This document shows positions 1-64,000 of a DNA stretch of 64,000 nucleotides, piece after piece. The stretch is from Trichlorobacter thiogenes (GTDB lineage: Bacteria > Desulfobacterota > Desulfuromonadia > Geobacterales > Pseudopelobacteraceae), in NCBI RefSeq assembly GCF_900167465.1, contig NZ_FUWR01000006.1:1-64000 (forward strand), in the 5' to 3' direction. The position numbers and the translations under genes were made by a program. Under the pieces are notes generated by a model. The model was not told the origin of the DNA, made no database searches, and saw only the letters and a list, made by a program, of their open reading frames with translations. Each line of letters starts with the position of its first letter. Within the stretch, counting starts at the first letter, position 1.

Positions 1-152
1 ATTTGTAGGCGGGATGCTCTATTTCGTTCACCAGGTAGCTGCTCAGACCATCTTCGGCAGGTCAGTTACCCATAAATTCTGCGGAAGAACCAAATGTTAT
101 TTCCAAGCCGTTTGAAACGGAAAACGTGCTGCGTATCCTGCGGGCGCTCTAA
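1..152 (+). pseudogene. Possible response-regulator C-terminal remnant
   Basis: The last part of this stretch reads in one frame to a TAA at 150-152 and ends NVISKPFETENVLRILRAL, which resembles the end of a receiver domain (conserved Lys-Pro after beta-5, then alpha-5). The same frame has stops at 6-8 and 36-38, and no good start lies between them and the KPF motif. The other two forward frames do not read as receiver sequence. It could be a decayed or frameshifted CheY-like gene, or chance. It lies 21 bp before the CheX-like gene, a sensible neighbour for a CheY. The window edge prevents a firm call. Confidence 0.25.
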
Positions 153-173
153 CAGGGCTGGGGGGCTAAGCCA

Positions 174-1043
174 ATGGCAGTAAAATTCTTTGGACAATTT
201 TTAGTTGAGCAGGATGCGGTGACCGGCGAGTCACTGCTCCATGCCATAGAACTGCAGGAACGGACCAACTTGAAGCTGGGTGAAATGGCCGTCGCCATGG
301 GGTTCATCACCCAGCAGGATATTGAAACCGCACACTCTGCCCAGTTATCAAAAGATATGAAACTGGGTGACCTGCTGGTTGACCTTGGCTTTCTTTCGCC
401 AACCCAACTTGACGAGGTCATTTCTCACCAAAAGGCAACTCACCTCTACATTGGTGAAGCCCTGGTCAAGGTTGGTGCACTTACCCCGGAAAAGCTGGAG
501 CAGTACCTAGAGGCGTTCAAGGCTGATCAGGCACCCTACGTTGCCAACCGTGTCGAATTACCAGCCTGGCTTTCAGAAAACGCTGCTGCTTGGGAAATGA
601 CAGTTGACCTGACCTACAAGATGATCACCAGGGTACTTGGCATGCAATTCCGTGCCGGTAAATTTACTGAAACCGACACCCTTTCCTGTAATCACATGAT
701 CGCAGCCATGGATTTAAGCGGCGACCTGACTGCCCGCTATCTGCTTTCAGTCTCAGCTGGTATCCAGAAAACAATCGCCAAGGCAATTCTTAAAGAAGAT
801 GATGTTGAGAATGAGGACGATGAAATCCTTGAAGACACCGTCATGGAGTTTGTGAACATCGTCTGCGGTAACGTTGTGGCAAAGGCATCACAGATGGGGG
901 TTACCCTTGATATCAATCCCCCGGTTACGCTGCACCCTTCTGCCAGTGGGCTGGCCGTGCCTACCCACTACCGCTGTGTTGTTTTCCCGATTCATGTCGG
1001 CGACAACGAGACAATGGAAATGGCGCTGTTTATCAAACAATAA
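174..1043 (+). CDS. CheX-like phosphatase domain protein with four N-terminal MshEN-like repeats
   Basis: 289 aa. The first ~115 residues hold four copies of a motif with a glycine at positions 7, 36, 65 and 94, an exact 29-residue period (for example KLGEMAVAMGFITQQDI and KLGDLLVDLGFLSPTQL). This matches the half-motif of MshEN / type II secretion ATPase N-domains, a family that can bind c-di-GMP. Residues ~135-289 look like CheX, which dephosphorylates CheY-P, and contain an ExxN motif at E225-N228. There is no ATPase domain and no membrane segment, so the protein should be cytoplasmic. The ATG at 174 follows a G-rich site and is the natural start. A role linking a nucleotide signal to chemotaxis dephosphorylation is inference; the two-domain architecture is what the sequence shows. 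Confidence 0.75.
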   Translation: MAVKFFGQFLVEQDAVTGESLLHAIELQERTNLKLGEMAVAMGFITQQDIETAHSAQLSKDMKLGDLLVDLGFLSPTQLDEVISHQKATHLYIGEALVKVGALTPEKLEQYLEAFKADQAPYVANRVELPAWLSENAAAWEMTVDLTYKMITRVLGMQFRAGKFTETDTLSCNHMIAAMDLSGDLTARYLLSVSAGIQKTIAKAILKEDDVENEDDEILEDTVMEFVNIVCGNVVAKASQMGVTLDINPPVTLHPSASGLAVPTHYRCVVFPIHVGDNETMEMALFIKQ

Positions 1044-1064
1044 ACCTGCACCGTACCAATGCAC

Positions 1065-1093
1065 TAAAAAAGGCGCCCAACGGCGCCTTTTTT
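1065..1093. terminator. Bidirectional rho-independent terminator
   Basis: AAAAAGGCGCC, a four-base loop, then GGCGCCTTTTTT. A-tract and T-tract flank the stem, so it can serve both the CheX-like gene (plus) and trmN6 (minus), whose TAA lies inside the tract at 1092-1094. Confidence 0.9.
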
Positions 1094-1832
1094 AGTTTCC
1101 GACAAGGATACGGCGTACCTCATCCGTGTACCTGTCCGGATCAGAGCGCACGATCAACGGTGGCATAATCTGCAGATCAGCGTTTTTTCTTCCCTTTGAA
1201 AGTTCAACCAGAAACACCTTGGCAGGTGCATCCGGCAGACCATGCACCATCCGCAACCGCACCGCCGCAAGCTTCTGGGCCACGGCCTCTACCATCAGTT
1301 CAACAAAACGATCAGCATGATAGACCAGACAGATACGCCCCGTTACCGGCTTGACCAGATACTTGGCTGCAGCAAGAAAATCAGCCAGTCCGGCCGTGGT
1401 CTCATGGCGGGCAGCCTGCCTGCCGGGGTGAGGATTCAACCGCCCCCTGCCCTGCTTACGATAGGGCGGATTACTGACCACCAGATCACAACTTGAAACC
1501 GGCAGATGCTGCCGGACACGCAGCACATCCTCATGCAACACCATCACCCGACCATCAAGGCCGTTAAGACGAACATTCTCTCGAGCAAGCGCCACAGCAT
1601 CTGAATCCTGCTCAAAAGCAGTCACCCTGGCGTCAACTGCCATCCGAGCCAGTACCAGCGCCAGCACCCCACTGCCGGTACCCAGATCAACAATTGATGT
1701 TTCCTGGCTGGCATTGGCAAAGTCACACAACAGCAAAGGATCAAGGCTAAAGCGGTACCCCTGCCTTGGCTGCAACAACGTCAGACCAAACCGTTTCAAC
1801 TCATCTCTGGTCAGATCAGGCTGGTCCGGCAT
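1092..1832 (-). CDS. trmN6: tRNA1(Val) (adenine37-N6)-methyltransferase family protein
   Basis: 246 aa, cytoplasmic class I SAM-dependent methyltransferase. The SAM-binding loop DLGTGSG is at 49-55 and the N6-adenine methylase motif NPPY at 121-124. The N-terminal segment ending GYRFSLDPLLL is typical of YfiC/TrmN6. An in-frame extension upstream exists, but the ATG at 1832 has GGAGACGGG in front and is preferred. It overlaps the end of the yfhO-like gene by 17 bp, so it is the last gene of the glycan operon although its function is unrelated. Substrate (A37 of tRNA-Val) is by family only; other NPPY methylases of this group act on different RNAs or proteins. Confidence 0.8.
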   Translation of the reverse strand: MPDQPDLTRDELKRFGLTLLQPRQGYRFSLDPLLLCDFANASQETSIVDLGTGSGVLALVLARMAVDARVTAFEQDSDAVALARENVRLNGLDGRVMVLHEDVLRVRQHLPVSSCDLVVSNPPYRKQGRGRLNPHPGRQAARHETTAGLADFLAAAKYLVKPVTGRICLVYHADRFVELMVEAVAQKLAAVRLRMVHGLPDAPAKVFLVELSKGRKNADLQIMPPLIVRSDPDRYTDEVRRILVGN

Positions 1833-4224
1833 TATCCCGTCTCCGCAGCCACCATTCCCGCAGCGCCACAACCCCAAACAGAGCAAAGGAACCCAAAGTC
1901 AGCCATTTACCTATCTTGAACGGCAATGGATCAAAACAGAACTCGACCGTATGCTTGCCTGGTGTCAGGTAGACCCCGCGCAGGATATGGTTGACCGGGA
2001 CGATAGTGGATGGCTTGCTGTCTATTGTTGCCTTCCAGCCGTTATGGTATTTTTCGCCCACTACCAATAGGCTGTTGGCAGCAACCGTAGCTGACAAGCT
2101 CAGTCGTTCACCTTCATACCGTTCAAGCCGCACCTCTCCAGGTTTTGGGGCGGATGTCAATGCCAGTGGCGGAGCAGATTCAACCAGAGCAGTCCGGGAT
2201 GGATCAAAAGACAGATCCTGCATCTGCTTGAGCCTCTGTAACTGGTCTGTCTCCACCTTGACCTGACTCACCAGCCAGGCCTTGGGAAGCACCTGCCGGT
2301 TCTCCAGCACCACCTCATTACCGCCCCTGAAAACAACCGGATAACGTTCGCCTAAATGCCCCTTGTTCTGTTCATATTGTTTTTCATCTGCCACCAGCCA
2401 CCGCACATTCATAATATCCGGCAGGGCTGACTGCAATGAAAGGGCATCCAGGTACTCCTGCCAGCGCCGTTTCTGGACCGGCATAGAGGTAAACAGCACC
2501 GGTATTTTGTGCAGTGCATACTGTTCACTGCCTGAAGCAAGCGGAAGCACCCGATACTCCTTTGACATTGCGGCAAGATATTCAACCGCCGGAGAACGGT
2601 GATCGCGGCGGTTCGTCTGAGGCAGCGAGGTCGTCACCAGCATGGAACTGTTGATACGCCCAACATCAAACAAAAAGAGAATTAGTAGCAGATACGGCAT
2701 CAACGCACGAAAACGATCACCTTTGACAGTCTGATAGATCAGTAGTGCATAGCCGGCCGAAAACATGATGGCAATCTTTGTTTCGTCAATCAGATTCACC
2801 CAGCGCTGGGTGGCCAGCTCTACACCCTGCTGATAGCGGGTCGGTTGCAGCAGCAGCTCTGACAATACTGCCAGCCACCCGGAAGACCAGACAAGCTCGC
2901 TGGTAAGTAGCCCCCCCAGCAGCAGAGGTAATGACACGACGGCAGCAAGATATCGCTGGACCACCGGCGTTTCAAGCAGTTCCTGCCTGCGCAGCAGGTC
3001 TATCCCGCGGGCAGCCATCAGACAGAAAGCAGCAAGCGGAACAAACAGGAACATCTTGGGCACCCGGAAACGATTCATCCCTGGGAAATAATCAAACAGC
3101 CAGTGATAGACGGGCGTATACTTGCCCATTGCAATCAAAAGACCAATCACGATGATTGCCGCACAAAACCAGGTCTGGCGATCGCGCAGCAACAGTAGCG
3201 GTAGCGGCAGCAGCAACCAGGGCAGCAGGCCAAGGTAGCTTGATGTCTGGGTAAAGACCATCCTGCCCCAGTAGTAGACCTCACCCTGCCTGGGCCGATC
3301 TCCGGCCTCCTGTCGGGAAAGACCGAACATCCCCGGTATCAGGTAGGTGGCAAGCTCCTCCGGCGGCATTGACCACTGCATCGCCTCTTCGCGATCCAGC
3401 CCCCCCTTGCCCTGGTTGGAACCGGACTGCACACCACGGTTGGTATCCTGCGACCAGGATTTAAGCGGCAGCAGGTCCATAGCCACTGACGAAAGGAAAA
3501 ACAGCGGCACCAGCAGCGTCATCAGCAGCATCCGCATTCTGTTCCATCCAGCAGGCTGCGATAACTGCCGCCATTCAACAACAAGGTGAAACAGCCCGTA
3601 CAGACCGATTGCAAGACAGGTGTAGTAAGCGATCTGCCAATGGGTATGAAAAAACTGGAGTGCCAGCACACAACCGGTGGCTAGGAACCAGACCAGCCGT
3701 TTTTCCTGGTAGCCCTTGGCAAGGCAGAAGAAGGCCCAGGGGGCAAAACTAATGGTGGCTATCTTCAGGACATGGCCGGCATTGATCAAGGTGGCTGTTT
3801 CAGGCGCCAGGGCAAAGATCAACCCGGCAGTCAGAGCTGCCAGCCGACTAGTCCCCACTGCCCTGCACCAGGCATAGATGCCGCTTGCGGCAACAAACAG
3901 GTACAGCAGTATAAACCAAGCCACAGCCACAGGCAGCGGCAGCAGTTTGTACAGCAGCCCCTGCCAGATTAGAAATTGATTGACCTGTCCCCCACCATCC
4001 AGCGTATTACCACCATTGCCGTAAATATCCCAGATCGCCTGCAGCTTAAAACTGAACAGCTCAGCAAACGGCTGCTGAGCAAGCCGCAGGGCAGACCAGT
4101 AGTACTCATTCAGAATATCCGGCGCACGGATCACCTGATCGGTAAACAAGATTGGCCGGAGGGACACAACCAGACAGAGCAGTATCCCGGCCATCACCGC
4201 AAAATCAGTGTTTCTCGCCTTCAT
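1816..4224 (-). CDS. YfhO-family multi-spanning membrane protein, probable GT-C glycosyltransferase
   Basis: 802 aa with an N-terminal membrane segment (~8-27), a dozen or so further hydrophobic helices to about residue 540, a large extracytoplasmic domain, and a last helix near the C-terminus followed by a basic tail. Acidic residues follow the first helix (FTDQ, APDILNEY), where GT-C enzymes carry their catalytic Asp. In Firmicutes, YfhO proteins work with a CsbB-type transferase to add sugars to cell-surface polymers using an undecaprenyl-phosphate donor. The same operon encodes a GtrB/CsbB-like enzyme (14409-15365), so a similar two-step decoration is plausible here. Start ATG overlaps the preceding gene stop (ATGA). 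Acceptor and sugar are unknown. Confidence 0.75.
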   Translation of the reverse strand: MKARNTDFAVMAGILLCLVVSLRPILFTDQVIRAPDILNEYYWSALRLAQQPFAELFSFKLQAIWDIYGNGGNTLDGGGQVNQFLIWQGLLYKLLPLPVAVAWFILLYLFVAASGIYAWCRAVGTSRLAALTAGLIFALAPETATLINAGHVLKIATISFAPWAFFCLAKGYQEKRLVWFLATGCVLALQFFHTHWQIAYYTCLAIGLYGLFHLVVEWRQLSQPAGWNRMRMLLMTLLVPLFFLSSVAMDLLPLKSWSQDTNRGVQSGSNQGKGGLDREEAMQWSMPPEELATYLIPGMFGLSRQEAGDRPRQGEVYYWGRMVFTQTSSYLGLLPWLLLPLPLLLLRDRQTWFCAAIIVIGLLIAMGKYTPVYHWLFDYFPGMNRFRVPKMFLFVPLAAFCLMAARGIDLLRRQELLETPVVQRYLAAVVSLPLLLGGLLTSELVWSSGWLAVLSELLLQPTRYQQGVELATQRWVNLIDETKIAIMFSAGYALLIYQTVKGDRFRALMPYLLLILFLFDVGRINSSMLVTTSLPQTNRRDHRSPAVEYLAAMSKEYRVLPLASGSEQYALHKIPVLFTSMPVQKRRWQEYLDALSLQSALPDIMNVRWLVADEKQYEQNKGHLGERYPVVFRGGNEVVLENRQVLPKAWLVSQVKVETDQLQRLKQMQDLSFDPSRTALVESAPPLALTSAPKPGEVRLERYEGERLSLSATVAANSLLVVGEKYHNGWKATIDSKPSTIVPVNHILRGVYLTPGKHTVEFCFDPLPFKIGKWLTLGSFALFGVVALREWWLRRRDNAGPA

Positions 4225-5336
4225 TGCTCCCTCACCGCTGCCTGATAACTGCGGATTGTCTGGCGGGCCGCCTCATCCCACTCAAACAGACGCGCCCGTT
4301 CTCGGCCCCTATGACGTAGCTGCTCTGCTAGGGCATGATCCATCAGGATACGGGTCAGCGCTGCACTCACCTCGCTGCTGCTGGTATGATTAACCGTCAG
4401 GCCAGCATCGCCTACCACCTCGGGAATCGCTCCGGTATCTGACACCACCACAGGAACACCACAGGTCATCGCCTCAAGCGGAGGTCGCCCGAACCCCTCG
4501 CAGTGCGAAAGATAGGCAGCAACCGCAGCGCCGTCGTAGAGGTGGGGCAGCTCTTCATCCGGCACAAATCCGGTAAATATCGTCTCCCTCTCAACCCCGT
4601 GCCGGGCTATGGCCAGATCCAGCTTTTGAGTCATCCAGCCGCGCCTGCCAACGAATACCAGAGGGCGACCTGCCCGCAACTGCGGATCAAGGGCAGCGTA
4701 GGCAGCCACCAGGGTCGTCAGATTTTTGCGGGGCTGAATCGTGCCCACATACAGGATATAACCGTTTTGCAGGCCGTAGCGCCTGCGAATCCGCTCCCCC
4801 TCTGCCGGATCACGCGGCAGCCCCATCGTGCGATCTATCCCCTGCATGATCACGTCAATACGATCCGGCGACACCCTGAACCGCTCCATGATCCCCCTGC
4901 GGGCATACTCGGAGATGGTAATGATCCGGCTGCTCCTGCGGGCCGCCAGGGGGATATGCATCCGCCAGTAGCAGCGGGCCGCGAAGGTTTCAAACTGCGG
5001 AAAATCCAGAGGTATCAGATCATGCAGCGTCACCACCACCGGGCAGGGTGACAACACAGGAGCTGAGCTTTTAGGACAGTGCAGCAGATCGACCTTCTCT
5101 TTTTTGCAGAGGACAGGCAGCAGGAGATGTTCGCGCCGGAGCCTTGCCAGAGGCGATTTACCGGGTAATACCAGTTCCTGGGCAGCGGGGAAGCGCCCCA
5201 AATGGACCGGATCATTGTAGACCAGCAGATACTGATTGTCTGAATCAATCCGCAGGAGGGCATCCACCAACCCCAACAGGTAGGAGCGTGGCCCCCCTTG
5301 GGTGGAAAGTGTCGAGGCATCTATGGCAATCTTCAT
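4221..5336 (-). CDS. Glycosyltransferase, GT-B fold, family 4
   Basis: 371 aa, cytoplasmic. N-terminal half starts MKIAIDAS with a glycine-rich acceptor loop (TQGGPRSY). The C-terminal half carries the nucleotide-sugar donor site: GTIQPRKNL near 200 and the E-x7-E motif EGFGRPPLEAM near 285. These are hallmarks of retaining GT4 enzymes, which use nucleotide sugars such as GDP-mannose or UDP-sugars; the actual donor cannot be read. ATGA overlaps with the genes on both sides show strict translational coupling within the glycan operon. Likely adds an internal sugar of the repeat unit. Confidence 0.85.
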   Translation of the reverse strand: MKIAIDASTLSTQGGPRSYLLGLVDALLRIDSDNQYLLVYNDPVHLGRFPAAQELVLPGKSPLARLRREHLLLPVLCKKEKVDLLHCPKSSAPVLSPCPVVVTLHDLIPLDFPQFETFAARCYWRMHIPLAARRSSRIITISEYARRGIMERFRVSPDRIDVIMQGIDRTMGLPRDPAEGERIRRRYGLQNGYILYVGTIQPRKNLTTLVAAYAALDPQLRAGRPLVFVGRRGWMTQKLDLAIARHGVERETIFTGFVPDEELPHLYDGAAVAAYLSHCEGFGRPPLEAMTCGVPVVVSDTGAIPEVVGDAGLTVNHTSSSEVSAALTRILMDHALAEQLRHRGRERARLFEWDEAARQTIRSYQAAVREQ

Positions 5337-6145
5337 GACTGGTCACCGGAAAGAGGTCGAAATTTGGGGTGCAGGCGCATCAGGGAATACAGGCCGGTAC
5401 GACGCAAAAACAGCTTGATGCTGCCTGCAGCAGCATAGCGCAAATACCAACCAGCTGCCTTCCAACGTAGATAGCCAGCAGCAACGGTTATCTGGAACAG
5501 CTCCCTGCGTACGGCAAGAAAATGGCTGTCACTGGCACCGCCGTACCGCATCCGGGCCAGGATACGGGGCAGATAGCAGAAGCGGCACCCGGCACGATAA
5601 TAGCGCAGCACCAGCTCGTAATCCATGGTCAGTCGAAGCGCAACATCAAATCCGCCCAGTTCTTGATACCGCGCTGCCTTGACAAAGACCGTTGGGTGAT
5701 TGAGCGGCATCTCACGCCAGATCGTTTCAGCCACCGGTCCCGGCACCATCCTGAAGAGCGGCTGATCCCCTTCCAGGCGCAGCATGTCGCCATGCACCAG
5801 ATCACAGTCTGGATTGGCCTGAAACTGGTCATGCACAGCCGCCAGTGCCCCTGTCTCATACAGGTCATCGGAATTGATGATGCCGATCACCTCGCCCCGT
5901 GCCAGCGCAACACCTTTGTTAAAGGCATCGGCAATGCCCTGGTCAGGCTCGGAAACCCAGCGGATACGATTATCTGCTGCGGCATAGCGCTTGATGATGT
6001 CAAGCGTTGTATCAGTAGAACCGCCATCGATCAGCAGGTATTCGAGCGTTACCCCCTGCTGGTTCAAAACGCTGGTGATGGTTGACTCCAGATGAGCAGC
6101 ACTGTTCATGGTCGGCGTTATGATCGAAAAAGTCACCGACGTCAC
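5333..6145 (-). CDS. Glycosyltransferase family 2
   Basis: 270 aa GT-A enzyme. The fold signature runs from the N-terminus: FSIITPTMNSA, DGGSTDTT, then the DXD-type metal site INSDDLYE near residue 95. There is no membrane segment, so it should act on a lipid-linked acceptor at the inner face of the cytoplasmic membrane. The start is GTG at 6145 with GGAG about 9 bases upstream; its GTGA overlaps the stop of the upstream GT4 gene. Sugar specificity is not deducible. Confidence 0.85.
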   Translation of the reverse strand: MTSVTFSIITPTMNSAAHLESTITSVLNQQGVTLEYLLIDGGSTDTTLDIIKRYAAADNRIRWVSEPDQGIADAFNKGVALARGEVIGIINSDDLYETGALAAVHDQFQANPDCDLVHGDMLRLEGDQPLFRMVPGPVAETIWREMPLNHPTVFVKAARYQELGGFDVALRLTMDYELVLRYYRAGCRFCYLPRILARMRYGGASDSHFLAVRRELFQITVAAGYLRWKAAGWYLRYAAAGSIKLFLRRTGLYSLMRLHPKFRPLSGDQS

Positions 6146-7302
6146 CGTAGCAATCTCCCTGCCGTTTCATACACCTGCACTGTTTTTCGCGCTGTTTCTT
6201 CCCAGGTAAACAGCTTTGCCCGCTGTATCCCCCGCTCAGCCATGGCCTGCAATCCGGCATCGTCATACCAGAGCTGGCTGATCTTGTCGGCCAGTTCTTC
6301 AGGATCACGGGGGTTAAACAAGACTCCAGCATCCCCGGCAACCTCGGGAAGTGAGCTGCTTTCTGCGCAGATAATCGGACAGCCACAGGCCATCGCCTCC
6401 ACCAGCGGAATACCGAATCCCTCAAAAAATGAAGGAAAAACAAGTATTCGTGCCAGGTTATAGAGTAAGGGGAGCTCATCGGCAGGCAGATAGCCGAGCA
6501 GCTTGACCCGATTGGCAAGCCCAAGCTGCTGAATCTCTGCAACAACGGTCTCCTGGGATTGCATGGCAATGCCAGTCAGCAACAGCTCACCGTCAAATCC
6601 GTGTTGTTCCATAAGAATGGCAAGGGCCTTCAGAAGATTCCGGTGGTTCTTATGGGGCCAGGTAGCGGCAGGATAGTACAAAAAAGGGCGTTCAAGCCCG
6701 TACTTGTGCCTGATTTGCTGTAAACTGTCCTGATCATCAACTACCTGGTACCGGGGGGCATAACCGGTATGAATCACCTGAATCTTCTCAGAGGAAATGC
6801 CGTACCGTTCCACCAGACAATCCTTGGTAAAACCGGCACTGACGATAATCTGCACAGCCTCCTCAGCCGAAGCACGGTAGTTCCGTTTCCGGCGCAGCAG
6901 CTCCAGTTGATCAAAAAACTCGGGGAAAAACTCATGCTGCATATCCCAAAAGGTAAGCACAGCCGGTATACCGGTGCCCAGAGGAGTCAAAACGGTAAAG
7001 GGATGGTGGATAAGGTCCACTCCCAGCCCCTTCATGCTCCGCTTCAAAATATCAGTTTTGAATAATGTGCGGCCAACGCCACGCAACCACCAGTTAAACG
7101 AGGGACGCGCATAGTTCAGATGGCGGATGCAAAAACGTTCATGGTCAGTTGGCAGTTCAGCAGCATACTGTTGATCACAAAAGATGGTATAGTCATGTTC
7201 AGAATCAAGGCATTGGAGCACCTGCAGCAGGTTACGAAGGTAGGTTTCCATCCCACCCATCCGGCCAGGTACAAAGCTTATGGCGTTTAACCCTATATGC
7301 AC
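6142..7302 (-). CDS. Glycosyltransferase, GT-B fold, family 4
   Basis: 386 aa. I start it at GTG 7302, giving MHIGLNAISF, because AAGG lies about 9 bases before it and gmd ends 12 bp upstream; the longer frame to 7392 runs inside gmd. The GT4 features are the N-terminal GGMETYLRNL acceptor loop, YPAATWPHKNH near 205 and the donor motif FFEGFGIPLVEAMACG near 305 with both glutamates. Related mannosyltransferases commonly have this form, and GDP-mannose is made in this pathway as the Gmd substrate, so mannose is a reasonable but unproven donor. Confidence 0.85.
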   Translation of the reverse strand: MHIGLNAISFVPGRMGGMETYLRNLLQVLQCLDSEHDYTIFCDQQYAAELPTDHERFCIRHLNYARPSFNWWLRGVGRTLFKTDILKRSMKGLGVDLIHHPFTVLTPLGTGIPAVLTFWDMQHEFFPEFFDQLELLRRKRNYRASAEEAVQIIVSAGFTKDCLVERYGISSEKIQVIHTGYAPRYQVVDDQDSLQQIRHKYGLERPFLYYPAATWPHKNHRNLLKALAILMEQHGFDGELLLTGIAMQSQETVVAEIQQLGLANRVKLLGYLPADELPLLYNLARILVFPSFFEGFGIPLVEAMACGCPIICAESSSLPEVAGDAGVLFNPRDPEELADKISQLWYDDAGLQAMAERGIQRAKLFTWEETARKTVQVYETAGRLLR

Positions 7303-7313
7303 GTTAACCAGCC

Positions 7314-8288
7314 TTATCCCTGATGATGAAGCGCCAACTCTGCCGTCACCATCTCCGCTATGATTTCTGAAAGGCAGGCAGTGCGCTTCCACCCTAAAAC
7401 AGATTCAATTTTGTGCGGGTTACCGCAAAGGCGCACTTTTTCTGTTGGCCGGAAAAACTGCGGATCAACCTGCACATGGTCCTGATAGTCAAGGCCGAGG
7501 GAGGTAAATACCAGTTCTACAAATTCTCTGACCGAATGGGTTTCTCCCGTGGCCACAACGTAATCATCGGGGGTATCCGCCTGCAACATAAGCCACATCG
7601 CCTGCACATAATCAGGCGCATAGCCCCAGTCCCGATGGGCATCAAGGTTTCCAAGTGCAACTGTTTTCTGAAGGCCAAGTTTTATCTTTACGGCTGACGA
7701 CACAATTTTTCGTGTCACAAATTCATAACCTCGACGGGGAGATTCGTGGTTGTAGAGGATACCGGCACAGCTGAAAAGCCCGTATTGTTCTCGGTAGTTT
7801 TTAAGCAGGTGGTAACTGGCCATCTTGGATATGCCATAAATGGAGCGAGGGTTGAACGGCGTAGTTTCGTCCTGCGGAGCAGCAACAACCGAACCAAACA
7901 GTTCGCTGCTACCGGCAAAATAGATCCGGCAATCAGGCGCAAACTCCCGTAAGGCTGCCAGCAGATAGTGGGTGTTATTGACATTATTGTTCAGGATCGA
8001 GATTTCATCTTCAAAGGAATAACTGACAAAACTTGAGGCGGCCAGATGGTAACACTCAGCAGGTTCAATAGTCCGCACGACCTTTATTAAAGAAAGTACG
8101 TTATCCAATGAAGCTACATGCAGATGTATACGATCAAGCAGATGGCTGATATTTTTGAGTTTATGCTCGCTATCCTCAATGGCAATCCGGCGAACAACGC
8201 CATGCACCTCATATCCTTTTGACAGCAACAGTTCTGCCAGATAGGACCCGTCTTGTCCGGCGATTCCAGTAATAAGAGCTTTTTTCAA
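7314..8288 (-). CDS. gmd: GDP-mannose 4,6-dehydratase
   Basis: 324 aa extended short-chain dehydrogenase. It converts GDP-D-mannose to GDP-4-keto-6-deoxymannose, the first step to GDP-L-fucose. NADP site GIAGQDGSY at 8-16, catalytic Ser/Glu region SSELFG at 127-132, Tyr151/Lys155 of YGISK, and the family-specific NHESPRRGYEFVTRK segment. It is a little shorter than many Gmd proteins (about 345-370 aa), with no obvious damage. The start is TTG at 8288 with AGGAGG at ideal spacing and overlaps the methyltransferase stop. Its partner Fcl is encoded three genes upstream in the same operon. Confidence 0.92.
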   Translation of the reverse strand: MKKALITGIAGQDGSYLAELLLSKGYEVHGVVRRIAIEDSEHKLKNISHLLDRIHLHVASLDNVLSLIKVVRTIEPAECYHLAASSFVSYSFEDEISILNNNVNNTHYLLAALREFAPDCRIYFAGSSELFGSVVAAPQDETTPFNPRSIYGISKMASYHLLKNYREQYGLFSCAGILYNHESPRRGYEFVTRKIVSSAVKIKLGLQKTVALGNLDAHRDWGYAPDYVQAMWLMLQADTPDDYVVATGETHSVREFVELVFTSLGLDYQDHVQVDPQFFRPTEKVRLCGNPHKIESVLGWKRTACLSEIIAEMVTAELALHHQG

Positions 8289-9079
8289 ACATTCCTCCTG
8301 TCAAGCGTTAATCCTGTTGCCCGTGTAAAATCTGCCTGCAAAAGAGAGGGTCTCCCAAGCCAGGGTGCCAGCAACCGAGCGACTTTATGACGTGCAAGAA
8401 AACCAAATAACAGCTGCGAGTGTTGTTGTGTTGAGAACAGATGCATGCCAGAACCATTTGTATAAAATCTCCGCCCGAAACGCTCCGCAATCAGTTCAAG
8501 GGAACGTCGGGTATAGAAGGTAATATGCTGACCATGTTCCAGACCGTAATACCACCACTCTTGCGGTTTTGGAGCCGGTTCAGGCAACAGCAGGGTCGTG
8601 CAGAGAATGTTTTCTGAAAGGCTGAACATCCGGTCAAACTCCTGCACTGGCGATTCCAGGTGCTCCAGCATTTCAAAAGCCGTCACCAGCTCAAACGGCC
8701 CATCACCTGCAGTTGACTGACTAAACTGGCTGGCAAACAGGTTCGTGCAGTAGGGATCATGCCAATAAAAATCAAACCCTGCATCTCGCATCAATCTAAC
8801 CAGCAAGCCGTATCCGCCAGCACAATCAAGAAACCGGCCTGCAGGGTTAAAAAACAGACGGATCAGCACCCTCACTATCCGGGAAAGATCCAGGTTACGG
8901 GCAACCAGCCCCAGATCAGAGACTGTTATGGCCTGACTGTAAGCCTCATGCAGCCAATGCGGGTTCTCAATGGCAAGAGTGCCACATTTTGGACAACGGA
9001 CAAAAACGGCTTTATGGCGAGCCAGTACCGTGGCCTCTCCAAACAGAACGGTAGCCGAATCGCAGACACTACACAGCAT
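8285..9079 (-). CDS. SAM-dependent methyltransferase with N-terminal zinc-ribbon-like segment
   Basis: 264 aa from ATG 9079 (GAGG upstream); the longer frame to 9148 lies inside the upstream glycosyltransferase. Four cysteines near the N-terminus (MLCSVCD, RCPKCG) look like a zinc ribbon. A Rossmann methyltransferase domain follows with the degenerate SAM loop LDCAGGYG near 85 and FEMLEHLESP near 140, as in Methyltransf_23-type proteins of sugar clusters. Probably methylates a sugar or caps a glycan; the substrate is unknown. It overlaps both neighbours by a few bases. Confidence 0.7.
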   Translation of the reverse strand: MLCSVCDSATVLFGEATVLARHKAVFVRCPKCGTLAIENPHWLHEAYSQAITVSDLGLVARNLDLSRIVRVLIRLFFNPAGRFLDCAGGYGLLVRLMRDAGFDFYWHDPYCTNLFASQFSQSTAGDGPFELVTAFEMLEHLESPVQEFDRMFSLSENILCTTLLLPEPAPKPQEWWYYGLEHGQHITFYTRRSLELIAERFGRRFYTNGSGMHLFSTQQHSQLLFGFLARHKVARLLAPWLGRPSLLQADFTRATGLTLDRRNV

Positions 9080-10202
9080 GTACTGTTTCCTCAAGGGCCT
9101 GTCGAAACAAGCGGGAATAACATTCCGGCGCATACTGCTGTTCAACAATCATGACGGCACGACGAGACTGTTCCGCCAACTGCTGTGCCGTTTGGCGAGA
9201 GAGCTCCACCACCATATGCTCAATTGTCTCAATCCGGCAATCGGGCAAGAGCGTGGCATGATCAGCCTCAAATCCACACGCCCTGCTTACCACTGGGACC
9301 AGGCCAACCGACATGGCCGCCGTGACACTGCCGGACATACCTTCCGCACAGGAAGGGAGCAGCATCCATGCACAACTGTTTGCAATGTCACAAAAATGGC
9401 TTGAGGTAATATCAAGAAAACCAACCGAGTGAATATTAGGCGTATTGAAGAGCTCTGTACGGTACAGTTCGCAGAAATCCTGCTCGCCCTTGAAACTGCT
9501 ACAGACATATAAGTGTAGTTCAGGATGGCGGGGAAACACCTCCAGCAACAGATCAAGCCCTTTATGGACCTGACCGCCACTGGCAAGAAACATAAAATTC
9601 CTGGATGATCGTTTTGTATCCTCTGGTGCCATTCCTGAAATCCCCGTATTGGGTAGCAGAAAGGTTCTGGGTAGGTGAAAATCATGATACGTGTCCAGGG
9701 TCTGCTGATTACCGATCAAACAGAAGGCGTCAAACTGTTCCAAGACCTCTGGCGGGAAAAGCTGAGCTTGACGCCGAGGTACAAGCCGGACCCCCCTTCT
9801 GGCAAAAAGATCATCCAGACGATCAGATTCTGCCCGGTTTGCAACCACCGGATTTGATCCGGTAATGTAGGCTATCTTCCGGCAGCCCTGATTCAGATAC
9901 GGCAAGTAGGGACGATCTATACCGGGATGGATGTCAATCAGCAGATCATAGCCATATCTCAGGCTGGGCTTTGGATTGTCATAGTTAATAACATCAACGC
10001 AATAGCCCAGCGAATCAATAATTCGCGCCATTTCGCGGGCCTGCCACTGATTCTGATGCGCCGGATTCGGTTCTCCTCCATGTAAAAACGGGGCAACCAC
10101 ATAACAAAGAAGACAACGTCGTGTATGTGACGCACCACACACATTCTCGAGAGTACGACAACGCCCCAGACGATCAAAAAGTTTCCTGAAAAAACGGGTC
10201 AC
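9069..10202 (-). CDS. Glycosyltransferase, GT-B fold (divergent)
   Basis: 377 aa from GTG 10202, chosen because AAGG lies 6 bases before it; ATG 10208 overlaps that ribosome site and a TTG at 10223 has none. The C-terminal half reads as a GT1/GT4 donor domain (FLASGGQVHKGLDLLLEVF near 215, GFLDITSSHF near 265). In the donor motif the first glutamate is kept but the second is replaced: EGMSGSVTAAMSVG. It may be an active but unusual transferase, or have lost catalysis. It sits between the flippase and methyltransferase genes of the glycan operon. Confidence 0.65.
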   Translation of the reverse strand: MTRFFRKLFDRLGRCRTLENVCGASHTRRCLLCYVVAPFLHGGEPNPAHQNQWQAREMARIIDSLGYCVDVINYDNPKPSLRYGYDLLIDIHPGIDRPYLPYLNQGCRKIAYITGSNPVVANRAESDRLDDLFARRGVRLVPRRQAQLFPPEVLEQFDAFCLIGNQQTLDTYHDFHLPRTFLLPNTGISGMAPEDTKRSSRNFMFLASGGQVHKGLDLLLEVFPRHPELHLYVCSSFKGEQDFCELYRTELFNTPNIHSVGFLDITSSHFCDIANSCAWMLLPSCAEGMSGSVTAAMSVGLVPVVSRACGFEADHATLLPDCRIETIEHMVVELSRQTAQQLAEQSRRAVMIVEQQYAPECYSRLFRQALEETVHAV

Positions 10203-10219
10203 ATGCATCCTTAACAATT

Positions 10220-11590
10220 TCAATCAACTATTTTAGTTTCCTTCAGAACTTCTCGCTTACTCAATCTTAGAATTGCAGGGAGGAGCAAAATGGCGTTTGT
10301 CTGCATCCTGAAAATATGCCTGGTTTGCTGACTAAGAAGGTTTATCGCATAACTAGCAATAAAAAGTGCAAGCAGGGTTGCATACGCGGCTCCAACTGCA
10401 CCATATCGTGGAATCAACATGAAATTAAGTATAATGTTTACCAACGCTCCCAATGATGTTGAGTAGAGTGATAAACGGGTAATATTTTCTACAGTTACCC
10501 AATACTCACGCACATGGCCGACCATAACAAAAATTCCAGACATGACATAAACCGATAAAACGGTTGCAGCACCTGCATAGGCCTTTCCGTATAGCAGCGT
10601 TATCACGGTGTTTGCAAAAAGGCACAAAGGTAGGGCAAAAAGCCAGGAAGAAACTGCCATGCTGTCAAAAAGGCGTTGTAGATAGTTGTTGTAAGCACTG
10701 GAATCAATATTTTTAGCGGCAATAATTCCAGGGTAAAGTGACTGCAGTAACATGGTAGGAAACACGTACCAAAACTCTGCAATTTTTGCTGCGGCAGAGT
10801 AGATACCTACTGATCCATCTCCTGTCATTTGTCCAAGCATAACCTGATCAATACGTGTATAAATCATCATCATAAGACCTGCAAAAATGAGAGGAAAACT
10901 GTCCCTCAAAAGCATCTTGGCCCACGCAAGGCTAAAATGGAGTTTAAATAACTCACCTGTTGTTCTGTGGTACATAAACAAAAAGCCCATTGCAGCCAGG
11001 ACTATCTCAAAAAATGCTGCCCAAGCAAAGGCTGACAGCGGTGCCCCTGTTACAACCAGCACTATTTTTACAAAAAAAATAAGAACAAAACCTGGCAAAT
11101 TAGCCCAAAAACTGTTTTTTGACTGGAGCTGTGAAAGAAACCAGAAATCAAACACTTCAAAGGCCTGAAAAATCATTCCCGACGATACAATGACAATAAG
11201 ATATAGTGAAAAAGTGTCTCCGGGTCTTAAGAAGTGTATTGCTGTTACAGCCAGGAGCACAACGGAAAGACCACCAACAACTTTCAAGAGTAAGGCAGTA
11301 CCAAGAATCTCATTACGAGACTCAGGGTATTTGACCAGATCACGGGTTACTATGCCAAACAAACCAAGATTAGCAACTGCCAGAAACAGTGAAACAAAGG
11401 CTGTTGCGTAACTTAGCAAACCAAATTTATCAGGCCCGAGATATCTCATTATCCAAATATTGAGACAAAAGACTGCACCCTGTCTGAATATTTTGTCAAA
11501 AAGCATCCAACCGGTATTTCTAATTACTTTTCGCAAGGGCGTACGCCTTCCAGACGACTCCTTAGAACACAGAAAAAATGTGCAAAGCAC
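10220..11590 (-). CDS. Polysaccharide flippase, Wzx / MATE-like
   Basis: About 456 aa, 12-14 hydrophobic helices across the whole length, with the opening RNTGWMLFDKIFRQG seen in Wzx-type O-antigen/exopolysaccharide translocases. It should flip the undecaprenyl-diphosphate-linked repeat unit to the periplasm. Two starts compete: GTG 11590 (GAGGA 5 bases before it) and TTG 11536 (GGAAGG about 9 bases before it, giving LRKVIRNTGW); the latter fits family N-termini better. This gene appears more A+T-rich than its neighbours, common for wzx genes and often a sign of transfer. No Wzy polymerase is visible in this cluster. Confidence 0.8.
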   Translation of the reverse strand: MLCTFFLCSKESSGRRTPLRKVIRNTGWMLFDKIFRQGAVFCLNIWIMRYLGPDKFGLLSYATAFVSLFLAVANLGLFGIVTRDLVKYPESRNEILGTALLLKVVGGLSVVLLAVTAIHFLRPGDTFSLYLIVIVSSGMIFQAFEVFDFWFLSQLQSKNSFWANLPGFVLIFFVKIVLVVTGAPLSAFAWAAFFEIVLAAMGFLFMYHRTTGELFKLHFSLAWAKMLLRDSFPLIFAGLMMMIYTRIDQVMLGQMTGDGSVGIYSAAAKIAEFWYVFPTMLLQSLYPGIIAAKNIDSSAYNNYLQRLFDSMAVSSWLFALPLCLFANTVITLLYGKAYAGAATVLSVYVMSGIFVMVGHVREYWVTVENITRLSLYSTSLGALVNIILNFMLIPRYGAVGAAYATLLALFIASYAINLLSQQTRHIFRMQTNAILLLPAILRLSKREVLKETKIVD

Positions 11591-11620
11591 GACTTCCTCA
11601 TAAAAATCACGAAACTTTAT

Positions 11621-12589
11621 TCAAGAAGCTACTTTGTTCTTTACAAACCACCTGTACGCATCCCGTACACCATCCTCAAACTCTATGCGATGTTTCCAAC
11701 CCAAGGCATGCAGACGGGAGGAGTCGGCCAGTTTACGGGGTGTGCCGTCTGGTTTCTCCGTATCGAAGATCAAATCACCGTTAAAGCCGACAACCTGCTG
11801 CACCATCTGGGCAAGGCCGGCGATACTGATTTCCTGTCCGGACCCGACGTTGATCAAGGCTGGTGCATCAGAATACGTCAGAAGATTTTCGTACCGTTTC
11901 TCATCAAGCAGCATCAGAAATAGCGAGGCGTCAGCCAGGTCATCCACATGCATGAACTCACGTAACGGGGTACCGGTACCCCAGACAGTGACATTGGGAG
12001 AGCCTGATTGCTTCGCCTCATGAAACTTGCGCAGCAGGGCTGGCAGGACATGGGAGCCGGTCAGGTCATAGTTATCACCAGGTCCGTAAAGGTTATTGGG
12101 CATGGCTGCCAGAAAGCGGGTACCGTACTGTTGGTTGTAAGAGCGGCACTGAACAATACCGGCAATCTTGGCGATGGCGTAGGCATCGTTGCTTGGCTCC
12201 AGTGGTGAGGTCAGCAGGTCAGTCTCACTAATCGGCTGGGGGGCAAACTTGGGATAAATGCAGGTGCTTCCCAGAAACAGCAGCCGCTTGACACTATTTT
12301 TCCATGCCTCATGAATCACATTGGTCTGGATCATCAGGTTGTCATAGAGGAATTCTGCTTTACGGGTGCTGTTAGCGATAATCCCGCCGACCCGCGCTGC
12401 GGCCAGAAAGACATAGTCAGGTTTTTCCTGTTCAAAGAACGCCGCAACAGCAGACTGATTACGCAGATCCAGTTCAGAGGAGGTCTTTAGCACCAGGTTG
12501 TGGTAGCCTGCCTGTTCCAGCTTCCTGACAATGGCAGAACCAACCATACCCCGGTGGCCAGCCACAAATATTTTTGCACCGTGTTCCAT
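11621..12589 (-). CDS. fcl: GDP-L-fucose synthase
   Basis: 322 aa NADPH-dependent epimerase/reductase. It makes GDP-L-fucose from the Gmd product. NADP loop GHRGMVGSA at 11-19, GSTCIYP at 107-113 and catalytic Tyr137/Lys141 (YAIAK), plus PNNLYGPGDNYD and a conserved C-terminal region. ATG at 12589 has GGAGA upstream and overlaps by one base the stop of the winged-helix gene. With gmd it shows that the glycan made here very probably contains fucose. Confidence 0.93.
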   Translation of the reverse strand: MEHGAKIFVAGHRGMVGSAIVRKLEQAGYHNLVLKTSSELDLRNQSAVAAFFEQEKPDYVFLAAARVGGIIANSTRKAEFLYDNLMIQTNVIHEAWKNSVKRLLFLGSTCIYPKFAPQPISETDLLTSPLEPSNDAYAIAKIAGIVQCRSYNQQYGTRFLAAMPNNLYGPGDNYDLTGSHVLPALLRKFHEAKQSGSPNVTVWGTGTPLREFMHVDDLADASLFLMLLDEKRYENLLTYSDAPALINVGSGQEISIAGLAQMVQQVVGFNGDLIFDTEKPDGTPRKLADSSRLHALGWKHRIEFEDGVRDAYRWFVKNKVAS

Positions 12590-13206
12590 TATCTGTTCTC
12601 CAAAAATACAACCGGGACCTTGATTGACATCGGATCAGTTCCAAGATCCAACAGGGCGTGATAGAGCAGATCAGCCCGATTGCGGGAGCTGATCAACACC
12701 TTGTACATACCGCTTAACATGGCACGGGCCAGAGACACAACTTCTCGCCCCATAAATAATTCATCAGTGGCATCCGTATCCATAACCAATGCTACCTCAA
12801 TACCAACCTCATGCAGTGCCAACCAGGCCAACTCAGCACAGCCGTCTATACCGCACAGGGCAACCCGCTCTACCCCTTCATCTTTAAACTGCCTGCACAA
12901 CTGCCGATACTCTTGTAATACAACCGGAATAATTCGATCCAGGTAGCGACTGTGCAGAAATGCAAGTCGTCGCAACTCTGCAGTCCCTTTGGCTGTGATA
13001 TGATAGGTACAACGGTTGCTGGACAGCTCCTTAACCCGGACCCACCCTTTGGCAGATGCCGTTTTGAGGTAGTTATTGACCAGCCCCAGGGCGCTATCCA
13101 GTCTGCGGGCCAGTTCCCGCTGAGAATAGACCGTGCCCTGCTCTAACTCACAGAGCAGACGAAACAGGGTGTAGTCATCAAGTGAAGAGAGCTTTGTCTT
13201 GTTCAT
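12589..13206 (-). CDS. Winged-helix transcriptional regulator of the glycan operon
   Basis: 205 aa from ATG 13206 (MNKTKLSSLDDYTLF); a TTG start at 13242 is possible but lacks a clear ribosome site. Residues ~10-80 form a MarR/EPS-associated winged helix (YSQRELARRLDSALGLVNNYL). The C-terminal ~100 residues (RVALCGIDGCAELAWLAL, then EVALVMDTD) look like a small Rossmann-type domain that could bind a nucleotide or sugar nucleotide. It sits inside the operon between a glycosyltransferase and fcl, so it probably controls its own glycan operon; the effector is not known. Confidence 0.7.
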   Translation of the reverse strand: MNKTKLSSLDDYTLFRLLCELEQGTVYSQRELARRLDSALGLVNNYLKTASAKGWVRVKELSSNRCTYHITAKGTAELRRLAFLHSRYLDRIIPVVLQEYRQLCRQFKDEGVERVALCGIDGCAELAWLALHEVGIEVALVMDTDATDELFMGREVVSLARAMLSGMYKVLISSRNRADLLYHALLDLGTDPMSIKVPVVFLENR

Positions 13207-13231
13207 GGCCTGAACCGTACCCCAGGACAGA

Positions 13232-14422
13232 TTATTTTTCAACTGCCAGCAGCTGTTTGTAGACCATTTCCAACTCTTTTACCCGCACTTCCCAGGCAAG
13301 TTGTTCAACAGCCCGTGTACGCAACCGCTTACCCCGCTGCCGTAACGCCTCTCGATCACTCAGGGCACTGGACAGACAACGGGCAAGATCAACCACATCA
13401 CCAAAGGCAGCATAGATGCCATCATCCCCCAGCAGCTCCCAGTTGACCGGCGCATCAAAGGCCACCACCGGCAGACCGCAGGCCATGTAGTTTAACAGTT
13501 TACCATTGGCTTCGGTGTCTGAGATTTTGGGGGAAACGGCCAAATCTGCTGCTGCCAAAAGTTGCGGGGCTTCGGCATAGTCAACCCGGCCGGTAAAGCT
13601 GACAAAGCTATTCATATTAAGCTCATCCACCAACTGACGGTACTCCTGCTCCGGGTAGCCCATCAGCAACAGATGGAAGTTCCTGCCTTGCTGGATCATC
13701 AACCGCGCTGCGTGAATCAGCAGATCAACCCCTTGGTACTGATTGAACAGGCCCAGATAGACGATCAGCGGCACCTGATCATCAAGTCCCAGACGCTCGC
13801 GTGCTGCAGTGCGGGGAAAATATCGGAAGACCGTTGTATCAACACCGTCTGGCAGGGCAACCACCTGATCTAAAGGCACCTGCCAAAACTTGACCAACTC
13901 TTGTCTGCCCGGTGTTGAACTGGTGATGATCAGATCCGCCAAACGGTTAATGCGCCCTTCAGTCCAACGGAACAGACGATGTAACAGGGAACCGGTGCCA
14001 AAAAATCCGTGGTTGAGAGATTCACCACTCAAGCTGCCCTGATAATCAAACAGCAGCGGTATCCTGCGTAGTCTGGCAACCAACCAGCCGATCAGCACCC
14101 CTTCGTGGAGATGGGCATGAATAAGATCCGGCTTAAATTGGCGGGCAACCCGCAGGGAGGTGCAGAGCAACAACAGGTCCAGGTAGGGCTTATGCCACGA
14201 GGGACCAGCCTCATGCTTGCTGTACCAAGGGATAGGCAGTGTACGCTCAACCGGTACCGGCTCCAGATCACGCCCCAGGTGATAACTGACGATCTTCACC
14301 TGATGCCCCAACGCCATCAACGCCTTGGCCTCTTCGTAGATCCTGACATGACAGCCACGATCCGAAAAATACGGTGTGGGAGCGATCATCAGGATACGCA
14401 ACGGTTTCTCAGGCATGTTCAT
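13232..14422 (-). CDS. Glycosyltransferase, GT-B fold, family 4
   Basis: 396 aa. N-terminal acceptor domain begins RILMIAPTPYFSDRGCHVRI; the donor domain has YLGLFNQYQGVDLL near 225 and ISDTEANGKLLNYMACGLPVV near 305. The second Glu of the usual E-x7-E is replaced in this subfamily-like segment (GKLLNYMACG). It ends 25 bp before the regulator start and its beginning overlaps the GtrB-like gene by 14 bp. Probably an early transferase in assembling the repeat unit; donor unknown. Confidence 0.82.
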   Translation of the reverse strand: MNMPEKPLRILMIAPTPYFSDRGCHVRIYEEAKALMALGHQVKIVSYHLGRDLEPVPVERTLPIPWYSKHEAGPSWHKPYLDLLLLCTSLRVARQFKPDLIHAHLHEGVLIGWLVARLRRIPLLFDYQGSLSGESLNHGFFGTGSLLHRLFRWTEGRINRLADLIITSSTPGRQELVKFWQVPLDQVVALPDGVDTTVFRYFPRTAARERLGLDDQVPLIVYLGLFNQYQGVDLLIHAARLMIQQGRNFHLLLMGYPEQEYRQLVDELNMNSFVSFTGRVDYAEAPQLLAAADLAVSPKISDTEANGKLLNYMACGLPVVAFDAPVNWELLGDDGIYAAFGDVVDLARCLSSALSDREALRQRGKRLRTRAVEQLAWEVRVKELEMVYKQLLAVEK

Positions 14423-15365
14423 CAGGATCGTTCAGCCGTTCCTTTACAGAGTAGATCGGCTTGCCCTGGGATTCGTAGTAGGTGCGGGCATTCAGTTCTC
14501 CCAGCAGACCAAGAGTGATGAACTGAACCCCCATGAACATCAGGAAGGCGGTCAGGATCAGCAGCGGATTACGGTTCATACTGGTATTGGCAAACAGCTT
14601 CATATAGACCATGGCACCACCGCTGCCGCAGGCCAGCAACATGGAGTAGATGCCCCACTTACCGAACAGCTGAATCGGTTTGGTGGCGTAGGAGAGCAGG
14701 AACTTGACGGTCAGCAGATCAAGCACCACCCGCACCGTGCGGGAGATGCCATATTTACTGGTGCCATGCAGTCGCGGATGATGGCGCACCGGCAGCTCTG
14801 CCACCCTGGCACCGATCCGCGAGGCAAGGGCAGGCACAAAACGGTGCATCTCACCGTACAGGCCGATCCCCTCCAGTACCTCACGGCGGTAGGCCTTGAG
14901 GGTACAACCGTAATCATGCAGGTGGACATCAGTCAGGCGGGAGATCAGGCCGTTGGCGATCATGGAGGGCAGTTTCCGGTTAATAAAGGTATCCTGGCGA
15001 TCCTTACGCCAGCCAGAGACCACATCGTAACCCTCCTTGATCTTCTCCAGCAGCAGCGGAATATCAGCGGGATCATTCTGCAGATCACCATCCATCGGCA
15101 CGATCACCGCACCACGGGCAGCCTCAAAACCGGCTGCCATGGCTGCTGTCTGGCCAAAGTTACGGCGGAAACGGATTACCCGCAGGCGTTGGTCAGTGGC
15201 AGCAAGCTCCTTGAGCAGGGGAAAAGAGTTATCACCGGAGCCATCATCAACACAGATAACTTCGTACTGCAGACCGGTTGGAGCAAGTGCCGCTGTTATG
15301 GCCTCATACAGCGGCCTGATATTATCTTCTTCAAAATAGATCGGGACAACAACACTCAGGTCCAT
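14409..15365 (-). CDS. GtrB/CsbB-like polyprenyl-phosphate glycosyltransferase (GT2)
   Basis: 318 aa. GT-A domain with LSVVVPIYFEEDNI, DDGSGDNS and the metal motif MDGDLQNDP near 95, then two transmembrane helices (~235-260 and ~270-295). This is the layout of DPM1/ArnC/GtrB/CsbB enzymes, which transfer one sugar to undecaprenyl phosphate. ATG at 15365 has GGAG 8 bases upstream and is preferred over the adjoining TTG. A likely use for its product is the YfhO-like protein at the end of the operon, since these families act together in other bacteria. No GtrA/GtcA flippase is seen here. Confidence 0.85.
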   Translation of the reverse strand: MDLSVVVPIYFEEDNIRPLYEAITAALAPTGLQYEVICVDDGSGDNSFPLLKELAATDQRLRVIRFRRNFGQTAAMAAGFEAARGAVIVPMDGDLQNDPADIPLLLEKIKEGYDVVSGWRKDRQDTFINRKLPSMIANGLISRLTDVHLHDYGCTLKAYRREVLEGIGLYGEMHRFVPALASRIGARVAELPVRHHPRLHGTSKYGISRTVRVVLDLLTVKFLLSYATKPIQLFGKWGIYSMLLACGSGGAMVYMKLFANTSMNRNPLLILTAFLMFMGVQFITLGLLGELNARTYYESQGKPIYSVKERLNDPDEHA

Positions 15366-15386
15366 CAAAATTCTCCACAGAATAGG

Positions 15387-16328
15387 TTACGGCTGCATAC
15401 GGCGTACTGTTACCGATGGCTGGTTATAGCATGTTTGACGCTTCAGCGGGAGCAGAAACCCAACCAGTAACCCTGCACCGTTTGAGATATGCAGGAGAGG
15501 AAACAAAACCGGGAGTAGCAGAACGAACCAGATTGACCGCTTATCTACTGCAATATGGGCTGTGCAGACAGTGACGACCATAAGGTACAGCATCAATGGC
15601 CCCCACCAGAGTAGCCCCGGCATAAACGGGAGTGTCAGCAGGTACAGTAAAAAAACAAGCGGCACAAACGGCATCAGGCCGCTGAAACCGGCTATTCTGG
15701 TCTGTTCCGCCCTCCCACGTCCATAGCGATACATCTGCCTGATAAATGCAGGGATTGATGCGCGTTGGCTCCGTTCAACAGCAAGTGCCGGATCGTGCAG
15801 CAGTGTGCCGCCACCCTTCTTTAAACGATCAAGCAGCTCATTTTCTTCATTGGGATACAGGCGTTCATCCAGGCCCCCAGCTGCCAGAAAGTCAGCCCGC
15901 CTGATGGCAAGGTTACAGAGGATCAGCTCTCGCTCGGTGGTTTGCCTGACCGCTCCAACAGCCCGGTAACGGTTACGCACCCCCCCTGCCCCAAACAACG
16001 AACCAAGTACCGCACCAATCCCTTGCTGCAGCACACTATCCGTTGCCGGAGTACATGATGGACCTCCAACAACCACTACCCGAGGATCACCAAAATGCTG
16101 TTCAAGCCGCTGCAGGGCATCCGGTGCCACCAGTGCATCATCATCCAGAAAATAGATGATGTCACCTGTTGCCTGCTGCACGGCCTGATTACGCTGACAA
16201 CTGGGGTTAGTCCCTTCTGCAACCAGCAGTTCGCAGTGATCAGACAGCCAGCCCAGGGCTGCTATCCTGTCTGCTGCCTGCGGTACCAGGCCCGGCTTGA
16301 TCGGTATAATGATGGAAACCGTCAGCAC
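15387..16328 (-). CDS. Membrane-anchored glycosyltransferase family 2
   Basis: 313 aa from GTG 16328 with GGGGG upstream. GT-A domain starts VSIIIPIKPG and has the DXD site IIYFLDDDALV near 80 and NEENELLDRL near 175. The last ~90 residues carry about three hydrophobic helices, so it is held in the cytoplasmic membrane. It is the first gene of the minus-strand glycan operon. It may initiate or extend the glycan on its lipid carrier; the sugar is unknown. Confidence 0.8.
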   Translation of the reverse strand: MLTVSIIIPIKPGLVPQAADRIAALGWLSDHCELLVAEGTNPSCQRNQAVQQATGDIIYFLDDDALVAPDALQRLEQHFGDPRVVVVGGPSCTPATDSVLQQGIGAVLGSLFGAGGVRNRYRAVGAVRQTTERELILCNLAIRRADFLAAGGLDERLYPNEENELLDRLKKGGGTLLHDPALAVERSQRASIPAFIRQMYRYGRGRAEQTRIAGFSGLMPFVPLVFLLYLLTLPFMPGLLWWGPLMLYLMVVTVCTAHIAVDKRSIWFVLLLPVLFPLLHISNGAGLLVGFLLPLKRQTCYNQPSVTVRRMQP

Positions 16329-16344
16329 TACACCCCCATAAACA

Positions 16345-16372
16345 GAAAAAACCGGGTGAACCCGGTTTTTTC
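16345..16372 (-). terminator. Rho-independent terminator after ccsB
   Basis: AAAAAACCGGG, four-base loop, CCCGGTTTTTT at 16346-16372. It lies 22 bp past the ccsB stop and only about 16 bp before the GTG of the first glycan gene, so it separates ccsB-resB from the glycan operon. Being A/T-flanked on both sides it could work either way. Confidence 0.88.
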
Positions 16373-16394
16373 AAGCAGTATCAAGCACTAGAAA

Positions 16395-17246
16395 CTAGCT
16401 TAAATTACCATAGCTATGCAGACCTGACAACAACAGGTTTACTCCCAGATAGCAGAAAATGGTGGCAGCAAAACCGATGATCGAGAGCCATGCCGCCCGC
16501 TTGCCAACCCAGCCTTTGGTAAAACGGGCATGCAGAAAGGCAGCATAGACAAACCAGACAATCAGCGACCAGGTTTCTTTTGGGTCCCAGCTCCAGTAGG
16601 TTCCCCAGGCATAGTTAGCCCAGGCAGCACCGGTAATAATCCCCAGTGTCAGAAGCGGAAAACCAACCATGATTGCCTTGTAGTTCAGATCATCGAGCAC
16701 TCTCGTTGGCGGAAATTGGGACATCAGCCCACCGGCAGACTCACTCCCCTTTTCTTCACTCTTGGCCTTGATCAAATACATGATCGAGACACCGCAGGCC
16801 ACAGCAAAGGCAGCATAGCCAAGGAAGCAGGTAATAACGTGATAGAGCAGCCAGTTGCTCTGCAGGGCAGGCATCAGCGGATTGATATCAGTGGGCAGAT
16901 AGAGCTGGGCCCAAGCCATACCAAGCAGGGCAAACGGCATGACAAAGGCACCAATGATCCGGTACTTGTACTTGATATCAATAATGCCGAAGATCAGCAC
17001 AATGCTCCAGGCAAAGAAGACAACTGATTCATACAGGTTAGACATTGGGGCATGGCCCAGTCCGATATCATAGGACTCTTTCCAGCGCAGACCGATCGCT
17101 GCGGTCTGAACGGCAAAGCCGATCCAGGCCAGACCTGAGCCGACAAGCCCTACCGTCTTATTCCGGCTGGCAAGAAAACCGATAAAGGCCAGAGTAGATG
17201 CCATATAAAAGATAGTGGTTGCATTAAAGAGTTTTGCACTCAACAT
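16395..17246 (-). CDS. ccsB: Cytochrome c biogenesis protein CcsB (CcmF/CcsA family)
   Basis: 283 aa integral membrane protein with about eight hydrophobic helices. The tryptophan-rich heme-handling segment WGTYWSWDPKETWSLIVW lies near 215-232 and conserved histidines flank it. With ResB it forms the System II heme export and ligation complex that attaches heme to CXXCH motifs in the periplasm. GGAGGAAT precedes the ATG, and resB ends 17 bp upstream, so the two are cotranscribed. It serves cytochromes such as the one at 18834-19103. Confidence 0.92.
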   Translation of the reverse strand: MLSAKLFNATTIFYMASTLAFIGFLASRNKTVGLVGSGLAWIGFAVQTAAIGLRWKESYDIGLGHAPMSNLYESVVFFAWSIVLIFGIIDIKYKYRIIGAFVMPFALLGMAWAQLYLPTDINPLMPALQSNWLLYHVITCFLGYAAFAVACGVSIMYLIKAKSEEKGSESAGGLMSQFPPTRVLDDLNYKAIMVGFPLLTLGIITGAAWANYAWGTYWSWDPKETWSLIVWFVYAAFLHARFTKGWVGKRAAWLSIIGFAATIFCYLGVNLLLSGLHSYGNLS

Positions 17247-17263
17247 TATGATTATTCCTCCGC

Positions 17264-18631
17264 TCAGATATTCTGCTTCTGGAGTTCCTCGGACAATGCC
17301 TCAAACTCAGTCATGAATGCCGGCTGATTCTTGCTGGCATTGCCATAGATGCGCGCATAGCCGTGTTGCATCACAATCCAGACCCGCTTATGGGACATGA
17401 AGAAGGCGATGCAGAGACCAAGGCACATCATGATACAGCCGGTCCAGACCACCCAGACACCGGGGTCTTTGTTGACCTGCAGACCAGTGTACATCCGGGC
17501 ATCGGTACCGATAAAGGTGAAAATCAAGCTATCCCCTCGCAGTTCATCCAGCGTGGGATTATTCTTAAATACCTTGAAAAACTTTGGTTCCGCTCCTTTA
17601 TCGTTCACACTCAATACTGCAGCCGTACCCTCACCCGGGTTGTCAGTCAGATCAACAATGGAGATCAAACGTCCATCAGCCAAACGGGTCTGGCTGCCGG
17701 GGCGCAGAGCAATCTGTTCAGTTTTAGCGGTTGTACGGTTTTTGACCGTAAAGAAGAAGGTACTGGGGTCATTGGCCTGGCCATAGCTGGACTGATAGAA
17801 GGTAATTCCTTTATAGCTCAGCGGTTCGTTCACCACCACCCGTGCATGCTTGTAACCAGGAACCTCTTTGCCATTTTCAGTCAGGGTCAGGATACTCTTG
17901 AACTCCTTGGGCATCTGACTTGGGCCACCACCGCCAGGAGCATCATAAAAGGAAACCGTAAACTGGTCACACTTGACCTCAAAGCCCAGAGCGATGTCCT
18001 TGCCATTACGCGCTTTAATGGTGTTAACCGTTTCACCTTCTACAATGGCAACGAACCCCTTGTAGCCCCAGAGATTGCCGATGATCGTTCCAGCCATGAT
18101 CACCAGAATACTGAAGTGAACAACATAGACACCAAGACGGCACCAGGCGTTCTTCTGGGCAAAAAGATGATACTGGTTACCAACCTGCGTAATAGTGGGC
18201 GATGAAAAATGCGATGAAAGAAACGCAGCAAGCTTATCCCGCGAGTCCTCAAGCGAACCGCTCAGCTTCAGATCTTTGCTTGTGAAAATTTTCTGCTGGG
18301 TTTCGGACAGTACTGTAGCTGGCTCTGAGACGAATTTGAACACATGGGGCAGACGTTTGATGGAACAACAAATCAGGTTGACACTGAACAGTGCAAGCAG
18401 TGCTAAAAACCACCACGAGTGGTACATATCAAAGAAGCCAAGCCTCTCATACAGTAGCTTGCGACCTGCACTAATGGTACCCCAATAGCGTTCATCAATA
18501 TTCGGATACTGAGGAATAACCGTACCGATGATTGAGGTAATCGCCAAGGTAATCAGCACAAAGAGGGTAAGCTTGAGTGAACAAAAGAAATCCCAGATCT
18601 GTTGCACGAAACTACGCTGATTGGTACTCAC
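17264..18631 (-). CDS. resB: ResB family System II cytochrome c biogenesis protein
   Basis: 455 aa from GTG 18631, preferred because TGGAGC lies at good spacing; the ATG at 18643 has no ribosome site. Three N-terminal membrane helices (~17-37, ~70-90, ~165-185), a large periplasmic domain and a C-terminal helix near 390-410 fit ResB/Ccs1. It includes family segments such as FYQSSYGQA and a histidine next to the third helix (YVVHFSILV). It partners CcsB immediately downstream in heme delivery to apocytochromes c. Confidence 0.9.
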   Translation of the reverse strand: MSTNQRSFVQQIWDFFCSLKLTLFVLITLAITSIIGTVIPQYPNIDERYWGTISAGRKLLYERLGFFDMYHSWWFLALLALFSVNLICCSIKRLPHVFKFVSEPATVLSETQQKIFTSKDLKLSGSLEDSRDKLAAFLSSHFSSPTITQVGNQYHLFAQKNAWCRLGVYVVHFSILVIMAGTIIGNLWGYKGFVAIVEGETVNTIKARNGKDIALGFEVKCDQFTVSFYDAPGGGGPSQMPKEFKSILTLTENGKEVPGYKHARVVVNEPLSYKGITFYQSSYGQANDPSTFFFTVKNRTTAKTEQIALRPGSQTRLADGRLISIVDLTDNPGEGTAAVLSVNDKGAEPKFFKVFKNNPTLDELRGDSLIFTFIGTDARMYTGLQVNKDPGVWVVWTGCIMMCLGLCIAFFMSHKRVWIVMQHGYARIYGNASKNQPAFMTEFEALSEELQKQNI

Positions 18632-18780
18632 TGAAAGCTCCATTAAAACCGTGTTAAAAAGGCAACATAAGGAAGATTGAATTCACGACTATTTCTGTAT
18701 TGTATAAACCGTTATAGCGCAACATAAAAGAAATGGGTAGCGGTTTTTGACATAGAGGTTTGACAAAAATCAAATATATT

Positions 18781-18814
18781 AAAAAAGGGCCAGCAACCGC
18801 TGACCCTTTTAAAT
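18781..18814 (-). terminator. Terminator of the triheme cytochrome gene
   Basis: On the minus strand AAAAGGGTCAGCGG pairs with the reverse arm ending in GGCCCTTTTTT. It starts about 20 bp after the cytochrome stop and isolates that gene from resB. Confidence 0.85.
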
Positions 18815-18833
18815 CGCACTAAGTGAGAATAGA

Positions 18834-19103
18834 TTACTTCTTGTGGCAATCCTTGCAGCCTTGGGGACCCTTTTTCTCAGCTTTGTGGCACTTAACACAG
18901 AGCTTGTTGTGGCCTACTTCCTTGTTCATTTCAATCTTCTTGGGAGCGCCTTCATGGCACTTGGCACAGCCCAGCTTCATGTGTGCCTTGTGAGGGAAGG
19001 TAACCTTACCCATTGCGCCACCCTTGTACTCATAGCTGTCAGCAGCAAATGCGGCACCGGCAAAGGCAACTACGGCAAACATTGCGATAATAGCTTTTTT
19101 CAT
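18834..19103 (-). CDS. Periplasmic triheme cytochrome c7, PpcA-like
   Basis: 89 aa. A signal peptide (positive MKKA, hydrophobic core, cleavage after AFA at ~20) leaves a ~69-residue protein with three heme motifs: CAKCH 46-50, CVKCH 69-73 and CKDCH 83-87. Distal ligands H38, H41 and H65 make exactly six histidines for three bis-His hemes, the Geobacter c7 (PpcA-E) pattern. Lysine-rich, like PpcA. It should shuttle electrons across the periplasm toward extracellular or metal acceptors. GGAGG precedes the ATG; the gene is monocistronic with its own promoter-like site and terminator. Which Ppc paralogue it matches cannot be decided here. Confidence 0.9.
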   Translation of the reverse strand: MKKAIIAMFAVVAFAGAAFAADSYEYKGGAMGKVTFPHKAHMKLGCAKCHEGAPKKIEMNKEVGHNKLCVKCHKAEKKGPQGCKDCHKK

Positions 19104-19141
19104 CGTTACAACCTCCTTGATGGTGTATAAAAGATGTGGAA

Positions 19142-19170
19142 CTAAATCATAGCCCCTGAAGTTATGTCAA
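19142..19170 (-). promoter_or_regulatory. Candidate sigma70 promoter of the cytochrome c7 gene
   Basis: Minus-strand TTGACA (19165-19170) is a consensus -35; 17 bp on is ATTTAG (19142-19147), a weak -10. It lies about 40 bp before the cytochrome ATG, in the only gap before purD. Confidence 0.35.
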
Positions 19171-19194
19171 GCATTATACATACCAACCGTCCAA

Positions 19195-20469
19195 TCAGAT
19201 ACGGCCAAGAGCCTTTTTACCGATATCACGGCGAAACTGCACCCCACGCCAGGAAATCTTGGCAACCCCTTGATAGGCCCGCTCAATCGCCGCTGCCACG
19301 GTATTCCCCAAGGCAGTAACCCCCAGCACACGCCCACCAGCAGTCAGAATCTGACCATCCTTTTCAACCGTACCGGCATGGAAAACCGTTACATCAGCAA
19401 GCTGTTCCGCTGCCTCAATTCCGGTAATAGCATCCCCTTTGGGGTAGTCACCAGGGTAGCCTTCTGCAGCCATGACCACACAGATCGCGGCCTGATCATG
19501 CCACTCAATGCTATGCTTTGACAGATCACCTTCAGCCACCGCCAGCAGCAGCGGCACCAGATCAGACTTCATCCGCATCAACAGAGGCTGACACTCTGGA
19601 TCACCAAAACGAGCATTGAACTCTAAAGTCTTGACTTCGCCATCCTTAACCATCAGGCCGGCATAGACGATTCCCTGATAAGCGCAACCTTCAGCAGCCA
19701 TACCATCAACCGCCCGCTGCACCACCTGCTCCATCGCCTTTTGATGTACCGCTGGCGTCACCACCGGAGCCGGGGAGTAGGCTCCCATACCACCGGTATT
19801 GGGACCCAGGTCACCGTCAAAGATAGCCTTGTGGTCCTGGGCTGAAGCCAGGGGTATGACAAACTTTCCATCAGTAATGGCCAGGAAGGAAGCCTCTTCA
19901 CCGGTCAGAAACTCTTCAACAACCACTCGGGAACCGGCATCACCAAAGGCGTTGCCAGAGAGCATATCCTGCACTGCCTCAATCGCCTCAGCCTCGGTCT
20001 GGGCAATGATCACCCCTTTACCGGCAGCCAGACCATCGGCCTTGACCACAATCGGCGCGCCGGTCTTGCGGATAAAGGCCTCAGCAGCAGGGATCTCGGT
20101 GAAGACACCGTATGCTGCAGTGGGGATGTTATACTTATGCATCAGATCCTTGGAAAAGGCCTTGCTGGCCTCAATCCGCGCCGCAGCCCGACTGGGCCCG
20201 AAGATCTTGACCCCATACTCACGGAACAGATCCACAATCCCCAGCGACAACGGCAGTTCTGGCCCCACCACTGCCAGATCAATCCCCTCTGATTTGGCAA
20301 AGCCCAGCAACTTATCGATCTCTTCCACCTTGATCGGCAGGTTGGTGGCCAATTGTGCCGTACCAGGGTTACCAGGGGCACAGAAAATCTGTGTTACCAA
20401 CGGCGATTGGGCGATCTTCCAGACCAAAGCATGTTCGCGGCCACCGCCGCCTATTACCAGAATTTTCAT
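19195..20469 (-). CDS. purD: Phosphoribosylamine-glycine ligase (GAR synthetase)
   Basis: 424 aa ATP-grasp enzyme, second step of de novo purine synthesis. N-terminal GGGGREHAL (8-16), FGPSRAAARIEASKAF near 120, ATP-grasp loop VVKADGLAAGKGV near 145, DHKAIFDGDLGPNTGGMGAYSP near 215 and FNARFGDPECQ near 285, all typical. Length is normal. It lies downstream of purH on the same strand, separated by a 129-bp gap holding a palindromic repeat. Confidence 0.95.
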   Translation of the reverse strand: MKILVIGGGGREHALVWKIAQSPLVTQIFCAPGNPGTAQLATNLPIKVEEIDKLLGFAKSEGIDLAVVGPELPLSLGIVDLFREYGVKIFGPSRAAARIEASKAFSKDLMHKYNIPTAAYGVFTEIPAAEAFIRKTGAPIVVKADGLAAGKGVIIAQTEAEAIEAVQDMLSGNAFGDAGSRVVVEEFLTGEEASFLAITDGKFVIPLASAQDHKAIFDGDLGPNTGGMGAYSPAPVVTPAVHQKAMEQVVQRAVDGMAAEGCAYQGIVYAGLMVKDGEVKTLEFNARFGDPECQPLLMRMKSDLVPLLLAVAEGDLSKHSIEWHDQAAICVVMAAEGYPGDYPKGDAITGIEAAEQLADVTVFHAGTVEKDGQILTAGGRVLGVTALGNTVAAAIERAYQGVAKISWRGVQFRRDIGKKALGRI

Positions 20470-20491
20470 ATGAGAAAACCTTTCAAAATCA

Positions 20492-20586
20492 TAACGCAGA
20501 GTAAAACAGAGAGAGGCAGAGGAGCAGAGAAAGCAAATACCATCTTATCTTTCTCTGCATCCCTGCCACTCTGCGTCTCTGTGTTA
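20492..20586. repeat. Imperfect palindromic CAGAG-rich intergenic element
   Basis: The purH-purD gap is filled by a palindrome: the left arm (20492-20532) begins TAACGCAGAG and ends GCAGAGAAA; the reverse complement of the right arm (20550-20586) begins TAACACAGAG and ends the same way. Such CAGAGA-type palindromes look like dispersed intergenic repeats. Transcribed from purH, it would form a long hairpin before purD. Confidence 0.7.
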
Positions 20587-20598
20587 AGGTTTAGCAAA

Positions 20599-22158
20599 TC
20601 AGTGTCTAAAGTGGCGCATATTGGTAAACACCATCGCCATGCCATGCTCATTGGCTGCCTGAATCACCTCTTCATCCCGTACTGAACCGCCCGGCTGGAT
20701 AATAGCGGTCACCCCTGCCTCGGCAGCGGCATCCACACCATCACGGAACGGGAAGAAGGCATCGGAAGCCAGTACCGTACCTTTGATCGGCAGCAGTGCC
20801 TTCTGAACAGCGATCTTGGATGAATCCACCCGTGACATCTGACCGGCGCCAATCCCGACGGTCTGGTCAGCATTGGTAAAGACAATGGCGTTTGACTTGA
20901 CATGCTTGCAGACCCGCCAGGCAAAATCAAGTGCAGCCAGTTCCTGTGCGGTTGGTTGACGTTGTGACACAACCTTGCAGTCAGTGGCAGCCACCATCCC
21001 CAGATCACGGCCCTGCAGCAGCAGACCACCCACCACCCGCTTCAGGTCATAGCCGGTCTGCAGATGCCCGGCCAGCAGCGGTACCTGCATGACCCGCACA
21101 TTTTTCTTGGCCGTAAAGATGGCGAGCGCCTCCTCGTCATAGCCAGGGGCGATGACCGCTTCCAGAAAGGTTGAGGTCAGCTCACGGGCAGCAGCAGCAT
21201 CAACAATACGGTTAAAGCCGACAATACCGCCAAACGCGGAGACCGGGTCACACTCACGGGCCTTGAGATAGGCTGAGATGGGAGAATCACCCAGGGCCAC
21301 ACCACAAGGGTTGGTGTGCTTGATAATGACCGCAGCTGGTTTATCCGTAAACTCTTTGACGGTTTCTATAGCAGCATCAAGGTCGATAATATTGTTAAAG
21401 GAAAGCTCTTTCCCCTGCAACTGGACTGCATTGGAAACACAGGGCTCAGTAATACCACGTTCAACATAGAAGGCGGCTGACTGGTGGGGGTTTTCACCAT
21501 AACGCAGATCCTGTGCCTTCTTAACCTGCAGGGTAAAGGTTTCAGGGTATTCAGCAGCGGTCTCACCCAAACGGGCGCCCAGCCAGTTGGAAATAGCACC
21601 ATCGTATGCTGCGGTATGCTGATACACCTTCACGGCCAGACGAAAATTGGTCTTAACCGAAACACAGCCGCTATTGGCAGCCATCTCTTCCAGTACAGTG
21701 GCATAGTCAGCAGCATCAACCAGCACGGTCACATCATGATTGTTTTTTGCAGCAGAGCGCAGCATGGTGGGGCCACCAATATCAATGTTCTCAATGGCAT
21801 CTTCAAGGGTGCAATCAGGCTTGGCCACGGTGGCCTCAAAGGGGTAAAGGTTTACCACCACCATGTCAATCGGCTCTATGCCATGCTCCTTCATCTTGGC
21901 CTGGTGCTCTGCATTGTCACGGATACCCAGCAGACCACCATGCACCTTGGGATGCAGGGTCTTGACCCGGCCATCCAGCATCTCAGGAAATCCGGTAAAC
22001 TCAGACACATCCTTCACCGTCAGACCTGCGTCGCGCAGCAGCTTGGCGGTCCCGCCAGTGGACAGGATCTCCACACCATATCCTGCAAGGGTTTTAGAAA
22101 ACTCTACAATACCGGTCTTGTCGGAAACGCTGATCAACGCCCGTGTAATTTTGGCCAT
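20599..22158 (-). CDS. purH: Bifunctional AICAR formyltransferase / IMP cyclohydrolase
   Basis: 519 aa, last two steps of IMP synthesis. The N-terminal MGS-like IMP cyclohydrolase domain (~1-200) starts [15 protein letters not shown] and includes [11 protein letters not shown]. The C-terminal AICARFT domain has KHTNPCG near 275 and [18 protein letters not shown] near 470. Normal length with no defects. A GAGGTG site precedes the ATG. It stands between selD and purD on the minus strand. Confidence 0.95.
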
Positions 22159-22288
22159 GACGACACCTCGATGTATGTGTTGTTTGATTATCTTAATGAT
22201 CTACGGTCAGGAGTGAGCTTTGTAGCATGGGAGACAGGGGCCTGCCAAGTGCTTTTGAAGCTGCAACGCGTATACAATACAAGAGAAT

Positions 22289-23329
22289 TTAGTTCATGAT
22301 CACCGGCAGGGCAGCCTTAGGCAATACGTCACCGATTGCTACGCAGAAGATACTGTTTTTGCTGGCCTCAGCCTGAAACAATGCCGCATCATCAGGGCCT
22401 AAGGCGATCAGCAGGCCACCGGAGGTCTGGGGATCAAACAACGGCAGTAGCCGGTCCGCTTCACAACTGCCTGCATCAATTTGCGAGAGATAAAAACTGC
22501 GGTTCTGATAACATCCGGCAGGCACCATGCCGTCTGCAATCTGCTCTGCAACCCCTGCCATCAAAGGGATTGCATCAAGCTGCAAGCGAAAGGTAACCCC
22601 TGCCCCCAGGGCCATCTCACAGCTATGGCCGATCAGGCCAAAACCGGTTACATCGGTGCAGGCTGAAGGATTGTGACGCAACATCAGCTCGGCAGCAGCA
22701 CGGTTTAAAAGCGACATCCAACGTACCGCCTCTGCCTCCTGCGCCTCGGTTGCCATCTCTCCCTTAACTGCGGTGGACAGGATGCCACTGCCCAGCGGCT
22801 TGGTCAGCAGCAGCAGGTCACCGGGCCGGGCGGTACTGTTACGCAGCACCTGATCAGGATGCACAATGCCGGTCACTGCCAAGCCATATTTCAACTCTTC
22901 ATCTTCAACCGTATGCCCGCCAACCAGGCAGCAGCCAGCCTCGTTCAGGGCATCCTGCCCGCCGGCCAGCAGTTCACCAAGCACCTCTGGCGGCAGGCTG
23001 CAGGTTGGAAAAAAAGCGATATTCATGGCGGTCAACGGCTTGCCGCCCATGGCATAGATATCGGAAAGGGCATTGGCAGCAGCAATCCGGCCAAAGGCAC
23101 GGGGATCATCAGCAGGCGGCGTAATCACATCGCAACTCTCCACCAGCGCGATCTCCGGCGTCAGATAATAGACTCCCCCATCATCGGACGTCTCTGGTCC
23201 CACGATCAATCTGGGGTCAGCAGGACGTCTAAGTCCTGCCAACGCGGTGGCAAGGCCCTCCGGGCCCAGCTTGGCCGCTCAGCCCGCAGCTTTAACGGTT
23301 TGCGTCAGTTTGATCTTCTTGTTGGTCAT
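22289..23329 (-). CDS. selD: Selenide, water dikinase (selenophosphate synthase), selenoprotein
   Basis: 346 aa if the in-frame UGA at 23279-23281 (codon 17) is read as selenocysteine. It makes selenophosphate from selenide and ATP for Sec and selenouridine synthesis. The N-terminus reads KAAG[13 protein letters not shown], the SelD active-site loop where the residue is Cys or Sec, followed by the catalytic lysine. Further along are [14 protein letters not shown] and the glycine-rich [12 protein letters not shown] end. Scanning for stop-free frames alone gives a false start near 23242 and loses the active site. A hairpin right after the UGA fits a bacterial SECIS. The ATG at 23329 lies 3 bp after alr, so the two are cotranscribed. 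Its own recoding demands selA/selB/selC elsewhere in the genome. Confidence 0.93.
23244..23278 (-). promoter_or_regulatory. Bacterial SECIS element of selD
   Basis: Immediately 3' of the UGA on the minus strand: outer stem GCGG/CCGC, inner CAA/TTG pairs with a bulge, and an apical stem GGCCC/GGGCC closed by the loop GGA, 18-20 nt after UGA. Position and shape suit SelB binding; the fold was drawn by eye. Confidence 0.7.
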
Positions 23330-23332
23330 AGC

Positions 23333-24475
23333 CTACTTTCCTGCTCCAATATACACCCGTGGCACCCGCTTACTGATGCCGCACAACAACTCGTACGGAA
23401 TGGTACCGGCCCAACCGGCCACCTCTTCCGCAAAGACCGTGTTTCCCTGCCGGTCCTCCCCGATCAGGGTGACGTCATCCCCCACCGCCACACCAGGGAT
23501 ATGGCTGACATCCAGCATCAGCCAATCCATACAGACCGTACCGGAAACCTGTGCCCGCTCCCCTCTGACCAGCACTTGGCCCTTGTTGGTCAAGGCGCGA
23601 GGATAGCCATCGGCATAGCCCACCGGCACGCTGGCAATCAGAGTACGCTGTTCAGCCGTAAATCGGCGGCCATAGCTGATGGAGGTGGAGGGTTCAACCC
23701 ATTTCAGCATGGCGATCTTGCTCTTCAGGCGCATCACCGGACGCAATGAAAGCCTGCCCTGAAAATCAGGTGAAGGCAGCGCCCCGTACAGTGCGATGCC
23801 GGGACGTACCAGATTGCAGAAGGGATAGTCATTCAGCAGCGCCCCGGCACTGTTGGCAATATGGATATAGCGGGGCGAAAAACCGGCCTTGCGGATCTGT
23901 TCCACTGCCCAGCCAAACCGCTCTCCCTGCAGCCGGGTAAAGTACTGGCCCGATTCATCCAGTTCATCGGCAGAGGCAAAGTGGGAAATCACCCCTTCCA
24001 GATAGATATTGGGCAGCAGCTTGAGGGCATCCAGCAGAGCAGGCACCTGATCATAGGGGATTCCCAGGCGGCCCATGCCGGTATCCACCTTCAGATGCAC
24101 CAACGCCTTGCGGTAGAGTTTGCCCGCTGCCAGATCCAGCGCCTTCAGTTGTTCAAGGGAAAAAACAGCGGAGGAGATACCAAATCCGACACACTTGCGT
24201 TCCTGGCCAGGGTAGATCCCACCCAACAACAGCACTGGTTTATCAATGCCACTTTTACGCAGCTGGATCGCCTCAGCCAGAAAGGCTACGCCAAAGGCAT
24301 CCACCCCCTGACGTTCAAGCTCTTTACTTACCTCAAGAAAGCCATGGCCGTAGGCATCGGCCTTGACCACTGCCAGCACGGCTGAGCGTGACGGTACGGA
24401 AGCGCGGACAACGGCATAGTTCTCCCGCAGGGCACCAAGATCTATCTCTGCAAAGGTTGGGCGACTGTCAAACAT
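23333..24475 (-). CDS. alr: Alanine racemase
   Basis: 380 aa PLP enzyme giving D-alanine for peptidoglycan. The PLP lysine lies in [10 protein letters not shown] (~37-46); further signatures are VDTGMGRLG near 135, ANSAGAL near 205, RPGIALYG near 220 and SISYGRRF near 262, the region of the catalytic tyrosine, with [10 protein letters not shown] near 315. Fold is the alanine-racemase TIM barrel plus beta domain. First gene of an alr-selD run; a plausible promoter is not obvious upstream. Confidence 0.95.
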
Positions 24476-24536
24476 GCCACTTACTTACCACGGCCTGCCC
24501 CGGGGGGCAATCTGAAAACTCTGTGTACAGAAGCGG

Positions 24537-24565
24537 TTGACGACCTGCTGTTTTTATCGTATGGT
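24537..24565 (+). promoter_or_regulatory. Sigma70-type promoter of the thi operon
   Basis: TTGACG (24537-24542), 17-bp spacer, TATGGT (24560-24565). The predicted start falls at about 24572, exactly where the TPP riboswitch begins. Confidence 0.65.
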
Positions 24566-24571
24566 GACGTC

Positions 24572-24660
24572 GCCCTGGGGGAGCCTTGCATAGGCTGAGA
24601 CGGCTTTGCCGGACCCCTTGAACCTGAACCGGGTAATGCCGGCGGAGGAAAGCGGCCTCG
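24572..24660 (+). promoter_or_regulatory. TPP riboswitch (THI element)
   Basis: All conserved strings are present in order: CTGGGGGAGCC, GGCTGAGA, a variable P3 arm, CCCTTGAACCTGA, CGGGTAATGCCGGCGGAGGAA. It binds thiamine pyrophosphate. A terminator hairpin follows at once, so high TPP should stop transcription before thiED-thiC. Confidence 0.95.
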
Positions 24661-24678
24661 TTCCCAGCATCTCTTTTC

Positions 24679-24713
24679 GGGCCGCCTGATTTGTATTCAG
24701 TGCGGCCCTTTTT
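24679..24713 (+). terminator. Riboswitch attenuator hairpin
   Basis: GGGCCGC and GCGGCCC with a long loop, followed by TTTTT, between the TPP aptamer and the thiED ribosome site. It is the natural expression platform of the riboswitch. Confidence 0.85.
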
Positions 24714-24734
24714 CGTACCACGAGGTACTACACA

Positions 24735-26213
24735 ATGTCTGAAAAAACCTTGCCACTGCGCCTGGTGGCAACAGCCCCCAAAACCATGCGGGACCGTTCC
24801 ATTGCCGGAGTCTACCTGATCACTGATCAGCAGGACAACCTGCTTGAACGGGTAGCCCGGGCCCTGCGTGGCGGCGTAGCGGTGCTGCAGTATCGTGTCA
24901 AAGACAAGCCGTACGAGTTTTGTCTCGAAGAAGGTAGCAGCCTGAAGCAGCTTTGCAGCCGCTTCGGCTCTCTCTTTATTGTCAATGATGACCTGAAACT
25001 TGCCCATGATCTGGATGCAGATGGTGTCCATCTGGGGCAGGACGATGGTGCTCCCCAACAGGCCCGTGAACTGCTGGGGCCGAACAAGATCATCGGCGTC
25101 TCCACCCATAATCTGGAGGAAGCACTCAAGGCAGAGGCAGATGGTGCTGATTATCTTGGTTTTGGCGCCATGTACCCCACTGACAGCAAGAGCATCACCC
25201 ATATGCCCGGTACCTCAGGGCTGGCTGCCATCCGCGACCGGGTCAAGCTGCCGATTGTGGCCATTGGTGGTATCAGCCCGGCCAATGCCTGCCGGGTGAT
25301 TGAGGCTGGTGCTGATGCAGTTGCGGTCATTTCTTCGGTCCTGTCAGCTCCCCGACCAGAGGTGGCAGCTACAGAACTGCGGCTACTGTTCAACCGGCTG
25401 GCCCCCTATCCCCGTGGTGGTGTCCTGACGATTGCCGGCAGCGACTCCGGTGGCGGTGCCGGTATCCAGGCCGACCTGAAAACGATTACGCTGTTGGGCA
25501 GCTACGGGGCATCCGCCATCACTGCCCTGACCGCCCAGAATACCAAAGGGGTCAAGTCGATCCACGGCATCCCCCCGTCCTTTGTCAGAGATCAGATCGA
25601 TACCGTGCTGACTGACCTGCCGATTGACCTGATCAAAACCGGCATGCTGCACACCCCGGCCATCATCTCGCTGCTGGCCGATTATCTGACTGAGCAGACC
25701 CATTATTATCCGGTGGTAATTGACCCGGTCATGGTGGCCAAGGGTGGCGCTTCCTTACTTGAACTGGATGCTGTCTCCATCTTTCAGGAAACTCTGCTGC
25801 CCCATGCCTACCTGCTGACCCCCAATATACCTGAGGCAGAACGGCTGATAAACTGTCGTATCAACAGTGAAGCCAGCATGGAACAGGCAGCCCGACAGTT
25901 ACACGGCATGGGCGCAGCCAATGTCCTGATCAAAGGTGGACATATGAGCGGCGGTGATGCCGTTGATATCCTCTTTGACGGTCAGACCATCCACCGCTTT
26001 GCCTCAGAACGGTTCTTTACCAGCGCCACCCATGGCACCGGCTGCAGCTTTGCCTCTGCCATTGCCGCCTATCTGGCCCAGGGCGAACCGCTTAAAGAAG
26101 CAGTTCGTTTGGCCAAAAACTTTATTAGCAATGCCATCCGCCTGGCCCGTCCGATGGGCAAAGGCCATGGCCCGATCAACCACTACCTTGCTGCAAAGGA
26201 AACAGACCAATGA
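24735..26213 (+). CDS. thiED: ThiE-ThiD fusion: thiamine-phosphate synthase / HMP-P kinase
   Basis: 492 aa bifunctional thiamine biosynthesis enzyme. Residues ~22-225 are ThiE (AGVYLITDQ, VNDDLKLAHDLDADGVHLGQDD, GFGAMYPT, AIGGISPANA). Residues ~230-490 are ThiD (TIAGSDSGGGAGIQADLKTI, DPVMVAKGG, TPNIPEAE, GTGCSFASAIAA). The order is E then D. It phosphorylates HMP-P and couples it with the thiazole phosphate to give thiamine phosphate. ACGAGG precedes the ATG, and its end overlaps thiC by 4 bp (ATGA). It is regulated by the TPP riboswitch upstream. Confidence 0.94.
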   Translation: MSEKTLPLRLVATAPKTMRDRSIAGVYLITDQQDNLLERVARALRGGVAVLQYRVKDKPYEFCLEEGSSLKQLCSRFGSLFIVNDDLKLAHDLDADGVHLGQDDGAPQQARELLGPNKIIGVSTHNLEEALKAEADGADYLGFGAMYPTDSKSITHMPGTSGLAAIRDRVKLPIVAIGGISPANACRVIEAGADAVAVISSVLSAPRPEVAATELRLLFNRLAPYPRGGVLTIAGSDSGGGAGIQADLKTITLLGSYGASAITALTAQNTKGVKSIHGIPPSFVRDQIDTVLTDLPIDLIKTGMLHTPAIISLLADYLTEQTHYYPVVIDPVMVAKGGASLLELDAVSIFQETLLPHAYLLTPNIPEAERLINCRINSEASMEQAARQLHGMGAANVLIKGGHMSGGDAVDILFDGQTIHRFASERFFTSATHGTGCSFASAIAAYLAQGEPLKEAVRLAKNFISNAIRLARPMGKGHGPINHYLAAKETDQ

Positions 26214-27499
26214 CCCAGCTTGAAGCCGCCCGCCAAGGGATTATTACTGACAAGATGAAGACCGCTGCCGCTGCAGAAGGAGTTGCCCCGGAGTTTATCC
26301 GTGACGGCATTGCCAAAGGCACCATCATCATCAGCCATAACGACAAGACCCACAAGCATGGCATTCCGCTGGCTGTGGGAACCGGCCTGCGCACCAAGGT
26401 GAATGCCAACATCGGCACCTCAGCCGATGATACTGACATCACCAAGGAGCTTGAAAAGGCCCGTGTTGCGGTCAAGCATGGTGCAGACGCCATCATGGAC
26501 CTCTCCACCGGCGGCCCGGTGGATGAGATCCGCCGCGCCATCGTGGCTGAGACCTCTGCCTGCATCGGCTCAGTGCCGCTCTATCAGGCTGCCACCGACA
26601 CGGTGCGGGTCAAGAAAAAGGCGTTGGTGGATATGACTGCCGACGACATCTTCAAAGGGATCATCAAGCACCTTGATGACGGGGTTGACTTCATTACCGT
26701 ACACTGCGGCGTAACCCGTGCCACGGTTGAGCGGATGAAAAACGAAGGCCGGATCATGGATGTGGTCTCCCGTGGCGGCTCCTTTACCATTGAGTGGATG
26801 TCCTACAACAACAAGGAAAACCCGCTCTACGAGAACTTTGACCGCCTGCTTGAGATTACCAAGGAGTACGATGCCACCCTGTCACTGGGGGATGGTTTCC
26901 GCCCCGGCTGTCTGGCCGATGCCACTGACCGGGCTCAGATCCAGGAGCTGATCATTCTGGGTGAGTTGACCCAACGGGCCTGGGACGCTGGCGTACAGGT
27001 CATGATTGAAGGACCGGGCCATGTGCCGTTGAACCAGATTCAGGCCAATATCCAACTACAGAAGCGACTCTGCCACGGTGCGCCGTTTTATGTGCTGGGA
27101 CCACTGGTGACCGACATTGCACCTGGCTACGACCATATCACCTGCGCCATTGGCGGCGCCATTGCCGGGGCAGCCGGGGCAGACTTCCTCTGCTACGTTA
27201 CCCCCTCAGAACACCTGGCCCTGCCGGAGATTGAGGATGTCCGCCAAGGTGTGATCGCCTCCCGCATCGCAGCCCATGCCGCAGACATCTGCAAAGGCCT
27301 GCCCGGTGCCATTGAAAAAGACAACGCCATGGCCCGTGCCAGAAAGAAGCTGGACTGGGAAGGGCAGTTTGCCCTGGCCCTTGACCCGGACCGGGCCCGG
27401 GAGTATCGTGCCAAATCACCGGTCTCCGAGCATGGCGCCTGTACCATGTGCGGTGAGTTCTGTGCGTACAAGGTGATGGATGAAGCGATGAAGAGGTAG
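26210..27499 (+). CDS. thiC: Phosphomethylpyrimidine synthase
   Basis: 429 aa radical SAM enzyme turning AIR into HMP-P, the pyrimidine of thiamine. The C-terminal 4Fe-4S motif CTMCGEFC (CX2CX4C) is near residues 412-419; earlier signatures are GTIIISHNDK, NIGTS, MDLSTGG, EGPGHVPL and LGPLVTDIAPGYDHI. Length is that of the short archaeal/anaerobe-type ThiC lacking the long N-terminal domain. Translationally coupled to thiED. Confidence 0.95.
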   Translation: MTQLEAARQGIITDKMKTAAAAEGVAPEFIRDGIAKGTIIISHNDKTHKHGIPLAVGTGLRTKVNANIGTSADDTDITKELEKARVAVKHGADAIMDLSTGGPVDEIRRAIVAETSACIGSVPLYQAATDTVRVKKKALVDMTADDIFKGIIKHLDDGVDFITVHCGVTRATVERMKNEGRIMDVVSRGGSFTIEWMSYNNKENPLYENFDRLLEITKEYDATLSLGDGFRPGCLADATDRAQIQELIILGELTQRAWDAGVQVMIEGPGHVPLNQIQANIQLQKRLCHGAPFYVLGPLVTDIAPGYDHITCAIGGAIAGAAGADFLCYVTPSEHLALPEIEDVRQGVIASRIAAHAADICKGLPGAIEKDNAMARARKKLDWEGQFALALDPDRAREYRAKSPVSEHGACTMCGEFCAYKVMDEAMKR

Positions 27500-27535
27500 G
27501 AACAGTCTTTTTCCGCTCTGGCCAAGTCAATCACC

Positions 27536-27582
27536 GGCAGGGATTGTGCGGCGTACCATGGTGTACGCCTCCGCTCCCTGCC
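27536..27582 (+). repeat. Long stem-loop between thiC and nikR
   Basis: GGCAGGGA (27536-27543) pairs with TCCCTGCC (27575-27582); inside, GCGG pairs with CCGC, then CGTAC with GTACG around CATGGT. No T-tract follows, so it is not a classic terminator. It may protect thiC mRNA or be a dispersed repeat. Confidence 0.6.
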
Positions 27583-27658
27583 TTGCTTGTCTCAGCCATA
27601 ACGAAAAAATCCTCGTTCCTTACAACGTCTGGCAGTTTCGTTGATATGGAGGTTGGTC

Positions 27659-28078
27659 ATGGGCGACATCACCCGTTTCGGCATCTCAATTGACAGTGAT
27701 CTGCTGGACAGTTTTGATCGTCTGATTGCACAAAAGGGCTATCAGAATCGTTCAGAGGCAATTCGCGACCTGATCCGGGCAACGATTGTCGAGGAAAAAA
27801 TGGATGCCGGCCATGAAGAAATGGTCGGCACCGTTACCATGGTCTACAACCACCATGTCCGGGATCTGGCCGATAAACTGACCGAACACCAGCACCAGCA
27901 CCATCACCAGGTAATCTCTGCCCTGCATGTCCACCTTGATGCCCATAACTGCCTTGAAGTGCTGGTGTTACGCGGCAGCAGCACCGATATCAAACAGATT
28001 GCTGACGAACTGCTGGGGGTCAAAGGGGTCAAACACGGCAAACTGTTCCTCACCTCGGCTACTCCTGAACATCACTGA
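27659..28078 (+). CDS. nikR: Nickel-responsive transcriptional regulator NikR
   Basis: 139 aa. N-terminal ribbon-helix-helix DNA-binding domain ([17 protein letters not shown]...[11 protein letters not shown]) and a C-terminal ACT-like nickel-sensing domain with the ligand set H79, H90, H92 and C98, spaced like H76/H87/H89/C95 of E. coli NikR. A histidine-rich stretch (77-83) precedes it. ATG 27659 follows a GGAGG and is preferred to an upstream ATG. It should repress nickel uptake; a NikR-box-like site lies before nikMN, 3.4 kb away. It is followed at 4 bp by a TonB-like gene. Confidence 0.93.
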
Positions 28079-28082
28079 CACC

Positions 28083-28823
28083 ATGACCGCTCTTCCCCCA
28101 GGTCGGAAACTCCGCTCTATCCGACTCTATCTGCTTGCCTCACTGCTGTTGCATGGGGTGCTCTTTGCGGCGGTAATCCTGCTGTTACCAACCTTTGTGC
28201 AAGCCCCCCCCAAGGAATCTACTATCCTGATGACCCACCTTGGAGCACCGCCGCAAAACACCGGTAAGGAGCTGAAGCCCCAGACATCTCCGTTGCCTGC
28301 CAGCAGCCGGACGATTCCCATACCGTCAGCACTGCCGGTACCAGCGCCACCGGTGTCTGCACCGTCAAGCACCAGCATGCAACCGGTTAAGCGTAGTGAG
28401 ACGCCACCAGAAACAGCAGCTATACCAGCACTCAATGCAAAGCAGGGTAAGGGAGCAACTGTCACTAAACAGGACACAGGAACCACGCTACCGGTGCAGA
28501 CAGGTGTAACAGCTGGCAGTGGACGGATAGCGCCACAGGAAACAACATTTGGAGGTGCCAATGGCCCGGCCTTCAGGAACCGGGTTCAACCGGTATATCC
28601 ATCACTGGCCAGGCGTCGTGGGAAGGAAGGGGTTGTTGTGCTGCGTCTCAGTATCAATGAAACCGGCCATCTGACCCGGCTTGAGGTGCTGGAAGATCCA
28701 GGTTATGGCTTTGCCGAGGCTGCCCAGGAGGCAGTTCGCGGATCAAGCTTTACCCCGGCTCACCACAATGGGAAACCGGTAGCAGTGTTGGCCACACTGC
28801 CAATCCGTTTTAACCTGCGCTAG
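28083..28823 (+). CDS. TonB family energy-transducing protein
   Basis: 246 aa from ATG 28083. One N-terminal membrane helix (~12-35, LYLLASLLLHGVLFAAVILLL), a Pro/Ser/Thr-rich periplasmic linker (~45-160), and a C-terminal TonB domain (~165-246: RVQPVYPSLARRRGKEGVVVLRLSINETGHL). It couples inner-membrane ExbB/ExbD energy to outer-membrane receptors. No exbB, exbD or receptor gene is in the window. It lies 4 bp after nikR, so a nickel-specific role is a fair inference. Its 3' end overlaps nikO (opposite strand) by 4 bp. Confidence 0.85.
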   Translation: MTALPPGRKLRSIRLYLLASLLLHGVLFAAVILLLPTFVQAPPKESTILMTHLGAPPQNTGKELKPQTSPLPASSRTIPIPSALPVPAPPVSAPSSTSMQPVKRSETPPETAAIPALNAKQGKGATVTKQDTGTTLPVQTGVTAGSGRIAPQETTFGGANGPAFRNRVQPVYPSLARRRGKEGVVVLRLSINETGHLTRLEVLEDPGYGFAEAAQEAVRGSSFTPAHHNGKPVAVLATLPIRFNLR

Positions 28824-29587
28824 GAAGTCTGTCCCCCTCGCTTGGCGCAGACAACACAGGCCTGCATGGAAAATGGCGGTTCAAGCCTGCATGAGGCAAG
28901 CAGCCCTGCATCAGCAAAGATATCCTCAGCAGCACCATCTGCCCTGATCTCCCCGGCATGCATCACAATCACCCTGTCACAGACCTCTGCCACCATATCA
29001 AGATCATGGCTGGTAATGATCCTGGTGTGACTGAACTCATTCAGCAGCTTGATAACCTCTCTGCGTGAGAACGGGTCAAGCCCTGATGTTGGCTCATCCA
29101 TGACCAGCATTGCCGGATCCATGGCAAGCACCGTGGCAATGGCAACCCGCTTCTTTTCACCGCATGAAAGCCGATAGGGAGGTTTGGCGGCCAGGTGTCC
29201 GGCACAGACCGTATCCAGCGCGGCAGTTACCCTTTGTTCAACATCCTTTGTGGGCATACCAAGGTTAAGCGGCCCAAAGGCAACGTCATCAAACACCGTA
29301 GGCATGAAGAGCTGATCGTCAGGGTTCTGAAACACCATCCCCACTGTCCGCCGTACGTCGTGCAGGGTCTTTGGTGTAACTGGAAAATCACCGATTCTAA
29401 CCTGACCGGATGTGGGGGTCAGATAGCCGTTTAACTGCTGCAGCAAGGTGGATTTTCCAGCGCCGTTGGCCCCGATCACGGCAACGGATTCGCCATGGTG
29501 GATTGAGAACGAGACCGAGCGCAGTGCTGCTGTCCCGTCTGGATAGGAAAAACTGAGCCGGTCTGCTGCTACGATATGGTGGCTCAT
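28820..29587 (-). CDS. nikO: Nickel/cobalt ECF transporter ATPase
   Basis: 255 aa ABC ATPase, CbiO/NikO type. Walker A GANGAGKST (39-47), signature LSCGEKKRVAIA near 138, Walker B MLVMDEPTSGLD near 160 and switch histidine in TSHD. It powers the NikMN-NikQ importer. Start overlaps the nikQ stop (ATGA). Nickel rather than cobalt is preferred because nikR is adjacent, the fused NikMN is upstream and no cobalamin genes are near. Confidence 0.92.
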   Translation of the reverse strand: MSHHIVAADRLSFSYPDGTAALRSVSFSIHHGESVAVIGANGAGKSTLLQQLNGYLTPTSGQVRIGDFPVTPKTLHDVRRTVGMVFQNPDDQLFMPTVFDDVAFGPLNLGMPTKDVEQRVTAALDTVCAGHLAAKPPYRLSCGEKKRVAIATVLAMDPAMLVMDEPTSGLDPFSRREVIKLLNEFSHTRIITSHDLDMVAEVCDRVIVMHAGEIRADGAAEDIFADAGLLASCRLEPPFSMQACVVCAKRGGQTS

Positions 29588-30414
29588 GGGATTGTGGCCT
29601 GTGCAATAAAAAGACGGGTTACCGCCTCACCGATCAGGAGGGGGATGTTGGTAAAACGCAGGATCATAAAAACCGCCAACCAGCCAGCAACAAAAAGCAG
29701 CTCTCGCAAGCCAAATGCACCGGTGCGTTGAAGGTAAAATTCACCCTGAAATCCCCTGGCAAGCATGGCCATATGGATCCGCTCTGCACGTTCCCAGGAT
29801 TTAAGCAACAGATGCCCGGTCATGGCTGCAAACGGTCCTATTCCCATGCCACGGTTGCCAAAGGCACGCAGCTCTCGGGCACGGGAGGCATTGGCAGCGT
29901 CGTCAGCAAGCACGAACAGATAGCGCTGCATAAAGAGTAGTTGCACCACAAGTGCCTGCGGCATGCCAAGCCGTTCTAACGCCCCGCAAACAGCAGTGAA
30001 ACCGGTTACTGCTACCAGCATGAGAGCAGCGGTTACGGTCAGAGTCGCACGGACTACAATGGATGCACAGGAGAGCCAGCCACCACTGATGCCAAAGGAG
30101 CCAATGCTAAGCCGGATCTCCTGATCAAACAGGGGATTGAAGATACCGATTGCAGCGGCAAATGGTATTACCAGGGCAACCTTACGCACAATAAAACCTG
30201 CCGGAAGATCTGCCAAAACCACCATAACCACAGGAAAGATGAAAAACGGTACCATGGCGCTCAGTTCATACCTGCCAAACGATACAACCGTTATAATGAA
30301 CAGCAGCACAACCAGTACCTTGGCCCTGGCATCAAGCCGGTGAATAACCGTATCCTGTGCGGCAAGCAGGTCCAGTTGCCGGAAATCAAGCATTGATCCT
30401 TCAATGGTCGCCAT
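29584..30414 (-). CDS. nikQ: ECF transporter transmembrane (T) component
   Basis: 276 aa with about six hydrophobic helices. The cytoplasmic coupling region has the Ala-Arg-Gly signature in AMLARGFQGEF near 225 and a similar RARELRAFG segment near 185, as in CbiQ/NikQ. It connects the ATPase to the NikMN substrate unit. Two starts are possible: ATG 30414 and ATG 30393, which has AAGGA close by (MLDFRQLDLL). It lies 16 bp after nikMN and overlaps nikO. Confidence 0.9.
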   Translation of the reverse strand: MATIEGSMLDFRQLDLLAAQDTVIHRLDARAKVLVVLLFIITVVSFGRYELSAMVPFFIFPVVMVVLADLPAGFIVRKVALVIPFAAAIGIFNPLFDQEIRLSIGSFGISGGWLSCASIVVRATLTVTAALMLVAVTGFTAVCGALERLGMPQALVVQLLFMQRYLFVLADDAANASRARELRAFGNRGMGIGPFAAMTGHLLLKSWERAERIHMAMLARGFQGEFYLQRTGAFGLRELLFVAGWLAVFMILRFTNIPLLIGEAVTRLFIAQATIP

Positions 30415-30430
30415 GCTTAGCTGCAGCCTC

Positions 30431-31453
30431 TCATAGGGATGCTCTTCCCCGTTTTAACAGGGCTCCAGCCACTATCAGCAGTACCAAGGTAATGCCAACA
30501 CCAACAATGCCGGCAAGACTGGTTCCCCTGTTTTCAGCACGTGCAGAAGCCGATTGTTCACTAGCCACAGGCTTTTTAAAGGCATAGTCAGGCAGGAACG
30601 CAACCTTTTCCTGAATAGCCGCAAGCAACATATGTAGCTTAGTATCCGGTGACGTAAGCTCTGCAGTTCCGGTAACCCTGGTTATGGCCCATTCCAATCC
30701 ATCTGGGTCCTTAGATGCAACCAGTGAAACAACCCCTCCGGTCAGAACGGCTGCACAAACAAAAGCAATCAGCAGGTTACGCATCGGGAAGACCATTGCT
30801 GCAGCGGTCCTCCGGGCAACATGCATCAGTTCTGGACGGGCCAGGTAGACAAAGGAGATAACCGCAGCAGTCACCACCCCTTCCACCAGCCCGATTGCCA
30901 GATGCACCGGCTGCATCATCAGTAGAAAGGTTGTAAAAGGAAGGGCTGAGAGGCCGGAAAACAGGGTTTCAAGTACCACTGCAAAGGGACCAAGCTGCAG
31001 GGTTACCAGAGCTGAAACCACAATTGCAAAGGTCAGGCGGGTTCCCCCCGGATCTTGTCCAGCAAGCCTTTTGTACAGCAAAGGATAGACCAGAAAGGCG
31101 GGGATGACCCCCATATTGAAGATATTGCAGCCCAGGGCAAGCAGCCCGCCATCTGCAAAAAACAGGGCCTGGACAATCAACACCCCTGTTATGGCAAGCA
31201 GGGCAGCGTGCGGCCCCAGCAGGATGGCAAGTAGTATTCCACCACCAAGGTGTCCACTTGAGCCGGTACCCGGTATACTGAAGTTGATCATCTGGGCCGC
31301 AAAAAGAAACGCCCCCATCACCCCCATCAAAGGGACCCTGCGGTCATCCACCTCTGCCCGAAGCCTTGAGGAGCTATAGGCAACAGCTCCAGCAGATACC
31401 GCCCACATTGTCCCTCCCACAGCAGGAGACACAAGTGCATCTGCCATATGCAT
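30431..31453 (-). CDS. nikMN: Fused NikMN nickel substrate-binding membrane protein
   Basis: 340 aa from ATG 31453, with GGAGG upstream. The N-terminus is Met-His-Met-Ala-Asp-Ala, the segment in CbiM/NikM proteins whose His2 helps bind the metal; an upstream in-frame extension would mask it and is rejected. Residues ~1-215 form the NikM S-component (FSIPGTGSSGHLGGG, MQPVHLAIGL). After ~225 comes NikN: two helices flanking a periplasmic PDGLE-like domain (KDPDGLEWAI, LPDYAFKKP). It is the specificity subunit, preceded by a good promoter and a NikR-box-like repeat. Confidence 0.93.
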   Translation of the reverse strand: MHMADALVSPAVGGTMWAVSAGAVAYSSSRLRAEVDDRRVPLMGVMGAFLFAAQMINFSIPGTGSSGHLGGGILLAILLGPHAALLAITGVLIVQALFFADGGLLALGCNIFNMGVIPAFLVYPLLYKRLAGQDPGGTRLTFAIVVSALVTLQLGPFAVVLETLFSGLSALPFTTFLLMMQPVHLAIGLVEGVVTAAVISFVYLARPELMHVARRTAAAMVFPMRNLLIAFVCAAVLTGGVVSLVASKDPDGLEWAITRVTGTAELTSPDTKLHMLLAAIQEKVAFLPDYAFKKPVASEQSASARAENRGTSLAGIVGVGITLVLLIVAGALLKRGRASL

Positions 31454-31464
31454 AGATACCTCCA

Positions 31465-31491
31465 GTGCCACTAAAAATAAAATCGTAGCAC
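31465..31491 (-). promoter_or_regulatory. Candidate NikR operator
   Basis: On the minus strand GTGCTAC, 13 bp, GTGGCAC: a near-symmetric inverted repeat. From memory this resembles the GTGTTAC-N13/14-GTAACAC consensus proposed for deltaproteobacterial NikR. It sits between the nikMN -10 box and ribosome site, where bound NikR would block transcription. Confidence 0.5.
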
Positions 31492-31494
31492 CAG

Positions 31495-31523
31495 TCTATA
31501 CGCCACCGGTTCATTGGTGTCAA
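31495..31523 (-). promoter_or_regulatory. Promoter of nikMN-nikQ-nikO
   Basis: Minus strand TTGACA (31518-31523), 17-bp spacer, TATAGA (31495-31500). The -35 lies in a second perfect inverted repeat CCGGTT-N10-AACCGG (31506-31527). Confidence 0.7.
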
Positions 31524-31532
31524 CCGGAGCAA

Positions 31533-32369
31533 CTAAAAATGGGAATCGATTGCCATCAGTCCTTCCAGCGCCCCGCAGGCCAGACCGATGTGGGGCGCTG
31601 CTATCTCCGGTTCACGGGTATTGATCCTGATCACCGTGGCACCGACATGACGCCAGCCCAGCCGTTCAGAGGTAGCGCGGATAGTAGGAATGGCGGTACC
31701 TGCCCCCATCTCGATCACCACAATCTTCTTATCACCCTGCTGATCCAGAAACTGCTGCAGCCGCTGTTCCTGCTGGTGGGTTCGCTCCGGTAGCCATGAC
31801 CAGTCACCAAACATCAGGATATTGGGGCGACTTACCCCGTTGCAACGGGGACAGCGGGGGATATGACCGGCCCGCATGGTGACCAGATCAACCGGAACCT
31901 GTTCGTGGTTGGGCCAGATGATGTCAGAACAGGGGGAAAGGCACTGCAGCCAGTGGATTGAACCATGCACTTCAAGCATACGCTCATCGTCAAAACCGGC
32001 CTTCTGAAACTGACCATCCACGTTGGAGGTAACCACAAAGTACGGGGCAGCCTTTTTCTCTATCCAGTTTTTGATAATCCCAAACCCGGCATGGGGAACC
32101 GTGTCTCGGTAGAGGTTGGTGCGATGGCCGTAGAAGCCCCAGCCAAAGGAGGGATCACGCTGAAAATGCTCCGGGTTGGCACACTCCACAAAGGAAAGCC
32201 CCAACCGGGCATAGGGTGGGTAAGCCTGCCAGAAACCCTGGTTGCCGCGAAAATCAGGCAGACCGGAATCCACCCCCATCCCGGCCCCGGCGGTGATAAC
32301 AAACAGATCAGCAGTGCGGATCAAATCTGCAGCCTGTTCAATCCGGGCACGGATATTTTCACCCCCCAT
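31533..32369 (-). CDS. Sir2-family NAD-dependent protein deacetylase
   Basis: 278 aa from ATG 32369 (AAGGG upstream). NAD site AGAGMGVDSGLPDFRG near 28-43, SNVDGQFQKAG near 115 with the conserved Asn/Asp, catalytic histidine in LEVHGSIHW near 134, and a zinc site of two Cys pairs (CLSPC and CPRC). It should remove acyl groups from protein lysines using NAD. It overlaps by 11 bp the end of the upstream sensor gene and is followed by the nik promoter. No direct link to nickel is known to me. Confidence 0.88.
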   Translation of the reverse strand: MGGENIRARIEQAADLIRTADLFVITAGAGMGVDSGLPDFRGNQGFWQAYPPYARLGLSFVECANPEHFQRDPSFGWGFYGHRTNLYRDTVPHAGFGIIKNWIEKKAAPYFVVTSNVDGQFQKAGFDDERMLEVHGSIHWLQCLSPCSDIIWPNHEQVPVDLVTMRAGHIPRCPRCNGVSRPNILMFGDWSWLPERTHQQEQRLQQFLDQQGDKKIVVIEMGAGTAIPTIRATSERLGWRHVGATVIRINTREPEIAAPHIGLACGALEGLMAIDSHF

Positions 32370-34932
32370 CAGACAACCCTTGATCAATAAACTCTGCAAA
32401 CTTCTCTGGCGCTAGTGACCGACTGAACAGGAACCCCTGAATGGTCGTACAGCCCCGAGCCAGCAAATGTTGTTTCTGTTCCTCGGTCTCTACCCCTTCT
32501 GCAATCAGTTCCAACCCCAACTCCTGCGCCATGGCGATGATGGTATTGACCACCGCTGTATCTGACGGGGTTGTATGCAATCGATGAATAAATGACCGGT
32601 CCACCTTCAGCTCCTGTACCGGCAGCCGGGAAAGGTAGGCAAGAGAGGAATACCCGGTACCAAAGTCATCCAGAGAAAGACTGACCCCCAGATCACGCAG
32701 TTCCTGCAGTTTCTGCTGGGCGTGGGCTGTGTCAATCATCAGCATGCTTTCGGTCAACTCAAGACAGAGCAAGGCCGGATCAAGGCCAGACTCAGCCAGA
32801 ATCTGGCGAACGGTCTCAGCCAGATCACCCCGCTGAAACTGCAGGGCTGAGATATTGACCGACAGACGCAGAGAGACCATACCTGCACGCTGCCAGGCTA
32901 CGGCCTGACAACAGGCCTGCTGCAAGACCCAGGTACCCACCGGAACAATCAGGCCGGTTTCCTCAAGAATAGGTATAAACTCAGTGGCACTAACCGGCGC
33001 AAGGTCGGGGCATTCCCAGCGTAGCAGCGCCTCAACTCCGATCACCCTGCCGGTTGCCAGGCAGATCTGGGGTTGATACTGCAGGCTGAATTCTTCATTT
33101 TCAAGTGCTCGATGCAACCGGGAAGCCAGCATCAGACGGTAGTGGGCCTGCTGGTGGAAATCACTGGTATAACAGACGATAGTGTTACGCCCCAACCGCT
33201 TGGCCTCGTGCAGGGCCGCCTCGGCGTTGCGCAACAGATTATTTTCCTCTTCACCATCATCCGGGTAGATCACCAGGCCGATACTGGCAGTAATAGCCAG
33301 CTCCACCTCTTCCACCACAAACAGCTCCGATAACAGCCGTTTCACCTGATGGGCAAGATTGACGGCCATCTCCCGATCCCCTGTAAGAGGGGCAACCAGG
33401 AAGAATTCATCGCCAAGAAACCGCCCCACCACCGAATCTTCAGAAGCCGTCCGCTTCAGGCGTTTGGCAACTTCAATCAGCAACAGGTCACCAAAGTCAT
33501 GACCAAAGGTATCGTTGACAAACTTGAGGTTGTCGATGTCGATCAGCAGAAGGGACAAGGTCTGTTGTGCCTCCATCCGCTTGACAGTGGCACTCAGGTG
33601 GTTTTCCAGATAGTAGCGGTTATAGAGGCCGGTCAGGCTGTCATGGCTGGCCTGCCAGTTCAGGGACTCTTCATGGGCCTTACGGCTGGTGATATCCTCT
33701 TTGACAGCAATAAAATTGGTGATTTCACCGGCCTCATTCCTGATCGGTGCAATACTGCAGAGATCCCAGTACAGAGTGCCGTTCTTACGTTTATTACAGA
33801 ACTCCCCCCGCCACTCCCGACCTGCGGAGATGGTCTGCCAGAGCTCTGCATACAGTTCCGGCGGCTGTTTTCCTGACTTGAGCAGACTGGGCTTTTGCCC
33901 GATAATCTCATCATACCTATAGCCGGTTACCATGCAAAAATGGGGATTCACATATTCGATCACCCCCTGGGTATCGGTAATAATGACTGAGTTGGCGCTC
34001 TGCTCAACCGCTGCAAACAGTTTACGCCGCTCTTCAACCTGATGGTTCAGATCGGCTGTCTTACGCAGCACTTCACGCCGCAGCAGGGCCACAAAGATAC
34101 CAAGCAACAGCGCCCCACCCAACACCCCGCCCAAACTCCACAAGAGCCAGCGCGGCATACGATACCCGGCCCCTTCTATCCCCAGCCAACGTTTCAGAGA
34201 CTGGTGATAGACCGAGTTACGGTCCTTTTTCATCGCTTCTAGCCGGGTATCAAAGGCGGCAAGAAGTGCCGCATGTTTGCCCTTTGGTGCAGCCACCTGC
34301 ACCGAGACCGGGCTGAAGATGATCGGCGTGGGCTTAACTTTAAAAGAACGCTCGTTTAAAAGGGAAAAAAAGCGGTTTGCCACCCCGGCATCCACTTCAC
34401 CCCAGTCAATCATATCAAAGACATCTCTAAAATTATCCGCGTAGACCAGATCACAACGGATATTAAACTGCTGCAGCATCTTGATAAAAGTATTGCAGTA
34501 GACATCATTCTTTACTACGGCGACCCGCTTGCCATTCAAATCAGCATAGTTCTCAATCTTCTGACCAGGACGGCTGTAGAGCAAGCCCCAGTTTGATATG
34601 ACGGTGTGCTGATTATAACTGTATTTCTGTGCCCTTTCCGGGGTCTGGGCAATACCCACCAGCAGATCAATCTCTGCGTTTTCAAGGTTTTCAAGACATG
34701 TATTCCAGATACAGGGGGCATATTGGATAGTCCACCCTTCCCGGCTGGCCACCTCCTCAACGATGTCAATCATAATCCCCTGAGCCTTGCCATTTTCTGC
34801 AGTGCCGGCCATGGGATGATTCTGTTCGTAGCCCACCCGTACGACTTGATCCGCATGGGTAAAAGTCGGCAGATGCAGGATAAGCAGCACTATTGCACAC
34901 GCTGTTAGCATCATAGGATGCATATGTTTCAT
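32359..34932 (-). CDS. Periplasmic-binding-domain PAS-GGDEF-EAL signalling protein
   Basis: 857 aa. A signal/anchor segment (~8-27) leads into a type 3 solute-binding (PBPb) domain (~30-265), a transmembrane helix (~262-285), a PAS/PAC domain (~295-415), GGDEF (~425-590) and EAL (~600-850). EAL looks competent (VEALLRWE, DDFGTGYSSLAYL, ELKVDRSFI, IAEGVET). The cyclase signature is altered: L506-G-D-E-F510 instead of GGDEF, and no clear I-site RxxD precedes it. It probably senses a small periplasmic ligand such as an amino acid and mainly degrades c-di-GMP. ATG has GGGAG upstream. Confidence 0.88.
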   Translation of the reverse strand: MKHMHPMMLTACAIVLLILHLPTFTHADQVVRVGYEQNHPMAGTAENGKAQGIMIDIVEEVASREGWTIQYAPCIWNTCLENLENAEIDLLVGIAQTPERAQKYSYNQHTVISNWGLLYSRPGQKIENYADLNGKRVAVVKNDVYCNTFIKMLQQFNIRCDLVYADNFRDVFDMIDWGEVDAGVANRFFSLLNERSFKVKPTPIIFSPVSVQVAAPKGKHAALLAAFDTRLEAMKKDRNSVYHQSLKRWLGIEGAGYRMPRWLLWSLGGVLGGALLLGIFVALLRREVLRKTADLNHQVEERRKLFAAVEQSANSVIITDTQGVIEYVNPHFCMVTGYRYDEIIGQKPSLLKSGKQPPELYAELWQTISAGREWRGEFCNKRKNGTLYWDLCSIAPIRNEAGEITNFIAVKEDITSRKAHEESLNWQASHDSLTGLYNRYYLENHLSATVKRMEAQQTLSLLLIDIDNLKFVNDTFGHDFGDLLLIEVAKRLKRTASEDSVVGRFLGDEFFLVAPLTGDREMAVNLAHQVKRLLSELFVVEEVELAITASIGLVIYPDDGEEENNLLRNAEAALHEAKRLGRNTIVCYTSDFHQQAHYRLMLASRLHRALENEEFSLQYQPQICLATGRVIGVEALLRWECPDLAPVSATEFIPILEETGLIVPVGTWVLQQACCQAVAWQRAGMVSLRLSVNISALQFQRGDLAETVRQILAESGLDPALLCLELTESMLMIDTAHAQQKLQELRDLGVSLSLDDFGTGYSSLAYLSRLPVQELKVDRSFIHRLHTTPSDTAVVNTIIAMAQELGLELIAEGVETEEQKQHLLARGCTTIQGFLFSRSLAPEKFAEFIDQGLSDGG

Positions 34933-35072
34933 GCAGCTGCTCCCTCAGAATAACTTGTAATAAGCAGACTCAGAATTGTTTGATTCTACCATAGCTCCAT
35001 GATCCTGCAACCAGATTACGTTTCAATTTTACGACATCTGTTCAGCTACTATCGCTGCAAAAGAAACAAAGA

Positions 35073-35096
35073 AGCCGCACTCTTTTGAAGTGCGGC
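35073..35096 (-). terminator. Terminator after the roadblock module
   Basis: On the minus strand GCCGCACTTCAAAAGAGTGCGGC then TTCTTTGTTTCTTTT. The stem lies ~30 bp beyond the end of the 35128-35901 gene. Confidence 0.75.
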
Positions 35097-35127
35097 CCGG
35101 TTTGAAATCTTACAGCGACATTAAGAC

Positions 35128-35901
35128 TTAGATCCCTTCCCATCCAAACAGGCCGGTCCCCTTCGGCACCTCAATCATCACCCGGTCTCCCTCTTTTAGC
35201 TGCAGGTGCTCTGCAGCAGCCAGGGTGATCAGCACCCTGCCATCAAAAAGGTTTTCTTTATCATCTTCAATAATATCCAATGAAATAATTGAGTTAAGGT
35301 TATTACGGGGATTGGTCAGAGAAAATTTCTTTGAAGGACGCGAGCTGTAATGACGCCAAATACTACGGCAGGTGGAGCGATTGACCGAGACATGTTCCTC
35401 CATTGATGACCAGAACGTCCCCCCGGTCCTATCCACTATCTGCACCTGTAACAGCATCTTACCGTTTTCAATCTGCAGCGGCATAAAGGTCCAACCGGTG
35501 CCAGACTGAAGCGGCGGAGTCATCTGGCTGGGCTGGGCTGCTGCAGACTGCTGTGCTACCGGCTGTACCGGTATTTTTTCCAGTTTTTTTGCGGCCACAT
35601 TCAAAGCGATTGAAAGCACCTGAATATTGACACCAGGTTCACAAAGCAGCACTAGAGACCGTTCTCCAGCAGAACGGGCAATCAGCTTACCCAACTCAAA
35701 GCGGATTTCTGACTGCCTGACACCTCCGGTGGCATCTTCAAGACCGAACTGTTGTTCCATCAACAAAGTTGCAACCTTGGCAAGCTGACCACTATCGTAC
35801 ATATCAGGCATTGAACGGACAAGTAACTGACCGCTATCATCCGCAATCATACCGCCGATAACCCCCGGCGAAGTAACCACACTACGCAGCACTGTTTCCA
35901 T
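35128..35901 (-). CDS. Roadblock/LC7-like domain protein of unknown function
   Basis: 257 aa, soluble. Residues ~1-110 resemble a roadblock/LC7 fold (SPGVIGGMIADDSGQLLVRSMPD, ... SLVLLCEPGVNIQVLSIALNVA), the type found in MglB-like regulators of small GTPases. A Gln/Ala-rich linker (~115-135) separates a C-terminal ~120-residue region with LEGDRVMI-like ending (LQLKEGDRVMIEVPKG), not recognised. The gene follows the DUF4388 gene by 9 bp, and both have roadblock-like parts, so they probably form one complex. No GTPase gene is adjacent. A partner role is inference. Confidence 0.55.
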   Translation of the reverse strand: METVLRSVVTSPGVIGGMIADDSGQLLVRSMPDMYDSGQLAKVATLLMEQQFGLEDATGGVRQSEIRFELGKLIARSAGERSLVLLCEPGVNIQVLSIALNVAAKKLEKIPVQPVAQQSAAAQPSQMTPPLQSGTGWTFMPLQIENGKMLLQVQIVDRTGGTFWSSMEEHVSVNRSTCRSIWRHYSSRPSKKFSLTNPRNNLNSIISLDIIEDDKENLFDGRVLITLAAAEHLQLKEGDRVMIEVPKGTGLFGWEGI

Positions 35902-35910
35902 TATCCCCTC

Positions 35911-36618
35911 CTACCCCTGATTTCCCAAGGCACGCCGGACTTCGGCCTCAACCGCAGAGGGCTTGGCCTCTCCCTGCACACCGACAAAGAGGTAGTTTTT
36001 TGCCCCTTCAAGGGAGACGATATGGCCAGAAACACCCTGCACCACTGCTCCCTTAAAGCTGCCCAAACCCAGCTCATCACCTATCTGGCTGGATGTCGAT
36101 ACCAGATACATCCCCTGGGCAGCGAGGGATTCTGCATTGCTGCCAATAGATTGAACCACCGTACCACTCCGATCGGTCAAGGCAACATCCTGCAGGCCTG
36201 CAATACCGGATAGCCGATCCTTCATCCCGCCCCCTTTTGGCACCTGTGCAGTTTCTGCTGCCGGGTTCTGTTGCTCCAGGCCTGCAGCAATCTCATCCTG
36301 CAACCGCAAGGCATCCAACAAAAGATACTGAAAGTTCTCGTTAATTGTCTGACGTGTAGTGCCTACCTTCGGCTCAGCCCTGAAGGTGCCACCTCCCCAG
36401 GCAAGGACACGCGCAAAGGCATCCTTCCCCTCAAACTGATCAAGCTGGGCGTGCACCAGATCACCCTCACGGAAAAAGAGATGACCAGATTTGCCATTTT
36501 GCTCCACCACAATCCGTCCACTAAAACGCCCCATGGCCTTGATTTGCAGCAGATCCGTCAGACTCATGCCTGACACTTCACCATCAAATCCCGTTGTTTG
36601 TTGGGCTGTAGAACTCAT
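35911..36618 (-). CDS. DUF4388 (PatA-like N-terminal) plus roadblock-like protein
   Basis: 235 aa, soluble. Residues ~10-80 are a DUF4388/PatA N-terminal domain (GEVSGMSLTDLLQIKAMGRFSG, LFFREGDLVHAQL, GKDAFARVLAWGGG), commonly seen in deltaproteobacterial signalling proteins. After a linker, ~130-230 look like a roadblock/LC7 domain (GIAGLQDVALTDRSGTVVQSIG). First gene of a two-gene module ended by a terminator. Likely a scaffold in motility or polarity signalling; the precise function is not known. Confidence 0.6.
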   Translation of the reverse strand: MSSTAQQTTGFDGEVSGMSLTDLLQIKAMGRFSGRIVVEQNGKSGHLFFREGDLVHAQLDQFEGKDAFARVLAWGGGTFRAEPKVGTTRQTINENFQYLLLDALRLQDEIAAGLEQQNPAAETAQVPKGGGMKDRLSGIAGLQDVALTDRSGTVVQSIGSNAESLAAQGMYLVSTSSQIGDELGLGSFKGAVVQGVSGHIVSLEGAKNYLFVGVQGEAKPSAVEAEVRRALGNQG

Positions 36619-36748
36619 ACGCCCTCCCCCATACCATGTAAATCCATAACAAAACGCCTATTTATTTACAGACGATACATTTTGATGCCGTTTTTATTAG
36701 CTCTATTCAAATGTCAGAATTCGTATAAAGACGCTATGCGCGCAGTTT

Positions 36749-36768
36749 ACATAAAACACTGTTTATGT
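36749..36768. promoter_or_regulatory. Palindrome in the tRNA/DUF4388 gap, possible operator
   Basis: ACATAAA, 6 bp, TTTATGT in the 250-bp gap between the DUF4388 gene (minus) and tRNA-Thr (plus). A minus-strand TTGACA begins just beside it, so it may overlap a promoter of the module. No known factor matched. Confidence 0.35.
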
Positions 36769-36824
36769 CAATCATACATTCCTCTTAGATTCAGACACAA
36801 AGCTCATTTCGATTCTGGCTAGAC

Positions 36825-36851
36825 TTGACTTAAACTACCCGATGGTATAGA
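36825..36851 (+). promoter_or_regulatory. Promoter of tRNA-Thr
   Basis: TTGACT (36825-36830) and TATAGA (36846-36851) with a short 15-bp spacer, 17 bp upstream of the mature tRNA 5' end. Confidence 0.5.
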
Positions 36852-36868
36852 AGATTAGCTCTCTCCAC

Positions 36869-36944
<76 letters not shown>

Positions 36945-36954
36945 GCTACTTGTC

Positions 36955-36988
36955 AAGGCTCCGCACTAACCTGGAGCCTTTTCTTTTT
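36955..36988 (+). terminator. Terminator of tRNA-Thr
   Basis: AAGGCTCC, 10-base loop, GGAGCC then TTTTCTTTTT. Its last bases touch the start of the palindromic element. Confidence 0.85.
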
Positions 36989-37169
36989 AACCCAGATTTT
37001 CCATTGGGACGCGAGATGCTGCCGAGATGGTTTGCGAGCAGATGTTCGGCCGTTTGACGAGACAATAGCCGAAGCTATTGGTGAGGAAAACGGGCGGACA
37101 GATGCCGGAAAACATCCGGCAGGGCTCGCGTAGGCGCTGTGCGCCGCCTAATGGAATATCTGGGGTTAA
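36987..37169. repeat. 183-bp imperfect palindromic element with TTAACCC termini
   Basis: The whole stretch folds on itself. The ends are inverted repeats of about 22 bp (TTAACCC-AGATTTTCCATT against TTAACCCCAGATATTCCATT), the middle arms keep pairing (ACGCGAG/CTCGCGT, CTGCCG/CGGCAG, AGATG, CCGTTT), and the tip is CAATAGC-CGAA-GCTATTG. The right arm has an additional small GC hairpin. It carries no protein frame of note. It lies between a tRNA terminator and the ribosome site of the GNAT gene, as a non-autonomous mobile element (MITE-like) or a structured RNA would. Copy number elsewhere is unknown. Confidence 0.75.
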
Positions 37170-37180
37170 GGGAGGTTCCC

Positions 37181-37693
37181 ATGCACAGCACACCCCGCTT
37201 TAAAACTGCCACCATTGACGACATCCCAGCTTTGCAAGATTCAGCCCGCCGTATCTGGCACGCCCACTACCCTGGTATTATTACTGTGGAACAGATCGAC
37301 TACATGCTGGCTGAAGGCTATTCGTCAGACCGGATAGCTGCTGAGATGACCAAACAAGGGGTCACCTGGCTAAAGATTCTTGATGACAAGGAAATGATCG
37401 GCTTTGCCGCTTTCGGACCTTATGGTGAACATACAGTCAAGCTGCACAAACTGTATCTTGATGTTGCCTGCCACGGCAGAGGTATCGGCAGCGCAGCGCT
37501 GGCAGAGGTAGAGCAACGCGCAACGGCAGATGGCGCCACGGCCATTATCCTGAACGTCAATAAATACAATTACAAAGCCATTGCGAGCTATGAACGTAAT
37601 GGCTATCAGGTGGCTGATTCCGTGGTCAACGAGATTGGCAACGGTTTTGTGATGGATGATTATGTAATGAAAAAAATACTGATTAAATACTGA
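37181..37693 (+). CDS. GNAT family N-acetyltransferase
   Basis: 170 aa from ATG 37181 with GGGAGG in front. Typical GNAT pattern: [16 protein letters not shown] at the start, beta-4 [13 protein letters not shown] and the acetyl-CoA pyrophosphate loop RGIGSAAL near 107-114 (R/QxxGxG/A), then [19 protein letters not shown] near 140, resembling RimI-like and phosphinothricin-type acetylases. The substrate is unknown. It directly follows the palindromic element, which may supply or have displaced its 5' untranslated region. Confidence 0.85.
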
Positions 37694-37790
37694 ATCAGCC
37701 TTGTTTGTAACAAAACCAGCAATGACAGCGTCATACACATCTGATATAGTGACAAATCACGCACTTGATTATGAACCCGAGGTAACGCCA

Positions 37791-39245
37791 ATGCTCAACC
37801 TTCGCGACCAATCTCTTTTGCGCCAATCCTGTTACCTGAACGGCCAGTGGCTTGCTGCAGACAGCGGCAAGACCATTGAGGTCACCAACCCTGCCACCGG
37901 CGAGGTTTTGGGTACCATCCCCAAAATGGGCACTACTGAGACCCGTCGTGCCATAGAGGCAGCCAATGCAGCCTGGCCTGCCTGGCGGGCCAAGACCGCC
38001 AAAGAACGGGCAACCATCCTGCGGCGCTGGTTTGAGCTGATGCTAGAGAATCAGGAAGACCTGGCAGTTATCATGACTGCCGAGCAGGGCAAGCCGCTGG
38101 CTGAGTCCCGTGGTGAGATCGCCTATGCTGCCTCCTTTATTGAGTGGTTTGCCGAAGAGGGCAAACGGCTCTACGGTGACACCATCCCTGCCCATGGCCG
38201 CGACAAACGGATCGTGGTCATAAAAGAACCGATCGGTGTCTGTGCCGCCATTACCCCCTGGAACTTCCCGTCTGCCATGATTACCCGTAAAGCAGGCCCT
38301 GCCCTGGCTGCCGGTTGCACCATGGTGGTCAAGCCAGCCACAGCCACCCCCTTTTCTGCCTTGGCCCTGGCAGAGCTGGGAGAACGGGCTGGTATTCCGG
38401 CCGGGGTGTTCAGTGTGGTTACCGGCTCTGCCGGTGAGATCGGTACTGAGATAACCTCTAACCCGATCATCCGTAAGCTGACCTTTACCGGTTCCACCGA
38501 GATCGGCAAGCAGTTGACTGCCCAGTGTGCTGCCACCATGAAGAAGGTCTCCATGGAGCTGGGTGGCAATGCCCCGTTTATTGTGTTTGATGATGCTGAT
38601 CTGGATGCTGCTGTTGAAGGGGCCATCGCCTCCAAATACCGTAACACCGGACAGACCTGTGTCTGCACCAACCGGTTGCTGGTACAGGCCGGGGTCTATG
38701 ACACCTTTGCAGAGAAACTTGCTACTGCCGTAGCCCAAATGCGGGTGGGTGATGGTCTGAAGGAAGATGTCCAGCAGGGTCCATTGATTGATGAGGCCTC
38801 CGTACAGAAGGTTGAAGAGCATATTAACGATGCTGTCACTAAAGGGGCCCGTATAGCTTTAGGCGGCAAGCGTCATGCACTGGGCGGCACCTTCTTCCAA
38901 CCCACCATCCTCTGTGATGTGACCCCTCAGATGCTGGTGGCACGGGAAGAGACCTTTGGACCGGTGGCACCGATCTTCAAGTTCAACACCGACGCAGAAG
39001 CGATCCAGATGGCCAATGATACTGAATTTGGTCTGGCTTCCTACTTCTACACCCGTGACATCGGTCGGGTCTGGCGGGTGGCTGAGGCACTGGAATACGG
39101 CATGGTGGGGATTAACACCGGCCTGGTTTCAACGGAGATCGCCCCCTTTGGCGGGGTCAAGGAGTCCGGTATCGGTCGGGAAGGTTCCAAGTATGGCATC
39201 GAGGACTACCTTGAAATCAAGTACCTCTGCATGGGCGGGATATAA
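37791..39245 (+). CDS. gabD: NAD(P)-dependent succinate-semialdehyde dehydrogenase
   Basis: 484 aa aldehyde dehydrogenase. Catalytic Glu256 in MELGGN and Cys290 in TGQTCVC, NAD site TPWNFP near 155 and FTGSTEIG near 232. Length and Cys-X-Cys pattern (C290, C292) agree with GabD. It oxidises succinate semialdehyde to succinate, as in GABA breakdown; other short aldehydes are possible. ATG 37791 with GAGG upstream fits family N-termini, though an in-frame ATG exists at 37701. No gabT or transporter is adjacent. It ends 6 bp before the next gene. Confidence 0.88.
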
Positions 39246-39251
39246 GCACTG

Positions 39252-42059
39252 ATGAGCTTCCTGCACCCTTCATTACGGGCACGAATGACCCTGGCGGTAA
39301 CCTGCCTGATTCTGGTGTTGATGGTAATCACCGGCCTTGTATCCCTTGCTTTTTTTGAGCGGGAATACGAACGCTCCATGACAGAACAGCAGTCAAGTGT
39401 TGTCCGTTATCTTGCTGGCGATGTTGATGCCACGCTGACCAATATTCAAGAGGCACTACTGGTTAATGCACAGTCTTTGCCAGACAATATCTTACGCAAT
39501 CCACAAGCAGCACAGGAATACCTTAGCAGTCGTACCGGCCTACGCCGTTTTTTCAAAAACCACCTCCACCTCTATGGAGCTGATGGTCACCTGATTGCCA
39601 CCTCAGCACAACATCACCACGACATATCAGAGTCAATTGCCGGGCAGCCATACTTTAAACAAACCATCCAACAGGCTAAACCGGTTATCAGTGATCCGAC
39701 AGTACATGGCCACACCAAGGGAAGTGCCAATATAGTGTTTACCGCACCGGTTAAAGACCCAGATGGACATGTTGTCGCGGTAATGACCGGAAGCTTTAAT
39801 CTGTACGAAAAAAATCCACTTTCCCGTTATGTTACTATCACATTGGGCAAAAGCGGCATCTTACGGCTTATCTCCGGCAACGGACAGGTTTTGCTCCATG
39901 CTAAAAACGCAAGGATCCTGCAGGATGTTGCTCAAGGAGCAGGCCCACTGGTAGAAAAGGCACTGCGTGATGGCACGGCAACCGGTCGCCATTTTGGCAT
40001 GAGCAACCAGGTGCTGATTGCCTCACTGCAACGCCTGAAATCCGTTAACTGGGTCTTGGCTGCCAGCTACCCGGAAGAAGAGGTGTATGCCAGGGTGGCT
40101 ACTGCCCGACACTGGTTTATCGTTGCCACCCTGGCGGGTATGGCAATCGCCGTTGTACTGGTACTGGTGATGATGCGCCTGCTGACCCGCCCTCTGTCTC
40201 AGCTGGCCACCCATGTTGCCACATTACCGGAAAAAACAGGTGATGCACGTTTTATCCATCTGCCGGTAAACGGAGAAATCGGTAATCTTACCGGCGCCTT
40301 CAACAGCATGGTGCAGGAAATTGATCAAAGCACCTTGGCACTGCGCAACAGTGAGCAGCGCTATCGGATTGTAACCGAGTTCACCAATGATTTTACCTAT
40401 TGGCGACGACCAGACGGCAGCTTTGAGTTCATCTCCCCGGCCTGCCTTGAAGTAACCGGCTACAGCCGGGAAGAACTGTTTGCCCAGCCATCCCTGATGG
40501 AAGAGATGATCCACCCTGCTGATCGCCCGATGGTTGACCAGATGGCCGCAGAGAGTGGTGACCCCACCAACTGCAACCACGAAGAGATCGAGTACCGTAT
40601 TATCACCAAAGGCGGCAGTACCCGCTGGGTTCGCCACAACTGCCGACCGATTATTGATGATAACGGCACCTTCCTAGGGCGGCGGGGCTGCCGCTCTGAC
40701 ATTACCGAACGCAAGCAGCTTGCAGACCAGGTCTCACACATGGTGCTGCATGACCTGCTGACCGGCCTGCCCAACCGTTCTCTGTTTGCTGATCGCCTCT
40801 TCCTGGCAACGGCTCAAAAAGATCGTAACGACCGTGAGCTGACCGTAGTACTGTTCTTCGGTATTGACCGCTTTAAACTGATCAATGACACCCTTGGCCA
40901 TGAAACCGGGGACCGCCTGTTAATCATGATTGCCGAGCGGTTACGCAAGTTACTGCACCCCAATGACACCCTCTGTCGTTTTGGCGGTGATGTATTTGCC
41001 TTTATTCTGCCGGGCCGTGAGAGCCGTCACGAAGCAGTGACCATGTCCTACCGGATCCTGGCCAGCCTGTCTGATCCATTTAATCCGACAGGACAGCAGG
41101 TAACCCTCAGCGGCAGTATCGGCATCGCCATCTGCCCACAGGATGGCAGTGATGCAGAGACCCTGCAGAAAAACGCTGAAACCGCCATGTACGATGCCAA
41201 GCGCAGCGGCAAAAACTGTTTCCGTTTTTATGCACGGGAAATGAATGCCCAGGCAGCTGAGATGTTGCGTCTGGACAACAGCATGCCACTGGGACTTGCC
41301 AATGGAGATTTTTATCTTCACTACCAGCCTCAGCTGGACCTGAAAAACGACACCGTTATTGCGGTTGAAGCACTCCTGCGCTGGCGTCACCCTGAACTGG
41401 GCATGATCCCGCCAGACCGTTTCATTCCACTGGCAGAAGATAGTGGCTTCATCATCAAGTTGGGTGAGTGGGTACTGCGCACCGCCTGTATGCAATGTGC
41501 AGAATGGCAGAAAAACGGTCCTGCCCCTTTACGAATAGCCATCAACGTATCAGGACGCCAGTTCAGTGAACCTGACTTTGTGGATATGGTTGCTGCTGCC
41601 CTGAGCGACAGTGGACTAGCCCCGGAATTGCTGGAGCTTGAACTGACGGAAAGTCTCCTGATCTCAAACGAACAACAGGCGTTACAAAAGCTGCAGCTCC
41701 TGAAAAACATGGGGATCTTCCTGGCCATTGATGACTTTGGCACCGGCTATTCATCCCTGGCCTACCTGAAACACTTCCCGCTGGACCGGCTTAAGATTGA
41801 TAAATCATTTATCAATGACATCCTGAGCGATCCTGATGATGCTGCCATTACCGAGGCGATCATCGCCATGGGGCACTCCTTGAAGTTAAAGGTGATAGCG
41901 GAGGGGGTTGAAACGCGGGAGCAGCTTGTCTTCCTGGAAGACAGGAGCTGTGATGAGATACAGGGCTATTTCCTGAGCAAGCCGTTGTCAGAACATGACT
42001 TGCATGTATTTGTTACGGCTCGGCTGGCGAACAAGGCAGTAGAGGAAAGTAGTCACTAG
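39252..42059 (+). CDS. Membrane Cache-like/HAMP/PAS/GGDEF/EAL protein
   Basis: 935 aa. Membrane helix ~11-34, periplasmic dCache-like sensor (~35-280), second helix (~283-306), HAMP (~307-365), PAS (~375-495), GGDEF (~500-660) and EAL (~680-925). EAL keeps its core motifs (VEALLRWRHP, DDFGTGYSSLAYL, RLKIDKSFI, IAEGVET). GGDEF is degenerate: G578-G-D-V-F582, losing the catalytic Glu, and the upstream HPND lacks an I-site. So c-di-GMP phosphodiesterase activity is likely, with the GGDEF part regulatory. It may be cotranscribed with gabD, 6 bp upstream. Confidence 0.88.
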   Translation: MSFLHPSLRARMTLAVTCLILVLMVITGLVSLAFFEREYERSMTEQQSSVVRYLAGDVDATLTNIQEALLVNAQSLPDNILRNPQAAQEYLSSRTGLRRFFKNHLHLYGADGHLIATSAQHHHDISESIAGQPYFKQTIQQAKPVISDPTVHGHTKGSANIVFTAPVKDPDGHVVAVMTGSFNLYEKNPLSRYVTITLGKSGILRLISGNGQVLLHAKNARILQDVAQGAGPLVEKALRDGTATGRHFGMSNQVLIASLQRLKSVNWVLAASYPEEEVYARVATARHWFIVATLAGMAIAVVLVLVMMRLLTRPLSQLATHVATLPEKTGDARFIHLPVNGEIGNLTGAFNSMVQEIDQSTLALRNSEQRYRIVTEFTNDFTYWRRPDGSFEFISPACLEVTGYSREELFAQPSLMEEMIHPADRPMVDQMAAESGDPTNCNHEEIEYRIITKGGSTRWVRHNCRPIIDDNGTFLGRRGCRSDITERKQLADQVSHMVLHDLLTGLPNRSLFADRLFLATAQKDRNDRELTVVLFFGIDRFKLINDTLGHETGDRLLIMIAERLRKLLHPNDTLCRFGGDVFAFILPGRESRHEAVTMSYRILASLSDPFNPTGQQVTLSGSIGIAICPQDGSDAETLQKNAETAMYDAKRSGKNCFRFYAREMNAQAAEMLRLDNSMPLGLANGDFYLHYQPQLDLKNDTVIAVEALLRWRHPELGMIPPDRFIPLAEDSGFIIKLGEWVLRTACMQCAEWQKNGPAPLRIAINVSGRQFSEPDFVDMVAAALSDSGLAPELLELELTESLLISNEQQALQKLQLLKNMGIFLAIDDFGTGYSSLAYLKHFPLDRLKIDKSFINDILSDPDDAAITEAIIAMGHSLKLKVIAEGVETREQLVFLEDRSCDEIQGYFLSKPLSEHDLHVFVTARLANKAVEESSH

Positions 42060-42090
42060 GCTGCACAGATGTACCGACTTCAAGACACTA

Positions 42091-42126
42091 TAAAGCGGGG
42101 TGGGAACTGATTCCCCACCCCGCTTT
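42091..42126. terminator. Strong hairpin between convergent genes
   Basis: TAAAGCGGGGTGGG pairs with CCCACCCCGCTTTA; only short A/T ends, no long T-tract. It lies in the 92-bp gap between the EAL protein (plus) and MCP (minus) genes, so it probably terminates both. Confidence 0.7.
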
Positions 42127-42151
42127 ACGGTAGCTGCCTCAGCCTAACTTT

Positions 42152-43786
42152 TTACTGCAGCCTGAAGCGGGAAACCGCCCCTTGCAACCCTTCAGCCATC
42201 CCCGACAGATTCGACGCCGCATCTGCAGTCTCGTGGGAACCACGGGCGGTGTCCTGAATAATCTGGGTCATGCGATGAATGTTATCGGTAATCTCTCCGG
42301 TGGTGGCACTTTGTTCTTCAGCTGCGGTAGCAATCTGCTTAACCTGATCCGCAACCGCATCAATCTCTGCCAGGATCTGCTCCAGAGCAGCACCGGAGCG
42401 CTCGGCATCATGGGTACCGGCCTCAACCTCCCGCACTCCTTCATTCATTGCACTTACCGCACTCTTGGTTTCTGACTGGATCGCCTTGATCATCTCACCG
42501 ATCTCGCGGGTAGCCTTGGTGGTCCGTTCAGCCAGGGCGCGAACTTCATCGGCAACCACGGCAAAACCGCGTCCCATCTCACCGGCACGGGCCGCCTCAA
42601 TAGCCGCATTCAGTGCCAACAGGTTGGTCTGATCTGCAATATCTTCAATGGTGGCAACAATGGCACCAATCTGATCAGACCGTTCCCCCAGCGAGTCAAC
42701 CGTACGGGCAGTATTCTGGACACGGGTGGCGATTCTGCGCATTCCTTCAACGGTCTGCCGTACCACATCAGAACCGGATTGAGCAGCCTGGTTGGCACGA
42801 TAGGATCCCTCCACGGCAATCTGGCAGCTATGGGCGATGTCATGACTGGTGGCTGCCATCTCTTCGCTGGCGGTGGCAACACTGATGGTCTGAGCTGCCG
42901 CAACCTCGGCCCCACCAGCTATCTCGGTTGAAGTTCCGTTCAACTCTCTGGTTGCTGCGGTAACCGCCCCTGCCGTTGCATTCACCTGGGCAATCAGATC
43001 TCGCAACTGCTGCACCATCGCGGCAAAAGAGCGAGCCAGGTTACCCATTTCATCACAGCAGTGGGCATCAACCGTCACGGTCAGATCGCCTTCGGCAACC
43101 TTTTGGAAACGCGACTGCAGCTGTTGCAGCGGGCTACTGATCCTGCCAGAAACAAAAATACCTATGGCAAGCGCTACAGCAACTGCGGCAACAGACATGA
43201 CCAGAGAGAAGATCAACGCAGTTTTGGCAAGCCGGGCATTACTTGCGGCGGTTTCCTTGGCATGCTTGACACTGACCGCCGACATCTTGTCCAACCCCTT
43301 CAGCATGGCATTTGCATGGCGACCGGCATCTCCCCGGGCAATCCCAAGCGCCTCATCGTTCTTACCTGCCAGAGAGAGTTCAATCATCTGCTTTAAAAGT
43401 GGCACATAGGCATCAAAGGCGCTCTTAAACTCCGCAAAGGCAGCCTTTTCTTCAGCACCATCCATTTTTTTGTTATACGCTGCTGTTTTTGCCTCCAAAC
43501 CTGCCAAACTTTCCTTCAGGCTATCGGCAATCTCTTCACGTTCTTCAGGATCGGTTGCTCCGATTAAGGCCCGGGTGCTGACCCGATTCAACAGGAAAGC
43601 CTGGGTGATGTCCCGCAGACCGGCCAACGGTACTGCCACCTCTTGGTACATAAAGGTATCGGCCTTTTCCATCTTGTGAATGTTAACGATACTGACCCCG
43701 CCCAACAGGCCGGAAAAGGCAGCAACCACCAGAAATGCAATTACCAGCTTGGTTCTGATCCCCAGATTTTCAAATGCAGTTGGCAT
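42152..43786 (-). CDS. Methyl-accepting chemotaxis protein
   Basis: 544 aa. Helix ~12-34, a four-helix-bundle periplasmic sensor (~38-185) typical of 4HB_MCP, helix ~190-212, HAMP (~213-265) and a long signalling coiled coil. The kinase-contact hairpin tip reads IADQTNLLALNAAIEAARAG near 390, with VADEVRALAERT after it. Binds CheW/CheA at the cell pole. GGGAGG precedes the ATG. It lies 18 bp after an unknown helical protein gene, probably cotranscribed. Confidence 0.93.
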   Translation of the reverse strand: MPTAFENLGIRTKLVIAFLVVAAFSGLLGGVSIVNIHKMEKADTFMYQEVAVPLAGLRDITQAFLLNRVSTRALIGATDPEEREEIADSLKESLAGLEAKTAAYNKKMDGAEEKAAFAEFKSAFDAYVPLLKQMIELSLAGKNDEALGIARGDAGRHANAMLKGLDKMSAVSVKHAKETAASNARLAKTALIFSLVMSVAAVAVALAIGIFVSGRISSPLQQLQSRFQKVAEGDLTVTVDAHCCDEMGNLARSFAAMVQQLRDLIAQVNATAGAVTAATRELNGTSTEIAGGAEVAAAQTISVATASEEMAATSHDIAHSCQIAVEGSYRANQAAQSGSDVVRQTVEGMRRIATRVQNTARTVDSLGERSDQIGAIVATIEDIADQTNLLALNAAIEAARAGEMGRGFAVVADEVRALAERTTKATREIGEMIKAIQSETKSAVSAMNEGVREVEAGTHDAERSGAALEQILAEIDAVADQVKQIATAAEEQSATTGEITDNIHRMTQIIQDTARGSHETADAASNLSGMAEGLQGAVSRFRLQ

Positions 43787-43804
43787 ATAACCTCCCCTTG
43801 GCTG

Positions 43805-45358
43805 CTACTTCTTCTCTATCTTATCCCAAGTCGGCTTTTCATTGGGATTCTGCAAACGGAACAGCAGATAGGCCGCAGCCTTTTTCAATTTTTCTGTTGT
43901 CTTGGCCTCTGTCGTAAAGCGTTCCAATGCCGCAATCATACATGCACGGGAGTAATCAGCAACCACCTCCTGCTCAATAATGGTTCGCAGGGAGGTCAAC
44001 ACCTGCTTTTGCTGCTCTGCCTCATCAAGCTTGCAGGGGTCCAGCAAAAAGACCAGTAACCAGGCGGTCACCCGCTCTTCAGTGCCGGTTGCAGACGCTG
44101 CAAACTGCAACAGGGCCGTTGCCAGACTGGTCTGTTCAGCCTGATTCAGCGAACTTTTCTCCAGGTAGTCCCGCAGGAAACGCAGTGCTGTCAAATGGTG
44201 CCGTTCACCAGAGACATTAAAAAGCAGCAGGTTGGCAGCCTGGGGTTTCAGTTCATCATGTTGATAGCTTTTCAGGAAGCTGTGCAAAATACGAGCGATC
44301 TTATCGGTGGCAAGTTCTGAAAGCCCGCCACCGGTCAGCTTACTTCTGACCGTTGACAGCAGATCCTGTTTCACCGGATGCCCGCTGTACACCACCGCCA
44401 TGATGCCATCTTTAACCTCATCATCAGCAGCAAACTCCCACAATTCCTCAACCTGCTTCAAGATGGTGGAACGGAAACGCTTAACCTTGTCCATCTTGGT
44501 AATTTCTTCCGGTTCCCAGCTCTCCGGCCAGGTATCAATATGGTTGTCAACCTCATCCTCATTCCAGGTTTTATCAAGCAGGAAGGTAAAATAGGTAAGA
44601 ATTTTGAGCTGGTAAACCTTACCCCCCTCCTGCAGCGGACGCAACAGATCTTCCAGGTAGCTGGCAGTCAGGCCGCAGGTGCCGCTACAGAGGAAACGGT
44701 AGACGCTCTCCCCTTTTTCCACCTGCTTCTCGATATATTTTGCCTTAAGGTGGGCGCCCAGAGCGGTAGTGGAAACCTTCTTGAAGAAGACCGACAGCAG
44801 GTTGGTGGCATGGTGCTTGACCGGCATCTCGATCTCATCTGAGAGCACGATATCAAGACAGGCGTTAAAGATCTTAACCTGTTCCGGCTCATCTTCAGAG
44901 GCATCGATGTACTGTTCAAGGATATCGATAATCTCGACAATATGGGAGCGGTTGCGACTGGAAAGCAGGCTGGTCAGGGTAATCCGCAGCGAATCGGCAT
45001 CAACAATACCAAACAGAAAGCGAACTGCCGCGTTACGCCGGGCCGGACCTTTGTGCTCAGCAGAACGCAATACCTGCAAAATACTGGCAGCAGGATCAGC
45101 CACCCAGCCCGGAATCAAGGCCTCCAGCAGCAGTTCCGCCTTGCGGCGGATATGGGCATCCAGATCGTTCACAAAGTAGCGGGCGATCTCGATCTTAAAC
45201 TCACGACCGGCATTGGATTCAATAATCAATGAAAAGGCAGCCGCCTTATCCTTGGCCGAAAGCTTGGCCATATCTTTCTTGGCCCGGGCACTGTCATTAA
45301 TCTTGATATAGAATCCAATAATATCTTTAACGCCAACTTCTGCTTCAATATCCTTCAT
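43805..45358 (-). CDS. Helical (HEAT-like) repeat protein, unknown function
   Basis: 517 aa, soluble and almost all helical. Repeating pairs of helices (for example RYFVNDLDAHIRRKAELLLEAL, RRNAAVRFLFGIVDADSLRITL) resemble HEAT/armadillo repeats, suggesting a protein-binding scaffold. No catalytic motif is apparent; it ends lysine-rich. It sits directly before the MCP gene and after rnhA (45-bp gap) on the same strand. A link to chemoreceptor arrays is possible only by position. Confidence 0.5.
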   Translation of the reverse strand: MKDIEAEVGVKDIIGFYIKINDSARAKKDMAKLSAKDKAAAFSLIIESNAGREFKIEIARYFVNDLDAHIRRKAELLLEALIPGWVADPAASILQVLRSAEHKGPARRNAAVRFLFGIVDADSLRITLTSLLSSRNRSHIVEIIDILEQYIDASEDEPEQVKIFNACLDIVLSDEIEMPVKHHATNLLSVFFKKVSTTALGAHLKAKYIEKQVEKGESVYRFLCSGTCGLTASYLEDLLRPLQEGGKVYQLKILTYFTFLLDKTWNEDEVDNHIDTWPESWEPEEITKMDKVKRFRSTILKQVEELWEFAADDEVKDGIMAVVYSGHPVKQDLLSTVRSKLTGGGLSELATDKIARILHSFLKSYQHDELKPQAANLLLFNVSGERHHLTALRFLRDYLEKSSLNQAEQTSLATALLQFAASATGTEERVTAWLLVFLLDPCKLDEAEQQKQVLTSLRTIIEQEVVADYSRACMIAALERFTTEAKTTEKLKKAAAYLLFRLQNPNEKPTWDKIEKK

Positions 45359-45403
45359 GGCACCCTCTCACTGGGTAATGACACCGTGTATTTTTCGATC
45401 AGA

Positions 45404-45874
45404 TCAATTCTGATTCTTCATAGCACTAATCGCTTCCCTGGCCAAACAATCGCAACGCTCGTTTTCTGCATGTCCAGCATGGCCGCGCACCCACTGCCAG
45501 ACCACCTGATGGGGCTTGACCGCCTCAACCAGCGCCTCCCAGAGATCTTTATTAAGCACCGGTTCTTTCTTGCTGTTCTTCCAGCCGTTGCGTTGCCAGC
45601 CCGACAACCACTCGGTCATCCCCTTTACCAGATACTGGGAATCAGTGGTTATGGTTACCCGACAAGGACGGGTCAACTGCCGAAGCCCCTCAAGGGCTCC
45701 GGTCAGTTCCATCCGATTGTTCGTGGTCTCTGCAGCAGCACCGGACAGTTCTTTTTCCTTACCACGACAGCGTAGAATGGTGCCGTAGCCACCGGGACCG
45801 GGATTACCACTGCAGGCGCCGTCACAGAAAATCTCGACATCCGTCAGGGCCTTACTTTTCAACGCGTCCGACAT
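45404..45874 (-). CDS. rnhA: Ribonuclease HI
   Basis: 156 aa. Acidic metal ligands in [14 protein letters not shown] (Asp ~18), MELTGAL (Glu ~55), TDSQYLVKG (Asp ~78) and the late ERCD (Asp ~142), with catalytic His in VRGHAGH near 130. It degrades RNA in RNA:DNA hybrids. ATG follows AGGAAGG; the gene overlaps the end of plsC by 23 bp. Confidence 0.95.
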
Positions 45875-46514
45875 AGGCCCCTTCCTGTTTCAGCAGTTCT
45901 GCAATCCCCTCCATCACCCGTTCAACAATCAGCTGATGAGTCTCCTTGCAGTCCTCAAGCACAAACAGGTCATCAAAGATGATCTGTGGCCCAAAGACAA
46001 TCGCCCCCTTGGCCCCCAGACTGGGAAATGTCCAGTGGTTCAGCCCTATCAGGGCTGTAGGTACAACCGTTGGCCGGGTATCAAAGATCAACTTGCCGAC
46101 GCCACGGTTGCCCGGTCCCAATCTGCCATCTTTATGACGGGTTCCCTCAGGGAAAAGCATCACCTTCTGATCAGCCAGCAGATCGTTCAGGACCTTGCCG
46201 GCCTTGACATCCCTGCCCCGTCGCACCGGAAAGGCTCCCCATGATGAATAGATAAAGCGCTGAAACGGTTTGCGAAACAGTTCTTCCTTGGCCGGTGCCC
46301 AGAGCATCTGGAGCGGGTGCCTGCGTAAAGCGGCCCAGGGGAGAAAAATCGTTTCATAGGCCGAGATGTGATTGGAGGCCAACAGCACACCTCCTGCATC
46401 AGGGATATGCTGTTCTCCCTTGATTTTCATACGATTCAACAGCGAGGCGTAGATGCCAACCACATTAATCGAAAAGGTCACCCAAAAGCGCTGTAGAAAT
46501 GAAGCCTTTGCCAC
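45852..46514 (-). CDS. plsC: 1-acyl-sn-glycerol-3-phosphate acyltransferase family protein
   Basis: 220 aa from GTG 46514 (GGAAG upstream). One N-terminal hydrophobic helix, then the acyltransferase motifs: N48-H49-x4-E54 in SNHISAYE, where the family normally has NHx4D, and the substrate motif FPEGTR near 118. It should convert lysophosphatidic acid to phosphatidic acid at the inner membrane face. The Asp-to-Glu change at the catalytic pair is unusual; the enzyme may still be active. Divergent from the EAL-HDOD gene, with rnhA downstream. Confidence 0.82.
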
Positions 46515-46620
46515 GTTCTTCCTTTACTGCCAAATGTAAGTTTTAGTTGTAGTCACCCTATACCATGCAATGGGCTGTTCAGCAATAACTCAGGGGCAAA
46601 TCTGACATAAACGGTGCCGA

Positions 46621-46649
46621 TTGCACTTAAAGGACAGATAGCGTATACT
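46621..46649 (+). promoter_or_regulatory. Sigma70 promoter of the mutS2 operon
   Basis: TTGCAC (46621-46626), 17-bp spacer, TATACT (46644-46649). It predicts a start near 46656, about 50 bases before the ATG at 46705. Confidence 0.75.
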
Positions 46650-46704
46650 CAACTCCTTTCATCAAGTAACTATGCCCAGATATCAGGCAGGATACCCGAC
46701 ACCT

Positions 46705-47940
46705 ATGGAGCAATCAGAACAAAAATACCTGATCGGACGCCAACCGATCCTGAACCGTGATGAGCAGATCTGTGCCTATGAACTGCTTTTCCGCTCAGCT
46801 CAATCCCTGGCTGAGGCCAATGTCAGCGACGCCTCCCAGGCAACCGCCAGCGTTATCCTGAATACCCTGGCCGGATTTGGGGTCAAGCAGATTCTGGGCA
46901 AGCATCTGGGATTTATCAACCTTGAGCTTGATATCCTGATGAGTGACTCCCTGGAACTGCTACCCAAAGAGATGATCGTCCTTGAACTGCTTGAAACCCT
47001 TGAGGTCACCCCGGCACTGATCGAGCGCTGCCGTGAACTGAAAGAGGCCGGGTTTGTGCTGGCCCTTGATGATCATGACTACGACCCGATCTACGAAGAG
47101 CTGTACCAGATTATTGATATCGTCAAGGTGGACCTGATGGCCACCCCGGTGGACACCATCGGTGCAGCTGTTGAGTGCTACCGCAATTATCAGTTTAAGC
47201 TGTTGGCAGAAAAAGTGGAAACCAAGGAAGAATTTCTGAAATGCCTGGATCTGGGTTTTGATTATTTCCAAGGCTACTATTTTGCCAAACCAGCAGTCAT
47301 TGAAAAGAAGAAGATTGATGAGGGCGGCGCCGCGCTTTTAAAACTGATGCGTCAGTTAATGGATGACGCCGAGATGGAGGAGGTTGAAAAGACCTTCCGC
47401 AGCAGTCCGGGTCTGACCTACAAACTGCTCCTACTGGTCAACTCTGTCTCCTTTGTGGGACTGCAGAAGATCCAGACTGTACGCCACGCCATCAGCATGC
47501 TGGGCAGGGCACAGATCAAACGCTGGGTACAGTTGGCCCTGTTTGCTACCGATGACAGTCATGCCATGGAAAACCCGCTGGTGGATATGGCAGCGGTGCG
47601 GGGTGGCTTCATGGAGCAGATGGCAACCGCCTGCCCGCGTCTGCGGGGTAACCGTGAGGCAGCAGACCAAGCCTTTATGACCGGCATCCTGTCGCTGCTT
47701 GAATCGCTGTATGATATCCCCATGGGACAGATTGCGGAAGAATTGAACCTGTCGGAGGATGTGCAACAGGCACTGGTCAGCCGGGAAGGGATCTACGGCA
47801 ACCTGCTTGCCCTGGCCGAGGCCCTGGAGCAGGTTGACTTTGTCAAGGCATCAGAGTTATTGGGTGCCCTCTCTATCCCCTACAGCACGGTTATGGATGC
47901 CCAGATGAAGGCCTACAACTGGCAGGCAGGCATGGGCTAA
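46705..47940 (+). CDS. EAL-HDOD signal transduction protein
   Basis: 411 aa from ATG 46705 (MEQSEQKYLIGRQPILNRDEQ); an ATG at 46672 lacks a ribosome site. Residues ~5-205 are an EAL-like domain of the YuxH type, but the signature is ELL in AYELLFR and the metal motif DDHDYDP differs from DDFGTGY, so phosphodiesterase activity is doubtful. Residues ~210-405 are an HDOD domain (SSPGLTYKLLLLVNSVSF, IQTVRHAISMLGRAQIKRW). Such proteins are regulatory. First gene of a coupled operon, overlapping the GGQ gene by one base. Confidence 0.85.
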   Translation: MEQSEQKYLIGRQPILNRDEQICAYELLFRSAQSLAEANVSDASQATASVILNTLAGFGVKQILGKHLGFINLELDILMSDSLELLPKEMIVLELLETLEVTPALIERCRELKEAGFVLALDDHDYDPIYEELYQIIDIVKVDLMATPVDTIGAAVECYRNYQFKLLAEKVETKEEFLKCLDLGFDYFQGYYFAKPAVIEKKKIDEGGAALLKLMRQLMDDAEMEEVEKTFRSSPGLTYKLLLLVNSVSFVGLQKIQTVRHAISMLGRAQIKRWVQLALFATDDSHAMENPLVDMAAVRGGFMEQMATACPRLRGNREAADQAFMTGILSLLESLYDIPMGQIAEELNLSEDVQQALVSREGIYGNLLALAEALEQVDFVKASELLGALSIPYSTVMDAQMKAYNWQAGMG

Positions 47941-48317
47941 TGGCCACCAGCCCGACCTTTGCGGTCAGTGCAAAAAAACAGCAGGCCCTGCTGGCCCGTA
48001 TGCTGGAACTGAATGTCCGTGAAGAAGAGATTGAAGAACAGTTTGTCCGCTCCTCCGGCAAGGGGGGGCAACATCTTAACAAGACCTCAAGCTGCGCACA
48101 GGTTCGCCACCTTCCCACCGGCATTGAAGCCCGTTGCGGACGTGAACGCAGTCAGTCCCTGAACCGCTTTCTGGCCCGACGTGAACTGCTGGAGAAAATC
48201 GCCCGCAGTCGCGGTCTGCCCACGGTTGAAGATGAAGAGGCTGCCAGAATCCGTAAACAGAAAAGCCGTAGAAACCGCCGTTCAACCCATAAACGACAGA
48301 ATACCGACACCCCATGA
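47940..48317 (+). CDS. ArfB/YaeJ-like peptidyl-tRNA hydrolase (GGQ release-factor domain)
   Basis: 125 aa. A stand-alone release factor domain with the catalytic motif SSGKGGQHLNKTSS near 38-51; there are no codon-recognition domains. A strongly basic tail (RIRKQKSRRNRRSTHKRQN, ~102-120) matches the ArfB tail that enters the empty mRNA channel of stalled ribosomes. It should hydrolyse peptidyl-tRNA during ribosome rescue. ATG overlaps the preceding TAA, and its end overlaps mutS2 by 4 bp (ATGA), so it is coupled to both. Confidence 0.85.
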   Translation: MATSPTFAVSAKKQQALLARMLELNVREEEIEEQFVRSSGKGGQHLNKTSSCAQVRHLPTGIEARCGRERSQSLNRFLARRELLEKIARSRGLPTVEDEEAARIRKQKSRRNRRSTHKRQNTDTP

Positions 48318-50668
48318 TCTCTCACACAACCCTTTGCCGTCTTGAATTCAATAAGGTCCTGCAGGTGGTTGCAGGCCATGCCCGTAGCGATGCCAGCACC
48401 GCAGCCATTCTGGCTGTTGCTCCACTACAGTCTGCTGCTGCCATCACCCTCTCTTGGCAGCGGATCGAGGAAATCCGCACCCTGCTGCGCCAACGGATCA
48501 GCCTGCGGATCAGCCGTTTCAGTGATATCCGCCCCCTGCTGGATCAGGTACGACCGGACGGAGCGATCCTCTCCCCCTTTGGCCTGCTGGAGTTCATTCC
48601 GGTGCTGGGATCACTGGCAGAACTGTACAAACAGCTCTCCCCGCGGGATGACATCCCTGCCCTGCGCCTTTTGGAACCGTTTCCGGTGGCCTTCAGCGAT
48701 ATCCTTGAACCGCTCTCTGCCACACTGGATGATGAAGACACCATTCTGGACTCTGCCTCCCGCGAACTGGCCGAAATCCGCAAGGCCAAGCGGGCCCTGG
48801 CTGCCCGGGTGCGCCGCAAGCTGGAAGAGTTTGTCCGCAGGCATGAAACCGCCATCTTCCTGCAGGATGACTTCATCACCATTCGTTCCGGCCGCTGGGT
48901 CATCCCGGTGCGGATGGATTCCAAGGGGATGGTGCCGGGGGTGGTGCATGATGTCTCCTCATCCGGTGAAACCGCCTTTATGGAGCCGCTGGAGATCATC
49001 CCGTTTGTCAATGAACTGGAAAACCTGTCTGCCGAAGAAAAGGCAGAAGAGATCCGCATCCTGCGGCAACTCTCTGCCTGGATCAGGGAAGATGCAGACC
49101 GGATCGCCGCCTGTTTCACCACCCTGGTGGAGCTTGATCGTCTGGACTGCATCGCCCGCTTTAGCGAGCAGTTCAACATGGCAGTACCTGAATTAAATCA
49201 GAACGGTGCGCTGCGACTGCTTTCCGCCCGCCACCCACTACTGATGGTGATGCGGGCAGAGCAGCAGGATGCCACACCGATTGTCCCCTTGGATCTGGAG
49301 CTTTCCACCTCGCAGGTACTTGTGATCAGCGGCCCTAACGCCGGTGGCAAGACCATCGCCCTTAAAACCGTCGGCCTGATCACTGCCATGGCCTTGTCCG
49401 GTATGCCGGTGCCAGCCTCCCCCTCCTCATCCATACCACTGCTGGATGCCCTGTTGGTGGATATTGGTGATGAACAGTCGATAGAGCAAAGCCTCTCCAC
49501 CTTCTCGGCCCATGTGGCTGCCATCAGCAAGATTCTGGAACAGGCCGGTTCCCGCAGCTTGGTACTGCTGGATGAACTGGGTACCGGTACCGAACCGCTG
49601 CAGGGGGCTGCCATTGGCTGCGCTGTCCTGCAAGAGCTGCAACAGCGGGGCGCTGTGGTGCTGGCCACTACCCACCTGACCGAGATTGTCGGTTTTGTCC
49701 AGCAGACCAGTGAAATGCAGAACGCAGGCATGGAGTTTGACAGTGCCAGCTGGACCCCGCTCTACCGGCTGGTAATGGGAGAGCCGGGACAGTCCCATGC
49801 CCTGGAAACTGCCCGGCGTTATGGTCTGCCTGAATCTGTCCTACAGACCGCCCGTGCTCTGTTGGGGGATGCTGGTACCGCCTTTTCAAACATCATTGAA
49901 GAGCTGCGCCAGAAACGGAATGCACTGGCTGATGAGCTTGCAAATCAGCAGCAGGAACGGCAACGTCTTGATGGGCTTGCTATGAGCCTGAAACAGCAAG
50001 AGGCTGATCTCGTCCGCCTGCGACAGGAAACCATTGAAAAGGCTCGGGCTGACGCACGGGATACCATCACCGCTGCCCGCCGTGAGATGAATCAGCTGCT
50101 GGAGCAGTTCAAGCAGGATCGCCGCAAGGAAACAGAGGTAAAATTCAGGCAGAAGGCAGAAGAGCTGGAAGCCAGCTTTGCCCCCACCGGACAGCAGCCC
50201 CCATCCGCTGATGCGCTACAGCCGGGCAGCATTGTGCAGGTGCGCTCTCTTGGGCGGGAAGCCACGGTCACCAGTGTGGATCAGGCCCGTCAAAAGGTAC
50301 GGGTCAGGGCAGGCAGCATCGAGATGGAGGTACCGCTGCACGGCCTGATAATCGGCAGCAGCACAGCAGGTTCCAAACCGCGTAAAAATGCACCTGAGAT
50401 CAAGATGAAGCTGCAGTCTGAAGAGTCCGCCAATGAACTGAACCTGATCGGCAAGCGGGTGGAAGAGGCACTGATTGAGCTGGAAGGGTTCATTGATCAG
50501 GCTGTTCTGGCCGGACAGCGGGAAATCAGGATCATCCATGGTATCGGCACCGGTACCCTGCAGCGGGCAGTGCGGGAGTTTCTGAGTCGGCATCCACAGA
50601 TAAGCTCCTTCCGCCCCGGTGAACCACACGAAGGCCGCGACGGTGCAACCGTTGCTGAACTGGGATAA
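48314..50668 (+). CDS. mutS2: MutS2 family ATPase with Smr domain
   Basis: 784 aa. Helical core/lever (~1-320), ATPase with Walker A GPNAGGKT near 340-347, Walker B LVLLDELGTGTEP near 415, a coiled coil (~515-640), a KOW-like domain (QPGSIVQVRSLGREATV near 635) and a C-terminal Smr domain. Smr keeps HGIGTG but has LNLIG where LDLRG is usual, so nuclease action may be reduced. MutS2 has been tied to suppressing recombination and, in B. subtilis, to sensing and splitting collided ribosomes. Its overlap with an ArfB-like gene supports the second role. Confidence 0.93.
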   Translation: MISHTTLCRLEFNKVLQVVAGHARSDASTAAILAVAPLQSAAAITLSWQRIEEIRTLLRQRISLRISRFSDIRPLLDQVRPDGAILSPFGLLEFIPVLGSLAELYKQLSPRDDIPALRLLEPFPVAFSDILEPLSATLDDEDTILDSASRELAEIRKAKRALAARVRRKLEEFVRRHETAIFLQDDFITIRSGRWVIPVRMDSKGMVPGVVHDVSSSGETAFMEPLEIIPFVNELENLSAEEKAEEIRILRQLSAWIREDADRIAACFTTLVELDRLDCIARFSEQFNMAVPELNQNGALRLLSARHPLLMVMRAEQQDATPIVPLDLELSTSQVLVISGPNAGGKTIALKTVGLITAMALSGMPVPASPSSSIPLLDALLVDIGDEQSIEQSLSTFSAHVAAISKILEQAGSRSLVLLDELGTGTEPLQGAAIGCAVLQELQQRGAVVLATTHLTEIVGFVQQTSEMQNAGMEFDSASWTPLYRLVMGEPGQSHALETARRYGLPESVLQTARALLGDAGTAFSNIIEELRQKRNALADELANQQQERQRLDGLAMSLKQQEADLVRLRQETIEKARADARDTITAARREMNQLLEQFKQDRRKETEVKFRQKAEELEASFAPTGQQPPSADALQPGSIVQVRSLGREATVTSVDQARQKVRVRAGSIEMEVPLHGLIIGSSTAGSKPRKNAPEIKMKLQSEESANELNLIGKRVEEALIELEGFIDQAVLAGQREIRIIHGIGTGTLQRAVREFLSRHPQISSFRPGEPHEGRDGATVAELG

Positions 50669-50670
50669 CC

Positions 50671-50982
50671 ATGAGCGAGTTCATTATTGAGGTATCAGAA
50701 GAAGAGGTCAGGCGTGAACGGGACAAATCCCGTGAACTGCGCCGCAGCCGCTGGTGGAAGAACCGGCTGGCATTAGGCGTCTGCCACTGGTGCGGCAACC
50801 GCTTTAGTCCGGATGAGCTGACCATGGACCATATCGTACCGGTCACCCGTGGCGGCAAGGCCAGCCGGAACAATGTGGTGCCATCCTGCAAGGAATGTAA
50901 CAGCCGTAAAAAATACCTGCTGCCGATGGAATGGGAAGAGTACCTGACCAAGGCCCGGCAACCGGAAGAGGACAAGGCATGA
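50671..50982 (+). CDS. HNH endonuclease domain protein
   Basis: 103 aa. Zinc pairs CHWC and CKEC flank the HNH core TMDHIVPVTRGGKASRNNVVPSC; the N-terminal 30 residues are charged (EEEVRRERDKSRELRRSR). Small stand-alone HNH proteins are widespread, with DNA nicking assumed but targets unknown. Its place 2 bp after mutS2 and 4-bp overlap with the HAD gene make it part of the operon rather than a mobile intruder. Confidence 0.85.
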   Translation: MSEFIIEVSEEEVRRERDKSRELRRSRWWKNRLALGVCHWCGNRFSPDELTMDHIVPVTRGGKASRNNVVPSCKECNSRKKYLLPMEWEEYLTKARQPEEDKA

Positions 50983-51608
50983 CTGCACGCTACAAGGCGA
51001 TAATCTATGATTGTGACGGAGTTATCCTGGATTCAATCGAATCCAACTACATCTTCTACAACCGGATCATGGCCGGGCTGGGCCGCCCGGAGATTGACCG
51101 GCTCTGCACTGAATCAGAGCGGGTACTGCACACCTTTTCCTATCTGGATGTAATTGAGCATTTCTTTGGCAAAGATCCGCAGAAGGCTCAAGCCATCGCC
51201 ATCGGCAAGACCATCCGCTACAAGGAACTGATGCCGTACATGCGGCGTGAGGATGGACTGGTGGAAACCCTGACCGCTCTGAAAGGAAAGGTAGAACTGG
51301 CGATCTGCACCAACCGGGCAGCCTCCATGGAGATGATCATCGAAGACTTCGGTCTGGAAGGATTCTTTGGTTGTGTCATGACCGCCGCCAAAGTCAAGAA
51401 TCCTAAACCCCACCCGGAGCCACTCTTGAAGGTGCTGGAACATTACGGTCTTAGCCCGCAGGAGGCGCTGTTTGTGGGTGACAGCGCGGTGGATATGCAG
51501 GCTGCAGCCGCAGCCGGAGTGCCGTTCATCGCCTACAAATCAGACCTGCCTGCCTTGGCGGTGATAGAGCGACACCAAGACCTGCTGGAGCATGTTCTGC
51601 CCCAATAA
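50979..51608 (+). CDS. HAD family hydrolase (Gph-like phosphatase)
   Basis: 209 aa from ATG 50979, which overlaps the HNH stop (ATGA). Motif I DCDGVILDS near 10-18 (nucleophile Asp10), motif II CTNR near 109, motif III lysine in KNPKPHPEPL near 140 and motif IV VGDSAVDMQAA near 163. It resembles phosphoglycolate phosphatases; phosphoglycolate arises from 3'-blocked DNA ends as well as metabolism. Substrate unproven. Last gene of the mutS2 operon. Confidence 0.85.
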   Translation: MTARYKAIIYDCDGVILDSIESNYIFYNRIMAGLGRPEIDRLCTESERVLHTFSYLDVIEHFFGKDPQKAQAIAIGKTIRYKELMPYMRREDGLVETLTALKGKVELAICTNRAASMEMIIEDFGLEGFFGCVMTAAKVKNPKPHPEPLLKVLEHYGLSPQEALFVGDSAVDMQAAAAAGVPFIAYKSDLPALAVIERHQDLLEHVLPQ

Positions 51609-51633
51609 AAAAGGCACCGTTTCCGGTGCCTTG
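51608..51633. terminator. Bidirectional terminator
   Basis: AAAAAAGGCACC-GTTT-CCGGTGCCTT between the HAD gene (plus) and ntrC (minus). The A-tract on the left gives the minus-strand T-tract, so it best terminates ntrC transcripts. Confidence 0.75.
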
Positions 51634-51637
51634 CAAA

Positions 51638-53080
51638 CTAATCTTTTTTAATACTTATCCCTAACTCACTGATCTTCTTACGCAGGGTGTTGCGGTTGAT
51701 CCCCAGCACATCCGCCGCACGAACCTGGTTACCTCTGGTCTTTTCAAGCACGTAGCGGATCAAAGGCCGCTCCACCTGCTCCAGCACCCGGTCGTAAATA
51801 TCCCCTTTATCCAGCTTCTCAATCCCGTTCATGGAGCTGCGCAGTTTGCCTTCAACCAGCGATTCCAGCGACTGTTCCTGGGGTACGGCATGGATGGTTT
51901 CCTGACGATTGGTCAGGCCTGCAAAATCAGCAATGGTCAGCAATGGATCGCTGGAGAGGATAACGCCACGTTTGATGGTATTTTCAAGTTCACGCACGTT
52001 ACCGGGCCAGGTGTAGCTGCAGAGCAGCTCCATCGCTTCAGGGGCGCACTGTTTGGTCGGTATCTCAAGTTCTGCACAGGCACGCTCCAGAAAATACTCC
52101 ACCAGGGCGGGGATATCCTCACTGCGCTCACGCAGCGGTGCCAGATTGATCGGCACCACATTCAGGCGGTAGTAAAGATCTTCACGGAATTCGCGATTAC
52201 GCACCCGCTCCTGCAGTTCCTGGTTGGTGGCTGCCACCACCCGCACATCAACGCTCAGGTTCTGGGAACCGCCAATCCGGGTAATCTCCTGCTCCTGTAG
52301 TACCCGCAGGATCTTGGCCTGCAGATCCAGCGGCATGTCACCGATTTCATCCAGAAAGATGGTGCCATGGTTGGCCTGTTCAAACTTGCCGGTCTTGCGC
52401 TCGGTAGCCCCGGTAAAAGCGCCCCGCTCACTGCCGAACAGCTCGCTCTCCAGTAGGTCTTTGGGGATGGCAGCACAGTTGATCGCCACAAACGGCTTAC
52501 CCAACCGGGTTGAGTTGAAGTGAATCGCCCGGGCAATCAGCTCTTTACCGGTGCCGGATTCCCCCTGAATCAGCACGGTAATATCACTGCCGGCCACCTT
52601 GCCGATGGTCTTGTAGACCTCCCGCATGGCGGTTGAATTACCGATGATGTTCTTTTCGACCTGATAGCGGTCCTTCAGTTCCTGCTTCAGCAGGGTGACC
52701 TGATTGCTGACATCCCGCGCACGGCTGACCTTTTCAATAATCGCGTCGATTACCTCAAGATCAAACGGCTTGGTGATGTAGTCATAGGCACCGCGCTTCA
52801 TCGCCTCAACCGCATTCTTCATGCTGGCCTCGGCGGTCATCACCACCACCAGCAGGTCCGGCCTCAGTTCCCGTGCCTTGTCCAGAAACTCCAGACCGGA
52901 CATGCCGGGCATCTTGATATCCACAATCACCAGGTCATAGGACTGTTCCCGCACCTGACGCAGGGCCTGATTACCATCTGCAGCCAGATCTACCGAGTAC
53001 CCTTTTTTGCGCAACGCCTTGGAAAGTACCCAGCGCATGCTCTCTTCATCATCAGCCACCAATATCCGATGCAGTCCCAT
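51638..53080 (-). CDS. ntrC: Sigma54-dependent response regulator, NtrC family
   Basis: 480 aa. Receiver with phosphoacceptor Asp54 (VIVDIKMPGM) and K104 region TKPFD; AAA+ domain with Walker A GESGTGKE near 169, the sigma54-contact loop GAFTGA near 221 and Walker B FLDEIGDM near 240; C-terminal Fis-type helix-turn-helix (NQVRAADVLGINRNTLRKKI). It activates sigma54 promoters when phosphorylated. The dusB-ntrB-ntrC order is the classic nitrogen-control arrangement, but Geobacter has many similar regulators, so the signal could differ. Confidence 0.88.
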   Translation of the reverse strand: MGLHRILVADDEESMRWVLSKALRKKGYSVDLAADGNQALRQVREQSYDLVIVDIKMPGMSGLEFLDKARELRPDLLVVVMTAEASMKNAVEAMKRGAYDYITKPFDLEVIDAIIEKVSRARDVSNQVTLLKQELKDRYQVEKNIIGNSTAMREVYKTIGKVAGSDITVLIQGESGTGKELIARAIHFNSTRLGKPFVAINCAAIPKDLLESELFGSERGAFTGATERKTGKFEQANHGTIFLDEIGDMPLDLQAKILRVLQEQEITRIGGSQNLSVDVRVVAATNQELQERVRNREFREDLYYRLNVVPINLAPLRERSEDIPALVEYFLERACAELEIPTKQCAPEAMELLCSYTWPGNVRELENTIKRGVILSSDPLLTIADFAGLTNRQETIHAVPQEQSLESLVEGKLRSSMNGIEKLDKGDIYDRVLEQVERPLIRYVLEKTRGNQVRAADVLGINRNTLRKKISELGISIKKD

Positions 53081-53085
53081 GCTGT

Positions 53086-54183
53086 TTATCCTTTCGCGGG
53101 TGACTGAATCAGCGGTAGCAACACACTGATTTTGGTCCCCTGTCCCGGTTTCGACTCAATTTTCAACATACCGCGATGTTCCGCTACTATCTTCTGGCAG
53201 ATGGCCAGCCCCAGCCCGGTACCGTTATCCTTGGTACTGAAAAACGGCGTGCCCACCTTGGCAAGATTTTCTGTGGAGATCCCCGGACCGGTGTCAGCCA
53301 CTTCCACCGCCACCATCCGTGAACGATTTTCATTACGGGCCAGATGATATTCAGCCAGTACCCGGCTGGATACCGTGACCCGCCCACCTTCCGCCATCGC
53401 CTCAATGGCATTGCGGATCAGGTTTAAAAAGACCTGGGTCAACTGGGCCTCATCAGCCATGATCGGCGGGATACTGGGATCAAATCCGGTGGAAATGGTG
53501 ACGTCACGATCAGCGGCAGCCTCCCGCTGCAGCAGGATGATATCCCCCAGCACCATATGCAGGTTAACCGGGGTATAACGTGGTCCACGGGGTGAGGCAA
53601 GATCCAGCAGCTGGCGGATAATCCGGTCGATCCGTTCTGCCTCTTTTATCATCACCCTGGGATATTCCAGCAGGTCGCTGTCCTCATCCAGCTCCCGTTC
53701 CAGCAGTTGGGCAGCCCCTTTGATTCCTCCCAGCGGATTTTTAACCTCATGGGCCAAACCGGCAGCCAGGGTACCCAGGGTGGCAAGACGGTCTGCCTGC
53801 CTGACAGCGGCCTCCAGTTCACGGATTGAAGTCAGATCCCGCAGGGTTAATATGACGCCGATAGCCTCACCATCAGAGCGCAGTAGCGGACAGGTGGTGG
53901 CATTGGCAGGAATCACCCGCCCGGATGGGCTTAACACAACATTATCCTGATCTGAAAGGGAGACACCACTGGCAGATGTCCGCTCAACCATATCAACCAG
54001 GATCGGTTCAGCCTTAAAGGAGTCGATAAAACGTGAGCCAACCACCTGACGCCGGGAACGGCCAGTCATCTCTTCGGCAGCCGGGTTCATCAACGTCACC
54101 ACCCCTTCTCCGTTGATCACGACTACCCCGTCCCCCACACTGTCAAGCACCGTAAGGGCGTATCCACTCAGGTCAGTATGCAC
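53086..54183 (-). CDS. ntrB: PAS-domain histidine kinase, NtrB-like
   Basis: 365 aa, soluble. PAS (~8-120), dimerisation domain with phosphoacceptor His145 in LAHEVKNPLGGIKGAAQLLE, and an ATPase domain with NLIRNAIEAMAEGG (N box), ADTGPGIS and GTGLGLAICQKIV. No membrane segments, as expected for NtrB. GTG start at 54183; GGAG lies rather far upstream, inside the dusB end. It presumably phosphorylates the NtrC-like protein 5 bp downstream. Confidence 0.88.
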   Translation of the reverse strand: MHTDLSGYALTVLDSVGDGVVVINGEGVVTLMNPAAEEMTGRSRRQVVGSRFIDSFKAEPILVDMVERTSASGVSLSDQDNVVLSPSGRVIPANATTCPLLRSDGEAIGVILTLRDLTSIRELEAAVRQADRLATLGTLAAGLAHEVKNPLGGIKGAAQLLERELDEDSDLLEYPRVMIKEAERIDRIIRQLLDLASPRGPRYTPVNLHMVLGDIILLQREAAADRDVTISTGFDPSIPPIMADEAQLTQVFLNLIRNAIEAMAEGGRVTVSSRVLAEYHLARNENRSRMVAVEVADTGPGISTENLAKVGTPFFSTKDNGTGLGLAICQKIVAEHRGMLKIESKPGQGTKISVLLPLIQSPAKG

Positions 54184-54190
54184 CGTATTG

Positions 54191-55168
54191 TTAGACTCCT
54201 GTTTCTCTGATCTGTCTGATTATTGCCTGCAGTTCATCTGTGTCTTGGGCCATGTTAACGGTCCTACGCAGGGCTGCTGCCCCCGGAACACCATGAATAT
54301 ACCACCCAAGATGCTTCTTCATCTCCCGCACCGCAACTGATGCACCGGCGTAGTCAGTGAACAGGGCAAGGTGCTGTTCAGCCATTGCCATCCGGTCAGC
54401 ACAACTCACCGGGGTTACCGGCCTTCCCTCCAGCAGCTCACAGGTCTGGTGGAAAATCCAGGGATTCCCCAGCGCCCCCCGCGCCACCATCAGTCCGTCA
54501 CATCCGGTCTCAGCCAGCATCCTCTGGCAATCCTGCGGGGTAAACAGATCACCACTGCCGATCACCGGGATCTTCACCAGCTGCTTTAACTGTGCAATAT
54601 GCTGCCAGTTGGCCTGTCCATCAAACATCTGAGCCCGGCTGCGGGGATGCAGGGTAATGGCGTCACAGCCCTCTGCCTCGGCAATCCGCCCCACCTCTTG
54701 CCAGGTATCATCACCACACTGCCAACCACTACGGATCTTGATCGTTAACGGCAGTTTTGTCGCCTTGCGTACTGTCCTGATAATCTCTGCTATCCGCGAC
54801 GGATCCTGCAGCAAGGCAGACCCGGCGCCGGTACCAACCACCTTGCGCACTGGACAGCCCATATTGATATCAATAAGATCGGCGTTATCCTTAACCATAC
54901 TGGCGGCTTGAGCCAAAAGCCCGGGATCATTTCCAAACAGTTGCGCCCCCAGAGGGCGATCTTCAGGAGAACTTGCCAGCAGGGATAACGTTTTTTCACC
55001 TTCACGAACCATGCCGTTAACACTGACCATTTCAGTAAAGGCCAGACTGGCCCCCTGTTGCCTGCAGATCAGCCTGAAAACATGATTGGTAATGCCTGCC
55101 AACGGGGCAAGCAGTAGATTATGACGTAGCGTTAAACCGGCTATTTGAAGAGGACGAAGCAGTGACAC
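54191..55168 (-). CDS. dusB: tRNA-dihydrouridine synthase
   Basis: 325 aa from GTG 55168, with AGGAG 7 bases upstream; the GTG at 55177 sits on that site. FMN TIM barrel: [15 protein letters not shown], catalytic Cys in [12 protein letters not shown] near 97, [20 protein letters not shown] near 170, IGSGDLFTP and [15 protein letters not shown]. It reduces uridines in the D-loop of tRNA. First gene of the dusB-ntrB-ntrC operon, a conserved order (nifR3-ntrBC). Confidence 0.93.
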
Positions 55169-55331
55169 AGACAGCACTCCTGACTATTTTTTATACATGT
55201 CTGATTATTTTTTATGCATATTTGTACATTGCAGCAACAAGACTAACAACACATTTTTTTGTTGCCTTGCAGCCATGAATAACGCTTTAATGGGTCAGAA
55301 GCCACCCGCAAACCATCGAGGAGAACAGACC

Positions 55332-55610
55332 ATGTTTGGAATAGGCATGCCGGAATTGATTGTCATCATGGTGATCGCGTTAATCGTGATCGGCCCCAAT
55401 AAATTGCCTGATCTGGCCAAATCCCTGGGTAAAGGACTGGCCGAGTTCAAAAAGGCCTCTGAAGACTTCCAGCGTAATGTCCAAGAAGAGGCCCGCAAGG
55501 AAGAGGTTGATCAACTTATTAAAAATAAGCAGGCTGCAGAACCTGAACATGCTGCTGCAGAAACTGCTAAAGAGACAGTCAAACCAGAGGAAAGCAAGAA
55601 GTCTGCCTGA
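55332..55610 (+). CDS. tatA: Sec-independent protein translocase TatA/TatB family
   Basis: 92 aa from ATG 55332 with GAGGAGAA upstream. A short N-terminal helix ([32 protein letters not shown]), the hinge-bearing amphipathic helix ([10 protein letters not shown]) and a charged Glu/Lys tail are characteristic. Glu8 is found in both TatA and TatB types, so the subtype is unsure. It exports folded proteins with twin-arginine signals. Stands alone here, with no tatC beside it. Confidence 0.88.
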
Positions 55611-55634
55611 TTTTTGATCAACATCCATTAAATA

Positions 55635-55667
55635 CAAAAAGGCCGGGAAATCCCCCGGCCTTTTTGT
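55635..55667. terminator. Bidirectional terminator between tatA and hsp20
   Basis: AAAAAGGCCGGG, six-base loop, CCCGGCCTTTTT: perfect stem with A and T tracts serving the two convergent genes. Confidence 0.92.
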
Positions 55668-55690
55668 GTACAGATGATATCAATCAACAA

Positions 55691-56140
55691 CTACTTCACT
55701 TCAACGTTAATCTGCTTCGGCTTCACCTCTTCCTTCTTGGGTAGTGTCACCGTCAACACCCCTTTATCACAGGCTGCTGCCACCTTTTCCTGATCCACCG
55801 TAGCAGGTAGTTTGAAGCTGCGCTGGAATGAACCAAAGTAGCGCTCAATCCGATGGTAATTCTCTTTCTTTACTTCGCTTTCATGCTTACGCTCACCCTT
55901 GATGGTCAGCAAACTGTCTTCTATCCGTACATCAATATCCTTCTGTTCCACATCCGGTAACTCAGCCTTGATCACAATTGAATCCTGTGTCTCGTAGATA
56001 TCCACGGCAGGCTGCCAGATCCCTTCCTTGATATCTTCGCCGGAATATTCATTATTGCCCCAGGACAGGTTCAGCAACCGATCCATCTGGTCCTGCATAC
56101 TGCGCAGCTCACGTAGCGGGTTGTACTTGACGAGTGCCAT
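55691..56140 (-). CDS. Small heat shock protein, Hsp20 family
   Basis: 149 aa. Alpha-crystallin domain at ~43-138 (PAVDIYETQDSIVIKAELPDV, GERKHESEVKKENYHRIERYFGSFQRSFKLP) and the C-terminal I-x-V motif in KQINVEVK, used for oligomer assembly. ATP-independent holdase. AGGAGGA precedes the ATG; a sigma70-like promoter with an inverted repeat lies upstream in the gap after hoxH. Confidence 0.95.
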   Translation of the reverse strand: MALVKYNPLRELRSMQDQMDRLLNLSWGNNEYSGEDIKEGIWQPAVDIYETQDSIVIKAELPDVEQKDIDVRIEDSLLTIKGERKHESEVKKENYHRIERYFGSFQRSFKLPATVDQEKVAAACDKGVLTVTLPKKEEVKPKQINVEVK

Positions 56141-56189
56141 GACACATTCCTCCTTTTAAACATTGGTTCTGGTACTTCCTTCTGTCCAA

Positions 56190-56217
56190 AAGATAAGCAC
56201 ACTTTTTTGGATGTCAA
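56190..56217 (-). promoter_or_regulatory. Promoter of hsp20 with overlapping inverted repeat
   Basis: Minus strand TTGACA (56212-56217), 16-bp spacer, TATCTT (56190-56195). TCCAAAA-N13-TTTTGGA (56185-56211) spans the spacer and part of the -10, a candidate repressor site. No CIRCE sequence is seen. Confidence 0.6.
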
Positions 56218-56224
56218 GGGGCGT

Positions 56225-57658
56225 CTATTTGACAATTTTCTGTAAAAGTAAACCATCCGGCCCAATCAGCTCAACCTGCATCGGCATCTTCCCAACAGCA
56301 TGGGTAGAGCAGGAAAGACAGGGATCATAACAGCGGATGCCATGTTCCACCCGGTTTAAGAGCCCTTCATCCAACCTGCTGCCTGAGAGATACTTCTGTG
56401 CTATCTGCAGCACGGTACGGTTTATGGCCAGGTTGTTCTGGCCAGTGGCGATAATCAGGTTCACGTAGGAGAGCAGCCCGTCATCATCAACATGATATTC
56501 ATGGAACAGCACACCCCGGGGCGCTTCCACCACACCGATCCCGATCCTGTTGTTGGTGCGGGCATGGCTGCGCACATGGTCATCCAACAGTTGCGGATCA
56601 TCCAGCAGCTGGCCGATCCGTTCCAGGCAGTAGAGCAGTTCGATCAAGCGGGCCTGATGGTAGTAGAAGCTGCCCAGCACCGGTCCGCCCCCTTCCCTGA
56701 ACTGGCGAAACCGCTGCAGTTCCTGCTCTGCCAGCGGCGTTCCGGCAAAATCAGCCACATTCAGGCGGGCCAGTGGACCAACGCGATACATACCGGCATC
56801 ACCTTCATGTCCACGGGGTTTGTAATAGGGAAATTTCAGATAGCTCCAGCTCTGCTCTGCCTCACCGATAAACTCGGCGTAGCGGGATGGATCAAGGTCT
56901 CCCTCAAGATTTTTGCCCTCGGCATCAATCAGCCGTAGCTTGCCGTCGTACTGTTCCAGACCGCCATCTAGCGAGACCAGCCCCAGAAACAGGCTGGGAA
57001 AATTTCCGTAAGAGTCCGCTTCTTCTGACAGGCGTTGCAGGGCATCATAGCCAAGGGCCAGAGCCTTTTTCGCGGTGGCCAACGCCTCAGGCAGCCGGGC
57101 TGCAATCCAGTCCCGCTTGTCTACCGTCAGTGGCTCCCGCACCCCGCCTGATACCGCCCAGGCCGGATGCACAGCCCGGTCACCCAGCAGACGGATGATC
57201 TCCTGGCCAAACTGGCGCAGCCTGATCCCTTCCCTGGCCAGCTCTGGTTGTGCCTCAATCAGGCCGATCAGGTTACGCTTGGCCGGGTCGCTCTCCATCC
57301 CCAGCAAAAGATCCGGGCCGGAGAGCAGAAAGAAGCTTAAAGCGTGGCTCTGCACCAGCTGGGCATAGTGCATCAGACGCCGCAGCTTCTCGGCAGTGGG
57401 TGGGATTTTGACCCCTTTCAGCATATCACCGGCCTTGGCCGAGGCCAGGGCATGGCTGACCGGGCAGATGCCGCAGATCCGCTCGGTAATGGAGGGCATC
57501 TCGCGGTAGCTGCGCCCCAGACAGAACTTTTCAAAGCCACGAAACTCGGTGACGTGGAAACGGGCGTCGGCCACCTCGCCAGCATCATTTAACTGGATGG
57601 TGATCTTGGCGTGGCCTTCGATCCGGGTAACCGGTGCTATGGTAATGGTCTTTGACAT
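56225..57658 (-). CDS. hoxH: NAD(P)-reducing [NiFe]-hydrogenase large subunit
   Basis: 477 aa from ATG 57658, 4 bp after hoxY; a longer frame overlaps hoxY. The [NiFe] site cysteines are C62/C65 ([10 protein letters not shown]) and C447/C450 (DPCLSCSTH). A 24-residue tail after H453 would be removed by a maturation protease once nickel is in place. The RIEGHAKI start and motif forms fit group 3d HoxH. It oxidises or produces H2 in the cytoplasm. Last gene of hoxEFUYH; no maturation genes are nearby. Confidence 0.93.
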
Positions 57659-57662
57659 AGGC

Positions 57663-58202
57663 TTACCCAAAGCTCCTCTGGACTTCACTCAATGTTACCG
57701 CCTCCCCTTTCAACAGGGACGATAAAACCGCCAGTATCCGCTCAGGATCAGGAGGGCAGCCGGGGATGTAGGCATCCACCTCCACCACCTGATGCAGCGG
57801 CAGCACCCGTGGCAGCAGTTCCGGCAGCACCTGATCCGCTTCATCGCTGCGGGGTGCGCTGCCGGGACCGGCATGGTAGACCGCCGTCAGCAGATCATCC
57901 ACGCTGAAGAAGTTGCGTAAACTGGTTACATTGCCGGTAATGGCGCAATCCCCAAAACTGATCAGTAGTTTTGACCGTTTACGGATCTGCTGCAGCAGCT
58001 CAAGGTTCTCAAAATTGGCCACGGCCCCTTCGATCAGGGTCACATCCATACCTTCCGGGAACTCCTTGGCATCCACCAGCGGACCATAGACCAGTTCGAT
58101 TGCATCAGAGATCTCAATCAACTGTTCCCCCAGATCCAGAAAGCTCATATGGCAGCCGGAGCAGCCCCCCAGCCAAGCTGTTGCCAGACGTAACCGGCTC
58201 AT
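57663..58202 (-). CDS. hoxY: [NiFe]-hydrogenase small subunit
   Basis: 179 aa, the short small subunit of group 3d enzymes that carries only the proximal 4Fe-4S cluster. Ligands C14 and C17 (GGCSGC), C86 (GDCAITGN) and C149 (PGCPP). It has no signal peptide, so the enzyme stays in the cytoplasm. It passes electrons from HoxH to the HoxU clusters. Start overlaps the hoxU stop (ATGA). Confidence 0.93.
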
Positions 58203-58921
58203 GGCGTACCCCCTTGGGCTGCCAGCCGCCGCCGTTCCAGAATCCGGTTCAGGAAGCTGCGTTCCTTTTTCATCTCTCCAACCGTAGCCCCTTTCTTAAA
58301 CAGGGCGCCGGTGGGGCAAAGCTGGACGCATTTACCGCAGTCAGTACAACTGGTGCTGGTACCCCAGGGACGATCCAGATCAGCCACAATCCGGCTGGTG
58401 GAACCCCTGCCCCGCACATCCCAGGTATGGGCGCCTTCCACGGCATCACAGACCCGCACGCAGCGTAAACAGAGTACGCAGCGGTTGTGATCCAGGGCAA
58501 ACCGCTCGCGGCTGGCATCCATCGGTAGCTGCTGGTGCAGGTAGTCAAAGCGGACATGGTCGATCCCCAGCTTTGCCGCCAGTGTCTGCAGCTCGCAGTT
58601 GTTGTTCTGCACGCAGATGGAACAGGTATGGGTCCGCTCCGCCAGCAGCAACTCCACCAGCATCTTGCGGTACTCCACAAGCTTGTCACTATGGGTGGTC
58701 ACCACCATTCCCTCTGCTGCCTTGGTGACGCATGAGGGAACCGGGCGCGGAGCCCCCTGCAGTTCCACCAGACAGAGACGGCAGCCCCCCATCGCCTCAA
58801 GGCCATCCAGATGGCAGAGGGTGGGAATCTCAATCCCGTGCTCACGGGCCACTTCAAGCAGGGTCTGGCCCTGACGGGCAGAGATCAGGTCGTTGTTGAT
58901 GGTCAGGGTTATAGCCGGCAT
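58199..58921 (-). CDS. hoxU: Hydrogenase diaphorase subunit HoxU (NuoG N-terminal-like)
   Basis: 240 aa iron-sulfur protein. 2Fe-2S ligands C36, C47, C50 and C64; a His-Cys3 4Fe-4S site H98, C100, C103, C109; and two ferredoxin-type clusters ([11 protein letters not shown] near 148 and [14 protein letters not shown] near 190). It wires the hydrogenase module to HoxF. Length matches HoxU and excludes full NuoG. It overlaps both neighbours by a few bases. Confidence 0.93.
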
Positions 58922-60639
58922 CAGTATCCCTCCCCGTCACAGCGCAGTGCAGCGATCCGCTGCAGCAGCTGTTCACCCAGCAGGTGCAGCGGCAGTTGAT
59001 CCATGGTGCAGACCCCGGCCGGACAGCGCCGCTGGCTCACATGGGCCTCATACTCAGCCCTGAACCAACGCAGGGTAGAGAGCACCGGGTTGGGAGCCGC
59101 CGCCCCCAGCCCGCAGAGCGAGGTATCCTTCACCATCTGGCAAAGCTGCTCCAGGGTCTGCAGATCCCGTTGAGAGGCGCTGCCGTTGCAGATCCGTGAA
59201 AGCAGGCGGTAGATCTCCACCGTGCCGGTGCGGCAGGGCACGCACTTGCCGCAGCTCTCATCCAGACAGAACTCCATGAAGAAGCGGGCCACATCCACCA
59301 TGCAGCTCTGCTCCCCCATCACAATCAGACCACCGGAGCCCATGATGGAGCCCAGCGCCTGCAGGTTCTCGTAATCCACCGGCGTATCCAGCTTTTCTGC
59401 CGGAATACAGCCACCACTGGGGCCGCCGGTCTGGGCTGCCTTGAAGGCTGCGCCGTTTGCCAGCCCTCCGCCGATCTCAAACACGATCTCCCGCAGCGGA
59501 ATCCCCATCGGCACTTCAATCAGGCCGTTGTTGACCACCTCACCGCACAGGGCAAACACCTTGGTGCCACGACTTTTGCCGTTTCCGATGGCGTTAAAGG
59601 CCTGGGGGCCGATGCTGAAGATGGAGGGGATGTTGCCAAAGGTCTCAACGTTATTGATCAGGGTGGGACAACCCCACAGCCCTGCCTCAGCCGGATAGGG
59701 GGGACGGATGCGGGGCTGACCGCGCCTGCCCATGATGGAAGCCAGCAGTGCGGTCTCTTCGCCGCAAACAAAGGCACCGGCCCCGATCCTGATGTCGATC
59801 CTGAAGCTGAAGCTGGAATCCAGCACCCGGCTGCCCAGCAGCCCGGCCCGTTCCGCATCCTTGATGGCCTTGCGCAGACGCTGGGCCGCCACCGGATACT
59901 CGCCCCGCACATAGATGTAGCCCTGCTCTGCACCAATGGCATACCCGGCAATGGCTATCCCTTCCAGAATCCGGTGGGGATCAGACTCCATCAGAGAACG
60001 GTCCATGTAAGCGCCGGGGTCACCCTCATCGCCATTGGCCACGATAAACTTGCGGCTGCCACTGCCCTTGCGCACCAACTGCCACTTAAGACCAGTGGGG
60101 TAACCGCCCCCACCCCTGCCCCGCAGGCCGCTCTGCACCACGCTGTCACAGGCCTGATCCGGGGTCATGTCATGCAGTACCTGAGCCAGACTCTCGTAAC
60201 CGCCACAGGCAATGTACTGTTCAAGGTTTTCAGGATCGATCCTGCCGCTGTTGGCCAGCACCAGCCTGGTCTGGCGGGTAAAAAACGGCCAGTCTGCAGG
60301 CAGCAGGTTTTCATCCGGAACAGGTGCCTGCTGCAGCTCTGCCTCAAGAATCGAAACTGCCAGCTCCGGGGTGGTCTTCTGCCAGACCTGCTCAGGCTGA
60401 CCGGGACGCAGCACCGTCAACAACGGGCCACGACTGCAGGGACCCTGGCAGCCGGTTCCCACCAGCTCCAGATCAGCCGGATTACCCAGTGCTGCCAGCT
60501 TTTCCCTCAGTGCCGCCACCACCGCCTCAGCACCGGCCGCTACACAGGGGGTGCCGCAGCAGACCAGCAACCGCAGGCGGCAGGACTGCTGTTGGGCAGT
60601 AACCGTTTCAGCCAGTTCAGCCAGTTCAACCCTGTTCAT
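58921..60639 (-). CDS. hoxF: Hydrogenase diaphorase subunit HoxF (FMN, NAD(P)-binding)
   Basis: 572 aa. N-terminal thioredoxin-like 2Fe-2S domain (C27/C28, C32, C64, C68), then a NuoF-like domain with the FMN/NAD loop GRGGGGYP at 174-181, [13 protein letters not shown] near 215, [19 protein letters not shown], and the 4Fe-4S site [11 protein letters not shown] near 470. It exchanges electrons with NAD(P). Overlaps the hoxE end by 14 bp and the hoxU start by one base. Confidence 0.93.
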
Positions 60640-61141
60640 GGGGTACCTCCAGCAGCCTGTTCAGCTTATCAACCGCACCCTCCGGTTTCTCAGGGCCATA
60701 GACCGTATCATCAATGGTAATCATCGGCGCCAAAGAACAGTTACCCAGGCAGCGGGCCGTACCCAGCGACAGCCTGCCATCAGCCGTGGTCTGACCGGCC
60801 TTGATCCCTGCGGCCTGCTCCAACGTATTCAGAATCTCGCCCGCCCCTTTGACATAGCAGGCCGTGCCGGTGCAAACGATACAGGAATGCTCACCCTTGG
60901 GACGCAGGGTAAAGAAATGATAAAAGGTGGCCACGCCAAAGACCTGGCTTTCCGGCAGCTTCAACTGGGCCGCCACATGGGACAGCAGATCACGACTTAA
61001 GTAGCCGAACGCCTCCTGGGCCGTATGCAGCACCTCAATCAGGGCATCCGGCTGGTACTGTAACCGCTTCATGGCCCGCTCCACCAGCTTCAGGCGGGGG
61101 TCATCGACCAGCAGGGTATGTTCGCAGCAATCACCACTCAT
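60626..61141 (-). CDS. hoxE: Hydrogenase subunit HoxE (NuoE-like 2Fe-2S)
   Basis: 171 aa thioredoxin-like ferredoxin. Ligands C90, C95 (VCTGTACY), C131 and C135 (ARCLGNCS), with the NuoE helix [21 protein letters not shown]. First gene of hoxEFUYH. AAGGAGA precedes the ATG. Presence of hoxE marks the five-subunit bidirectional enzyme rather than the four-subunit NAD hydrogenase. Could in principle be a formate dehydrogenase gamma subunit, but the operon rules that out. Confidence 0.92.
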
Positions 61142-61466
61142 AGGTTCTCCTTAACGGGCTAACCATCTGTATTCCCGTACAGTTTTAGATACAACTGATT
61201 TAGCGATTGTCAAGGTAGCTTTTACAACAGTACGGAGAAAAACGCAGGTCACCAAGTGGCGAAAAAACAGTCCAAGAGACGTGGGAATACAGCAGATGAG
61301 CCTGACATTTTTTTCAAGAGTTCCAACTGTTTTTTGCGGTTTGTAAGTTCATTGTAAGATCACTGCAGGTATTGAAGCAGATACACTTAGACAGACAACC
61401 TTCTGCCCCGGACCTGTAGTTTCAGACCCACGGGCGGTAACAGCGGTTACCACAAAGGAGAAGATC
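61142..61466. other. 325-bp divergent intergenic region, hoxE / RCC1-repeat gene
   Basis: Holds the hox promoter, a 10-bp perfect inverted repeat CTGTATTCCC (61167-61176) / GGGAATACAG (61283-61292) flanking it, and a small hairpin GGTAAC-AGCG-GTTACC (about 61435-61450) just ahead of the RCC1-gene ribosome site. I see no open frame and no recognised riboswitch. Confidence 0.6.
61186..61213 (-). promoter_or_regulatory. Candidate promoter of hoxEFUYH
   Basis: Minus strand TTGACA (61208-61213), 16-bp spacer, TATCTA (61186-61191), about 45 bp before the hoxE ATG. Confidence 0.5.
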
Positions 61467-64000
61467 GTGAAAACAGTACGCCAAACAACCGTTACATTGC
61501 TGGTGATGCTGATACTACAGATGCTAGGGGGCAGCACGGTCTGGGCAGCCAGCAGCGGCATCATCGCCATTGCCAGTGGTGACCTCCACAACCTGGCGTT
61601 GAAAAGCGATGGCACCGTAATCGCCTGGGGCGGGGGGAATTCATATAACAGGAAGATGTCTGTTCCCAACGGCCTGAGCGGGGTGATGGCAATCAAAGCA
61701 GGCTACCAGCACTCCCTGGCATTAAAGAGTGACGGCACGGTGGTGGCCTGGGGGGAAAATTATTCTGGTCAGACCAGCGTACCGTCAGGGCTGAGCGGGG
61801 TGGTTGCCATCACTGCCTTTTTAAACCATTCCATGGCCTTGAAGAGTGACGGTTCAGTGGCTGACTGGGGCAGCTTTGCATCCGCGCCCGCCACCATCAC
61901 CGTGCCAGTGGCTGCCCAGTCTGATGTGATCGCCATTGCCGCTGGCTCTGACCACTCCCTGGCCTTGAAGAGTAACGGTACCGTGGTGGCCTGGGGCAAT
62001 GGCACAGCCGCAGGTGGGACAAACGCGGTACCAGCCGGCCTGACCGGGGTGGTGGCCCTTGCTGCCGGCAACAATTTTTCATTGGCACTGAAGGAGGATG
62101 GTACGGTAGTGGCCTGGGGGGACAATACCGGTAGCGGTGGTACGAACGCAGTGCCGGTCGGCCTGAGTGGGGTGGTGGCCATTACGGCCAGTCAGCTCCG
62201 CTCTCTTGCCTTGAAGAGCGACGGCACGGTAGTGGCTTGGGGGGCAGATACCGGTAGCGGTGGTACGAACGCAGTGCCGGTCGGCCTGAGCGGGGTGGTG
62301 GCAGTAGCTGCTGGCAGTTACAGTTCCATGGCCCTGAAGAGCGACGGCAGCATCGTGTCATGGGGAAGCAACAGCTATGGACCGGTGCCACCAGAGAACC
62401 AATCCGGCATCACCGGCATTGCCACTAACAACACCCAATTCCTTGCTCTAAGGGGCGATGGCGGCCTGACCAGTTGGGGATGGGACTGGTACAGCAACAA
62501 CAGCATACCGGCCGAGGCCCAATCCGGGGTCAAGGCCATTGCAGTGGGAGCCTATCACTTCGTAGCTTTAAAGAACAATGGCACAGTGGTGGCCTGGGGC
62601 AACAACGATTCTGGTGAGGCCACTGTGCCCCAGGGGCTAGGCAATGTTGCTGCTGTCTCTGCTGGCAACAGTTTCTCACTGGCCCTGAAAAACGATGGTT
62701 CAGTGGTGCACTGGGGATGGACCGGCTACAATCTGGATGTTATTCCCAGCGGAGCTCAGTCCCAGGTAACAGCCATTGCCGCCGGCGAAAGCCATGCCCT
62801 GGTATTACGCTTTGACGGTTCAGTGGTGGCCTGGGGATCTAATGATTTCGGTCAGGCCACGGTGCCGGACAGTGCACAATCCGGTGTCACTGCCATTGCC
62901 GCAGGCATTTACTTTTCCCTGGCCCTGAAAAGTGACGGAAGCGTGACAGCCTGGGGAGACAATCAGAATTATTACGATTTATCAGCGGTACCGCAGGGGC
63001 TTGGCAATGTGGTAGCCATTGCCGCAGGTGATTACCACGCCCTGGCCCTGAAGAGTGACGGCACGGTGGTGGCATGGGGGAGTAACACCTACGGCCAGAC
63101 CGAAGTACCGACCGGACTCACCGGGGTGGTGGCCATTGCTGCCGGCGGTTACAGTTCCATGGCCCTGAAAGGGGACGGCACCGTGGTGATCTGGGGTTAC
63201 ACCAGCGGCACACCTGGCGTGAGTCCGGTCGGGTATACCAAGGTTGCCGGTAGTGCAGGCAGTTCATTTGCGCTGAAAAGCGACGGATCTGTCACTGGCT
63301 GGGGGTCATCCAGCTACTCACAGACAACCATACCATCAGGCGCATTAAGCGGGGTAACCGCACTTGCCACAGGAAACAGCCACGTCCTGGCGTTGAAAAG
63401 CAACGGAACCGTTGTCGCCTGGGGCAATAACACGGCCGGGCAGGCACCGGCAACTATCTCGCATACCGGTGTAACCGCAGTGGATGCCGGTGCTTTTCAT
63501 TCTTTGGCACTGAAAGGTGATGGCAGTGTGGTGGCCTGGGGAAGCAACAGCTCTGGACAGATTACCGTGCCATCCGGACTGTCCGGAGTAACCGCCATAG
63601 CCGCTGGTTCTAACCATTCACTGGCCCTGAAAAACAACGGCACCGTGGTGGCATGGGGGGACAACAGCAGTGGCCAGGCACCGGCATCATTAGCCTATAC
63701 CGGTGTTATTGATATAGCCGCCGGTGGTAACCATTCTCTGGCACTGAAGAGCAACGGTACGGTGGTAGCCTGGGGATACAACGGCAGCGAACAGACGACT
63801 ATTCCGTCAGGGCTGTCCGGGGTGAAAGCCATTGCTGCCGGTAACGCCTTTTCCCTGGCCCTGAAAAGCGACGGCACCGTGGTGGCCTGGGGGGATGACA
63901 ACTATGGCCAGCTCTCTGGCGCATCCGGCCTCACTGGCGTTGTTGCCATTGCCGCCGGTGATTTCCACGCCATGGCCCTGAAGAATGACGGAACAATTGT
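61467..64000 (+). CDS. Secreted RCC1-repeat (beta-propeller-like) protein, 3' end beyond window
   Basis: 844 codons visible, open to the edge with no stop. GTG 61467 follows AAGGAGAAG. Signal peptide: MKTVRQTT, then a hydrophobic stretch (LLVMLILQML), cleavage near WAA at ~30. Then 20 complete and one cut copy of a ~40-50-residue unit: VVAIAAG-xxx-HSLALKSDGTVVAWG-xNxxGQxxVP, the RCC1-like pattern that forms seven-bladed propellers. Twenty-plus units imply about three propellers. It should be exported, for surface or extracellular binding; ligand unknown. No other domain is visible yet. Divergent from hox, with no evident functional tie. Confidence 0.88.
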   Translation, partial: MKTVRQTTVTLLVMLILQMLGGSTVWAASSGIIAIASGDLHNLALKSDGTVIAWGGGNSYNRKMSVPNGLSGVMAIKAGYQHSLALKSDGTVVAWGENYSGQTSVPSGLSGVVAITAFLNHSMALKSDGSVADWGSFASAPATITVPVAAQSDVIAIAAGSDHSLALKSNGTVVAWGNGTAAGGTNAVPAGLTGVVALAAGNNFSLALKEDGTVVAWGDNTGSGGTNAVPVGLSGVVAITASQLRSLALKSDGTVVAWGADTGSGGTNAVPVGLSGVVAVAAGSYSSMALKSDGSIVSWGSNSYGPVPPENQSGITGIATNNTQFLALRGDGGLTSWGWDWYSNNSIPAEAQSGVKAIAVGAYHFVALKNNGTVVAWGNNDSGEATVPQGLGNVAAVSAGNSFSLALKNDGSVVHWGWTGYNLDVIPSGAQSQVTAIAAGESHALVLRFDGSVVAWGSNDFGQATVPDSAQSGVTAIAAGIYFSLALKSDGSVTAWGDNQNYYDLSAVPQGLGNVVAIAAGDYHALALKSDGTVVAWGSNTYGQTEVPTGLTGVVAIAAGGYSSMALKGDGTVVIWGYTSGTPGVSPVGYTKVAGSAGSSFALKSDGSVTGWGSSSYSQTTIPSGALSGVTALATGNSHVLALKSNGTVVAWGNNTAGQAPATISHTGVTAVDAGAFHSLALKGDGSVVAWGSNSSGQITVPSGLSGVTAIAAGSNHSLALKNNGTVVAWGDNSSGQAPASLAYTGVIDIAAGGNHSLALKSNGTVVAWGYNGSEQTTIPSGLSGVKAIAAGNAFSLALKSDGTVVAWGDDNYGQLSGASGLTGVVAIAAGDFHAMALKNDGTI
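62125..62303 (+). repeat. Near-identical 123-bp-period duplication inside the RCC1 gene
   Basis: The segment at 62125-62180 recurs at 62248-62303 with only two base differences (ATACCGGTAGCGGTGGTACG..., both copies), a spacing of 123 bp or 41 codons. Other units of the gene differ much more, so this is a recent tandem unit duplication. Confidence 0.8.

Follow-up and report, generated by a model that had tools for sequence, protein, structure and literature searches.

The window analysed here, a stretch of 64,000 nucleotides from Trichlorobacter thiogenes, contains a gene for a small GGQ protein that overlaps the gene for MutS2. RFR, the name given here to the family of this GGQ protein (47940-48317), and MutS2 probably form a two-protein ribosome-associated quality control (RQC) that is hydrolytic and replaces RqcH. 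Sequence comparison demonstrates four features on which this reading is built: a relationship of RFR to the human mitochondrial protein mtRF-R/C12orf65, its coupling to MutS2 in two phyla, its mutual exclusion with RqcH, and a foreign MutS2 lineage in the order to which the window belongs.

According to the ORF listing and the sequence, RFR and MutS2 lie among five plus-strand genes (46672-51608) that overlap or nearly touch, as the first-pass annotation had described. The features are as follows.

46515..46671, no strand: intergenic region of 157 bp with divergent plsC (sequence); presumed promoter of the cluster
46672..47940, plus strand: EAL-HDOD protein (Pfam EAL and HDOD), first gene of the local cluster; accessory
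47940..48317, plus strand: RFR, the GGQ protein, 125 aa (Pfam RF-1, 77 bits; GGQ codons 48063-48071)
48314..48317, plus strand: ATGA shared by the RFR stop and the MutS2 start (sequence); probable translational coupling
48314..50668, plus strand: MutS2, 784 aa (TIGR01069, 770 bits; MutS_V ABC ATPase, KOW/MSSS SH3, SMR)
50222..50341, plus strand: KOW/SH3 (MSSS) domain of MutS2 (Pfam PF20297, E 1.7e-8)
50438..50662, plus strand: SMR domain of MutS2 (Pfam PF01713, E 3.6e-24; DxH replaced, HGIGTG kept)
50671..50982, plus strand: small HNH protein, 103 aa (Pfam HNH, E 2e-12); accessory
50979..51608, plus strand: HAD-family phosphatase, 209 aa (Pfam HAD_2, E 1.6e-28); accessory

The EAL-HDOD and RFR genes share one nucleotide (TAATG), RFR and MutS2 share four (ATGA), a gap of 2 nt separates MutS2 from HNH, and HNH and HAD again overlap by four (ATGA). 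The EAL-HDOD gene could also start at the in-frame ATG at 46705. The single promoter proposed earlier for the cluster did not find support: the scan of 44500-53500 revealed no sigma-70-like site on the plus strand, and its three sites are below the chance level (5.0 in shuffles). A TATACT with a poor -35 can be noted by eye at 46645-46650, within the 157-bp gap between the cluster and plsC. A hairpin is located at the end of the cluster (51611-51632); its T-run fits the opposite strand. As for the proteins, Pfam and NCBIfam agree with the first-pass annotation for four genes, while its designation of the GGQ protein as ArfB-like had to be abandoned.

By sequence, the closest solved relative of RFR is human mtRF-R/C12orf65 (7a5h_C, E 4e-17), followed by RF1 (3e-11), RF2 (4e-11), PrfH (1e-9), and ArfB (2e-3, with all ArfB values at least 1e-3). 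The protein consists of the PF00472 RF-1 peptidyl-hydrolase domain (77 bits), with no codon-recognition domains, a basic C-terminal helix, and an N-terminal helix carrying the FAVSxxKN motif, which is conserved across the bacterial family. The RFR gene was found in all 57 relatives, and the GGQ is invariant among the 22 aligned ones. The scores against the ArfB model NF006718 (38.6 bits, cut-off 100) and the PrfH model (55.7 bits, cut-off 166.65) are low. In the AlphaFold2 model (pLDDT 85), the strands 31-37, 51-57, and 63-66 are present and the inserted helix is absent; that is, the class-1 insertion, which adds about 20 residues to ArfB sequences, is missing from RFR.

In the Foldseek comparison, mtRF-R (TM 0.61/0.66) is the only full-length structural match of RFR, with an alignment of 101 residues that takes in the C-terminal helix, compared with 61-73 residues for most rows of RF1, RF2, and PrfH; this structural preference is one of aligned length and TM-score only, as Foldseek E-values and the tied VIA Z-scores do not separate mtRF-R from the GGQ domains of RF1 and RF2. 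In the tree, RFR and C12orf65 occupy one side of a branch with a support of just 66/81. A clade of C12orf65 and ArfB is rejected (AU p 0.027), as is the grouping of C12orf65 with a second small GGQ family (p 0.006). The model score, the insertion, the tree, and the coexistence with ArfB in the same genomes rule out an ArfB identity, and on these comparisons the GGQ protein is related to mtRF-R/C12orf65. A profile search of genome contigs with the RFR alignment returned mostly RF1 and RF2, because they share the GGQHVNK pattern with RFR; it gave three true RFRs directly (L071-L073), and the genomes found in this way led to RFR members in Nitrospirota and Omnitrophota.

MutS2 of the window contains Pfam MutS_V, MSSS, and Smr and scores 770 bits with TIGR01069 (cut-off 400); both MutS_I and MutS_II are missing in the Pfam search. 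In the window and its relatives, the nuclease DxH (DLH) motif of the SMR domain, by which an SmrB-type collision nuclease is recognised, is replaced by LNLIG or similar, and HGxGxG is retained. The MutS2s linked to RFR form one clade (SH-aLRT 100) that includes none from RqcH-bearing genomes; MutS2 of the window falls there together with those of RFR-linked Nitrospirota. The Geobacterales MutS2 stands apart from that of RqcH-bearing class-mates (AU p 5e-9), and these trees show that the order carries a foreign MutS2 lineage. One row of the first MutS2 tree (L378) was a wrong-strand reading and was dropped from later analyses.

RFR is directly followed by MutS2 in 32 of the 40 relatives, spanning all four families of the window's order. 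The exact -4 overlap occurs at 22 of 31 measurable same-strand junctions, including family f20 from another class, and the four-nucleotide overlap is also found in Nitrospirota (L309, L311, L312). Among 33 Nitrospirota loci, the two genes adjoin directly in five and are at most 1.9 kb apart on one strand in nine. In many genomes, RFR is not linked to MutS2; in six sampled ones, family f32 among them, no MutS2 was detected, and it was not found in the stretch examined around RFR of families f82 and f83. Co-occurrence of RFR and MutS2 taken alone is weak (p 0.07). Judging by gene order, RFR and MutS2 are the conserved core of the cluster.

RqcH (PF05833, NFACT) was not found in the window's genome or in any of the 42 genomes searched, in which controls were detected. 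In the window's phylum, RFR is encoded by 44 and RqcH by 40 of 197 genomes, with an overlap of zero against nine expected (Fisher p 2e-5); counted by family among MutS2-bearing genomes, the exclusion has p 0.0035. In the window's class (117 genomes) the numbers are 60 and 46, again with no overlap, and the same is true of 197 Nitrospirota genomes (78 and 86), except for a divergent RFR branch coexisting with RqcH in five of them. In the same phylum genomes, ArfB coexists with RFR in 9 of 44 and with RqcH in 20 of 40; thus, the exclusion between RFR and RqcH is specific.

It is known that B. subtilis MutS2 splits collided ribosomes, with no nuclease action needed (PMC10897456), and that mtRF-R hydrolyses peptidyl-tRNA on split large subunits, not on 70S ribosomes (PMC8786322). 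By analogy with B. subtilis, MutS2 would recognise collided ribosomes through its KOW and SMR domains and use its ATPase to split them, so that peptidyl-tRNA remains on a 50S subunit. By analogy with mtRF-R, the GGQ loop of RFR would then enter the empty peptidyl-transferase centre, the basic C-terminal helix holding the protein on the 50S, and hydrolyse the peptidyl-tRNA, so that the stuck protein is cut off and not tagged. This hydrolysis would substitute for Ala-tailing by RqcH, which is absent from these genomes. Of the readings considered, the earlier proposal of splitting by MutS2 and peptide release by the GGQ protein has the best support, and the adjacency in two phyla, the MutS2 clade, and the RqcH exclusion strengthen the case beyond what the first-pass annotation had.

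Unlikely in our view is that RFR serves as a stand-alone ArfB-like backup in the empty A site of 70S on truncated mRNA, its proximity to MutS2 only grouping rescue genes. It does share the GGQ domain and the basic C-terminal helix with ArfB, the window's genome has no ArfB match at E 1e-15, and RFR occurs in the six genomes lacking MutS2; however, it is far from ArfB in score and insertion, coexists with it even in f20, where RFR is coupled to MutS2, and excludes RqcH, not ArfB. Moreover, mtRF-R, the closest studied relative, shows no release in vitro on 70S or 55S (PMC8786322). It is also quite unlikely that RFR acts on 50S split by another factor (HrpA-, HflX-, or RRF/EF-G-like), MutS2 working elsewhere, e.g., in recombination control, and the linkage being a co-inherited transferred segment. 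MutS2 was initially tied to DNA processing, RFR exists without MutS2 in f32 and elsewhere, and additional splitters are known (PMC11633108); against this, the four-nucleotide overlap recurs in two phyla in otherwise different neighbourhoods, the linked MutS2s form one clade, and MutS2 retains its ribosome-binding domains KOW and SMR.

That the exclusion of RqcH is an accident of clade history, the genes being scattered by descent with no functional replacement, seems very unlikely, although both are clade-clustered and the MutS2 tree gives an independent-pairs test no power. The overlap is zero in three samples, the family-level count remains significant, RFR and RqcH switch within the single family f82, and ArfB shows no such exclusion. 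Hardly credible is the view of the first-pass annotation that the whole set of five genes works as a single rescue system under stress, HNH and HAD processing nucleic acid and EAL-HDOD supplying the input (here, c-di-GMP). The order is tight, with overlaps, and is found in the window's genus and several other genera of its family. However, both arrangements are confined to the window's own family (f1), with EAL-HDOD beside RFR in only 13 of 40 relatives and HNH with HAD alongside the pair in 17 of the 40, whereas the pair persists without them in f2, f3, f4, f20, and Nitrospirota. Conservation of gene order, suggested earlier as a check, therefore holds for two genes and fails for five; the neighbourhood comparison rejected the single five-gene system. 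Most RFR-MutS2 pairs lack the three other genes, so that no evidence connects these with the mechanism, and by this distribution they are local passengers.

These results suggest that some RqcH-less bacteria cut off the stuck protein, without tagging it, to release the blocked large subunit. RFR with MutS2 may well represent a second type of bacterial RQC, without tailing, in which the MutS2 splitter and an mtRF-R orthologue make up a transferable two-gene module displacing RqcH; this would be the bacterial equivalent of mtRQC, and perhaps its origin. A review (PMC8786322) gives RqcH/RqcP, with no release factor, as the bacterial counterpart of mtRQC and counts the identity of the splitter feeding mtRF-R among the open questions. 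MutS2 is paired with RqcH in a survey of rescue genes that does not address MutS2-bearing bacteria lacking RqcH, many of which are in its table (PMC11633108). An open-access literature search returned no paper on C12orf65 with MutS2, or on MutS2 with peptidyl-tRNA and Geobacter. An mtRF-R relative coupled to a known splitter in RqcH-free genomes would fill both gaps and, if true, would hint at the kind of splitter upstream of mtRF-R. The system is testable in culturable Geobacter, and RFR would offer a simpler bacterial model of mtRF-R, the loss of which leads to human mitochondrial disease.

Among known systems, PrfH/RFH with RtcB (PMC6514570) is likewise a special-purpose bacterial RF-1-domain protein in a conserved operon, but it has an anticodon-recognition-like domain and an RNA ligase partner, whereas RFR lacks this domain and is linked to MutS2. 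ArfB/YaeJ and mitochondrial ICT1 are also codon-independent GGQ hydrolases with a basic C-terminus; RFR differs from ArfB in the features given above. The B. subtilis RQC consists of MutS2 and RqcH/RqcP, with Pth (PMC10897456, PMC11633108); in the window, the partner coupled to MutS2 is a GGQ hydrolase in place of a tailing factor, RqcH is missing from all the relatives searched, and MutS2 itself comes from a lineage other than that of RqcH-bearing class-mates. The closest system is human mitochondrial mtRQC (mtRF-R, also named MTRFR, with MTRES1; PDB 7a5h; PMC8786322), whose small RF-1-domain GGQ protein has the basic C-terminal helix and, like RFR, no codon-recognition domains; RFR, in turn, is bacterial, carries the N-terminal helix with FAVSxxKN, and is coupled to MutS2, a splitter known from B. 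subtilis.

The first-pass annotation had read five genes as one operon, a candidate ribosome-rescue system. All five lie where it placed them, as seen in the ORF listing and the sequence of this genome (3.57 Mb, 42 contigs), and its domain calls for EAL-HDOD, MutS2, HNH and HAD agree with the domain searches. The junctions from gene 1 to gene 5 are TAATG (1 nt), ATGA (4 nt), a 2-nt gap and ATGA (4 nt). The single promoter that had been assumed was not supported by the promoter scan. The features are as follows:

46621-51608: the five-gene cluster
47940-48317, plus strand: GGQ protein of 125 aa, whose family is named RFR here
48062-48068: seven consecutive G across the GGQ codons, where slippage within the catalytic motif is possible
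48314-50668, plus strand: MutS2
50671-51608: small HNH protein and HAD phosphatase

All 57 relatives gave an RFR-type match, the best one being only RF1/RF2-like in a few incomplete genomes. The expected conservation of gene order holds for RFR followed by MutS2, the latter lying directly 3' in 32 of 40 neighbourhoods (all four families of the order, 14 of 17 genera), but not for EAL-HDOD, which adjoins RFR in 13/40, or HNH+HAD, present in 17/40, both confined to the window's own family. No evidence was found that these three family-specific proteins take part in a rescue mechanism. The HNH and HAD genes, for their part, form a conserved pair that is never apart and stands behind MutS2 at those 17 loci. 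Of the 31 RFR/MutS2 junctions that could be measured, 22 have an offset of exactly -4 and 26 overlap; three genera have the genes apart and retain both. Outside the class, the pair occurs with a -4 overlap in f20, a family of another class. In Nitrospirota, RFR directly adjoins MutS2 in 5/33 loci (offsets -4, -4, -4, +2 and +9), and both lie on the same strand within 1.9 kb in 9/33. Since these outside loci have few other genes in common, the linkage does not resemble residual synteny. Gene order points to RFR–MutS2 as the conserved unit. Other translation-related neighbours of RFR, read by eye, are a YbaK-like Cys-tRNA(Pro) deacylase in family f10 (L191, L193, L194, L215) and a TruD-like protein in family f53 (L189).

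The GGQ protein had been called ArfB-like; its 38.6 bits on the ArfB model against a cut-off of 100, together with the rejection of a C12orf65+ArfB grouping in the tree test (p 0.027), rule this out, and sequence and model alike indicate that it is not ArfB. In the sequence comparison with solved structures, the closest relative is human mtRF-R/C12orf65 (7a5h, E 4e-17), followed by mouse C12orf65 (7e-15), RF1 and RF2 (~1e-11), PrfH (1e-9) and ArfB/ICT1 (1e-3 or worse). The inserted helix of class-1 ArfB is absent from RFR, as it is from C12orf65, a division set out in PMC6514570. An AlphaFold2 model built from 22 relatives (mean pLDDT 85) superposes on mtRF-R over 98-101 residues, including the C-terminal helix (TM 0.61/0.66; Z 8.0 over 101 residues in a second comparison), and most rows for RF1, RF2 and PrfH structures align over 61-73 residues only. 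Trees place C12orf65 with the bacterial RFR proteins with modest support (66/81).

Besides RFR, many relatives have a second family of small GGQ proteins, about 105-120 aa long, with GSGPGGQHRNTTDSAV... and a basic tail (L220-L229 and L233-L235 in Geobacterales, L231-L232 in f53). It groups nearer to ArfB than to mtRF-R, and its grouping with C12orf65 was rejected (p 0.006). The ArfB L238 (family f59), with the N-terminal residues IDEQFVRSSGPGGQHVNKTSTAVQ, is more RFR-like than the remaining ArfBs and may sit close to where the two families diverge.

RFR and RqcH are mutually exclusive, a divergent Nitrospirota branch apart. In the order, RqcH (PF05833) was found in none of the 42 genomes searched, and MutS2 in all 42. 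Among 197 genomes of the phylum, where RFR was cleanly told from RF1/RF2 by E-values of 1e-33 or better versus about 1e-21 or worse, 44 have RFR, 40 have RqcH over the cut-off and none has both (Fisher p 2e-5, treating genomes as independent, which they are not); six RFR genomes there gave no MutS2 match. The corresponding counts are 15, 14 and 0 for 52 MutS2-bearing families (p 0.0035, with the same treatment of non-independent families), 60, 46 and 0 for 117 class genomes, and 78 (strong matches), 86 (over the cut-off) and 0 for 197 Nitrospirota genomes. Both genes cluster by clade, and the independent-pairs test lacked power. Within family f82, genus g161 has RFR without RqcH, and seven genomes of other genera the reverse. 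Because ArfB occurs alongside RFR in nine and alongside RqcH in 20 of the phylum genomes, the exclusion is specific to RqcH. Nitrospirota also gave seven weaker RFR-like matches, five of them in RqcH-bearing genomes (L279-L283); these make up a divergent branch of the RFR family with a long basic tail (LKERILE.KKK..EKKRLR.K), the sole exception to the exclusion.

In a MutS2 tree of 92 sequences, a clade of 32 unites all Geobacterales, f20, f12, f53 and RFR-linked Nitrospirota (SH-aLRT 100, unchanged with one bad row removed). By genome, 31 members are RFR-bearing, one has neither gene and none has RqcH; the Nitrospirota rows were picked for linkage and therefore give no independent evidence on this content. 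MutS2 of RqcH-bearing Desulfuromonadia is placed elsewhere, its constraint with Geobacterales MutS2 being rejected (p 5e-9). The window's MutS2 belongs to a lineage apart from theirs. In three of these class-mates (L183-L185), MutS2 is followed by a protein reading as DnaG primase, unlike in Geobacterales. The RFR tree, based on short sequences, agrees: MutS2-linked RFRs of both phyla fall together, and the f82/f83 copies are nested in Geobacterales. We infer that the pair was transferred into the Geobacterales ancestor, replacing a MutS2–RqcH pathway.

RFR and MutS2 are each of a known kind; their combination, the exclusion of RqcH and the spread as a module appear to be new. Among the open-access papers searched, none names C12orf65 together with MutS2, and the available text of the release-factor review PMC6514570 neither reports such a bacterial link nor mentions MutS. 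In B. subtilis, the KOW and SMR domains of MutS2 bind collided ribosomes without mRNA cutting, and its ATPase splits them, leaving 50S-peptidyl-tRNA for RqcH (PMC10897456). According to domain search and motif comparison, the Walker motifs, KOW and the SMR HGxGxG are conserved in the window's MutS2, and DxH has been lost. This MutS2 would split ribosomes, after which RFR would hydrolyse the peptidyl-tRNA, and coupled translation may hold the two proteins in proportion. Partnered by the S4 protein MTRES1, human mtRF-R has split large subunits bearing peptidyl-tRNA as its substrate and is inactive on intact ribosomes in vitro; according to PMC8786322, its splitter had yet to be found and no release factor was known to act in bacterial RQC. 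RFR would be expected to have an S4 partner resembling Hsp15 or RqcP; Hsp15 with a C-terminal extension is a reported mark of species without rqcH (PMC8012679).
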